From NCBI GenBank assembly GCA_937944295.1, contig CALDZL010000058.1, forward strand, positions 1-38,866: a DNA stretch of 38,866 nucleotides, given 5' to 3'. The position numbers and the translations under genes are program-made. This DNA is from an uncultured Sphingorhabdus sp. GTDB taxonomy: Bacteria > Pseudomonadota > Alphaproteobacteria > Sphingomonadales > Sphingomonadaceae. Below the pieces are notes generated by a model, which saw only the letters and a program-made list of their open reading frames with translations, searched no databases and was not told the DNA's origin. Of this stretch, positions 1-38,866 are shown one piece after another; the stretch's first letter is position 1; each line of letters begins with the position of its first letter.

Positions 1-620
1 ACATATTGCTCTGAAACGCGAATTTCAGCGAAATATAAGCCTTCTTTTACTACTTGTTTCTTATAAAATTCTGGATATTTTGCATAAGTCTCTTTTATAA
101 TAGCAAACCATTCTGGCGATCCTGCTGGTAATTCATATAAAGCAGGTTCAGACCTTGCAAAATCTGACCTACTCCTAAAAACACTCCCATGTAAACCATA
201 GATAGTGCTTTTCTGTACGACCAAATCATGAGCCGCTGGTGCAAGATAATTAGCGCATGATGAAAAGCAGGCTTCATGCAGAACCAGTGTAACATTTTTG
301 GCGTAAATACTACGGCCAAGTTCCATAGCAGCCGTCGTCACCCCGCCAAGGCTGTTGATATACAGCGTCGTCACTTTGCCCTCATCAATGGCATTTTTAG
401 GGGCCTTAATTGTATCGGCACTAATGTCGCCACTAAAACAGGCAGCTCCATCATCTAAGTGATGAAAGCCATCGGATAAGGCACGGCATTTGGATGCATT
501 AACTTCATCATGCTTTTTGTCTTCTGCGCTATAATTATCAGACGCAGAATCATTTGCGCGCACCGATTGTGGGTTAAGTGCTACTGAGATAGTCACTATC
601 AATAATATCCATGCGCGCAT
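1..620 (-). CDS. secreted ClpP/crotonase-fold (COG3904-like) protein, C-terminus cut by window edge
   Basis: The minus-strand frame is open from the ATG at 620 to the window edge (206 codons seen), so the 3' end is missing. A GGAGG ribosome site lies 9 nt upstream (630-634). Residues 1-22 form a signal peptide ending SVRA, so the product should be periplasmic. Features resembling periplasmic ClpP-fold proteins (COG3904 type) are a strand-turn TLYINSLGG (about 85-93), a possible nucleophile region CFSSCA (118-123) and a possible catalytic His in YGLHGS (141-146). Cysteines at 45, 61, 118 and 122 could form disulfides. The family is known only as predicted periplasmic proteins, so a peptidase role is inference. 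It sits 19 nt downstream of a double-glycine leader peptide gene and is probably co-transcribed with it. I am confident it is a gene, fairly confident of the fold, and unsure of activity. Confidence 0.8.
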   Translation of the reverse strand, partial: MRAWILLIVTISVALNPQSVRANDSASDNYSAEDKKHDEVNASKCRALSDGFHHLDDGAACFSGDISADTIKAPKNAIDEGKVTTLYINSLGGVTTAAMELGRSIYAKNVTLVLHEACFSSCANYLAPAAHDLVVQKSTIYGLHGSVFRSRSDFARSEPALYELPAGSPEWFAIIKETYAKYPEFYKKQVVKEGLYFAEIRVSEQY

Positions 621-639
621 TTTTATTTTCCTCCGTCAA

Positions 640-840
640 TTAAACGAAGAATACATGCGTTGAAGCTCGGGGATGACAGCTAAGCTCAGGGCCATCCTGT
701 CCAGGCACTTTGGTACAATGATGATCCTTACCAGTCCATTCTTTGAGGTTTCTCTCAGCTTCCCTTGTTTCCCCATCAGTCGTACCAGTATTGTGTCCAC
801 CACTAACCATTGCGCATTCGTTGTTTGACAATATCCTCAT
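640..840 (-). CDS. small secreted peptide precursor with double-glycine leader (bacteriocin-like)
   Basis: This 66-residue product begins MRILSNNECAMVSGG, which matches the usual double-glycine leader pattern (M-R-x-L-S-x-x-E-x-x-x-V-S-G-G) cut by peptidase-C39 ABC exporters. The predicted core is residues 16-66: hydrophilic, charged, with Cys42 and Cys55 that could pair, and a hydrophobic end HVFFV. I chose the ATG at 840 because AGGAG (848-852) lies 7 nt upstream; the in-frame ATG at 846 directly abuts that site. The core is not rich in Gly/Ala like pore-forming class II bacteriocins, so it may be a signal or a substrate rather than a toxin. No C39 exporter or immunity gene is visible in the window. 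The next gene downstream is a secreted ClpP-fold protein. Confidence 0.72.
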   Translation of the reverse strand: MRILSNNECAMVSGGHNTGTTDGETREAERNLKEWTGKDHHCTKVPGQDGPELSCHPRASTHVFFV

Positions 841-899
841 TTTCATTCTCCTATTGTTAAACACGAATCATCTCGTGCATGCAATACAGAACATAATTA

Positions 900-908
900 C
901 CCCCCCCC
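900..908 (-). repeat. nine-base C/G homopolymer upstream of the peptide operon
   Basis: Nine consecutive C on the plus strand (G on the minus strand) lie in a very AT-rich stretch, 60 bases upstream of the peptide start at 840. A minus-strand promoter with TGAATA at 922-917 and TAATTA at 899-894 would carry this run inside its 17-base spacer. Homopolymers of this length are prone to slippage, so the run could alter promoter spacing. The promoter match is weak. Confidence 0.4.
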
Positions 909-1032
909 GCAACATATATTCATAGTATATTTCATATTTATATATTTTTATTTGAAACCTACATTGATGTTAGTAAACAATATTTGAAATCTTGAAGTAT
1001 GTGAAATATAGGGCGAGTTTACATTCATTTAC

Positions 1033-1087
1033 GATGCTTTCGCTAAGCTGACACAGCCATTCAGCAAAGCATCATATCTGCTTTGCT
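1033..1087. repeat. three complementary arms forming two mutually exclusive hairpins
   Basis: Three arms share one core. GATGCTTTcGCT lies at 1033-1044, AGCAAAGCATC at 1063-1073 and TGCTTTGCT at 1079-1087. The middle arm pairs perfectly over 9 bp with the right arm (7-base loop), or over 11 bp with one bulged base with the left arm. Only one can form at a time. No U-run follows on either strand, so neither is a classical terminator. Confidence 0.6.
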
Positions 1088-1335
1088 AAACCCACAATAA
1101 CGAAGGAAGAATAGTCGGTACAGTCCATCTCCCTCCTCTTGGGTGTACGTTTAGGGTTGTCAGTCTCTTCTCTAGCATAAGCTTGGCTATATGGGGCAGT
1201 CAAGCATGCCACTGGCAACCCGACTTGAATATGATAATCAGAGAATATCATAATATTAGCTATAGAAACGTAACCTTTTTCATGCTCATTGCGAATATGA
1301 ACTGTGATGTATTGGTGCGTAGCGTATAATCAATC

Positions 1336-1427
1336 CATCTCGTCCTTTGTATGGGGCGCTCCCGGGTCGCATCTGGGATGGGGTGATATGATCCCGTGTT
1401 TCGGTTTATCATATCGCCCCTTATTTA
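1336..1427 (+). ncRNA. candidate small structured RNA ending in a strong hairpin
   Basis: A 13-bp stem pairs 1380-1392 (GGGGTGATATGAT) with 1408-1420 (ATCATATCGCCCC), with one G-U pair and a 15-base loop, followed by TTATTTAT. A smaller stem (1361-1365 with 1373-1377) precedes it. A TATAAT box at 1325-1330 would start transcription near 1336, although no good -35 box is seen. The whole could be a small RNA of about 90 nt, or a leader of the GST gene. No known RNA family was recognised. The same hairpin could act on the minus strand. Confidence 0.3.
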
Positions 1428-1493
1428 TCCACATCTAATATCATCTAGTTGGCTATCGTGCTTTGCATTTAAAGCAGAGGTGATTATGGTGCA

Positions 1494-2168
1494 ATGATGT
1501 GGCAAATATTCCAATTCCCGCTCTGCCCATTTTCCCGCAAAGTAAGACTGCTTATGGGCGAAAAGGGCGTAGCCTATAGTCTAGTGCGCGAAGATCCGTG
1601 GGAATTGCGCGATGAATTTTTGCATATGAATCCAGCGGGACGAACCCCAGTAGCCGTTCATGATGACCCCAATTTAATATTATCAGACAGTGTTGCTATC
1701 TGCGAATATATTGACGAAACCGTTGAAAAAAACAGCATGATTAATGGTTCTGCGCATTATAGAGCAGAAATTCGCAGGTTAACCGCTTGGTTTGACCAAC
1801 AATTTTACGGCGATGTTACGGGGCCATTACTCTATGAAAAAATGCAAAAGCGTATTGCCCACCATCAACCGCCCGATGCCCGTGTATTGCGCGAGGCGAT
1901 GCGTCTGGCCAACGGGCATTTGGATTATATTGATTATTTGATAGATCATCGCGCGTGGATGGCTGGATCGACCATGAGCCTTGCTGATTTAGCAGCAGCG
2001 GCGCAAATATCCGTTGCGGATTATCTGGGTGGTATTGATTGGACTGGCCATGAACAAACCAAAGCATGGTATAGCATGTTTAAATCGCGTCCTGCATTCA
2101 GACCCTTATTATCCGAACGCATGACGATTATTGCACCGCCCCCCCATTATGAACAAGTTGACTTTTAA
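1494..2168 (+). CDS. glutathione S-transferase family protein
   Basis: This 224-residue cytosolic protein has an N-terminal thioredoxin-like half with CPFSRKVR (residues 11-18), where GSTs of the omega/beta type carry a catalytic Cys or Ser. The NPAGRTPVAV stretch contains the cis-proline that binds glutathione, and LSDSVAICEYID is the usual SNAIL-like motif. The C-terminal half is helical. The substrate cannot be told. The start is the first of two adjacent ATGs, but the AGAGG ribosome site (1476-1480) is 13 nt away and better placed for an ATG at 1486, which opens a three-codon frame MVQ whose TGA overlaps the GST start. Translation may therefore be coupled. It converges on ubiG with a 32-nt gap. 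Confidence 0.85.
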   Translation: MMWQIFQFPLCPFSRKVRLLMGEKGVAYSLVREDPWELRDEFLHMNPAGRTPVAVHDDPNLILSDSVAICEYIDETVEKNSMINGSAHYRAEIRRLTAWFDQQFYGDVTGPLLYEKMQKRIAHHQPPDARVLREAMRLANGHLDYIDYLIDHRAWMAGSTMSLADLAAAAQISVADYLGGIDWTGHEQTKAWYSMFKSRPAFRPLLSERMTIIAPPPHYEQVDF

Positions 2169-2200
2169 ATATTTAAATAGCCTATCGTCTCTGTTTAATT

Positions 2201-2968
2201 TTATATTTTCTGAGCGCTTAATATATAATTTAATTGCATATCATCGTTTAAATGCAGGCCATCCAGCAATGAAAAGGCGATTCCGCTCATATCTATAACG
2301 CTCAACCCTGCATCACTCAACATTGCTGTCAACTCCTTGGGCGTGATAAATTTGTCATGATTATGCGTACCGCGCGGGATTTTGCCCAGTCGTTCTGCGG
2401 CCTCAACCAACAATAATTTTGATTGGGTGGTTCGGTTTGGCGTAGATAGCAGCAATATGCCATCATCGTGCAGATGCTGCTTCAATGTCACAATAAAGTC
2501 CATAGGATCATTCACATGCTCAATCACCTCCATCGAGGTAACTATGTCAAACTTACCCAAATTTTGCTGCGTCAATTCCCCTGCTCTATAATCAATATTC
2601 AGTTCCATTGCATACGCATGCGATTGGGCTATTTCTATATTTTCAGGAGCAGCATCCACTCCAGTGACATCTCCGCCAAGCCGCGCCAATGGCTCACACA
2701 ATAGACCCGCACCGCAACCAACATCGAGAATAGATTTACCGAAAAGCGCCTTTCTGCTGCGATAATCTAGGCCATAATGTTCATCCAAAGCGCGGCGTAT
2801 ATAGGACAAACGAACAGGGTTTAGGTCATGGAGCATTGCCGATGAACCTCCGGCATCCCACCACTGCGCAGCCAAAGCACCGAAATGATCGGCCTCCTCT
2901 TGATTGATAGTATCATTTGATACGCGATTATCTTGCAATATATCGTCCGATTTGCTTGCCTTTACCAT
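2201..2968 (-). CDS. ubiG: ubiquinone biosynthesis O-methyltransferase UbiG
   Basis: This 255-residue SAM-dependent methyltransferase performs both O-methylations in ubiquinone synthesis. The SAM-binding motif I is LDVGCGAGLLCEPLA (81-95), followed by an acidic motif TGVDAAPENIEIA and a post-I segment FDIVTSMEVIEHV. The N-terminal NQEEADHFGALAAQWWD segment and the later TPNRT (where UbiG has STINRT) are typical of UbiG rather than a generic methyltransferase. AGGGA precedes the ATG at 2968 by about 6 nt. It is transcribed away from lysC, with a perfect inverted repeat in the gap between them. Coq7, the hydroxylase of the same pathway, lies about 8 kb away. Confidence 0.95.
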   Translation of the reverse strand: MVKASKSDDILQDNRVSNDTINQEEADHFGALAAQWWDAGGSSAMLHDLNPVRLSYIRRALDEHYGLDYRSRKALFGKSILDVGCGAGLLCEPLARLGGDVTGVDAAPENIEIAQSHAYAMELNIDYRAGELTQQNLGKFDIVTSMEVIEHVNDPMDFIVTLKQHLHDDGILLLSTPNRTTQSKLLLVEAAERLGKIPRGTHNHDKFITPKELTAMLSDAGLSVIDMSGIAFSLLDGLHLNDDMQLNYILSAQKI

Positions 2969-2995
2969 AGAGCATCCCTATCAGTAGGCGACTTT

Positions 2996-3019
2996 AATTC
3001 AACCTCAATGCGTTGAATT
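2996..3019. promoter_or_regulatory. perfect inverted repeat in the ubiG/lysC divergent region
   Basis: AATTCAAC (2996-3003) is mirrored exactly by GTTGAATT (3012-3019) across an 8-base spacer. It lies in the 127-base gap between two divergent genes, where a dimeric regulator could bind. It could also fold into an RNA hairpin in the ubiG leader. No regulator family was identified. Confidence 0.4.
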
Positions 3020-3095
3020 GTGGGAATAGTATACAGGTTTCTTGCGGTAATAAAATTATATCGCATTGCTAAAATATATGAAGGAATATAACATC

Positions 3096-4367
3096 ATGGC
3101 CCGTATCGTGATGAAATTTGGCGGCACATCTATGGCCGGAACAGAGCGCATAAGGCGGGTTGCACAAATTGTTCAGCAGCAATGCACCAATGGCGATCAA
3201 GTCGCCGTTGTGGTATCAGCTATGGCGGGTGAAACTGATCGGTTGATAAATTTTTGCCGCGAAGCCAACCCGCTTTATGATCCTGCCGAATATGATGCCG
3301 TGGTCGCCAGCGGTGAACAGGTTACCAGCGGTTTATTAGCAATGACTTTGCAAGCTATGGGAACGCCAGCACGCAGTTGGCTTGGATGGCAATTGCCAAT
3401 TCACACGATCGGCACCCATACCAAAGCACGCATTGAAAATATCGATACAAATAAATTATTATCCTCTATGCAGGCAGGCCATGTCGCCGTCATTCCTGGA
3501 TTTCAAGGGGTAAGCGATGAGAGACGTATCAGCACATTAGGGCGCGGCGGTTCGGACACATCAGCCGTAGCTGTGGCCGCTGCCCTTAGAGCTGATCGCT
3601 GTGATATTTATACCGATGTTGATGGTGTATATACCACCGATCCACGCATCGTAACGCGGGCTCAAAAATTGACCAATGTCACCTATGAAGAGATGCTAGA
3701 ACTCGCCAGCGTTGGCGCTAAAGTATTGCAAACCCGATCAGTAGGTCTGGCGATGAAGGAAAATGTGCGTATTCAAGTTTTATCATCCTTTGTTGATGAA
3801 AATGCCCAAGCAGCGGACAGTATCCCTGGAACAATGATAATAAGCGAAGCAGAATTAGAAGCTTTGGAATTGGAGAAGAACACAGTGGAACGGCAATTAA
3901 TTACGGGCATTGCCCATGACAAGAATGAAGCCAAAATAACCTTAACGCGCGTACCCGATGAGCCAGGCGCTGTATCGAATATTTTTGCCCCCTTATCGGA
4001 AGCGGCCATCAATGTAGACATGATCATTCAAAATGTTGGCCGTGATCGCGGTGAAACAGACGTGACCTTTACATGCCCGCAATCTGATCTAACGCGTTGC
4101 ACTGAAATATTAGAAAATGCTCAAAAGACAATCGGCTTTAACAGATTAATATCAGACACCAAAGTTGCTAAAATTTCTGTTGTCGGCGTTGGCATGAAAA
4201 GCCATGCTGGCGTTGCATCTGATATGTTTAGTGCTCTCGCAGATCGTAAAATCAATATATTAGCAATTACCACCAGCGAGATTAAGGTAAGCGTTCTTAT
4301 CGATGAGGATGAAACCGAATTAGCCGTTCGCATATTGCACACGGCTTATGGTCTTGATGCTGCCTAA
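3096..4367 (+). CDS. lysC: aspartate kinase
   Basis: Aspartokinase phosphorylates aspartate, the first step to lysine, diaminopimelate, threonine and methionine. The 423-residue protein opens with MARIVMKFGGTSMAG, the kinase signature. It carries the GRGGSDTSAVAVAAAL phosphate-binding segment and YTDVDGVYTTDPRIV, and ends with tandem ACT domains (about 265-423) that usually mediate feedback by lysine and/or threonine. I chose the ATG at 3096 because AAGGA (3081-3085) lies 10 nt upstream and the family start motif begins there; an earlier in-frame start adds ten non-conserved residues. dapE in the same pathway lies near 31 kb. The protein length fits the family. Confidence 0.96.
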   Translation: MARIVMKFGGTSMAGTERIRRVAQIVQQQCTNGDQVAVVVSAMAGETDRLINFCREANPLYDPAEYDAVVASGEQVTSGLLAMTLQAMGTPARSWLGWQLPIHTIGTHTKARIENIDTNKLLSSMQAGHVAVIPGFQGVSDERRISTLGRGGSDTSAVAVAAALRADRCDIYTDVDGVYTTDPRIVTRAQKLTNVTYEEMLELASVGAKVLQTRSVGLAMKENVRIQVLSSFVDENAQAADSIPGTMIISEAELEALELEKNTVERQLITGIAHDKNEAKITLTRVPDEPGAVSNIFAPLSEAAINVDMIIQNVGRDRGETDVTFTCPQSDLTRCTEILENAQKTIGFNRLISDTKVAKISVVGVGMKSHAGVASDMFSALADRKINILAITTSEIKVSVLIDEDETELAVRILHTAYGLDAA

Positions 4368-4414
4368 ACATTTCAATCACATTATCACCCCTCCGCCACA
4401 TAAGGAATATTATA

Positions 4415-5413
4415 ATGCCCAACATTGATACATTAATGAAGCGCGGTGCTGATTTTCTTGGATGCGAAAGCGCTATCATGTGCGGGGCAATGAGCTGGGT
4501 GTCGGAACGTAATTTGGTGTCGGCTATCAGCAATGCTGGCGGCTTTGGTGTTATTGCGTGCGGCGCAATGACCACCGATCTTTTAGACACGGAAATTACA
4601 GAAACCAAAAAGCTAACCGACAAGCCTTTTGGCGTGAATTTAATCACTATGCACCCCGATCTGTTTGATCTGATTGCTATCTGCGCCAAACATAATATAT
4701 CACATGTTGTTTTGGCGGGCGGACTACCGCCCAAAGGCAGCTTAGAAGCTATAAAAGAAATGGGTGCTAAGTTAATTGCGTTTGCCCCTGCTTTGGCTTT
4801 AGCGAAAAAATTCATCCGCAGCGGCATTGATGCATTGGTCATCGAAGGCATGGAAGCGGGCGGGCATATTGGTCCTGTTTCAACTAACGTGTTGGCCCAA
4901 GAAATACTGCCCGAAATCGCCGATCAAATTCCTGTTTTTGTTGCAGGCGGCATTGCCAAAGGCAGCGCCATAGCAGCTTATTTAGAAATGGGTGCAGCAG
5001 GGGTGCAGCTTGGCACGCGCTTTGTGTGTGCGCATGAATCGATCGCCCATCCCAATTTCAAAAAAGCTTTCATTCGCGGTAACGCGCGCGATGCAGTAGC
5101 CAGCGTTCAAATCGACCCAAGGCTACCCGTCATCCCCGTGCGCGCTCTTAAAAATAAAGGCACGGAAGAATTTGCTGCCAAACAACGTGAAGTGGCTAAC
5201 CTTTTGGACGAAGGCAAAGTCGATATGAAGGAAGCACAACTACAAATTGAGCATTTTTGGGCTGGCGCATTACGTAAAGCGGTGATCGATGGTGATATTG
5301 AAAATGGATCAATCATGGCCGGTCAATCGGTTGGTATGGTAAAAACAGAAGAGAGCGTTGCCGATATTATCGCAACATTGCGCAACGAAACACAGGCCGC
5401 CATCGCTTCATGA
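4415..5413 (+). CDS. FMN-dependent nitronate monooxygenase / FabK-like oxidoreductase
   Basis: This 332-residue TIM-barrel flavoprotein has GGFGVIACGA (42-51), PFGVNLITMHP (71-81), the EAGGHIGP loop (147-154, where family members carry a catalytic or FMN-contacting His) and VAGGIAKGSAIAAYLEMGAAGVQLGTRF (FMN phosphate site, 176-203). Members oxidise alkyl nitronates such as propionate-3-nitronate, or act as enoyl-ACP reductases (FabK). The sequence alone does not separate these. A ribosome site AAGGA lies before the ATG. It follows lysC by 47 nt and may share its transcript. The cytosolic location is inferred from the absence of a signal peptide. Confidence 0.88.
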   Translation: MPNIDTLMKRGADFLGCESAIMCGAMSWVSERNLVSAISNAGGFGVIACGAMTTDLLDTEITETKKLTDKPFGVNLITMHPDLFDLIAICAKHNISHVVLAGGLPPKGSLEAIKEMGAKLIAFAPALALAKKFIRSGIDALVIEGMEAGGHIGPVSTNVLAQEILPEIADQIPVFVAGGIAKGSAIAAYLEMGAAGVQLGTRFVCAHESIAHPNFKKAFIRGNARDAVASVQIDPRLPVIPVRALKNKGTEEFAAKQREVANLLDEGKVDMKEAQLQIEHFWAGALRKAVIDGDIENGSIMAGQSVGMVKTEESVADIIATLRNETQAAIAS

Positions 5414-5491
5414 ATGATATTAATCGAATGCTATAAGCGGTTAATTTTATAGTTCTTGTTTTGCACACCTCATATGTTCATAATCAGATTT

Positions 5492-6031
5492 ATGAACGAT
5501 GATATCCAGCAGGTAACGCAAACTAAACCGCTCTTTGATGCCAATACGAATGAAGACATGCGGAATGCTATGACGCAATTGGACCCTGGATATATTTTAG
5601 TATTGCGGCTTTCAGCCTTCATATGGGGTTTAATATTAGCAATCCCAATTTTCATAGCAGACGCAGCCATGGCCAATAAAGCTCTGATCGAACCATTTGT
5701 TGTTGCTGCGCCTATTTCGCTAATATTCCTATTAATGATATTCCTTTTACCGCGCCGCCGCTATAATCGCTGGGGCTATGATATGGGCGATGGCCAAATT
5801 CAAATTGTGCGTGGTTATTTATTTTATACCGATACTATCGTTCCTTTTAACCGCGTTCAGCACATTGATGTTGCCCAAGGGCCATTGATGCGACTGTTTG
5901 GACTTTCCACACTAGTATTACACACCGCTGGTACGCACAATAGCACGGTAATTCTACCAGGCCTCAAACGCACAATCGCCGAAGAAATGCGCAATACTAT
6001 CCGTGCACATATTAAAGCAGATATGCTCTGA
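5492..6031 (+). CDS. PH domain (bPH_2/DUF304, YdbS-like) membrane protein
   Basis: This is a membrane protein of about 179 residues with two transmembrane segments, roughly LRLSAFIWGLILAIPIFI and FVVAAPISLIFLLMIFLL. These are followed by a bacterial pleckstrin-homology domain with the signature IVRGYLFYTDTIVPFNRVQHIDVAQGPLMRLFGLSTLVLHTAG. It resembles YdbS of Bacillus and pairs with the next gene, a YdbT-like protein, starting 2 nt after its stop. The pair is usually adjacent and presumed to form a membrane complex of unclear function. The start is uncertain: an ATG at 5474 and a TTG at 5456 are in frame, and no clear ribosome site precedes any of them. I favour 5492 because downstream residues are compositionally normal. 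Confidence 0.85.
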   Translation: MNDDIQQVTQTKPLFDANTNEDMRNAMTQLDPGYILVLRLSAFIWGLILAIPIFIADAAMANKALIEPFVVAAPISLIFLLMIFLLPRRRYNRWGYDMGDGQIQIVRGYLFYTDTIVPFNRVQHIDVAQGPLMRLFGLSTLVLHTAGTHNSTVILPGLKRTIAEEMRNTIRAHIKADML

Positions 6032-6032
6032 T

Positions 6033-7655
6033 ATGGACGAAATTATTGACACCCCAGACACAATTGAGGCCGCATCAGAAAATAACGTAAATGCAATTGA
6101 TAATGATCGCTTTCATCTATCACCCTTATCTTTAATAGCTAATACTATTACGGGATTGCGCAGTTTTATGTTCCCAATTTTAGCAGCAGCCTTTGCAGTA
6201 GGTAATAAAGTTGGCTACACTTTCATATTAATCGCTGTTGCTGTTATTGCTCTCATAACATTAGGGTTTACCTATTGGGCATGGAAGCGCTTTTCCTATC
6301 AAATCGGCGCAGAAGAAATTCGCATTGAAAGCGGTATATTAAACCGTAACGCACGTTCAATCCCCTATGAACGCATCCAAGACGTAAGCTTAGAGCAAAG
6401 TCTAATCCCGCGATTATTGGGTATCAGCGCTGTGAAATTTGAAACGGGTGGCAGCGAGGGCGATGAAGGGTCCCTAGAATTTGTTACTGTAGATGAAGCA
6501 GGAAATCTGCGTCAATTAATACGGACACGCAAATCGGGTACAGCGCCAATAGTCGCTGATACCAATGATGCTCCACCCCAAGATAGCGCGGCAGCCGTTC
6601 AAGATGATGTCATTTTTTCAATGGATATAAAACGCATCTTCACCTTGGGTATTTTTAATTTCTCGCTTATATTATTCGCCGTCATTACTGGTCTATTACA
6701 GCAACTTGACTTTTTACTCCCCTATAGTCTGGAAGATATTATCAAAACTTTTGTTGATAAGGCAGATGACAGTGGATTTATAGACGGTTTTAATATGATC
6801 AATGGATTTTTCGGTATTCTAGGTGGGCTGACTATCGTCATTATTGTCGGCTTATTAAGCGGTCAAATACAGACATTTTTGCGCGAATATGGTTTCACCC
6901 TAACAGCAACTGATCGTGGTATTAGACGGCAGCGCGGCCTGCTGACACTAACTGATATTGTTATGCCGTTGCACCGTGTGCAGGCTGCAATTGTGCAAAC
7001 AGGGGCCATTCGCAAACGCTTTGGATGGTATGCACTAAAATTCACTAGCCTTGGCACAGATATGGGCAGAGAAAGTAGTCATATGATAACTCCTCTCGCC
7101 AAAGATATAGAATATTGGCCAATAGCACATCGTGCCTCTATCCATGCACCAAGCGAAGAGACATATTTCCATCATTCTCACATTTCTTTTATGGCAGCAT
7201 CAATCCTCTTCAGCACCTTTATCATAGCGGTTATATTCTCCTTATCGATAATACTGCCAGAGATTATTGATGCGGATAATATATCCACTAGCTTAACTAT
7301 TTTAAGCTGGGTTTGGTTATTCGCACTGCTCCCTACTCTATTTGCTTATTTAAGTTGGCGCTATCATTTTTACGCGATAGATGATAAACAAATCTATGTG
7401 AAATCGGGGTTTTGGAATCAAAAAATGACAATATTACCTATGACCAAAACCCAATCAATTGATTTAGTACAAGGCCCATTATCGCAATATTTGAATGTTG
7501 CTGATATTAAATTTGGTATAGCAGGTGGTAGCGGATTCAGTGTTTTAACAATCCATAATATACCTATAGCAACGGCATACCATATCCGTCAGAATTGCAT
7601 TGAGGCAGCTAAAGATATTGACTTTTCTGATCTCATCAAAGCACCAAAGGGCTGA
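6033..7655 (+). CDS. multi-PH-domain (bPH_2, YdbT-like) membrane protein
   Basis: This is a 540-residue integral membrane protein with about six transmembrane helices arranged in pairs, each pair followed by a bacterial PH domain. The three domains carry similar signatures: SGILNRNARSIPYERIQDVSLEQ, RQRGLLTLTDIVMPLHRVQA, and KSGFWNQKMTILPMTKTQSIDLVQG. That is the layout of YdbT-like proteins (COG3428). The ATG at 6033 lies immediately after the TGA of the YdbS-like gene, so the two are translationally coupled. In Bacillus, the homologous pair affects resistance to membrane-active compounds. Here the role is inferred only by family. Confidence 0.87.
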   Translation: MDEIIDTPDTIEAASENNVNAIDNDRFHLSPLSLIANTITGLRSFMFPILAAAFAVGNKVGYTFILIAVAVIALITLGFTYWAWKRFSYQIGAEEIRIESGILNRNARSIPYERIQDVSLEQSLIPRLLGISAVKFETGGSEGDEGSLEFVTVDEAGNLRQLIRTRKSGTAPIVADTNDAPPQDSAAAVQDDVIFSMDIKRIFTLGIFNFSLILFAVITGLLQQLDFLLPYSLEDIIKTFVDKADDSGFIDGFNMINGFFGILGGLTIVIIVGLLSGQIQTFLREYGFTLTATDRGIRRQRGLLTLTDIVMPLHRVQAAIVQTGAIRKRFGWYALKFTSLGTDMGRESSHMITPLAKDIEYWPIAHRASIHAPSEETYFHHSHISFMAASILFSTFIIAVIFSLSIILPEIIDADNISTSLTILSWVWLFALLPTLFAYLSWRYHFYAIDDKQIYVKSGFWNQKMTILPMTKTQSIDLVQGPLSQYLNVADIKFGIAGGSGFSVLTIHNIPIATAYHIRQNCIEAAKDIDFSDLIKAPKG

Positions 7656-7659
7656 TATA

Positions 7660-9456
7660 ATGAAAAATATGAAACGCGTAAAAACAGCTCTAATAGCAAT
7701 AGCAATTGCTATGCCCAATATCAACATGGCATATGCATCCCAAGCAAAAACCAATCAAAACCAAAACGAAGATGCAACATTAAAACAGTTAATTGATGAA
7801 TATTGGCAATATAGTCTTGAACAATCACCAACTTTTGCGAGTTCACTGGGCATCAAAGAAGCGGATGGCAAATTATCAGATGTCACTTTACAGGCTCAAG
7901 ACAAGGCTGCCATTGATGCTCAAAATTTCTTAGATAAATTGCTGGCAATATCAAAAGATACTCTTAATTCCTCACAGAAAGCCGATTATGGCATTTTAAA
8001 ACGAACATTAGAAGAAACCATTGAAATTCGGAAATATCCCCAGCGCGCTGTAAACTTCACCAATCGCAGTGGTTGGCACCAAAATTTTGCAGCTATAGCA
8101 GGTAATTTACCCTTTAGCAGCGCCTCTGATTATCAGAGCTATAATGATCGTTTACGGCAATATGATCGTATCAATAAACAATCTATTGATGTTGCTAATG
8201 TCGCAATCGCAAACAATGTTACGCTGCCTTGTGATGCCATTGTCGGTTATGAAAAATCAATATCGGGGCTTTTTGCTGACGATCCGCGAAACACACGCTT
8301 TTATTCCCCTTATATGAAACCAAAACCCAGCAATATTGATGCAAAAAAATGGCAGTCTCTCTCCAATGATGCACAAAAAATCATCGATAGAATAATATTC
8401 CCTGCCCTCAAAATACATGCACAATGGTATCTCAATGAATATAAACCCGCTTGCAGCGTAGCGCCAGGTGTATCGCAACAACCATCAGGGGCGGCATATT
8501 ATGATTTTCGCATAAGACAAATGACCACCACCACGATGAGTGCTGATGAAATTCATAATCTAGGTCTATCAGAAGTAGCGCGTATAAGGGCGGAAATGGT
8601 CGAAGTCGCTGAATCAGCGGGTTATGAATCGCGCGAAGCATTTATTGAACATTTGCGCACCGATCCAAAATATTATGCCAAAACCCCCGAAGAACTAATG
8701 CGCTACGTGGCGCGAGTCACCAAGGACATTGACGGGAAAATGCCATCATTATTTGGACGTCTTGCGGTGCTTCCCTATGGCATAAAAAAAATCCCTGCAG
8801 AGATTGCCGAGAGTACAACAACAGCCTATTATAATCCAGGATCACCAGAAATAGGCTTGGCAGGATTTTATTTCGTCAACACATCTAAACTCGACCAACG
8901 GCCACTATGGGAGGTACCAGCACTCAGTGTACATGAAGCTGTACCAGGCCATCATCATCAAATAGCGTTACAGCAAGAATTACCATTGTCCGATTTTCGC
9001 AAAAATGGTGCATTCTTTACCGCCTTTGTCGAGGGCTGGGGTCTTTACTCCGAGCGTCTAGGTATCGAAATGGGGCTCTATGATACGCCTGCCAAGAATA
9101 TGGGAAGACTATCCTATGAAATGTGGCGTGCTTGCCGATTAGTAGTTGATACAGGCATCCACGCAAAAGGATGGAGCAAACAGAAAGCTATTAACTATAT
9201 GCTCGACAATACGGCTTTAACACAAGCCAATATAGAAGCTGAAGTTAACCGCTATATTAGTTGGCCAGGCCAAGCCTTGGCTTATAAAATTGGTGAATTA
9301 AAAATACGCGAATTACGCACATTAGCCGAAGACAGTTTAGGCGATAAGTTTGATATTCGCGAATTTCACGATATTGTTCTGGGCCAAGGCGCTGTGCCTT
9401 TGGAAGTGTTAGAAAATCAAGTCAAAGATTGGCTCAATGGCAAATTAGCAGAATAA
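7660..9456 (+). CDS. exported DUF885 family metallopeptidase-like protein
   Basis: This 598-residue protein has a signal peptide (about 1-27, ending MAYAS) and one long DUF885 domain. The zinc-binding motif HEAVPGHHHQ lies at 425-434, with the glutamate-containing FVEGWGLYSERLG about 30 residues later, as in gluzincin-like peptidases. The YYNPGSPEIGLAGFYFVNTS stretch before it is also typical. Members are predicted periplasmic or lipoprotein peptidases, and few have known substrates. The start at 7660 follows AAAGGG with good spacing and lies 4 nt after the PH-domain gene, so co-transcription is likely. It converges on the next gene with only a 6-nt gap and no visible terminator. Confidence 0.9.
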   Translation: MKNMKRVKTALIAIAIAMPNINMAYASQAKTNQNQNEDATLKQLIDEYWQYSLEQSPTFASSLGIKEADGKLSDVTLQAQDKAAIDAQNFLDKLLAISKDTLNSSQKADYGILKRTLEETIEIRKYPQRAVNFTNRSGWHQNFAAIAGNLPFSSASDYQSYNDRLRQYDRINKQSIDVANVAIANNVTLPCDAIVGYEKSISGLFADDPRNTRFYSPYMKPKPSNIDAKKWQSLSNDAQKIIDRIIFPALKIHAQWYLNEYKPACSVAPGVSQQPSGAAYYDFRIRQMTTTTMSADEIHNLGLSEVARIRAEMVEVAESAGYESREAFIEHLRTDPKYYAKTPEELMRYVARVTKDIDGKMPSLFGRLAVLPYGIKKIPAEIAESTTTAYYNPGSPEIGLAGFYFVNTSKLDQRPLWEVPALSVHEAVPGHHHQIALQQELPLSDFRKNGAFFTAFVEGWGLYSERLGIEMGLYDTPAKNMGRLSYEMWRACRLVVDTGIHAKGWSKQKAINYMLDNTALTQANIEAEVNRYISWPGQALAYKIGELKIRELRTLAEDSLGDKFDIREFHDIVLGQGAVPLEVLENQVKDWLNGKLAE

Positions 9457-9462
9457 TAAAAT

Positions 9463-10101
9463 TTACTGCTCAGGAACAATCTCAGGTAAATCATCTTCAG
9501 ACTCTTTCTTGAGTTCAGGATCAAGCGAAGCCTCTGCAGCTGCCTGAGCGGCTGCAATTTCAGCGGCTTCTTTATCCGCCCGTGCCTTTTCAAATTCTAA
9601 AATACGGCGCTCTACATCTTCGGCCTCAGCATCAATAAGCTCAAGACGTTCTTTACGCTCTTCTGCTATTATTCGTCCAGCCTCTACATTGGGGGCATTG
9701 CGCCGTTCGGCATAAGCTGCATCAATCAAAGATTGCGTACAACCTGTAAATCCACCAACGCCAGAAGGGGAACAACTATTGACACCACTAGCACCCAATG
9801 TCCGAAGGGCTATTGCGCGTTCTGTCCAAGATTGATTAGCGGGGTCATTGGGATCATTGCGCAGAGCAGCAGGAATGCGGTAACGGTCTCCTTCATCATA
9901 GATACTACACACTACAATTTCATCTTCGGTACTCTTTGGACATGGATCTTCACCAAATCTGTCAACCAATTTCACTTTCACATCATCAGGATAAGCAATT
10001 TCTTGCTCAGCATCAGGTTGGCGGGCTTCTTGCTGCGCATATACAGGCATAACCAATGCAATCGATGCAACATTCCATACTATAAATGATCCTAATTTCA
10101 C
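9463..10101 (-). CDS. exported protein of unknown function with C-terminal coiled coil
   Basis: This 212-residue protein has a signal peptide (ending VYAQQ, about residue 24). Its middle segment holds four cysteines, in DPCPK, IVVCSIYD, SCSPSG and GCTQS, which could form two disulfides in the periplasm. The C-terminal third (about 140-200) is a charged Ala/Glu-rich coiled coil. I do not recognise a named family, but the DPCPKSTEDEIVVC pattern reminds me of conserved hypothetical proteins of sphingomonads. It stands alone, tail to tail with the DUF885 gene. Function is unknown. Confidence 0.75.
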   Translation of the reverse strand: MKLGSFIVWNVASIALVMPVYAQQEARQPDAEQEIAYPDDVKVKLVDRFGEDPCPKSTEDEIVVCSIYDEGDRYRIPAALRNDPNDPANQSWTERAIALRTLGASGVNSCSPSGVGGFTGCTQSLIDAAYAERRNAPNVEAGRIIAEERKERLELIDAEAEDVERRILEFEKARADKEAAEIAAAQAAAEASLDPELKKESEDDLPEIVPEQ

Positions 10102-10203
10102 AGATTATCTCCAAATTTTTACGCTGATTAGTATAATTATGCTGAACCATTGCTGACCAAATTTATAGTTAGCCTAACCAATGTAAGGACAAATTGAAAT
10201 ATA

Positions 10204-10812
10204 TTAATTGTCTGACCAAAATTTCAATTCATTCTTAGGCGCTTTGATAGGCTTTAATTTTCGTTTCTTTGACAGTATTGCGGCGCTTAAAACACCAGAT
10301 ATTGCTCCAAAAATATGCCCTTCAAATGAAATAGAGTCAGAGGTCGGCATCAATCCAAAAATCATACCGCCATAAAAAATCAACACGCCGATCCCGATAA
10401 GGATACTGAGGAAACTGCGGTCAAACCAAGCCAGTGCAATCGTTAAACTCCATAGTCCAAATATCCATGCACTGGCTCCGATATGGATCGCATCACGACC
10501 GAATAACCATACCAACACGCCCGAAACGATGATGATTATCGCGCTGGCATATACAAAATAGCGCACGCCTTGGAGCAAACATAGGAATGACAAGACTATA
10601 AAAATTGATAAATTACTCAACAAATGGGTCATATCCCCATGCAGCCAAGGAAATAATAATATTGAAAAAATACTGCTAAAATCCCTGGGTATGAGGCCAA
10701 AATTACGCAAATAGCCACCAGTTATACCATTGAGAAAATGAACAGATAACATGATCGCACAAACCAACAGGATGATTTTTATGCTATCAAACAAAGCTAC
10801 CTTATTTCTCAA
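10204..10812 (-). CDS. rhomboid family intramembrane serine protease
   Basis: This 202-residue protein has about six transmembrane helices. The rhomboid landmarks are present: WLHGDMTHLLSN (56-67, the H-x-x-x-N region), the catalytic Ser114 in IGASAWIFG and the catalytic His166 in FEGHIFGA. It should cleave membrane-spanning substrates within the inner membrane. The start is TTG, with AAGGA about 7 nt upstream, overlapping the tail region of coq7 (3-nt gap). That spacing implies an operon with coq7 and dsbB. The substrate is unknown. It is shorter than many rhomboids and has no extra cytoplasmic domain. Confidence 0.9.
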   Translation of the reverse strand: MRNKVALFDSIKIILLVCAIMLSVHFLNGITGGYLRNFGLIPRDFSSIFSILLFPWLHGDMTHLLSNLSIFIVLSFLCLLQGVRYFVYASAIIIIVSGVLVWLFGRDAIHIGASAWIFGLWSLTIALAWFDRSFLSILIGIGVLIFYGGMIFGLMPTSDSISFEGHIFGAISGVLSAAILSKKRKLKPIKAPKNELKFWSDN

Positions 10813-10815
10813 ACT

Positions 10816-11367
10816 TTATATCCTTTTGGACAGACCAATAGCCACCTTGCATCCCAACCTTATGGCCATACTCATTAACGGATAGGCTGGTGCTTGTTCA
10901 GCTCCTGATTCCAACGCGGTTTCTTTATGTTCTAATTCTTCTTGGCGAAATTCTTCAATTTTCTCGGATAGTTCAATATCATTATCGCCCAATTCATCCA
11001 ATTGTTCCTGGTAATGCTTATCAATCTCTGTCTCTACCGCCACGGTACAGGCCATAGCCGCCTCTGGCCCAATGGCCGCCGTAACGGCGCCCAATGCAAA
11101 GCCTGCTTTTTCCCAGAAAGGCTGCAATAATGTTGGACGCACACCGCGCTTAGCGATCATCTCATTGAAAAACTGTAAATGCCGCTCTTCTTGCTCGGCC
11201 ATATGCGATATGCTGCGCGCAGAAGTTGTGCGATTCCCCATGATAGCAAGCTGTCCCGCATAAATTTGTTTTGCCCCATATTCACCAGCTTGATTCACCC
11301 TAATCATGGAATCTGTAGACTCTTTTAGCTGAGGCTTGCTATCCTGAGATTTTAGGTCTTGCAGCAT
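10816..11367 (-). CDS. coq7: Coq7-type demethoxyubiquinone hydroxylase
   Basis: This is a 183-residue ferritin-like di-iron monooxygenase that adds the C6 hydroxyl in ubiquinone synthesis. Iron ligands are visible as Glu29 (QAGEYGAK), E-E-R-H at 60-63, Glu and His in ETEIDKHYQEQL and E-E-L-E-H near the C-terminus. Alphaproteobacteria use this Coq7 type in place of the flavoprotein UbiF of E. coli. The protein is peripheral on the inner membrane. The ATG at 11367 is preceded by AGGAT and lies 8 nt after dsbB. It belongs to the run dsbB-coq7-rhomboid, all on the minus strand. Confidence 0.95.
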   Translation of the reverse strand: MLQDLKSQDSKPQLKESTDSMIRVNQAGEYGAKQIYAGQLAIMGNRTTSARSISHMAEQEERHLQFFNEMIAKRGVRPTLLQPFWEKAGFALGAVTAAIGPEAAMACTVAVETEIDKHYQEQLDELGDNDIELSEKIEEFRQEELEHKETALESGAEQAPAYPLMSMAIRLGCKVAIGLSKRI

Positions 11368-11375
11368 ATACCATC

Positions 11376-11834
11376 CTATATGTTTTTGCGTTTCAAAATT
11401 AATATTATAATCAACATAGTAGCTAAAGTAGAAATAATGAAATTATATCCTGCCAAAGAAATACCAAATAATTCCCATGGTGCGACATCGCAGCGCACCA
11501 AAGGCGCATTCATAATTGATTCCAATATATCTAAATCAGGATTGGCCGTTATTGCACAAGACGTAATGCCTTCCCACCAGCCATATTCTACACCCGCATG
11601 AAAGCCACCTATTAATCCGCTAAGTGCAATGGATAATGCCGACAGTGAAGTTAGAATTTTTACATGGTTTGGGTTAAAAAATGCCAATAAGCCAAATAAC
11701 AATGCCGCAAAGTGGGGGTAGCGTTGCCACCAACACATTTCGCAGGGAAACAGACCAAAACCATATTGCGAGATATAGGCTCCGCTGAGTAAAAAGGCTG
11801 GAATGGCAATTGCAACATATACCACCATTCTCAT
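11376..11834 (-). CDS. dsbB: DsbB-family disulfide bond formation protein
   Basis: This is a 152-residue inner-membrane protein with four predicted helices. The redox Cys pairs of DsbB are present: C31 and C34 in PCEMCWWQRYPH, and C93 and C115 in the second periplasmic loop. It should reoxidise periplasmic DsbA with quinone as electron acceptor, which fits its place next to the quinone gene coq7. Several exported proteins in the window carry cysteines that would need this machinery. It lies 55 nt downstream of ctpA on the same strand. Confidence 0.9.
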   Translation of the reverse strand: MRMVVYVAIAIPAFLLSGAYISQYGFGLFPCEMCWWQRYPHFAALLFGLLAFFNPNHVKILTSLSALSIALSGLIGGFHAGVEYGWWEGITSCAITANPDLDILESIMNAPLVRCDVAPWELFGISLAGYNFIISTLATMLIIILILKRKNI

Positions 11835-11889
11835 AATATTTACCTTTTCAATCTAATCATATACCCAAGATGATAAACAATCATACACA

Positions 11890-13248
11890 TCAATTTTGAC
11901 TAATAGTTGCGCCTTTGTTGCGGGCTAGACCGATTGTGCCATTCCCAAGACGCCGCAGGGTATCCATGGCATAGTGCAATTGAAAATCCTCAATGCCCTG
12001 TTCTTTCAATTGTTCTGCCGTATAGTCAAAGCGCGGATCGGTTTTGGTATCTTTTTCCAAATTAGCGTCATCTGTTTTCAATTCATTTACTAAATGGCGC
12101 CGTAAATCAGATTCGCGAATTTTCAAACGATTGGCATAATCTGGATCAGAGATTTGCGGAACCTTAATATCGGGTGTAATACCACCTTCTTGCACTGAGC
12201 GCCCTGACGGCAAATGATAACGCGCAACTGTTAAGCGTAGGCCTGTATCCCGTGTCAGTGGCAATACATTTTGTACGCTACCTTTACCGAAACTGCGCTC
12301 ACCCATCACCAATGCGCGGTGATGATCCTGCAGCGCTCCTGCAACAATTTCAGATGCGGATGCACTGCCTGCATCCACCAAAACAATAACGGGCAAACCA
12401 TCTGCAAAATCACCTGGAGTTGCATTCCAACGCTCAATGTTACGGCGCGTACGGCCACGCTCTGAAACAATCTCTCCGCGCTCTATAAATGCATCTGTAA
12501 CTTCTACAGCTTCGTTTAACAAACCGCCCGGATTAGAACGCAAGTCAACAATATAACCGAGCGGTTTTTTACCCAAAGAGCGCTTTACACTTTTAAGCGC
12601 ATCAATAACATCCGCGCCGGTTTTATCAGAAAAAGCAGTTATATTGATAATACCAATATCATCTTTAACTTCCCAATTCACAGGTTTTAAATCAATGATC
12701 GCACGAGTGATCGTCACATCAAATGGAGCATCACGCCCAGGGCGTACAACTGTTAAACGGATATCCGTTCCAGGTTCACCGCGCATCTCTTCAATGGCCT
12801 CATCCAATGTTCCTCCAACAATTAATTGCCCATCCAAATGGGTAATATAATCACCACTTTTCATGCCAGCGCGATCTGCTGGTGTGTTTTTGGTCGGCGC
12901 GATAACTTTTACTGCTCCATCCTCATGCGTCACAGAAAGGCCTAACCCCCCATATTCACCATCGATTTGAGTCTGTAAGCTCTGAAAATCACTTTTGTTT
13001 AAAAAGCCACTATGTGGATCAAGGCTCGATAACATTCCTTGAATAGCACCTTCTATTAATTTTTGATCGTCCACTTCATCAACATATTCGGAACGAATTT
13101 TTTGATAAACCGAGAGAAATTCTTCCATATTCCGAAATTGATCTTGGGTTACAGATTGCTGTGCATTCACATAAGCAATTGATCCAACAGGTAATAATGC
13201 CAGTGAACCCCAAAGTGCAATTTTCGGTAATATTTTCAATTTTTTCAT
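11890..13248 (-). CDS. ctpA: S41 family carboxy-terminal processing protease
   Basis: This 452-residue exported protease has a signal peptide ending VNAQQ (about 30), an N-terminal helical region, a PDZ domain (about 95-172, with GGLGLSV and DRAGMKSGDYI) and a catalytic domain. The nucleophile lies in GSASASEIVAGAL (Ser297) and the general base is Lys322 in FGKGSVQ. The SNPGG turn (238-242) is typical. CtpA proteases trim periplasmic and membrane proteins, often peptidoglycan hydrolases. Here the gene follows an EnvC-like activator by 227 nt, consistent with envelope remodelling. The ATG at 13248 is preceded by GGAAGATAAA. Confidence 0.94.
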   Translation of the reverse strand: MKKLKILPKIALWGSLALLPVGSIAYVNAQQSVTQDQFRNMEEFLSVYQKIRSEYVDEVDDQKLIEGAIQGMLSSLDPHSGFLNKSDFQSLQTQIDGEYGGLGLSVTHEDGAVKVIAPTKNTPADRAGMKSGDYITHLDGQLIVGGTLDEAIEEMRGEPGTDIRLTVVRPGRDAPFDVTITRAIIDLKPVNWEVKDDIGIINITAFSDKTGADVIDALKSVKRSLGKKPLGYIVDLRSNPGGLLNEAVEVTDAFIERGEIVSERGRTRRNIERWNATPGDFADGLPVIVLVDAGSASASEIVAGALQDHHRALVMGERSFGKGSVQNVLPLTRDTGLRLTVARYHLPSGRSVQEGGITPDIKVPQISDPDYANRLKIRESDLRRHLVNELKTDDANLEKDTKTDPRFDYTAEQLKEQGIEDFQLHYAMDTLRRLGNGTIGLARNKGATISQN

Positions 13249-13475
13249 TTTATCTTCCGATCATAAATATACGCATACACAAATATCTTCTCTCGCAAGC
13301 GATATTTTCAATTTATTTCTATGGTGAGTCGCCTCACATACTATATATATCCATCTATGATGATAGTATCTTAACCATAACCGATAACATCAACAATATG
13401 AACATAATTGAAACAAAAAGATAGACAAGTATCATTGCGCAAATTTAATTATTGATAACCAATCTATTATAGATT

Positions 13476-14681
13476 TTAACCAGTCATCATAGCAATAATA
13501 TCCATAGGCCGTCCATTACGACGCAGCTCTATTAATATCTCATTATCGGTTGCTTTAGCCGTTCCTATATCATCACCTTGGTCAATCATTTGCCCTTCTT
13601 CAACGTAAATAGCGGCCATATTGGTAATTAATGTCGTCCAACCCCCGCCATGTTCAATAATCACTATACGACCAAAATTACGATAAACACCCGCATATTC
13701 TATCTTGCCACTGGCTGGAGCTTTGATAGCAGAAGAAGCTGGTACCATCATTTTTATGCCGCGTTCTCGGTAACCATTAACGCTTAATTCGCTAAAACCT
13801 GATCGAATTTGACCGCGTTTCGGCAAAATATAGACAAGATTTTCATTCTTGCTAGGCCTTTTAATGATACCAGTTAATACAGCATCTCGATCCCGTAACT
13901 TGGGGCCATCTAATATTGATAAAGTTGCTAATGCTTCATCATCTTGTTGAATACTCTCGATATTTTCTACAATGGTACGAGCGCGCTCACCAGCGGCAAT
14001 CGCTTTCTCAAACTCCAAAGCCGCGTCAGCATTTAATTCACCAGATGGATTGCGGCTTCCACCTTCCAATTGCGTAAGAGATATTTGTTGTTCCGCTAGA
14101 TCAATTTGCGCATCTTCTAGAGATTCTAGTGCTAATTTTTGTTGATTACGTAAACTTTGCTGAAGGCTAATTTGCGCCCTAAGCCCCGCGGTTTGCGCGT
14201 CTATCTTTGGTTGAACAGAAGCCATTATAGCCCGCAGATGTACATAATCACTAAGACTCTGTGGCTGCACAATCATAAGCGAAGCTGGACGGCGGGTCAT
14301 ATTTTCAAGAGCCGCCATTAGACGCAATATAGGGGATGTTTGCTGTGCTAATTCTATTTGTTGTACACTCTGGCGTTGGGTAATAATGGCGATACGTGCT
14401 CGGGCTGCATCTAAATTAGCGCGCGCTGCGTCAATATCAGCATTAATAGCTTCTTTCTCAAGATTAAAGCGCTCTATCTGGCTCTTTGAATCCAATGCTC
14501 TATCACGCAATGCATTGCTAATTTCGATAGATATCCTATTACGTTCTTTAGCAGCGCGCAATTTACGCTGTTCTTGGGCTACTTGCGGCGAAACTTCCTG
14601 CTGCGCAACATTTTGACTCAGCAAGGAAGCCGCAAACGATAAACCCATTATCAAAAAGATAGAAAGAACTACAGTGCGCAT
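13476..14681 (-). CDS. EnvC-like murein hydrolase activator (degenerate LytM)
   Basis: This 401-residue exported protein has a signal peptide (1-21), a long coiled coil (about 25-240) and a C-terminal LytM/M23 domain (about 285-395). The coiled coil plus LytM layout is that of EnvC, which activates division amidases. The domain looks inactive as a peptidase: the H-x-x-x-D site reads YRERGIKMM, and the usual HxH before ELR is replaced by EILIELR. That loss is expected of an activator. The start shares one base with the rlmH stop (TAATG), so the two are coupled. It is part of the proA-nadD-rsfS-rlmH-envC-ctpA run. Confidence 0.9.
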   Translation of the reverse strand: MRTVVLSIFLIMGLSFAASLLSQNVAQQEVSPQVAQEQRKLRAAKERNRISIEISNALRDRALDSKSQIERFNLEKEAINADIDAARANLDAARARIAIITQRQSVQQIELAQQTSPILRLMAALENMTRRPASLMIVQPQSLSDYVHLRAIMASVQPKIDAQTAGLRAQISLQQSLRNQQKLALESLEDAQIDLAEQQISLTQLEGGSRNPSGELNADAALEFEKAIAAGERARTIVENIESIQQDDEALATLSILDGPKLRDRDAVLTGIIKRPSKNENLVYILPKRGQIRSGFSELSVNGYRERGIKMMVPASSAIKAPASGKIEYAGVYRNFGRIVIIEHGGGWTTLITNMAAIYVEEGQMIDQGDDIGTAKATDNEILIELRRNGRPMDIIAMMTG

Positions 14682-15103
14682 TAGCCCTCTCTATGATAAG
14701 GATGTTTGGATAATATAGAGATAGCTCTAAACAATTGTTCTGCCAACATAGCTCTGGCCAAAAGATGTGGCCAAGTCATGGCACCAAAGCTCAGTAGCAA
14801 ATCGGCCTTAGCTCGATCTTGATTGGCAAAACCATCCGCAGCTCCAATCATGAACCGCGCCTCATTGGCGCCATTATCACGCCAGTCTTCTAGGATATTT
14901 GCAAATTGCATAGATGTTAAAGATTGCCCCTTTTCATCAAGCAAAATCAGTTTCATTTGGGAGACAATCGGCGGTATCTTGCCTCCAACATCTGGCAATT
15001 GTGTAATCTTAGATGGCCATTTTATGCGTTTCATATAGCGATCAACCAGTTGTGCTTCTGGCGAATGGCCTATTTTTCCTCGCGCAATAATATGAAGCAA
15101 CAT
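14681..15103 (-). CDS. rlmH: 23S rRNA pseudouridine-1915 N3-methyltransferase RlmH
   Basis: This 140-residue SPOUT methyltransferase modifies pseudouridine 1915 in helix 69 of 23S rRNA on assembled ribosomes. The start MLLHIIARGKI matches the usual RlmH opening, so I place it at 15103; an in-frame ATG at 15127 adds eight atypical residues. The knotted SAM site is seen in FMIGAADGF and LLSFGAMTWPHLLARAMLAEQLFRA, and the protein ends in the conserved HPYHR segment. RlmH and RsfS both act on the large subunit and are often neighbours, as here. Confidence 0.95.
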   Translation of the reverse strand: MLLHIIARGKIGHSPEAQLVDRYMKRIKWPSKITQLPDVGGKIPPIVSQMKLILLDEKGQSLTSMQFANILEDWRDNGANEARFMIGAADGFANQDRAKADLLLSFGAMTWPHLLARAMLAEQLFRAISILSKHPYHREG

Positions 15104-15197
15104 ATCAATCTCAAATATCAGGTTCAATACCTTATAATCATCAAAGGCGAACTACGCTATAATATTAATATTTAATCGCAGAGAAAGATATAAATAT

Positions 15198-15620
15198 TTA
15201 CGTATTTTCATCACTTTGCGATATATCTTCTAATAATCCATCCTCATCAAATGCCCACATGCGTTCTAAATTATAAAAATTGCGTACTTCGGGACGAAAT
15301 AAATGAATGATAACATCACCAGCATCAATCAGCACCCAATCAGCATTGGTCATCCCTTCTATGCGGCATATACCGCCTTGCTTTTTAATGCGTTCGGATA
15401 ATTTTTGTGCCATTGCAGCCACTTGCCGTGTCGACGTACCCGATGCCACAATCATATAATCGGCAAGGCTACTTTTGCCAGCTAGAGGGATAGAGACAAT
15501 ATCTTGCCCTTTATCGTCGTCAATCGATTGCATGACTAAGTCATGCAATTGTGTAGCTGATAATTTTACCGAACCTTGCACATCATTATTTACAATGTCG
15601 GTAGTGTCCAATTGAGTCAA
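15198..15620 (-). CDS. rsfS: ribosome silencing factor RsfS
   Basis: This 140-residue protein of the RsfS/DUF143 family binds uL14 and blocks subunit joining when nutrients are short. Conserved stretches are ADYMIVASGTSTRQVAAMA, GMTNADWVLIDAGDVIIHLF and YNLERMW. The start codon is TTG at 15620, with AAGGA about 6 nt upstream; no in-frame ATG precedes the conserved region. The gene starts 14 nt after the nadD stop, consistent with one transcript. About fifteen N-terminal residues extend beyond the usual family start. Confidence 0.94.
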   Translation of the reverse strand: MTQLDTTDIVNNDVQGSVKLSATQLHDLVMQSIDDDKGQDIVSIPLAGKSSLADYMIVASGTSTRQVAAMAQKLSERIKKQGGICRIEGMTNADWVLIDAGDVIIHLFRPEVRNFYNLERMWAFDEDGLLEDISQSDENT

Positions 15621-15634
15621 AATTTTTCCTTAAA

Positions 15635-16279
15635 TCATTTAGTGCGTATAGTGTGTAATTTGCGCGTTAAACCGTCTCTAATAAAATGATATTGATTGGA
15701 ATCAAACCATTTAGGATTCGATGATCTTATATCAGTAGCCGAACGGCTATCAGGACGAAAGCGCAAAAATGTTAATGCTGGAGTATTGCAGTTACTTTGG
15801 TAATGATAGTGGTTTAATGTTTTTTGGAATTTCCGAAAATAAGCCATAACTGGGCTAAAACGCGCATGATCATTATATCCTGGCCGTTCAATAACCGCGA
15901 TGGGCAGGGTTTGCGCAATTTCTCTCCATCTTTGCCAACGATGAAATTGCGCCAAATTATCCGCACCCATCAACCATATAAAATTATGCTTTGGATATTT
16001 GCGCTTTAAATATTTTAGCGTATCGACAGTATAACACGTTCCTAACTGTTTTTCTATTGCGCTGACCTTTATTCTGCTGCGGCGTGATTGCGCTTTTGCT
16101 GATGCTAAACGATACGATAATTGTGCCATATCTTTATTGCTTTTTAGTGGGTTGCCTGGCGATACTATCCACCATATTTCAGAAAGCTGTAATGTATCTA
16201 GTGCAAACAAGCTGATAGAACGATGCCCTCCATGCGCTGGATTAAATGAACCACCCAATAAGCCGATAAAATTACGCAT
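15635..16279 (-). CDS. nadD: nicotinate-nucleotide adenylyltransferase NadD
   Basis: NadD joins ATP and nicotinate mononucleotide to make deamido-NAD. The nucleotidyltransferase motif GGSFNPAHGGH lies near the N-terminus, WLMGADNLAQFHRW in the middle and SRSATDIRS near the C-terminus, the last replacing the usual S-S-T-x-I-R. I place the start at the ATG giving MRNFIGLLGG (16279). An in-frame ATG at 16327 would overlap proA by 37 bases and add sixteen unconserved residues. Either way the gene is coupled to proA. The predicted product has 214 residues, slightly longer than typical. Confidence 0.92.
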   Translation of the reverse strand: MRNFIGLLGGSFNPAHGGHRSISLFALDTLQLSEIWWIVSPGNPLKSNKDMAQLSYRLASAKAQSRRSRIKVSAIEKQLGTCYTVDTLKYLKRKYPKHNFIWLMGADNLAQFHRWQRWREIAQTLPIAVIERPGYNDHARFSPVMAYFRKFQKTLNHYHYQSNCNTPALTFLRFRPDSRSATDIRSSNPKWFDSNQYHFIRDGLTRKLHTIRTK

Positions 16280-16290
16280 TTGACGCTCTA

Positions 16291-17538
16291 TCAAGGACGA
16301 ACATGACCATTGCCTCTTGCTATCCATTTATAAGTTGTCAGGCCCTCTAAAGCAACTGGCCCACGCGCATGCAAGCGTCCCGTTGCAATACCAATTTCAG
16401 CGCCGAGACCAAATTCTGCACCATCGGCAAATTGGGTCGAACTATTGTGCATCACAATCGCGCTATCAACACTACGCAAAAAGTATTCAGCAGCCTTATC
16501 ATCTGCAGCAATGATTGCATCAGTATGGCCAGAACTATGCTTTTCAATATGATCTAGTGCATGGTCCAAATCGCTGACTATTCGGGCTGAAACAATTGCA
16601 TCCAAATACTCTGTGTCCCAATCCTGTGCATCGGCAGAGACTGTTCTGTTGTCCAATTCCATAATCATATCATCACAGCGCACTTCACAACCTGCTTCTA
16701 TTAGTGCATTTATAAGTTGCGCTGGTGTAGGGAAATTTTGATCGATCAACAATGTTTCCATAGCTCCGCAAATTCCTGTGCGTCGCATTTTCGCATTGAG
16801 AATAATTTCTCTCGCCATATCAGGATTAGCAGATGCATGGACATAGATATGACAGACGCCATCAAGATGTGCTAAAACGGGAACACAGGCTTCATCTTGG
16901 ACTCGTTTCACCAATGATTTGCCACCACGCGGAATAATCATATCAATCAAGCCTTGAGCACGTAGCATATCACCAACAAGCGCCCGGTCCTGATCTCCAA
17001 CTATTTGCACTATATCAGATGATAACTCGCTACTAGATAGCGCTTGATGAAAAGCCTGATAGATTGCGTGATTGCTATTCACTGCCTCGCTGCCACCACG
17101 TAAAATGGCGGCATTCCCTGATTTTATTGCTAGCGCCGCTGCATCGGCTGTTACATTGGGGCGGCTCTCATATATAATAGCGATCACACCAATGGCTGTA
17201 CGCACACGTGATAAATGAAGGCCATTAGACGGCGTTGACTCATCAATAACTGCACCAATTGGGTCGTGCAATGATGCAACATTCTCTATGGCGCTCGCCA
17301 TCGATTCAACACGGTCTTCATTTAGCAAGAGACGATCTAATAAAGCTGTATCTAATCCTCGTTTTTTCGCCGCTTCCATATCAATTTTATTAGCCGCCAC
17401 AATTATGTCTTTAGATTGACGAACCGTGGCGGCAGCATCGCGCAATATTTCATTTTTTTGATCGGTAGAGACCAAAGCTGATTTTTTAACAGCTTTCCGA
17501 GCTTTACCTGCTAATATTTCGATTATCTGTTGAGTCAT
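16291..17538 (-). CDS. proA: gamma-glutamyl phosphate reductase
   Basis: This 415-residue enzyme of the aldehyde dehydrogenase superfamily reduces gamma-glutamyl phosphate to the semialdehyde in proline synthesis. The catalytic Cys lies in RRTGICGAMETLLI. YESRPNVTADAAALAIKSGNAAILRGGSEA is the characteristic cofactor segment, and the C-terminus carries GAEIGIATGRLHARGPVALEGLTTYKW. proB, which makes its substrate, is not adjacent and not in the window. It is the first gene of the minus-strand run, with a 344-base gap upstream. Confidence 0.96.
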   Translation of the reverse strand: MTQQIIEILAGKARKAVKKSALVSTDQKNEILRDAAATVRQSKDIIVAANKIDMEAAKKRGLDTALLDRLLLNEDRVESMASAIENVASLHDPIGAVIDESTPSNGLHLSRVRTAIGVIAIIYESRPNVTADAAALAIKSGNAAILRGGSEAVNSNHAIYQAFHQALSSSELSSDIVQIVGDQDRALVGDMLRAQGLIDMIIPRGGKSLVKRVQDEACVPVLAHLDGVCHIYVHASANPDMAREIILNAKMRRTGICGAMETLLIDQNFPTPAQLINALIEAGCEVRCDDMIMELDNRTVSADAQDWDTEYLDAIVSARIVSDLDHALDHIEKHSSGHTDAIIAADDKAAEYFLRSVDSAIVMHNSSTQFADGAEFGLGAEIGIATGRLHARGPVALEGLTTYKWIARGNGHVRP

Positions 17539-17882
17539 ATAAAATCAGTAATTGCGATACGACAATACATCAAACTCTATCTGCTTCTACGCATGATTAA
17601 TTCGACACCCAATCGTTCATAGGCCCTCAGAGACATTTGCAAAACTATGAAATCTAACAAAAGATTATAAATTCAACAATCAAGTGATTCGATATAAAAT
17701 GTGTAAATTCTCTTACTATTTTCAATTATTTGCACTTATATATTCAACTCATCGCATTGCTAACTCGATTCATCTTGACTGAACGTTAACAGATTCGCTC
17801 CGTTATGTGGCATCTGATAGCCATTTCATATCTTTAACGAAGGTGCAAAAGTACCAAGTTAAGCTTTTGGGTGGATGATGTC
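17539..17882. other. divergent intergenic region between proA and the M23 peptidase gene
   Basis: No gene fits. The region must hold the promoters of proA (minus) and of the M23-bactofilin operon (plus). A TTGACT at about 17775 is the best -35-like hexamer on the plus strand, but no well-spaced -10 box follows. No strong hairpin or repeat was seen. Confidence 0.4.
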
Positions 17883-19019
17883 ATGGGTAATAGATTAACC
17901 GATTTTAAAAATCGTATAGCGGATTTATTTATCGATCGTGAATTTTTTATGCGATCTAACGGTCAAATTAAGTTTTTGAAAATATCTGCTAGACTGCAGC
18001 GTGTCGTTGCATCGATAATTGCCTCTATCCTTCTACTGTGGGTGGTTGCGACTTTATTTATGGCAGTCAATCAATATAGTGTCTCTATTGAACGCATGGC
18101 ATTAATTAAAAAAGAGGCGCGTATACAGAGCAAAGCTGAGCGCGTTGCAGCCTATAAAAATGATATAGATGAAGTCGCTGACGATCTCAGTAAACGCCAA
18201 GATTTAATTGAGGCTAGTGTCGCACCCTTTTTCAATGAAGCCGATATTTCGACTGTAGATGAAACAACCGAAAAAAGTGAATTGATTGATAAAGTTGGAG
18301 CTTTAGCCGAGGAAGCGGTTTCATTGGCCAAAGTTGAAGCACGCCAATTGGCTTTTGCTCAGAAAATCACTAAAATCGCACAAATTAGAGCTAAACGAGC
18401 AGAAGCTGAGATTCGTAAGTTCGGGTTGAGTCCCAAACAATTCGCACAATCAGAGGCACGTGGTGGTCCTTATATTCCCTTCTTTGATGATGGCAGGGTA
18501 GAAGATCCTCGTTTTACTAAAATGGCAGAAGCTCTGGAATATATGAAAGCATTAGAAAATGGACTTGCCTCTATTCCTTCTGCAATGCCAGCCGAAACAT
18601 ATAAATTATCGAGTTCCTTTGGTTATCGCCGCGATCCCATTAACGGCAGAGGCGCCATGCACAATGGTTTGGACTTTAAAGGAGCTTATGGAACGCCTAT
18701 ATTAGCCGCAGCCGATGGCATCATAACAAAAGCTGGATGGATGGGCGGATATGGTAAAACTATTGAAATTACCCATGGTAATGGCCTATTGACACGCTAT
18801 GCTCATATGAGTCGTCTGAATGTTAACATTGGTCAAAAAGTAGAACGCGGTGTTCAAATTGGCAGGATGGGCAGCACAGGGCGCTCAACGGGTACGCATT
18901 TACATTTTGAAGTCCGTCACAATGGCCGTGCAATTAACCCCCACAAATTTCTGAAGGCTAATCCTAATGTTCTCAAAAACAAAACCAACCCCAGCACCAG
19001 CGCCAAAAAGCAACAATAA
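17883..19019 (+). CDS. M23 (LytM) peptidoglycan endopeptidase with N-terminal anchor and coiled coil
   Basis: This 378-residue protein has one transmembrane helix near residues 37-60 (VVASIIASILLLWVVATLF), then a periplasmic coiled coil, then an M23 domain. All zinc ligands are present: H260 and D264 in HNGLDFKG, and HLHFE at 339-343. It should therefore be an active DD-endopeptidase, in contrast with the EnvC-like protein at 13476. I chose the ATG at 17883 because a GGTGG lies about 8 nt upstream; a GTG at 17871 is in frame. The bactofilin gene overlaps its last 53 bases, a pairing known from cell-shape modules. Confidence 0.9.
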   Translation: MGNRLTDFKNRIADLFIDREFFMRSNGQIKFLKISARLQRVVASIIASILLLWVVATLFMAVNQYSVSIERMALIKKEARIQSKAERVAAYKNDIDEVADDLSKRQDLIEASVAPFFNEADISTVDETTEKSELIDKVGALAEEAVSLAKVEARQLAFAQKITKIAQIRAKRAEAEIRKFGLSPKQFAQSEARGGPYIPFFDDGRVEDPRFTKMAEALEYMKALENGLASIPSAMPAETYKLSSSFGYRRDPINGRGAMHNGLDFKGAYGTPILAAADGIITKAGWMGGYGKTIEITHGNGLLTRYAHMSRLNVNIGQKVERGVQIGRMGSTGRSTGTHLHFEVRHNGRAINPHKFLKANPNVLKNKTNPSTSAKKQQ

Positions 19020-19434
19020 GGTGAGCGGTTCTAATCATACTTTTTCGATCATAGCATCGGATGTAGAAATAATTGGAAATCTTGCAGCAAAAGTTGACAT
19101 TCATATTGATGGCTCTGTTCAAGGAGATATAGCTTGCGGCTCGTTGGTCCAAGGAAGCGAAAGTAAAATTGCTGGTAAAATAATTGCAGAACAAGCCCGC
19201 CTCGCAGGTGCTGTTGATGGTTCAATAGAAGCACGCGATCTTATCATAGAAGCGAGTGCGCATATATCAGGCGATATTCAATATGAAACTTTGACGATAG
19301 AACAAGGCAGTAAAGTAGATGGTCAATTTAGACATATTTCTGCTGGAAATGCGACTAAACTGCCTAAACCTACCATCAGTCGTGATACTGAATCTTCGGT
19401 AGACCCTCTCATATTATCGAACGAAAATAGTTAA
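18967..19434 (+). CDS. bactofilin (polymer-forming cytoskeletal protein)
   Basis: This 155-residue protein has a Pro/Ala-rich N-terminal tail and a bactofilin beta-helix (about 30-125): SDVEIIGNLAAKVDIHIDGSVQGDI, then repeating segments such as GKIIAEQARLAGAVDGSIEARDLIIEASAHISGDI. Bactofilins self-assemble without nucleotide and recruit cell-wall enzymes. The ATG at 18967 lies inside the M23 gene, in another frame, with GAAGG 9 nt upstream. The 53-base overlap ties production of the scaffold to its likely partner peptidase. The downstream neighbour is convergent. Confidence 0.93.
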   Translation: MFSKTKPTPAPAPKSNNKVSGSNHTFSIIASDVEIIGNLAAKVDIHIDGSVQGDIACGSLVQGSESKIAGKIIAEQARLAGAVDGSIEARDLIIEASAHISGDIQYETLTIEQGSKVDGQFRHISAGNATKLPKPTISRDTESSVDPLILSNENS

Positions 19435-19502
19435 CCCAACAGAGGCAGACAGGTTTTGGTTTCTATTTCTTACCCAATATAAAAGCTATATATGGAATAT
19501 TA

Positions 19503-20252
19503 TCAAGAGCTAAATTGGCACTTAGCATTAGCAGTAATGAAATGAATATCCGCAAAAGCCGCCGTAACGCTACCACCTGCATTATCCGTGTCGCTTGATA
19601 TAGCAATGGACTCTATTTTGGCAGACTTTGTTTTAAATTGACGACTAATATCTTGGGCCAAATTACGGCGTTCACTCACCCATTTGTTAATATCACCATT
19701 ACCGCTTTGCATTACAATAATCTTAGCTTGCTTGGTGTATACATTGGGGCGTGATGTTCCGACAGCCAATTTATTATCCCAAACATAATTGATTACACCA
19801 TCGGGAATGCGTACTTTGCTGCCTGAGCGTGCCACCGCCAGCTTGAGGCGGGTTCCAATCGGTATGGCTTTTCGCGGTAAATCTAGACCAATATAGATAC
19901 GGGCCGCTTGATCATCCCCTGATTTTTTGGTGATATCAGCAGCAGCTATGGTCTGGTTCACCCGCCAACGCCAGCACAGAATAGGTGTTACAGCCAAATT
20001 AACAGACGTATTTTTAACCAGCAGAGCCATACTATTATTGGAGTAAGCTTGTACAGCAGACACACCATCTATCTTTTTAGCTGAAAATACCGTAGCTTTT
20101 ACTTTTTTGTCAATGCGTTGAACACTCCAACCGCTCATACCATTTGCAAAATTGCTGATTTTCACAACAGTGCTCTGCCCATAAGCTGCGGCTCCGCTAA
20201 TTATAGCGCAGCCCAAAATTGCAATTCCAAATGACCTTAAAAATATATACAC
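19503..20252 (-). CDS. exported DUF3047 protein
   Basis: This is a secreted protein of about 249 residues with a signal peptide ending AAAYGQS and a single DUF3047 domain. The diagnostic stretch is LCWRWRVN, followed by the GDDQAARIYIGLDL segment and a later VWDNKLAVGTSRPNVYT. The fold is expected to be a beta-sandwich, and no biochemical role is established. I place the start at the GTG at 20252, 8 nt after GAGG; the TTG at 20258 is too close to that site. It lies 14 nt after the DUF547 gene, so the two form an operon. Confidence 0.85.
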   Translation of the reverse strand: MYIFLRSFGIAILGCAIISGAAAYGQSTVVKISNFANGMSGWSVQRIDKKVKATVFSAKKIDGVSAVQAYSNNSMALLVKNTSVNLAVTPILCWRWRVNQTIAAADITKKSGDDQAARIYIGLDLPRKAIPIGTRLKLAVARSGSKVRIPDGVINYVWDNKLAVGTSRPNVYTKQAKIIVMQSGNGDINKWVSERRNLAQDISRQFKTKSAKIESIAISSDTDNAGGSVTAAFADIHFITANAKCQFSS

Positions 20253-20266
20253 TCTCAATTCCTCAA

Positions 20267-21115
20267 CTATATCGTGTTAAGGCCCCAATCATAAGATGTC
20301 GACTTAATCTTAATATCACCATTCACCAATGCTCTGACCTGAACATCATTCAAGGATAGAGACTCTCGATAGAGCGATAGAAATTCAGCCAAATTATTTG
20401 CTCCTCCCCACCCCTGTTCAAAATCTTTTCGATACCAACTGAATATTTTAGAGATATTTAGTCTTTTCCCATCATAAAAATTACGGCTCTTATCAGACAG
20501 AAATAATCTGGTTGAAGCTTCTAATTGAGAGTCCAAAGTTTCGCCTTTATAAGCCCCATTGAGCAGCGGCGGACAACCAATACTAGCACAATTTACTGCA
20601 AAATGGATGCGCGGTTCGTTATAACGGCCGCTGCCCCTAATCATATCATGTTCGATAGTATCCAGTGAGAGTTTCTTACCAAAAAGACTGACAAATTTCT
20701 TACTCCAAGGCGATCGAATCTGGCGGATGGACTCTATTTTGGGATAGCGTGTTAAAATAAGCGCAATTGTTCCTGCATTATAGGCATTGATAAGAAAAGC
20801 CAGTTGATATTCTTTCGGCCAACTATCAAAAGCCACTTGTGAGACGGAGGAAAGCGATTTTAGATAATTGTGTAAAATGGCTCTATCTCTTTTAAAGCCT
20901 GCATAATCAACGGCACTGCTACCTTTAATTGGTCTTACATGGTTTTTCAGCAATTCATCAAAAGCGCTATGGTCAATAAATGCATTATCACTATAAAAAA
21001 GCACTTCGACAGGCGCTTTGTTGCGTTCATAAGATATGCTTGCACGATCCTCTGTGTCAGAAAATCGTGCTGGTACGGCAATTAAAGACGCAATTAGGGC
21101 TATATTCACTATCAT
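20267..21115 (-). CDS. exported DUF547 protein
   Basis: This 282-residue protein has a short signal peptide (about 1-15) and a DUF547 domain. The typical elements are WPKEYQLAFLINAYNAGTIALIL (a papain-like core helix region), SLDTIEHDMIRG, and the Cys-containing PRIHFAVNCASIGCPPLLNGAY. Family relatives are predicted cysteine-peptidase-fold or glutathione-synthase-neighbour proteins with no settled role. Cys in FAVNCASIGCPP and His in RIHFAV are candidates for active or structural residues. It pairs with the DUF3047 gene. Confidence 0.88.
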   Translation of the reverse strand: MIVNIALIASLIAVPARFSDTEDRASISYERNKAPVEVLFYSDNAFIDHSAFDELLKNHVRPIKGSSAVDYAGFKRDRAILHNYLKSLSSVSQVAFDSWPKEYQLAFLINAYNAGTIALILTRYPKIESIRQIRSPWSKKFVSLFGKKLSLDTIEHDMIRGSGRYNEPRIHFAVNCASIGCPPLLNGAYKGETLDSQLEASTRLFLSDKSRNFYDGKRLNISKIFSWYRKDFEQGWGGANNLAEFLSLYRESLSLNDVQVRALVNGDIKIKSTSYDWGLNTI

Positions 21116-21218
21116 AATGAATTCCAGACAATATATTTTTAATTATATTTCGGTCGAATTGAATAATTGGTTGCACATATTACAAAGACTATTGATTATA
21201 ATAAAAGGTTTTACAGAT

Positions 21219-22706
21219 TTAATTTCTAGGAGATGCTCGCCGATAGGATAAAGCCTCTGCGATATGAATGCGTGATATAGCATCATGACCTGCCAAATCG
21301 GCAATGGTACGTGCAACCCTGAGTACACGTGTATAGCCACGTGCGGAGAGACGCATTGAATCCGCTGCTTGGGTTAATAGCATCTGTCCAGCTTCATCAG
21401 GACTAGCGAATTTTTGTAAGTCATCGCCATTTATATCAGCATTGGTCCGTGCCGCACCATTTTCATAACGCTTATCTTGTTTACGACGTGCCGTTGCAAC
21501 TCGGGCGGCCACTTGCTGTGATCCTTCTGCTGGCGGTGGTAACACCATATCAGCCGCGCTCACAGCTTCTACCTCAACATGCAAATCGATCCTATCAAGC
21601 AATGGGCCCGATATTTTGGCCTGATAATCCGCAGCACAGCGCGGTGCGCGCGAACAAGCCAATGCTGCATCTGCTAAATGACCGCAGCGACATGGGTTCA
21701 TAGCCGCAACCAATTGCACCGATGCAGGAAATGTTACATGGGTATTGGCCCGCGCAATGCTAACCGTTCCCGTTTCCAATGGTTGCCGCAAACTGTCCAA
21801 TGTTGCGCGCTGAAATTCGGGTAGCTCATCCAAAAATAACACCCCCAAATGGGCTAAACTTACCTCACCTGGTCGCACTTTTAATCCGCCGCCAACCAAA
21901 GCGGGCATAGATGCACTATGATGCGGAGCACGAAAGGGCCGCGATCTTATTAATCTTCCCCCTTCCAAAGTGCCCGCAACCGATGCGACCATAGAGACCT
22001 CTAGCGATTCTGCGGGGGATAGTGGCGGTAATATGCCTGGTAAGCATGAAGCCAATAACGATTTACCTGCGCCTGGCGGACCTGACATCAGTAAATTATG
22101 CCCGCCAGCCGCTGCGATCTCTAATGCGCGCTTGGCTGTTTCTTGCCCTTTCACTTGGCGCAAATCCGCCTCTATCATTGGTACATCTGCTGATAATGGT
22201 ACAGGTGCACTTAGCAAGCTTTGCCCTTTCATATGATTGAGTAGGGATAATAAATCAGGTGCAGCGAGCACGGCAATCTCCCCTGCCCATGCCGCTTCGC
22301 TACCTTGGTTCGCAGGGCATATCAGCCCCATCTCGTGTGATGAAGCATGAAGCGCAGCCAATAATACACCAGGTGAAGGAGCAAGGCGCGAGTCGAGACT
22401 AAGTTCGCCCACGGCAAAATATTGCGCCAATATTTCTGCGTCAACCAAACCCATAGCGCCCAATAATGCTAGGGCTATTGGCAAATCATAATGCGATCCT
22501 TCTTTGGGCAAATCAGCAGGTGACAAATTAACTGTGATGCGTTTCGGCGGCAGCGATAAACCGATAGCAGATAGAGCGGCACGCACACGTTCACGACTCT
22601 CAGCAACAGCTTTGTCAGGCAAACCGACAATGACGAAGGCTGGCATTCCTGGTGCAATTTGGCATTGCACTTCTATGCTCCGCGCTTCCAAACCCAAATA
22701 GGCCAC
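21219..22706 (-). CDS. comM: YifB/ComM family Mg-chelatase-like AAA+ ATPase
   Basis: This 495-residue protein has an N-terminal S5-like ATP-independent domain, then an AAA+ module with Walker A GPPGAGKSLLASCLPG, Walker B LFLDELPEF and a C-terminal magnesium-chelatase domain with CRCGHLADAALACSRAPRC. ComM is a hexameric branch-migration helicase promoting integration of DNA taken up by transformation. The start is odd. The family begins M-V-A-L-V-S-T-V-A-Y, but here the first residue is encoded by ATC (22727-22725), 7 nt after a good AGGAG (22735-22739). The first standard start codon is the GTG at 22706, with no ribosome site, so 22706 is given as the boundary and 22727 is the likely true start. 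Confidence 0.92.
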   Translation of the reverse strand: MAYLGLEARSIEVQCQIAPGMPAFVIVGLPDKAVAESRERVRAALSAIGLSLPPKRITVNLSPADLPKEGSHYDLPIALALLGAMGLVDAEILAQYFAVGELSLDSRLAPSPGVLLAALHASSHEMGLICPANQGSEAAWAGEIAVLAAPDLLSLLNHMKGQSLLSAPVPLSADVPMIEADLRQVKGQETAKRALEIAAAGGHNLLMSGPPGAGKSLLASCLPGILPPLSPAESLEVSMVASVAGTLEGGRLIRSRPFRAPHHSASMPALVGGGLKVRPGEVSLAHLGVLFLDELPEFQRATLDSLRQPLETGTVSIARANTHVTFPASVQLVAAMNPCRCGHLADAALACSRAPRCAADYQAKISGPLLDRIDLHVEVEAVSAADMVLPPPAEGSQQVAARVATARRKQDKRYENGAARTNADINGDDLQKFASPDEAGQMLLTQAADSMRLSARGYTRVLRVARTIADLAGHDAISRIHIAEALSYRRASPRN

Positions 22707-22937
22707 TGTTGATACGAGTGCGACGATAGTCTTGCTCCTATATTCACTATTTGTTCTTGATATAAAATATAGCGTAAGGAGTCCAGCAGCAAATTATAAT
22801 CATATATTATACAAAATAAACTCTAGTGTAAGGTAAAAAGTTCAGTACATAAAAATCAGGACCCAATATCATGATAAATATTTCCTTCACTATTGTTGTG
22901 AAACAAATGTCAGGGATGGATTATTATACCCATCTGT

Positions 22938-23762
22938 ATGATAAAAAATCTATTCCTAGACAGCGAAACCAATAAAGCATCCTACAGCCAGTATTTTTAC
23001 AGCTTAATGATGGCCATAATATTATTCTCACCAAATTTAATATCAGCCGCTTATGCCCAAAACATTCGATTGGAGATTGATAATAGCACGGGACTAACCA
23101 ATGATAGCGTAACATTTCGCAAGGTTATAATCTCCGACAATGGTTCAACTGAGACAATTATTACCTATGAAGAATCCTATGTCTATCAAGATACAATAAC
23201 ACGCTATATCCCTGATCAAAAATTTGCTCCTACGCAGCACAAGGCTATTGCGACCTATGGGAGCTTTCGGGTTGTAGCAGCTGAGCGTGCCGAAATGATT
23301 GGTACAACCGACAGCTACAGCATGGATCGTTTCAACCAAATGATGGCCGCTTATCCATTTATAAAACAAATTGATATGATCGATGTAGCTGGCACAATTG
23401 ATGATGAGATTAATCTCAAACTTGCTGTCAAAATTAATGCAATGGGTATTGCTACCCATGTACCGCAAAATGGTTCGGTCCGTTCTGGTGGTGTCGAATT
23501 ATTTTTGGCAGGTAAGAAACGGACCGCTCACCCAACAGCCAATTTTGCAGTACATAGCTGGATCGATGAAGACGGCTTAGAGCCGCATGATTATGCAGCA
23601 GATCATCCTATTCACAAAAGTTATATTGATTATTATCGCAATATTGCTGGAATGAGCAGCAAGCAAGCACATGATTTCTATTGGATGACCAATAGCGCGC
23701 CGCATAATAGCCTTATCAATCTCACCAAATCTGATATTGCGGCATATGCATTCATTGGATAA
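22938..23762 (+). CDS. exported protein resembling ClpP-fold periplasmic proteins
   Basis: This 274-residue protein has a long signal peptide ending SAAYAQ (about 41). The second half resembles COG3904-type proteins: IDVAGTIDDEINLKLAVKI, then NGSVRSGGVELFLAGKKRTAHP (178-199), where relatives have S-C-A-S-A-C before the LFLAG segment, and NFAVHSW with His206. Ser183 and His206 would be the serine/histidine pair, though the flanking cysteines are absent. It is a distant counterpart of the protein at 1-620. The call is by pattern only and I am not certain. It stands alone between comM and a PGPGW protein. Confidence 0.7.
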   Translation: MIKNLFLDSETNKASYSQYFYSLMMAIILFSPNLISAAYAQNIRLEIDNSTGLTNDSVTFRKVIISDNGSTETIITYEESYVYQDTITRYIPDQKFAPTQHKAIATYGSFRVVAAERAEMIGTTDSYSMDRFNQMMAAYPFIKQIDMIDVAGTIDDEINLKLAVKINAMGIATHVPQNGSVRSGGVELFLAGKKRTAHPTANFAVHSWIDEDGLEPHDYAADHPIHKSYIDYYRNIAGMSSKQAHDFYWMTNSAPHNSLINLTKSDIAAYAFIG

Positions 23763-23832
23763 AATGCTATGATTTAGAAGTTAAATAAATGTGCACCTTG
23801 CACATAGAGTTAGGATGCACCAAATATAGAAT

Positions 23833-24246
23833 GTGCAAGACAATAATGAATATAGTAAGGGCAATGGTTTGAAACCAGACAGGCCGACCAATAAAGTACA
23901 TGATAGAGATGAGAATCATATTGATGTACAAAAAAAACCTCTTCATAATCAAACTTTTAATAAACAAACCAAACGAATTGCAATGTTATGGCTTGGTTGG
24001 TTTTGTATCACCATATCCCCCATAATAGGCGCAATTCCAGGACCAGGGTTTATCATCATATTTCCTATTGGCTTAGCATTGGTGATAAAAAACTCGCGTT
24101 GGGCCAAAGGGTTATATATTAGATTTAAACGCAAATTTCCTGAATATGGGCGCTGGACAGACTGGGCTTTGCGCCGCAAAGGGCAGAAAGAAATGCCGCC
24201 TATCCCATCTTTCAAAGAACAGGTAAAACGTCTATTGGACCGTTAA
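23833..24246 (+). CDS. PGPGW family transmembrane protein
   Basis: This 137-residue protein has a charged N-terminal tail and a hydrophobic core with the signature IGAIPGPGFIIIFPIGLALVIKNS (about 74-97), as in putative PGPGW transmembrane proteins. Two helices flank the proline-glycine turn. The C-terminus is basic with RRKGQKEMPPIPS. The start is a GTG at 23833 with no strong ribosome site, so a slightly different start is possible. The role is unknown; the family is widespread in proteobacteria. No operon partner is evident. Confidence 0.75.
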   Translation: MQDNNEYSKGNGLKPDRPTNKVHDRDENHIDVQKKPLHNQTFNKQTKRIAMLWLGWFCITISPIIGAIPGPGFIIIFPIGLALVIKNSRWAKGLYIRFKRKFPEYGRWTDWALRRKGQKEMPPIPSFKEQVKRLLDR

Positions 24247-24264
24247 ATCAAACACTCTTGTAAT

Positions 24265-24291
24265 TTGACTTAATCATGCACATTTTGATAA
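24265..24291 (+). promoter_or_regulatory. possible sigma-70 promoter of the peroxiredoxin-like gene
   Basis: TTGACT (24265-24270) is followed after 15 bases by TGATAA (24286-24291). The -35 box is close to consensus, while the spacer is two bases short and the -10 box is imperfect. It lies 33 bases before the start codon at 24324. Confidence 0.3.
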
Positions 24292-24323
24292 AACTTACCC
24301 CCCTAGCGATTTAGGAGCATGAA

Positions 24324-24971
24324 ATGTCATCATTAAAAGAAATTCTCGCTGAAACCTCTGCTCAAGGGGTTAAACGCATACCACCAGAAGCATTAAGCAT
24401 CATGATGGAAGCGGCGGCGGAATTAGATGCACAAGGTGTTGGCGATAATGCCCTAAAAGCTGGCGATATGATGCCTGATGTGAAATTGACCGATACTATG
24501 GGTAATAGCACTTCTTCTGGTACATTATATGCGCATAGCCCTGCTATCATTACATTTTACCGAGGTGGTTGGTGTCCTTATTGTAATCTAGAGCTAAAGG
24601 CCTATCAAAATTTGCTGAATGACATAACAGCTCTGGGCACCACATTAGCAGCCGTCACACCAGAAAAACCCGACAATTCGCTCAGCACGATTGAGAAGAA
24701 CCAACTCTCCTTTCCTGTGCTCACCGATACAGCTAATAATTTTGCAAAACAGATAGGGCTAATGTTTGAATTGCCCAAAAAATTACAAACAGTATATAAT
24801 AGTTTCGGTATGGATTTAGCCGCCTTAAACGATAAGAGTGGTTGGACATTGCCTATCCCTGCTACATTCGTGGTCGCGAAGGGCGGGAAAATAATCCTAG
24901 CCGATGTAAATCGCGATTATCGTCTGCGATTAGAGCCTAGTGAGGCAATAGAAGCTCTCAAATCCGCTTAG
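24324..24971 (+). CDS. peroxiredoxin-like AhpC/TSA family protein
   Basis: This 215-residue cytosolic protein has a thioredoxin fold with YRGGWCPYCN (79-88), so Cys84 and Cys87 form a CxxC pair. The helical N-terminal 45 residues and the GDMMPDVKLTD strand are typical of the AhpC/TSA redoxin subfamily. It probably reduces peroxides or other thiol-oxidising substrates. A ribosome site TAGGAG lies 7-8 nt upstream of the ATG. It is monocistronic, with possible own promoter upstream and the rpmH promoter downstream. Confidence 0.9.
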   Translation: MSSLKEILAETSAQGVKRIPPEALSIMMEAAAELDAQGVGDNALKAGDMMPDVKLTDTMGNSTSSGTLYAHSPAIITFYRGGWCPYCNLELKAYQNLLNDITALGTTLAAVTPEKPDNSLSTIEKNQLSFPVLTDTANNFAKQIGLMFELPKKLQTVYNSFGMDLAALNDKSGWTLPIPATFVVAKGGKIILADVNRDYRLRLEPSEAIEALKSA

Positions 24972-25038
24972 CATCAGTTTAATTCAATGTGATTTAGTAT
25001 GAGTGTATATATTGTAGATTGTTAGCACCTTTCTACCC

Positions 25039-25067
25039 TTGACTTATCAACGCTTCCGTCATAATTG
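25039..25067 (+). promoter_or_regulatory. promoter of the rpmH-rnpA block
   Basis: TTGACT (25039-25044) and TAATTG (25062-25067) are separated by exactly 17 bases, 78 bases before the rpmH start. The -35 box is near consensus. Transcription would start around 25074, leaving a leader of about 70 nt. Confidence 0.5.
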
Positions 25068-25145
25068 AACGAAAATAATACTGCACGCAATATATTAACG
25101 TGCAGATTTATTTTTACGACACATTATTTTTTAAGGATTATAGTC

Positions 25146-25280
25146 ATGAAGCGGACCTTTCAGCCAAGCAACCTTGTACGCAAGCGTCGCCACGGATTCC
25201 GCCATCGTATGGCTACTGCCAATGGCCGTAAAATCCTGAATGCGCGCCGTGGACGTGGTCGTCACAGCCTGTCTGCCTAA
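25146..25280 (+). CDS. rpmH: 50S ribosomal protein L34
   Basis: This 44-residue basic protein begins [19 protein letters not shown] and ends [11 protein letters not shown], the full-length L34 pattern. The ATG at 25146 follows AAGGA (25132-25136) by 9 nt; an upstream in-frame extension is not part of the family. It heads the conserved block rpmH-rnpA-yidD-yidC-engB, the usual arrangement near the replication origin in many bacteria. No dnaA is in the window. Confidence 0.97.
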
Positions 25281-25295
25281 ACATATCACGGATAA

Positions 25296-25358
25296 TATAG
25301 CCCATAGTTCTGATTCATTGGTCCTGATGGTGCGTGATGGTAATGCGCTATGGGTATA
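25296..25358 (+). promoter_or_regulatory. long-range stem covering the rnpA start codon
   Basis: TATAgCCCATAG (25296-25307) can pair with CTATGGGTATA (25348-25358), giving 11 base pairs with one bulged G. The rnpA ATG at 25350-25352 lies inside the stem. The loop is 40 bases. If it forms, it would hide the start codon and hold down RNase P protein synthesis. Confidence 0.4.
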
Positions 25359-25757
25359 AAGTTCAAACCCTATAATATGATTCAAAATAGGTCAGATTTT
25401 CTGGCTGCTAATAAAGGTCACCGATTCGCGTCCAAGGGCTTTGTTTTATTGGTCCATGATCGCAAAGATGGGGATGATTCGCTGCGTTTAGGCATCACAG
25501 TGACCAAAAAAATTGGTAATGCAGTAGTGCGTAATAGCATGAAAAGGCGTCTTCGTTCGCTGGCACGCGAATTTCTGGCAGATGGCGGCAAAGCAGGCGC
25601 TGATCATATCTTAATAGGAAGGATTGGCGGAATAGACCGTGAATATGCATTGATGCGCGAAGATATGAGAGCAGCGCTGAGCAAAATCGCAAACAGACAG
25701 TTTAAAGCGATTGCTCTAACCAAGCCACCAACCAACAGTGAAGAAAAAAATAGATGA
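25350..25757 (+). CDS. rnpA: ribonuclease P protein component
   Basis: This 135-residue basic protein binds the RNase P RNA for 5' tRNA maturation. Its core motif is [26 protein letters not shown] (about 49-74), the RNR signature, following [21 protein letters not shown] keep the ATG at 25350 because the family has about nine residues before the DFLAA motif, but a second ATG at 25377 is possible. The 3' end overlaps yidD by four bases (ATGA). A stem upstream could sequester the first start. Confidence 0.95.
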
Positions 25758-25987
25758 TAGGACAGGCCATGATTTGGATTGCAAAATTATGGCAATGGGG
25801 GCCATCGCGTATTTTACCGCCTTCTTGCCGCTATAGCCCTAGCTGTTCCAACTATATGATAGAGGCCGTTCAAACATTTGGCGCAATTAAAGGTGGATGG
25901 TTGGGCATTAAACGGCTATTGCGCTGTCATCCATGGGGCGGATGCGGATATGATCCTGTACCTGGCAATACTAATGAAGATAAATAA
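25754..25987 (+). CDS. yidD: membrane protein insertion efficiency factor YidD
   Basis: This 77-residue protein contains the YidD pattern [24 protein letters not shown] and [12 protein letters not shown], with cysteines at fixed positions. YidD helps inner-membrane insertion together with YidC. The ATGA overlap with rnpA suggests translational coupling. An alternative ATG lies at 25769 (MIWIAKLW). The C-terminus ends soon after PGNTNEDK, as in the family. Confidence 0.93.
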
Positions 25988-26001
25988 CAGGGAATTTTAA
26001 C

Positions 26002-27870
26002 GTGGAAGATCGCCGTAATTTGATATTGGCCATCCTGCTGACGGGTTTGGTATTATTCGGATGGCCCTATGTAATAAATTATTTTTATCCGCAGCCCGAG
26101 CCTACGGTCGAACAAATAGCTGCACAAAAAGCTGATAAAACTGGTGCAAGCACAGGCAATTCATCTGATATTAGTACCCTAAGTGCCAATGCAGCTCCAA
26201 AGAAAATATTAACAGTAGCGCAAGCCCTCAAAACCAATGCCCGCGTTAAGATCGAAACGCCCAAATTATCAGGTTCGATCAATCTTGAGGGTGCCAAAAT
26301 TGATGATATATTGCTGCTTGCGCACCGTACAGAATTGGCTGATGATTCACCTAAGGTCCGCCTATTCGCACCAATAGGAACCAAAGATGCTTATTATGCG
26401 AGTTTTGGATGGGTTGGTAAAGGCGCGCAACTGCCCGATACGAAAACAGTCTGGACGCCCTCGGCGCCTATATTATCACCGAAAAGCCCTATCACATTGG
26501 ATTGGACTAATCCTCAAGGTCAGAAATTTGAAATATTATTTTCTATTGATGACAATTATATGATCAATGTCACGCAAAAATTCACCAACAGCAGTGGTCA
26601 AATAGCGACCCAAAACGCTGCGGATATATCAGAAGATGCTACAAATGATGAAAATATAGCACTGACAGCATCGCAAAATACAGCGACTCAAGATGTTGAG
26701 ATTGCTCCGTTTGGATTATTAAACCGCGCAACCGCCCCCGAAGACCAAGGCTTTTGGAATGTCCATGTTGGTCCAATGGGCGTATTTAATGACGTTGCTG
26801 ATTATGATTGGGGATATGATGATGTAGAAGAAGCCACTGGTGGCGTTGATTTTGCTTCAAAAGGAGGATGGTTGGGTTTTACCGACAAATATTGGCTCGG
26901 TGCTCTCATCCCCGATCAATCCGCTGCTATCAAGGCCAAATTCACCGCACCCGATGGCAATTATCAAACTATCATGGTACGCGAAACTCAGGACCAAGTC
27001 GCAGCTGGCGCAAGCATATCGCATAATAGCCGTCTGTTTGCTGGTGCAAAAGAAGTCGTAATATTAGATAAATATACCGATGAATATGGCGTACCAAAGT
27101 TTGATCTCGCTATTGATTGGGGATGGTTTCGCGTTATCGAAAAATTCTTTTTCCTAATATTGAATACTTTTTTTGGATGGTTTGATAATTTTGGTTTTGC
27201 CATCATTGGCCTTACCATTGTGGTACGCGGCCTTATGTTCCCTATCGCCCAGAAACAGTTTAAATCCATGGCTGTGATGCGCACTTTACAGCCTAAAATG
27301 AAGAAAATTCAAGATAAGTTTAAGGACGATAAGCAAAAGCAACAACAAGAGATTATGAAGCTTTACAAAGACGAAAAAGCCAATCCATTAGCGGGTTGCT
27401 TGCCTATGCTCATCCAAATCCCGATTTTCTTTGCACTTTATAAATTGCTGCTACTATCGATTGAAATGCGCCATCAGCCATTCATATTATGGATTAAAGA
27501 CCTCTCGGTCCCTGACCCTCTAACGCCCATCAACCTATTCGGGTTAATACCGTTCACGCCGCCACCCTTTATCGCCATTGGTATATTGCCAATTTTACTG
27601 GGTGTATCAATGTGGGCAATGCTGCGCCTAAACCCGCAACCAACCGATGAAATTCAAAAACAAATATTTGGACTCATGCCATGGTTTTTAATGTTCATCA
27701 TGGCACCATTTGCCGCAGGCTTGCAGCTTTATTGGGTGGTATCAAACCTCCTTACAATTGCACAGCAAAAATGGCTCTATTCGCGTTATCCAGAGATAAA
27801 AGCGCAAATGGCCAAGGAAGCGGCTGAAAAGGCGGCTGAAAAAGCCGCCAAAAAAGCGGCAGAATCATAA
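26002..27870 (+). CDS. yidC: membrane protein insertase YidC
   Basis: This is a 622-residue inner-membrane insertase of the YidC/Oxa1/Alb3 family. Residues 1-30 hold the first helix (LILAILLTGLVLFGWPYVI). The periplasmic beta-supersandwich domain extends to about residue 370, and the conserved five-helix insertase core follows, with NPLAGCLPMLIQIPIFFALYKLLL and FVYRs-like helices near the C-terminus. The tail AAEKAAEKAAKKAAES is a short Ala/Lys repeat. The start is GTG at 26002 after an AGGGA site. It is followed by engB after 5 nt. Confidence 0.96.
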   Translation: MEDRRNLILAILLTGLVLFGWPYVINYFYPQPEPTVEQIAAQKADKTGASTGNSSDISTLSANAAPKKILTVAQALKTNARVKIETPKLSGSINLEGAKIDDILLLAHRTELADDSPKVRLFAPIGTKDAYYASFGWVGKGAQLPDTKTVWTPSAPILSPKSPITLDWTNPQGQKFEILFSIDDNYMINVTQKFTNSSGQIATQNAADISEDATNDENIALTASQNTATQDVEIAPFGLLNRATAPEDQGFWNVHVGPMGVFNDVADYDWGYDDVEEATGGVDFASKGGWLGFTDKYWLGALIPDQSAAIKAKFTAPDGNYQTIMVRETQDQVAAGASISHNSRLFAGAKEVVILDKYTDEYGVPKFDLAIDWGWFRVIEKFFFLILNTFFGWFDNFGFAIIGLTIVVRGLMFPIAQKQFKSMAVMRTLQPKMKKIQDKFKDDKQKQQQEIMKLYKDEKANPLAGCLPMLIQIPIFFALYKLLLLSIEMRHQPFILWIKDLSVPDPLTPINLFGLIPFTPPPFIAIGILPILLGVSMWAMLRLNPQPTDEIQKQIFGLMPWFLMFIMAPFAAGLQLYWVVSNLLTIAQQKWLYSRYPEIKAQMAKEAAEKAAEKAAKKAAES

Positions 27871-27875
27871 AGATC

Positions 27876-28514
27876 GTGATAGAAGAAAACAACGCAGTGC
27901 GAGTAAATCGGATATTCTCTGGCCCGATTGCGTTCTTGCGTTCCGCGCCAAAATTAGAATTTCTGCCCGATCCGGACGTGGTTGAAATAGCCTTTGCGGG
28001 TCGTTCTAATGTCGGCAAATCATCGCTTATCAATGCCATAACCAAACGCAATGGTCTGGCCCGTGCATCCAATACGCCTGGGCGCACGCAGGAGTTAAAC
28101 TTTTTTGATGTTGGCGACCCATTGCTTTTTCGTATCGTCGATATGCCAGGCTATGGCTATGCGAAAGCGCCTGTGCAAACGGTCAAAAAATGGCGCTATC
28201 TTATCAATGATTATTTGCGCGGACGTCAGGTTTTAAAACGTACATTTGTTTTAATAGACAGCAGGCGCGGTATTAAAGACGTCGATCATGATATTATGAA
28301 AATGCTTGATGAAGCAGCGGTAAGCTATCGCATCATCCTCACTAAGGTTGATAAGATTAAAAATAGCGAGTTAGAAAAAGTGAAAGCACAAACTTTACGC
28401 GCTCTATCCAAACATCCCGCAGCCTATCCTGAAATTTCAATTACATCCGCAGAGAAAAAAATGGGCATAGTTGAACTGCAAGAAATTATATTGGATAGTG
28501 TCATAGAATATTAA
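27876..28514 (+). CDS. engB: ribosome biogenesis GTPase EngB/YihA
   Basis: This 212-residue GTPase assists large-subunit assembly. G1 is GRSNVGKSS (42-50), G3 is DMPGYGYAKAP, G4 is TKVDK and G5 is SAEK, and the TPGRT element is characteristic of EngB. The start is a GTG at 27876, only 5 nt after yidC and lacking a clear ribosome site, so coupled translation is likely. It is the last gene of the rpmH block. Downstream genes up to dapE are unrelated to ribosome function. Confidence 0.96.
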   Translation: MIEENNAVRVNRIFSGPIAFLRSAPKLEFLPDPDVVEIAFAGRSNVGKSSLINAITKRNGLARASNTPGRTQELNFFDVGDPLLFRIVDMPGYGYAKAPVQTVKKWRYLINDYLRGRQVLKRTFVLIDSRRGIKDVDHDIMKMLDEAAVSYRIILTKVDKIKNSELEKVKAQTLRALSKHPAAYPEISITSAEKKMGIVELQEIILDSVIEY

Positions 28515-28528
28515 CCATAGAGGTTTGA

Positions 28529-29188
28529 ATGAAATTAATTATAGGCAATAAAAAATATTCAAGCTGGTCTTTAAGAGGCTGGCTCGCTTGTAAGCAATCG
28601 GGGCTGAGCTTTACGGAAGAGGTCGTATCGCTACATGACAAAGATTGGGAAGTTCGCAAAGTCCAGAGTGATCTCATCCCTTCTGCTGGCAAGGTCCCAA
28701 CGCTCTGGGATGGCGAAACAGTTGTTTGGGATTCACTCGCCATCATCGATTGGCTTGCCGATAAAGTAGGTCATGAGCGTTTTTGGCCGAAAGACCCTGT
28801 CGCAAATGCAATGGCACGCAGCCTTTGCGCAGAGATGCATAGTGGCTTTCAATCATTGCGTGCCCAATGTCCCATGAATATAGGCCCATCACATGTAGAT
28901 TTCAAACCTGATGAAGCTTGCAAACAAGATGCATTGCGTATCATTAGCCTATGGGCAGAAGCTAGGTCACGCTTTGGCGGTAATGGGCCTTATCTATTTG
29001 GTACATTTAGTGCTGCCGATATTATGTATGCGCCTATCGTAAGCCGTTTTCATACTTATGGTTTTACACTGCCTGGTTTTGCGGCAGCCTATAGTGATGC
29101 GATCATACAACATAGCTGGATTGAAGAATGGGTTACAGCTGCTCAAAGAGAAAAATGGGTTTTAAAACGGTTCGAGATTGAAACTTAA
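28529..29188 (+). CDS. glutathione S-transferase family protein
   Basis: This 219-residue cytosolic GST-like protein begins MKLIIGNKKYSSWSLRGWLACKQ, where Ser residues SSWS sit at the usual active-site position. PSAGKVPTLWD carries the cis-Pro, and WDSLAIIDWLADK the glutathione-binding segment. The C-terminal domain is helical with an NGPYLFGTFSAADIMYAP motif. It is related to GSTs acting on diverse electrophiles, but no substrate is evident. AGAGG precedes the ATG. It is unrelated in sequence detail to the GST at 1494. Confidence 0.9.
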   Translation: MKLIIGNKKYSSWSLRGWLACKQSGLSFTEEVVSLHDKDWEVRKVQSDLIPSAGKVPTLWDGETVVWDSLAIIDWLADKVGHERFWPKDPVANAMARSLCAEMHSGFQSLRAQCPMNIGPSHVDFKPDEACKQDALRIISLWAEARSRFGGNGPYLFGTFSAADIMYAPIVSRFHTYGFTLPGFAAAYSDAIIQHSWIEEWVTAAQREKWVLKRFEIET

Positions 29189-29581
29189 TATATTTGCGTA
29201 ACAGCAACCCTAAGCTTATAAATTCAATAGATATTCCCATAAAGGAAACAGAATCACAATTAATGACAGGCATGAATCAGCGTTAAACAGTGCATGATTC
29301 ACCATAAAATGTGATTATTTATTAATGATTATTATAACTTTGAGCTATTTTACATCATTTACCTTAAAAAAAAATTGTTGTTAATCAATTGCTTGTATAT
29401 ATTCAACAAAAATTCCTACAAATTTTATCTATACTATGGTCAAAAGGTGTTGTAGCCAAATCTTTCGTCAGCATCATTACACATGATAGTTGGCGGCCAT
29501 GATTTTTAGATTGTACAGGGAAATAAAGCCTGATCGATCGTTACAATGAATGGTGATCGATTAGGAAGGAAAGGATCAAAA
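29189..29581 (+). promoter_or_regulatory. leader and upstream region of the Cys-rich gene
   Basis: No protein gene fits. A sigma-70-like promoter is present as TTGTTG (29375-29380), a 17-base spacer and TATATT (29398-29403), giving a start near 29410 and a leader of about 170 nt. At 29531-29563, TGATCGATC and GATCGATTA are complementary across 15 bases, just before the purine-rich ribosome site (29564-29575). The leader is long enough for a regulatory element, though none was recognised. Confidence 0.45.
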
Positions 29582-29935
29582 ATGAGAAAAACTAAACTTG
29601 CATCTATGCTAGCAGTAGCTGGCGGTCTTGCAATCGCAACAAGCGCTTGTTCATCAGAAACAGCTTCGGACGCAGCTTGTGCTGTTCAATGTGCAGCATG
29701 TGGTGCAGCTTGTTCAGCAGGTTGTGCGGCTTGTGCAGTTGGTTGTGCAGCGGCATGCGGCGCATGTGCAGTTGGTTGTGCAGCAGCTTGTGGCGCATGT
29801 GCAGTTGGCTGTGCAGCAGCTTGTGCAGCTTGCGCAGTATCTTGTGCGGCATGTGGAGCAGCTTGCGGCGCAGCATGTGGTGCAGCTTGCGGCGCGGCGT
29901 GTGCAGCGTGCGGGGCAGCATGTGCAGCTAGCTAA
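29582..29935 (+). CDS. exported Cys/Ala repeat protein with a cysteine stripe, unknown function
   Basis: The 117-residue precursor has a signal peptide (MRKTKLASMLAVAGGLAIATSAC, with ATSAC possibly a lipobox at Cys23). The remaining part contains only Ala, Gly, Cys, Val, Ser and a few others, with 24 Cys in all. The spacing alternates between three and four residues, so Cys recur on one face of an alpha-helix. Three units of the 11-residue form CAVGCAAACGA are near-perfect tandem copies. Eleven residues in three turns gives a straight stripe. Such an arrangement would suit soft-metal binding or thiol redox work, although no His or Met is present. The start at 29582 has a strong AGGAAGGAAAGGA site and the signal peptide. 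I do not recognise a family. Confidence 0.85.
   Translation: MRKTKLASMLAVAGGLAIATSACSSETASDAACAVQCAACGAACSAGCAACAVGCAAACGACAVGCAAACGACAVGCAAACAACAVSCAACGAACGAACGAACGAACAACGAACAAS
29732..29830 (+). repeat. three tandem 33-bp repeats inside the Cys-rich gene
   Basis: Units at 29732-29764, 29765-29797 and 29798-29830 each encode CAVGCAAAC followed by two small residues. They differ at only a few third-codon positions and in the last unit. They are flanked by further C-x-x-C and C-x-x-x-C coding sequence of similar composition. The array could expand or contract by recombination or slippage. Confidence 0.7.
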
Positions 29936-29957
29936 AGCATAGCTATACAATATTAAG

Positions 29958-29989
29958 AAGACGGCACCTTGTGGTGTCGTCTTTTTTTT
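29958..29989 (+). terminator. rho-independent terminator of the Cys-rich gene
   Basis: GACGGCACC (29960-29968) pairs with GGTGTCGTC (29973-29981), with one G-U pair and a four-base loop TTGT. The stem is flanked by A residues and followed by eight T (29982-29989). It lies 22 bases after the stop codon and insulates the gene from the next one. Confidence 0.9.
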
Positions 29990-30153
29990 GCCTACAATAT
30001 TGGGTATACCGCAGTGTGAGCTCCGTGATATTGTTTAAAAATATCAAAATTTACCTGATCAATTATTTATACAAAATAGCGAATAAACCCTGTATTTTTG
30101 CAACAGCTATCACCATAATAGATAATGAACAGATTTAATTTGGAGTAATACGA

Positions 30154-30828
30154 ATGTCTGCAGATAAATGTACAGCACAATTGGCAGCGGCTGAAACTGT
30201 AATTGAAACAATCGTGGCCATGGCACAAGAGGGCAAGCCTCTTATGCAACGTGTATTACCAGAAGATGATATCAAATGGTGGGAACATTATCCAAAATTA
30301 GATGCCCGCAGCAAAAGCTGTAAAGCAAGATGGTATTATCATGTCCATAAACCTGGATCGCGCAGTCCTGATGAACATGGGCATTTTCACCTATTCCTCG
30401 ACAAATCTCAAATAAAAAAAGCATCGCGCACCATTGCTAAACCTGTCCATTATAGAAATAAGAAAAAGGCACGCGTTACCCATTTAATAGCATTATCTAT
30501 AGACAAAAATGGTATCCCACGTGAATGGTTTACGACCAACCGCTGGGTTACCGATGAGTGGATGTATCCTGCCAAAACAATGACCAACCATATGCCTCTC
30601 TATAATGTAAATGACACAGCAGAAGATAAGCTAGTCAATAAATTAATTACTGCAATGGTTCGACTTTACAGCGATGAGATAGAAGAATTATTGCATGAAC
30701 GCGATGCCAAACTTAAAGAAATTGGTGCGGGTAGAGATGCTCCTGAATTATATAATAAAGGCAATGAGGTATTGTCTTCGCGCATGATTGATCTGGATGT
30801 AAAAATAGAATCTCTGGAAGCCGAATGA
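30154..30828 (+). CDS. conserved protein of unknown function, DUF6969-like
   Basis: This 224-residue soluble protein carries a cluster of His, Trp and Tyr: KWWEHYPKLDARS (41-53), RWYYHVHKPG (59-68), DEHGHFHLFL (73-82), then HLIALSIDKNGIPREWFTTNRWVTDEW (110-136). Five closely spaced His could bind a metal. The C-terminal 60 residues are helical and acidic. I think it matches DUF6969, but this is from memory of the pattern. TGGAG precedes the ATG. The gene overlaps dapE by four bases (ATGA), so it is translated together with dapE. Its role is unknown. Confidence 0.75.
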   Translation: MSADKCTAQLAAAETVIETIVAMAQEGKPLMQRVLPEDDIKWWEHYPKLDARSKSCKARWYYHVHKPGSRSPDEHGHFHLFLDKSQIKKASRTIAKPVHYRNKKKARVTHLIALSIDKNGIPREWFTTNRWVTDEWMYPAKTMTNHMPLYNVNDTAEDKLVNKLITAMVRLYSDEIEELLHERDAKLKEIGAGRDAPELYNKGNEVLSSRMIDLDVKIESLEAE

Positions 30829-31943
30829 GTCGTGCCTGTGAAGTCGCCAAAAAGCTTATAGAATGCCCAAGCGTAACCCCGGCAACAGGGCAAGTTTTTG
30901 ATAGTTTAGAAAATATCCTAAAACCACTTGGTTTTAATGTGCATCGCTTTGTCGAGGGAGAAGCCCCTGATGGCCCAGTAGAAAATTTATTCGCTATACG
31001 CGGAACACGCGGTCCGCACTTTGCCTATGCAGGGCATGTTGATGTTGTGCCGCCAGGCGATGGCTGGAGCAGTGATCCTTTTGTTCCTGAAATCCGTGAC
31101 GGATTATTATATGGGCGCGGAGCTGTGGACATGAAGGGCAGCATAGCATCCTTTATTGCGGCATTAGATACGATCTCATCAGATACAGGCATAATCAGCA
31201 TGATAATCACTGGTGATGAAGAAGGACCCGCTACCTATGGTACCAAATCTATTATGCGCTATATGAAAGAACATAATATTGTCCCTGATACTTGCTTGGT
31301 CGGAGAGCCGACTTCGGTCCATACATTAGGCGATATGATAAAAATAGGCCGCCGTGGCAGTGTCAATATGTGGATTACAGTCGATGGAATGCAGGGCCAT
31401 GTTGCCTATCCGCATTTGGCTGATAACCCGATCACCAAATTAACCGCGATCATGCATGAGGTCGATTCGGTAATCTTGGATGAAGGAACCGACTGGTTCC
31501 AACCCAGTAATATTGAATTTACCGATCTTACCGTTGGTAATCCCGCACATAATGTCATTCCAGCACAAGCACAGGCAAGGCTCTCAATTCGGTTCAACGA
31601 TAAGCATAGCGGTCAACAGTTGGTTGATCAAATAAGCGCTATTTCTATTCAGCATGGTGGTACAGTGGATGCGCGCATTTCAGGAGAACCATTTCTGACG
31701 CCACCTGGGGAGTTTTCCGATATAATCAGCAAGGCCATTAAAGAGACCATTGGAATTGAAACAGAATTATCAACCAGTGGGGGAACGAGTGACGCACGGT
31801 TTTTATCGAACCTCTGCCCTGTGGTAGAATTTGGTTTACGCAATGCGACCATGCATAAGTTGGATGAAGCAGCAGAGGTAGAAGATTTGGATAGATTGGC
31901 GGCCATTTATGCTAAAATCGCCAGTGCTGTCCTATCACGCTAA
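30825..31943 (+). CDS. dapE: succinyl-diaminopimelate desuccinylase
   Basis: This 372-residue M20 metallohydrolase releases succinate from N-succinyl-diaminopimelate in lysine and peptidoglycan precursor synthesis. Zinc-binding segments are YAGHVDVVPPG, GRGAVDMKGSIA, TGDEEGPATYGT (catalytic Glu pair) and VGEPTSV, with a further His near the C-terminus (TMHKLDE). The start overlaps the preceding gene by ATGA. It converges on smr with a 5-nt gap. lysC in the same pathway is at about 3.1 kb. Confidence 0.96.
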   Translation: MSRACEVAKKLIECPSVTPATGQVFDSLENILKPLGFNVHRFVEGEAPDGPVENLFAIRGTRGPHFAYAGHVDVVPPGDGWSSDPFVPEIRDGLLYGRGAVDMKGSIASFIAALDTISSDTGIISMIITGDEEGPATYGTKSIMRYMKEHNIVPDTCLVGEPTSVHTLGDMIKIGRRGSVNMWITVDGMQGHVAYPHLADNPITKLTAIMHEVDSVILDEGTDWFQPSNIEFTDLTVGNPAHNVIPAQAQARLSIRFNDKHSGQQLVDQISAISIQHGGTVDARISGEPFLTPPGEFSDIISKAIKETIGIETELSTSGGTSDARFLSNLCPVVEFGLRNATMHKLDEAAEVEDLDRLAAIYAKIASAVLSR

Positions 31944-31948
31944 TTACC

Positions 31949-32581
31949 CTATTTACGCAATATAATATAGAGAGCCCCAGCGCCGCCATGGCGTGGATGA
32001 GCGCTACGCACACTTGCTATATAATCACTATGCCGCGATGCAGAGAGCCAATCTCGCATGACCGCTCTTATACCGCCGCGTCCCTGTCCACTTGCCCGAT
32101 CATAATGATGTTGGCGTCCAGTAACCAGCAATATCACGCGCAGTTTTTGTAGCCTTGCTTGTTCCAATGCTCTATCCAGACGATTATAAGCGCTCTGTAA
32201 TCCAGCGCCATGCAAATCAATGCTAATATCTGGAATAACCATACCCTTATTCAGGCGCTTTTCCCAATGCCCATCCAATCCATTATGTCCCGCTTTTTGA
32301 CTGATATTAAGCGCATTTTGATTGGTTAGTCTATATGATCGTTTCGGCGAAGACTTAGCTTTAATGGGTTTATTTAGCGCATCCGCTAAATCATCACGTG
32401 TTGGGTGGAGAGTTTTTTGAACACGTGCATTATCAAGATATTCAATATTCCGTTTAATAGGCGCAGTAGAGGCTTTTATGCGCGCTACATTATGTTTTAT
32501 CTTACTGCTTGAGATGGGCGTAATGCTCTCGACAACTTTGCGCCATAGCTCTTTTTCATCATCTCCTAGGTCGCGTGCCAT
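31949..32581 (-). CDS. Smr domain protein
   Basis: This 210-residue protein has an unstructured N-terminal half and a C-terminal Smr domain (about 130-210). Its motifs are ISIDLHGAGL, VILLVTGRQHH, GGIRAVMRDWL and HPRHGGAGALYIILRK, the nuclease-type DLHG and TGxGxH pattern. Smr proteins of this small class are associated with ribosome rescue or DNA/RNA cleavage. The ATG at 32581 is 11 nt after the mltA stop; an earlier in-frame start would lie within mltA. It belongs to the Tim44-like/mltA/smr operon. Confidence 0.88.
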   Translation of the reverse strand: MARDLGDDEKELWRKVVESITPISSSKIKHNVARIKASTAPIKRNIEYLDNARVQKTLHPTRDDLADALNKPIKAKSSPKRSYRLTNQNALNISQKAGHNGLDGHWEKRLNKGMVIPDISIDLHGAGLQSAYNRLDRALEQARLQKLRVILLVTGRQHHYDRASGQGRGGIRAVMRDWLSASRHSDYIASVRSAHPRHGGAGALYIILRK

Positions 32582-32591
32582 GATCCATCTA

Positions 32592-33854
32592 TCACAGTCC
32601 AAGACGCTCAACAGAGGCTCTGGGCAGGAATAATAAGGCGCTACCACGCGCTGCCATCCCGCCTGAGATAGCCTTTGCACGCTCACCAGCCCCCCAGAAA
32701 CTATCAAAACGATTAGCCCCTTTAATAGCGCCGCCTGTATCCTGTGCTATCCACATACCATTGGGTTCCGCACGATCCATCGATATCCAAACAGGAGCAC
32801 CCAGCGGCGTATATTTCGGATCAGCCGCAACGCTGCTTTCCGCTACAACAGGAAGTCCCAGCGCGCCGAGTGGGCCTGCACCTGTTAATTCTTGAAAGAA
32901 AACATAGCTTTTATTTTCTTGCATGATTTTACGCCCTTCCTCAGGGTTCCGCCTGAGCCAAGCCGTGATACCTTGCAAAGAGGATTCCCCAGGGCCAAGC
33001 AAACCACGTTCTTTCATCAAACGGCCAATACCCGTATAATCATGGCCGTTTTGACTGGCATACCCGATCCTCATGATACTGCCATCGGGCGCGCGTAAGC
33101 GTCCGGAACCTTGGATTTGTAGAAAAAAGAAATCTATAGGATCTTTGGCCCATGCTATTTCAAGACCACGCCCTTCGAGCGAACCATTTTCAATTGCGGC
33201 ACGGTCCTCATAAAGCGTATAACCCTCTTCGTCAAAACGCTTGCCTCTAATTGTTTTAGAACTTACTGATTCCACATTAAAACGCTCTAAATCTTCTGAC
33301 GTTAAATCTTCGGATGGAATAGTGAGCAAATCGTCGGGTTTCGCATATACAGGAACATCAAATCCAGCGATCTTATCTCTCGACCCCTCTATCTCAGGCT
33401 CAAAATAACCTGTTACAAAAGATCGGCCATCGCCCACTTGGATAGCAACCATATATGTCGCAAAAAATGTTACTGCATCATCGTCCCATGTCTTAGCCGC
33501 ATCGCAAGGCTCTCGCCAATCCGCGCCCTCGGTTAGGCCGCTCACATCTTTGCGCCATATTACCGAGCGGCATGAAGTTATAAATGCAGCCAATGCAGCG
33601 CTGGCATCTTCATCATTAATGCCAAGTTCTCCTATGTCAGGTCCGCGCACAACGCCCAGAGTCTCAGACGTAGTACCGTCACCAGGTTGCTCTGGCGCGG
33701 GCAATGGTTCGCGTGCTATTGCACCAATGGGCTGTGCTGCAACTTCATCTGCAGTCTTTGGGATGGAAATATTAGTACTAGGGGGTATTATAGTCGAACA
33801 AGATGCCAAAAATAGGCTGAATCCGCCAAGCGAAACAAGAGGTTTAATTGGCAT
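32592..33854 (-). CDS. mltA: membrane-bound lytic murein transglycosylase A (lipoprotein)
   Basis: This is a lipoprotein of about 420 residues. The start at 33854 shares one base with the stop of the Tim44-like gene (TAATG), giving MPIKPLVSLGGFSLFLASC with lipobox L-A-S-C. The MltA domain shows YFEPEIEGSR, EGRGLEIAWAKDPIDFFFLQIQGSGRL, and the 3D domain IAQDTGGAIKGANRFDSFWGAG, whose Asp is the catalytic residue. It cleaves the glycan strand with anhydromuramyl formation. An earlier in-frame ATG at 33884 is less likely because it lacks the lipoprotein opening. Confidence 0.93.
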   Translation of the reverse strand: MPIKPLVSLGGFSLFLASCSTIIPPSTNISIPKTADEVAAQPIGAIAREPLPAPEQPGDGTTSETLGVVRGPDIGELGINDEDASAALAAFITSCRSVIWRKDVSGLTEGADWREPCDAAKTWDDDAVTFFATYMVAIQVGDGRSFVTGYFEPEIEGSRDKIAGFDVPVYAKPDDLLTIPSEDLTSEDLERFNVESVSSKTIRGKRFDEEGYTLYEDRAAIENGSLEGRGLEIAWAKDPIDFFFLQIQGSGRLRAPDGSIMRIGYASQNGHDYTGIGRLMKERGLLGPGESSLQGITAWLRRNPEEGRKIMQENKSYVFFQELTGAGPLGALGLPVVAESSVAADPKYTPLGAPVWISMDRAEPNGMWIAQDTGGAIKGANRFDSFWGAGERAKAISGGMAARGSALLFLPRASVERLGL

Positions 33855-34525
33855 TATGCAGCATCTGTCGCTGTCAATGTCCAATTTCTATCACTGTTTT
33901 TAACATCACGCTCAAATGTCCAAATATCATGCGTTTCAACTGCGTCAGAGAGAGAACCGCCAATGATATTACCGTCTTTATCACGTGTAAGAGCGGCAAT
34001 ATCTGCATCGAAGCGTACTGTAATCCGAGCAATTGGTTTCTCAAACTCTGCTTCAATAATCCTTATCTTTTCGATGCGTACAAGCTTATTCTCAACAATC
34101 TGACCCGCTTGTTCACGCGCCGAAATCACCGTTTCAAAATCAGCATATACATCTGCATCGCACAAATTGCGCAATTCTTCACGATTACCGCTCCAAAATG
34201 ATGATAGCGTAAGTTCATAAGCCGCTTTTGCACCTGCACTAAATTGGGCAAGGTTAAAGCCCCTATCCGCCGCCATGATAGTGCGCAAAGAATTTTCTGC
34301 AGCACCGTCAACCAATTCAGTTTCAATAGCTTGCGCTTCTATTTTCTCTGCTGTGCGCTGCATGAAATCCACGACATCTGTGTTAGCATTTTCATTGGTA
34401 GATATTTCATCACCTTGACGCAAAATCGGTTTTTGCTCATGTCCCGTTCTTTTACCCAACACAGAATATAGGCGTAAACCAAGAAAAGCAGCTACCATCG
34501 CTAATAAAACAATATCAAAAGTCAC
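33854..34525 (-). CDS. Tim44-like domain protein
   Basis: This 223-residue protein opens with one membrane helix (VTFDIVLLAMVAAFLGLRLYSVLG) and then carries a charged linker and a C-terminal Tim44/TimA domain (about 70-215), with AKAAYELTLSSFWSGNREELRNLCDADVYADFE. Relatives in alphaproteobacteria are the bacterial counterpart of mitochondrial Tim44. The start is GTG at 34525, with GGAGG 4 nt upstream, slightly close. It is divergent from secB, and followed by mltA and smr with overlapping or short gaps. The function is unestablished; membrane tethering is inferred. Confidence 0.88.
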   Translation of the reverse strand: MTFDIVLLAMVAAFLGLRLYSVLGKRTGHEQKPILRQGDEISTNENANTDVVDFMQRTAEKIEAQAIETELVDGAAENSLRTIMAADRGFNLAQFSAGAKAAYELTLSSFWSGNREELRNLCDADVYADFETVISAREQAGQIVENKLVRIEKIRIIEAEFEKPIARITVRFDADIAALTRDKDGNIIGGSLSDAVETHDIWTFERDVKNSDRNWTLTATDAA

Positions 34526-34878
34526 ACAACCTCCGTGTTGCCATCCCACTTGGGATATTGGCTAATAAATTATCATTCACCATTTCTATTGGTGACCTAT
34601 ATCACTCTATTAGTTGAATATAGGTTTAACGGGATAAAATCTTGCAAAATCTGTGACAGAAAATTATTCTATTCATCAGTAAAATCTTAGCCCGTATGAT
34701 TTGCATATAGTTGCAATTCTCGACAAATACAAACATCTAATCTTGTTATTATTTGATAATAAGCAAATTGTTGCTCTTAACCTAAAGCCCTGCTAGGCGA
34801 TTTTCAAACGATTTGCATTATATGCCGAACCAATTTAACCTATCACATTTTACTTTAGAACGGAAAAGAAGATATAAT
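34526..34878. other. divergent intergenic region between the Tim44-like gene and secB
   Basis: The region is AT-rich and must hold promoters for both sides. A 7-bp stem (TTATTAT / ATAATAA, at about 34745-34762) is the only clear hairpin. No protein gene or RNA family was recognised. Confidence 0.4.
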
Positions 34879-35400
34879 ATGGCCAAAAAGAAAGTCGAAG
34901 ATGATGGCGCTGTAAAATCAGAAAAATTAAGCGCAAATGGCGAGGACAACCAGCCACACGCTGGATTGTTATTGCAATATGTCAAGGACCTATCAGTAGA
35001 AAACCCAAATTCTCCAGCATGTTTTAGTTGGAATGATCAACCTCAAGTGGATGTTCAAGTCAATATTCAAGTGCATAAAATCAGCGATGAAGTGAATGAA
35101 GTGGAAATGGTTTTGACCACAAAAGCAACGTCTGAACAAGGCGTACTCTATGCCGTTGAACTTTCTTATGCTGGATTATTTGGAATAAGGAATGTGCCTG
35201 AACAACAAGCTCATGAATTTTTATTTGGTGAAGCGCCGCATTTGATATTCCCATTTGCACGCCGCGTAATTTCTGACGCAACTCGCGATGCAGGTTTCCC
35301 GCCATTAACCCTTGATCCCATCGATTTTAATATGCTTTACATACAGCAACGTGCGCAAGCTGATGAATTAGCTAATGGACAACCAGCAGGCGAAGCTTAA
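34879..35400 (+). CDS. secB: protein-export chaperone SecB
   Basis: This 173-residue cytosolic chaperone binds unfolded preproteins and delivers them to SecA. The core is LLLQYVKDLSVENPNSPACF, then VDVQVNIQVHKISDEVNEVEMVLTTKA and the FPFARRVISDATRDAGFPPLTLDPIDFNMLY segment. I take the ATG at 34879 (MAKKKVE), after AAGAAG; an in-frame ATG at 34813 gives an unconserved extension. SecB next to a Tim44-like gene, mltA and smr is a common alphaproteobacterial arrangement. murJ follows after 26 nt. Confidence 0.96.
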   Translation: MAKKKVEDDGAVKSEKLSANGEDNQPHAGLLLQYVKDLSVENPNSPACFSWNDQPQVDVQVNIQVHKISDEVNEVEMVLTTKATSEQGVLYAVELSYAGLFGIRNVPEQQAHEFLFGEAPHLIFPFARRVISDATRDAGFPPLTLDPIDFNMLYIQQRAQADELANGQPAGEA

Positions 35401-35426
35401 TTTATGTTGATGCAGATAGACCGCAT

Positions 35427-37001
35427 ATGAATCTGCTTAAATCTACAGGAATCATAGGCGGCATGACATTGGTCAGCCGCCTATTTGGTTTTGTGCGTGA
35501 TATATTGGTTGTTCGCTTATTAGGCGCCAGCGCTATAGGCGATGCTTGGCAAATTGCTTTCATGCTGCCCAACATTTTCCGCCGTCTTTTTGCCGAAGGC
35601 GCATTTTCAGCTGCTTTTGTTCCTTTATTCAATCGCAAAATGGGCCATCAAGATTACAGAGAAGGCAAGCGTCACGCAGAGCTTTTTTCTATCGAAGTCC
35701 TATCAATATTTGTCCCTGTTCTGATATTATTTTCCGCTATCATCATGATAGCCATGCCTGGCGTACTATGGATATTTGATGATTTTGGTGAAGGTGGTCG
35801 CGTTAATACAACGTCGATAACTCTCTCAAGGATAACATTTCCCTACCTAGCTCTTATCAGCCTCACCACTTTATTCGCCGCTATTCTCAATTCAATTAAC
35901 CGCTTTACCGCTGCCGCTTTTGCACCCGTTTTACTCAATATTTGTATGATTAGTGCTTTGCTCTATTCATTATGGGCCTATGGCGAAGAAAACAGCACCA
36001 ATATTGCTTATGCACTGGCTTATGCAGTGACCATAGCAGGGCTATTACAACTGCTCTGGCTCTATTATTGGACCAGAAAAGCAGGTTTCAAAATTACCAT
36101 CAAGCGTCCAAAACTCTCCTCCGATGTTAATGAATTAGGCGTGCTTATCATTCCTGCTATATTTGGTGCTGGCGTTTATCAAATAAGCCGCTTTTTGGAT
36201 CTATTTTTTCTAGGGCAATTGGAAACAGGGTCATTTGTATATTTGGCCGCAGCAGACCGATTAAACCAATTGCCTCTGGGCATGATTGGTATCGCATTGG
36301 GTATTGCGATATTACCATCCCTATCCAGATTTATTGCCAAAGACGATATAGCCGGCGCACAGCGCGTTCAGAGCAATGCCATCGAGCTTGGTCTATTGTT
36401 AACGACACCAGCCGCCATTGGATTGTTTTTTGCCGCTGAACCATTGATTACAGCCATATATAATCATGGCCGATTCACTGCGCATGATGCTAGTCAAACA
36501 GCATCAGTCGTGATGATGCTGGTGCTGGGTTTACCCGCCTATGTATTGGTGAAAATATTAACACCTGGTTTTTTTGCGCGTAAAGATACTAAAACCCCTG
36601 TATACACTGCAACCATATCTTTACTAATAAACATCGCCCTTAATATCATATTCATTATCATCTATGATTATGGAGTTGCGGGCCTTGCATTGGCTGGTGC
36701 AATTTCCGCTTGGTGCAACACAATATTGCTCTATTTCATATTAAAAAAACGCGGTCATTTTTACATTGAAAGCGATTTATTCACGCGAATTATTCGTATC
36801 ATCATTTCTGCTATCGCCATGGGTTTTATGCTATATTATTTTAGGGATTATGGCATAGATTATTACAGCGGCAGTATTTTTGAACGATTTTTATCTATTG
36901 GCTTATTGGTCGGTACTGGCGCTATTGTATATTTTATAATGGCATGGTTTACAGGCGCAATTGATCGCACCAAGATTAATATATTAAGAGGCCGAGCCTA
37001 A
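35427..37001 (+). CDS. murJ: lipid II flippase MurJ
   Basis: This 524-residue polytopic membrane protein has about 14 helices. The opening MNLLKSTGIIGGMTLVSRLFGFVRDILVVRLLGASAIGDAWQIAFMLPNIFRRLFAEGAF is the MurJ/MviN signature, with the Arg-rich sites needed for lipid II transport. It flips lipid II across the inner membrane for peptidoglycan assembly. No ribosome site precedes the ATG, so it may be coupled to secB. trpS follows about 33 nt downstream. Confidence 0.96.
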   Translation: MNLLKSTGIIGGMTLVSRLFGFVRDILVVRLLGASAIGDAWQIAFMLPNIFRRLFAEGAFSAAFVPLFNRKMGHQDYREGKRHAELFSIEVLSIFVPVLILFSAIIMIAMPGVLWIFDDFGEGGRVNTTSITLSRITFPYLALISLTTLFAAILNSINRFTAAAFAPVLLNICMISALLYSLWAYGEENSTNIAYALAYAVTIAGLLQLLWLYYWTRKAGFKITIKRPKLSSDVNELGVLIIPAIFGAGVYQISRFLDLFFLGQLETGSFVYLAAADRLNQLPLGMIGIALGIAILPSLSRFIAKDDIAGAQRVQSNAIELGLLLTTPAAIGLFFAAEPLITAIYNHGRFTAHDASQTASVVMMLVLGLPAYVLVKILTPGFFARKDTKTPVYTATISLLINIALNIIFIIIYDYGVAGLALAGAISAWCNTILLYFILKKRGHFYIESDLFTRIIRIIISAIAMGFMLYYFRDYGIDYYSGSIFERFLSIGLLVGTGAIVYFIMAWFTGAIDRTKINILRGRA

Positions 37002-37034
37002 TGTTTGGCTGTTCACTACAATAAGGAAAAGATT

Positions 37035-38042
37035 ATGCGCGTCGTATCTGGCATTCAGCCGACTGGAAATTTGCATTTGGGCAACTATCTAGGCGCAATT
37101 AAAAATTGGGTGAAAATGCAAGAAGAAGCAGAATGTTTTTTCTTTTTAGCTGACTTGCACGCTATAACAGTAACCAATGATCCCGCCACATTATCAGCCA
37201 ACACACGTGAAATGGCAGCCGCTCTTATCGCATCTGGCATTGACCCAGATAAATCAACAATATTCAATCAAGCCCGCGTAAGTGGCCATACAGAATTGGC
37301 TTGGATGTTATTTTGCAGCACACCATTAGGTTGGTTGGACCGTATGACCCAATTTAAAGAAAAATCAGGTAAGCATAAACAGCGCGCATCCATGGGGCTT
37401 TATAGCTATCCTGTACTGCAAGCCGCTGATGTGCTTATTTACCAAGCCACACATGTCCCCGTTGGTGATGATCAGAAACAACATCTCGAACTTGCCCGTG
37501 AAATTGCAAGCAAATTTAATCACGACACTGGACAGGATGTTTTCACCTTACCCGAAGCTTTTATTAACGGCCCTGCGGCTCGCGTCATGTCTTTGCGCGA
37601 CGGCACTGCCAAAATGTCAAAATCAGACCCCTCTGATTTAAGCCGTATCAACTTAAGCGATAGCAATGATGACATTTCCAAGAAAATTAAAAAAGCACGT
37701 ACAGATGCGGAACTTTTACCATCAGAGATGGAAGGATTAGAAAATCGCCCAGAAGTGCGTAATTTGATAAATATCTATGCCGCCATTGCCGATGAAGAAC
37801 CACAAACAATATTATCGCAATATGCAGGGCAAGGGTTTGGTACTTTTAAACCCGCACTTATTGATCTGGTGATTACGACTTTAAGCCCGATTCGCGAGCG
37901 ATTCATAGCCCTAAAATCTGATGAAAAAATGTTAGATACTATATTAGGAAATGGAGCAAGAAAGGCTCAAAATGAGGCACAAAAAACTGTCGAGTTTTCC
38001 TATAAGGCACTGGGGTTATTAAGAAATAAATTATATTGTTAA
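37035..38042 (+). CDS. trpS: tryptophan--tRNA ligase
   Basis: This 336-residue class I synthetase charges tRNA-Trp. The HIGH-like motif is GNLHLGNY (11-18) and the KMSKS motif AKMSKSDPSD lies about residues 194-203. The start at 37035 (MRVVSGIQPTG) is the family opening and has AAGGA 9 nt upstream; the in-frame TTG at 37005 is an unlikely alternative. A terminator follows at 38054. Only secB and murJ are upstream on the same strand. Confidence 0.97.
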   Translation: MRVVSGIQPTGNLHLGNYLGAIKNWVKMQEEAECFFFLADLHAITVTNDPATLSANTREMAAALIASGIDPDKSTIFNQARVSGHTELAWMLFCSTPLGWLDRMTQFKEKSGKHKQRASMGLYSYPVLQAADVLIYQATHVPVGDDQKQHLELAREIASKFNHDTGQDVFTLPEAFINGPAARVMSLRDGTAKMSKSDPSDLSRINLSDSNDDISKKIKKARTDAELLPSEMEGLENRPEVRNLINIYAAIADEEPQTILSQYAGQGFGTFKPALIDLVITTLSPIRERFIALKSDEKMLDTILGNGARKAQNEAQKTVEFSYKALGLLRNKLYC

Positions 38043-38053
38043 ATTTCATCCTT

Positions 38054-38079
38054 AAGATTTAACAAAATCTTTCTTTTTT
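38054..38079 (+). terminator. rho-independent terminator after trpS
   Basis: AAGATTT (38054-38060) pairs with AAATCTT (38065-38071), with a four-base loop, followed by TCTTTTTT. The stem is AT-rich and weak, but the T-run is clear, and it lies 12 bases past the stop codon. Confidence 0.65.
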
Positions 38080-38153
38080 GCTATGTTCAAACAAGGTTCA
38101 GCTTAAAGAGCATAATATTTATGTAGTAAGCGTAAAAATTTCGGAGATATGAT

Positions 38154-38866
38154 ATGTCTAAAAAAATAACCAGCCGCCTGGCATTATCCTTTGCCCCTAT
38201 CATGCTGCTGTCATTGGGGGCATGCGCAGCACCATTTCAAGCCGACGTTTCGCGTTTTCAGCAGCTGCCTGCACCGCAAGGACAAACATTCTCTGTATCA
38301 ACCAACAATCCAGAGCTTGAAGGTGGGCTTGAATTTGCTACTTATGCAGGCCTAGTTGCGGAACAAATGCAGGAAATCGGATATGTACCAGCAGCTAGTC
38401 CTACCGATGCCGATTTAGTTGTAAATCTAAATTATGGAATCGACGATGGCGAAGAAAGAACGGTTGTTCGCTCCTCAGGTTTTAACTCTTTCCACAGCCG
38501 CTTTGGTTTCAGCAGATTTGGTCGCAGAGGTTTTGGCAGACGCGGTTTTGGCAGACGTGGTTTCGGACGCCGTGGTTTCGGACGCCGTGGTTTCAAAAGC
38601 AGCTTCATTTTTGGGTTTCATAACCCTTATTTATTTGGTGGACACGGTTTTGGTGGATTTGACAGTGTTAGAAGCTTCACCGTCTATAAAAGCAATATTG
38701 ATCTAAAAATTGATAATAAAGCGACAGGTGAGCGCCTTTTTGAAGGCAAGGCCAATGCAGAATCACGGTCTAATAATTTGACATATTTGATACCCAATCT
38801 GGTCGATGCAATGTTCACCAATTTCCCTGGTGGAAATGGTGAAACCTTACGAATTTCTATTGCGCC
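38154..38866 (+). CDS. DUF4136 lipoprotein with RRGFG repeats, C-terminus cut by window edge
   Basis: The frame opens at 38154 with a GGAG (38143-38146) 7 nt upstream and stays open to the window edge (237 codons). The signal ends LSLGAC, a good lipobox, so the product is a lipoprotein. A DUF4136-like domain is suggested by the LVVNLNYGID, KATGERLFEGKA and NLVDAMFTNFPG stretches. Between them lies a Phe/Arg/Gly-rich loop with five FGRRG units (about residues 122-146), an insert common in size but not in sequence among sphingomonad members. The insert could be a flexible or RNA/anion-binding segment, which is inference. Confidence 0.8.
   Translation, partial: MSKKITSRLALSFAPIMLLSLGACAAPFQADVSRFQQLPAPQGQTFSVSTNNPELEGGLEFATYAGLVAEQMQEIGYVPAASPTDADLVVNLNYGIDDGEERTVVRSSGFNSFHSRFGFSRFGRRGFGRRGFGRRGFGRRGFGRRGFKSSFIFGFHNPYLFGGHGFGGFDSVRSFTVYKSNIDLKIDNKATGERLFEGKANAESRSNNLTYLIPNLVDAMFTNFPGGNGETLRISIA
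38517..38591 (+). repeat. five 15-bp repeats encoding FGRRG
   Basis: Five consecutive 15-base units (38517-38531, 38532-38546, 38547-38561, 38562-38576, 38577-38591) each encode Phe-Gly-Arg-Arg-Gly. The last two units are identical at the DNA level; the others differ at a few codon positions. The array sits in the DUF4136 lipoprotein gene. Confidence 0.7.

Follow-up and report, generated by a model that had tools for sequence, protein, structure and literature searches.

What is a gene for when it encodes a signal peptide and, behind it, a tail with a cysteine at every third or fourth position, and does its product work alone? The question is raised by a small gene in a contig of an uncultured Sphingorhabdus sp., of which the whole stretch of 38,866 nucleotides, called the window here, was analysed. 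An earlier note on this DNA had described a Cys-lined helix resembling that of copper storage proteins, and it missed the family to which the peptide belongs, the conserved signal peptide of that family and the downstream DUF6969 gene. The features of the locus are collected in Table 1.

Table 1. Features of the peptide-DUF6969 locus in window coordinates.
Feature	Position	Strand	Basis
Shine-Dalgarno-like AGGAAGGAAAGG, 7 nt 5' of ATG	29563..29574	+	read directly; identical letters before ATG in L054-L056
Cys/Ala-repeat protein with signal peptide, 117 aa, 24 Cys	29582..29935	+	ORF translation, homologues
Signal peptide/leader MRKTKLASMLAVAGGLAIATSA, residues 1-22, conserved part of the peptide family	29582..29647	+	family alignment, leader statistics
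Cys23, candidate site of lipidation (TSAC, a weak lipobox)	29648..29650	+	sequence
Cys-repeat tail, Cys33 to end	29678..29932	+	sequence
Intrinsic terminator, hairpin and T run, between peptide gene and DUF6969	29955..29990	+	folding energy
DUF6969 (PF22308) protein, 224 aa, near-invariant His cluster	30154..30828	+	Pfam E 3e-61, alignment, model

The cysteine-repeat gene and its helix

The 117 residues include 50 Ala and no His, and the only Met is the start residue. Twenty-three of the Cys fall in residues 33-114, and all 22 successive spacings are 3 (7 times) or 4 (15 times), with a mean of 3.68, as the earlier note had read them. The same note counted three copies of the unit CAVGCAAACGA; two are exact (residues 51 and 62), while the third, at residue 73, has one change (CAVGCAAACAA). 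The DNA differences among the three copies lie at the third codon position in 3/3, 6/7 and 3/4 cases.

Composition alone is a weak test of such a gene, because 1000 dinucleotide shuffles of its DNA gave a mean of 13.6 Cys with a maximum of 25, and 7.7% of the shuffles were stop-free. Conservation is the strong test. Frame disruption in close strains was looked for, and the ORF was found intact, with the gene order kept, in three same-genus genomes (L003, L004 and L005); with homologues in related genomes as well, the gene is real. The tails of these proteins are repetitive and align poorly, as those of a drifting low-complexity ORF without function might, but the frame, the codon pattern of the leader, the gene order and the partner gene are all conserved, and we give this explanation almost no credence.

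Among the expression signals claimed for the gene, the ribosome site was read directly (Table 1), and its own terminator is a strong hairpin (29955-29986, -21.2 kcal/mol, z -5.8), which the consensus terminator scanner did not list. The consensus scan gave no sigma-70-like site in the DNA ahead of it, so a promoter of its own is unconfirmed. A search upstream of 80 peptide genes for an ECF-type site (GGAAC-N15-18-CGT) gave 0 hits. An element GCCACATTCTTGCCGTGATTCGGGGCGC occurs upstream of peptide genes such as those of L061 and L064, and its 8-mers recur at 18-22 of the 80 genes; it is possibly a regulatory site, or possibly a mark of simple relatedness.

On a helical wheel, each of three segments of the window tail has a Cys resultant of 0.85-0.91 (98-100 degrees); for the whole tail the values are 0.61 at 100 degrees and 0.86 at 98 degrees. 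The Cys of the window protein can therefore form one face, as had been proposed. Structure prediction from the one sequence (AlphaFold2, pLDDT 71, pTM 0.54) returned a two-helix hairpin, residues 24-68 and 72-116; the confidence of this model is modest, and an Ala-rich sequence would tend to give such a hairpin anyway. A Cys-lined helix is plausible in the window protein. As the key feature, however, the stripe is not borne out by most relatives tested. Among the nine tested, the Cys-face resultant is 0.66-0.91 in L054-L056, which are members of the window's Sphingorhabdus-like clade, 0.35-0.39 in L125 and 0.03-0.22 in five others. The helix may be how the lineage of the window does it, but the peptide family is not defined by it.

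Exported forms of copper storage proteins exist. The resemblance to this class (Csp1/Csp3; compare PMC9484137) consists of many Cys on predicted helices. Unlike the copper storage proteins, the window peptide has no Pfam or PDB sequence match, a low-complexity Ala/Cys composition, no His and no Met beyond the first; its model is a two-helix hairpin at modest confidence only, against the Cys-lined four-helix bundle that marks the class, and most of its tested relatives lack helical spacing. A phmmer search of the PDB chains gave PsaU at E 1.7 as the single match, and no sequence relationship to the solved copper storage proteins. Bacterial metallothioneins are likewise small and Cys-rich, but the window peptide differs from them in its signal peptide, its long regular repeats and its linked partner gene, and no metallothionein family of Pfam or NCBIfam was matched at E 1.

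A peptide family linked to DUF6969

The window peptide matches nothing in Pfam or NCBIfam at E 1, and the earlier note knew of no family with this composition. Nevertheless, it is not an orphan. The peptide or its relatives were found in 9 of 148 close genomes by whole-genome search, and 30 of 397 same-family genomes match the peptide-family alignment, with the own genome included in both counts. What the 30 matches have in common is the signal peptide (K..LASMLAVAGGLA), which agrees with the one read earlier in the window protein, and not the Cys-rich tail. The tails are of different types, namely CAACGAAC, AEGCCAAEGCC, AAGDAAC, GCGAKPC and NPCSAKANPCSAK. At the position of the candidate lipidation site, LSAC occurs in some other members and an AxA-like site in others. 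No family ORF was seen in L052, one of the loci fetched for the same-family matches. Viral contigs gave 269 pattern matches to the peptide, none of which was confirmed.

The ORF next after the peptide gene encodes a DUF6969 protein, which scores 207 bits against PF22308 (Pfam cut-off 27). Clustering of the neighbours at 34 peptide loci yielded one recurrent cluster, with 27 ORFs, one each in 27 of the 34 loci, and relatives of the window DUF6969 are included in it. For the reverse search, genome contigs were scanned with the DUF6969 alignment and the best 80 of 343 relatives were taken, from Sphingorhabdus, Erythrobacter, Sphingopyxis, Sphingobium, Novosphingobium and related or broader taxa. 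At these best 80 of 343, all Sphingomonadales loci, a leader-bearing peptide ORF lies just upstream of DUF6969 in 79; the exception is L102, whose contig begins 2 nt before the DUF6969 match. Both the pairing and the peptide family are well supported. Of 74 other loci, 34 share with the window a terminator-like hairpin and T run between the two genes, in a count made without a shuffled control, and the stems are alike in many Erythrobacter loci. We infer that this intergenic terminator is a device for making more peptide than partner.

The single DUF6969 match of the own genome is the one in the window. On contig 68 of the same genome (L002:1504-3081), a Cys/Ala-repeat paralogue without a DUF6969 neighbour adjoins a YHS-domain protein (E 4.5e-12) that has the same kind of leader and a Cys tail; another YHS-like protein there scores below the YHS cut-off. 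The window peptide itself has no YHS domain, in contrast to the YHS-domain metal proteins.

Leader and tail were compared across 79 Sphingomonadales members (3081 pairs, 18-residue leader). The mean pairwise identity is 0.65 for the leader, 0.55 for DUF6969 and 0.45 for the tail in aligned columns (0.29 with gaps), where the leader-finding pattern demanded GG and a hydrophobic run so that these columns are partly fixed by construction; the conservation of GG in particular is fixed in this way, because the leader counts come from patterns requiring it. The leader DNA diverges by 0.187 at codon positions 1+2 versus 0.618 at position 3. Leader similarity also correlates with DUF6969 similarity (Mantel r 0.52, 0/2000 permutations), a correlation that would arise from shared ancestry alone. 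Signal peptides usually diverge faster than the remainder of an exported protein. The slower change of the leader than of the tail is what would be expected if the leader doubled as a recognition site. A conserved leader, a variable core and a linked partner gene, as expected of a new RiPP class, are all found in the peptide-DUF6969 unit, and the Cys-containing precursor carries what reads, from its sequence and the family alignment, as a Sec signal peptide. The tails vary in spacing yet mostly keep many Cys. In L092 the ORF upstream of DUF6969 has MM pairs where its relatives have CC, with a single Cys in the whole ORF; such an exchange of Cys for Met would fit Cu(I) binding.

In the partner, H63, H65, H77, H79, H110 and N129 are almost invariant (near 100%) across 158 DUF6969 sequences, and E74, H75 and R183 are at 98-99%. 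In the predicted model (pLDDT 93.4, pTM 0.91, from 75 sequences) the conserved His lie on or beside the successive strands 59-64, 74-83 and 108-117, and the alternation of H75, H77 and H79 along their strand suggests one His-lined face. Foldseek with this model gave nothing at E 0.001 against PDB (best 0.53, TM about 0.2) or BFVD (best 0.36), and a profile search of the PDB sequences returned 0 matches. As a structural match is absent, the label "enzyme" for DUF6969 is taken from the conserved residues only. There was no match in phages. Eight long ORFs that looked like DUF6969 fusions were judged by eye to be spurious 5' extensions.

These results bear on whether the peptide needs to be modified at all. 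In an unmodified, thiol-rich metal store the Cys tail would bind Cu(I) directly, and DUF6969 would be a chaperone, an export gate or a metal sensor. The 24 Cys in 117 residues on a predicted helical hairpin, the many Cys mostly kept under variable spacing, the Met-rich tail of L092 and the YHS-domain protein of the same genome, with its like leader and Cys tail, all suit such a store. It leaves unexplained, however, a leader more conserved than the partner and a linked partner with invariant His, and we regard it as doubtful.

DUF6969 outside Sphingomonadales

PF22308 was found in 20 of 398 phylum-sample genomes and 62 of 289 genomes of the window's class; in a second class, 26 of 321 genomes had it. 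From these searches 77 loci outside Sphingomonadales were assembled: 17 from the phylum sample (outside the window's family), 25 new ones from the second class and 35 from the window's class. A Cys-repeat ORF with a signal-like start lies at most 2 kb from DUF6969 in 51 of the 77 loci by rule (300 kb searched), whereas the parts of these loci further from DUF6969, 776 kb in all, hold 10 ORFs of this kind as background. Three of the 51 were judged spurious in a hand check (L165, L231 and L260) and six loci, some with only 3 Cys, were added by eye (L166, L239, L243, L245, L247 and L268), so that about 54 of the 77 have a Cys repeat. For the other loci, about 23, the hand-checked search within 2 kb gave no Cys-repeat ORF, and some of them are near contig ends. 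Similar peptide-DUF6969 pairs therefore recur in many other bacteria. The repeat types here include NPCAAK, NPCNPC, CGAC, GGNPCAPSAR and SPCGL.

Some Cys repeats are joined to haem proteins. A SoxA/TsdA cytochrome c fused to Cys repeats scored above cut-off in 4 of 4 proteins scanned (L159, L161, L164 and L225). For cytochrome P460, one of four scanned Cys-repeat proteins was above cut-off (L281), two were below (L266 and L156) and one was unmatched (L255). The neighbour clusters of the 77 loci, each named by one representative, include FGE-sulfatase-like proteins (14), cytochrome c (14) and Sulf_transp (12); a rhodanese cluster, named by tblastn, covers 15 loci. When the flanks of all 157 loci were searched by tblastn, rhodanese was found in 16, YeeE in 5 and YHS proteins in 13. 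Outside Sphingomonadales, rhodanese (16/77 loci) is a commoner neighbour of DUF6969 than MNIO (3/77).

These neighbours could belong to an envelope sulphur system, in which the Cys repeats would carry or scavenge persulphide or sulphane sulphur together with rhodanese, YeeE-type transport and haem proteins. The rhodanese, YeeE, Sulf_transp, FGE-like and cytochrome c counts and the SoxA/TsdA-type fusions given above are in its favour, and so is the DUF6969 gene on S. meliloti pSymB, which follows YeeE. On the other hand, tblastn at E 1e-6 found neither rhodanese nor YeeE in the flanks of the 80 loci of the window's own order, and haem and YHS proteins would equally suit copper handling. This system is, in our judgement, unlikely.

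Several loci deserve separate description. At L277:6801-7871 and similar sites, an FGE-sulfatase-like protein is encoded on the same strand as DUF6969 and usually just upstream of it (14/77 loci). Enzymes of this type are termed cuproenzymes in PMC12452194. In S. meliloti pSymB (L292, 4441-6606) there is no clear Cys repeat between the YeeE/YedE sulphur transport gene and the DUF6969 gene that comes after it. Two DUF6969 loci on Azospirillum plasmids are surrounded by an annotated Mla operon, a DUF2336 protein and a histidine kinase, with a DoxX protein further off, and no Cys repeat was seen by reading one of them (L291). DctM/TRAP neighbours were taken as ordinary synteny.

MNIO, bufferins and the proposed role of the pair

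The closest known parallel is that of the bufferins and Buf_EGKCG/oxazolins, which are MNIO-modified, Sec-exported copper RiPPs. Bufferins and stand-alone precursor genes are described in PMC12452194. There, Sec export of RiPP precursors is called highly unusual and experimentally shown only for bufferins, as products of MNIO, and preliminary results are mentioned in which the signal peptide of Buf1 belongs to what the enzyme complex recognises. The main text of that paper contains none of the terms YHS, P460 and rhodanese. The window pair shares with these systems a Sec-type signal peptide on a Cys-rich precursor, a linked cytosolic partner gene and repeated short Cys motifs, and in L167 and L228 even the gene neighbourhood: in both, the peptide-DUF6969 pair is directly beside a Buf1-MNIO-DUF2063-DoxX cluster. 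It differs in that the partner is DUF6969 and that the peptide has no DUF2282 domain (neither Pfam nor NCBIfam gave DUF2282 or Buf_6/12Cys at E 1) and no EGKCG repeat.

The own genome carries a separate cluster of the bufferin type on contig 24 (L023:7270-10955), in which a Buf1-type precursor is followed by MNIO and then by genes that we take to be DUF2063, DoxX, a sigma factor and NrsF. This MNIO (PF05114) is the only match in the genome; none adjoins the window peptide. The peptide might be a RiPP of the bufferin-like kind on which an MNIO enzyme encoded elsewhere acts, DUF6969 being an accessory. MNIO is present in 49 of 64 tested genomes with peptide or DUF6969, comprising all 27 of the same family (26 of the 30 peptide-positive genomes and G013) and 22 of 37 elsewhere. 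Within the genus it occurs in 9 of 9 DUF6969 genomes versus 14 of 36 without DUF6969 (Fisher p 0.0015, relatedness uncorrected). This co-occurrence supports a shared stress, and because of it MNIO could be the real modifier in the genus. In addition, 5 of the 157 loci are flanked by an MNIO cluster. However, the flanks of the other 152 gave no MNIO match by tblastn, the window protein lacks the EGKCG motif, and MNIO is absent from 15 of the 37 other DUF6969 genomes, all listed as at least 98% complete and including G558, which has a 28-Cys protein beside its DUF6969. We consider modification by a remote MNIO improbable.

The reading we prefer, tentatively, is that of a bufferin-like, leader-guided Cys protein which DUF6969 modifies or prepares before export and which serves copper or sulphur handling. 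In the conserved two-gene unit the peptide would be the precursor, with its Sec-type signal peptide doubling as a recognition leader and its tail changing fast under one constant property, many closely spaced Cys. DUF6969 has no obvious signal peptide and should remain in the cytosol, where it would bind the leader and use a metal site built from His to act on the tail; the likeliest action is Cys modification of the kind that MNIO enzymes perform on bufferins. The exported product, perhaps a lipoprotein in many clades, would work in the envelope as a high-capacity buffer for soft metal (copper) or sulphur, while the terminator between the genes would hold the peptide abundant and the partner scarce. 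In favour of this reading are the linkage of the two genes within and beyond Sphingomonadales, the conserved leader, the near-invariant His of DUF6969, the bufferin-type neighbourhood in L167 and L228, the MM pairs of L092, the haem fusions and the preliminary results on the Buf1 signal peptide. Counting against it are the lack of a structural match for DUF6969, the roughly 23 loci outside Sphingomonadales where no Cys-repeat ORF was seen near it, the contig 68 paralogue that does without a DUF6969 neighbour, the co-occurrence with MNIO in the genus and, outside Sphingomonadales, the greater frequency of rhodanese than of MNIO as a neighbour.

A wider proposal, which we put forward as a possibility with greater reserve, is that DUF6969 founds a new metalloenzyme family with a fold absent from PDB, reading Sec signal peptides as leaders and modifying, throughout Pseudomonadota, proteins whose Cys repeats stand alone or are fused to cytochrome P460 or SoxA-type cytochrome c. 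Exported Cys proteins that handle copper or sulphur would then have a second route, independent of MNIO. If true, a second partner family, unrelated to MNIO, with exported Cys-repeat proteins would widen the picture of Sec-exported RiPPs, and the pairing would assign a function to the uncharacterised DUF6969 family and account for low-complexity Cys genes outside the curated families searched. The pair may represent a route to proteins that handle metals or sulphur beyond the cell membrane, one that is undescribed as far as one open-access literature library shows. The searches of that library found no paper on DUF6969 and nothing on the pairing.

Finally, at L006:352-1378 and at similar loci among L032-L050, genes for a GH108 lysozyme and a GTA-type 3TM holin precede the peptide-DUF6969 pair. 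The lysozyme and holin clusters hold 14 ORFs each from several genera of the same family (by Pfam scan for the L006 pair only), and these neighbours are perhaps a release route for the peptide.
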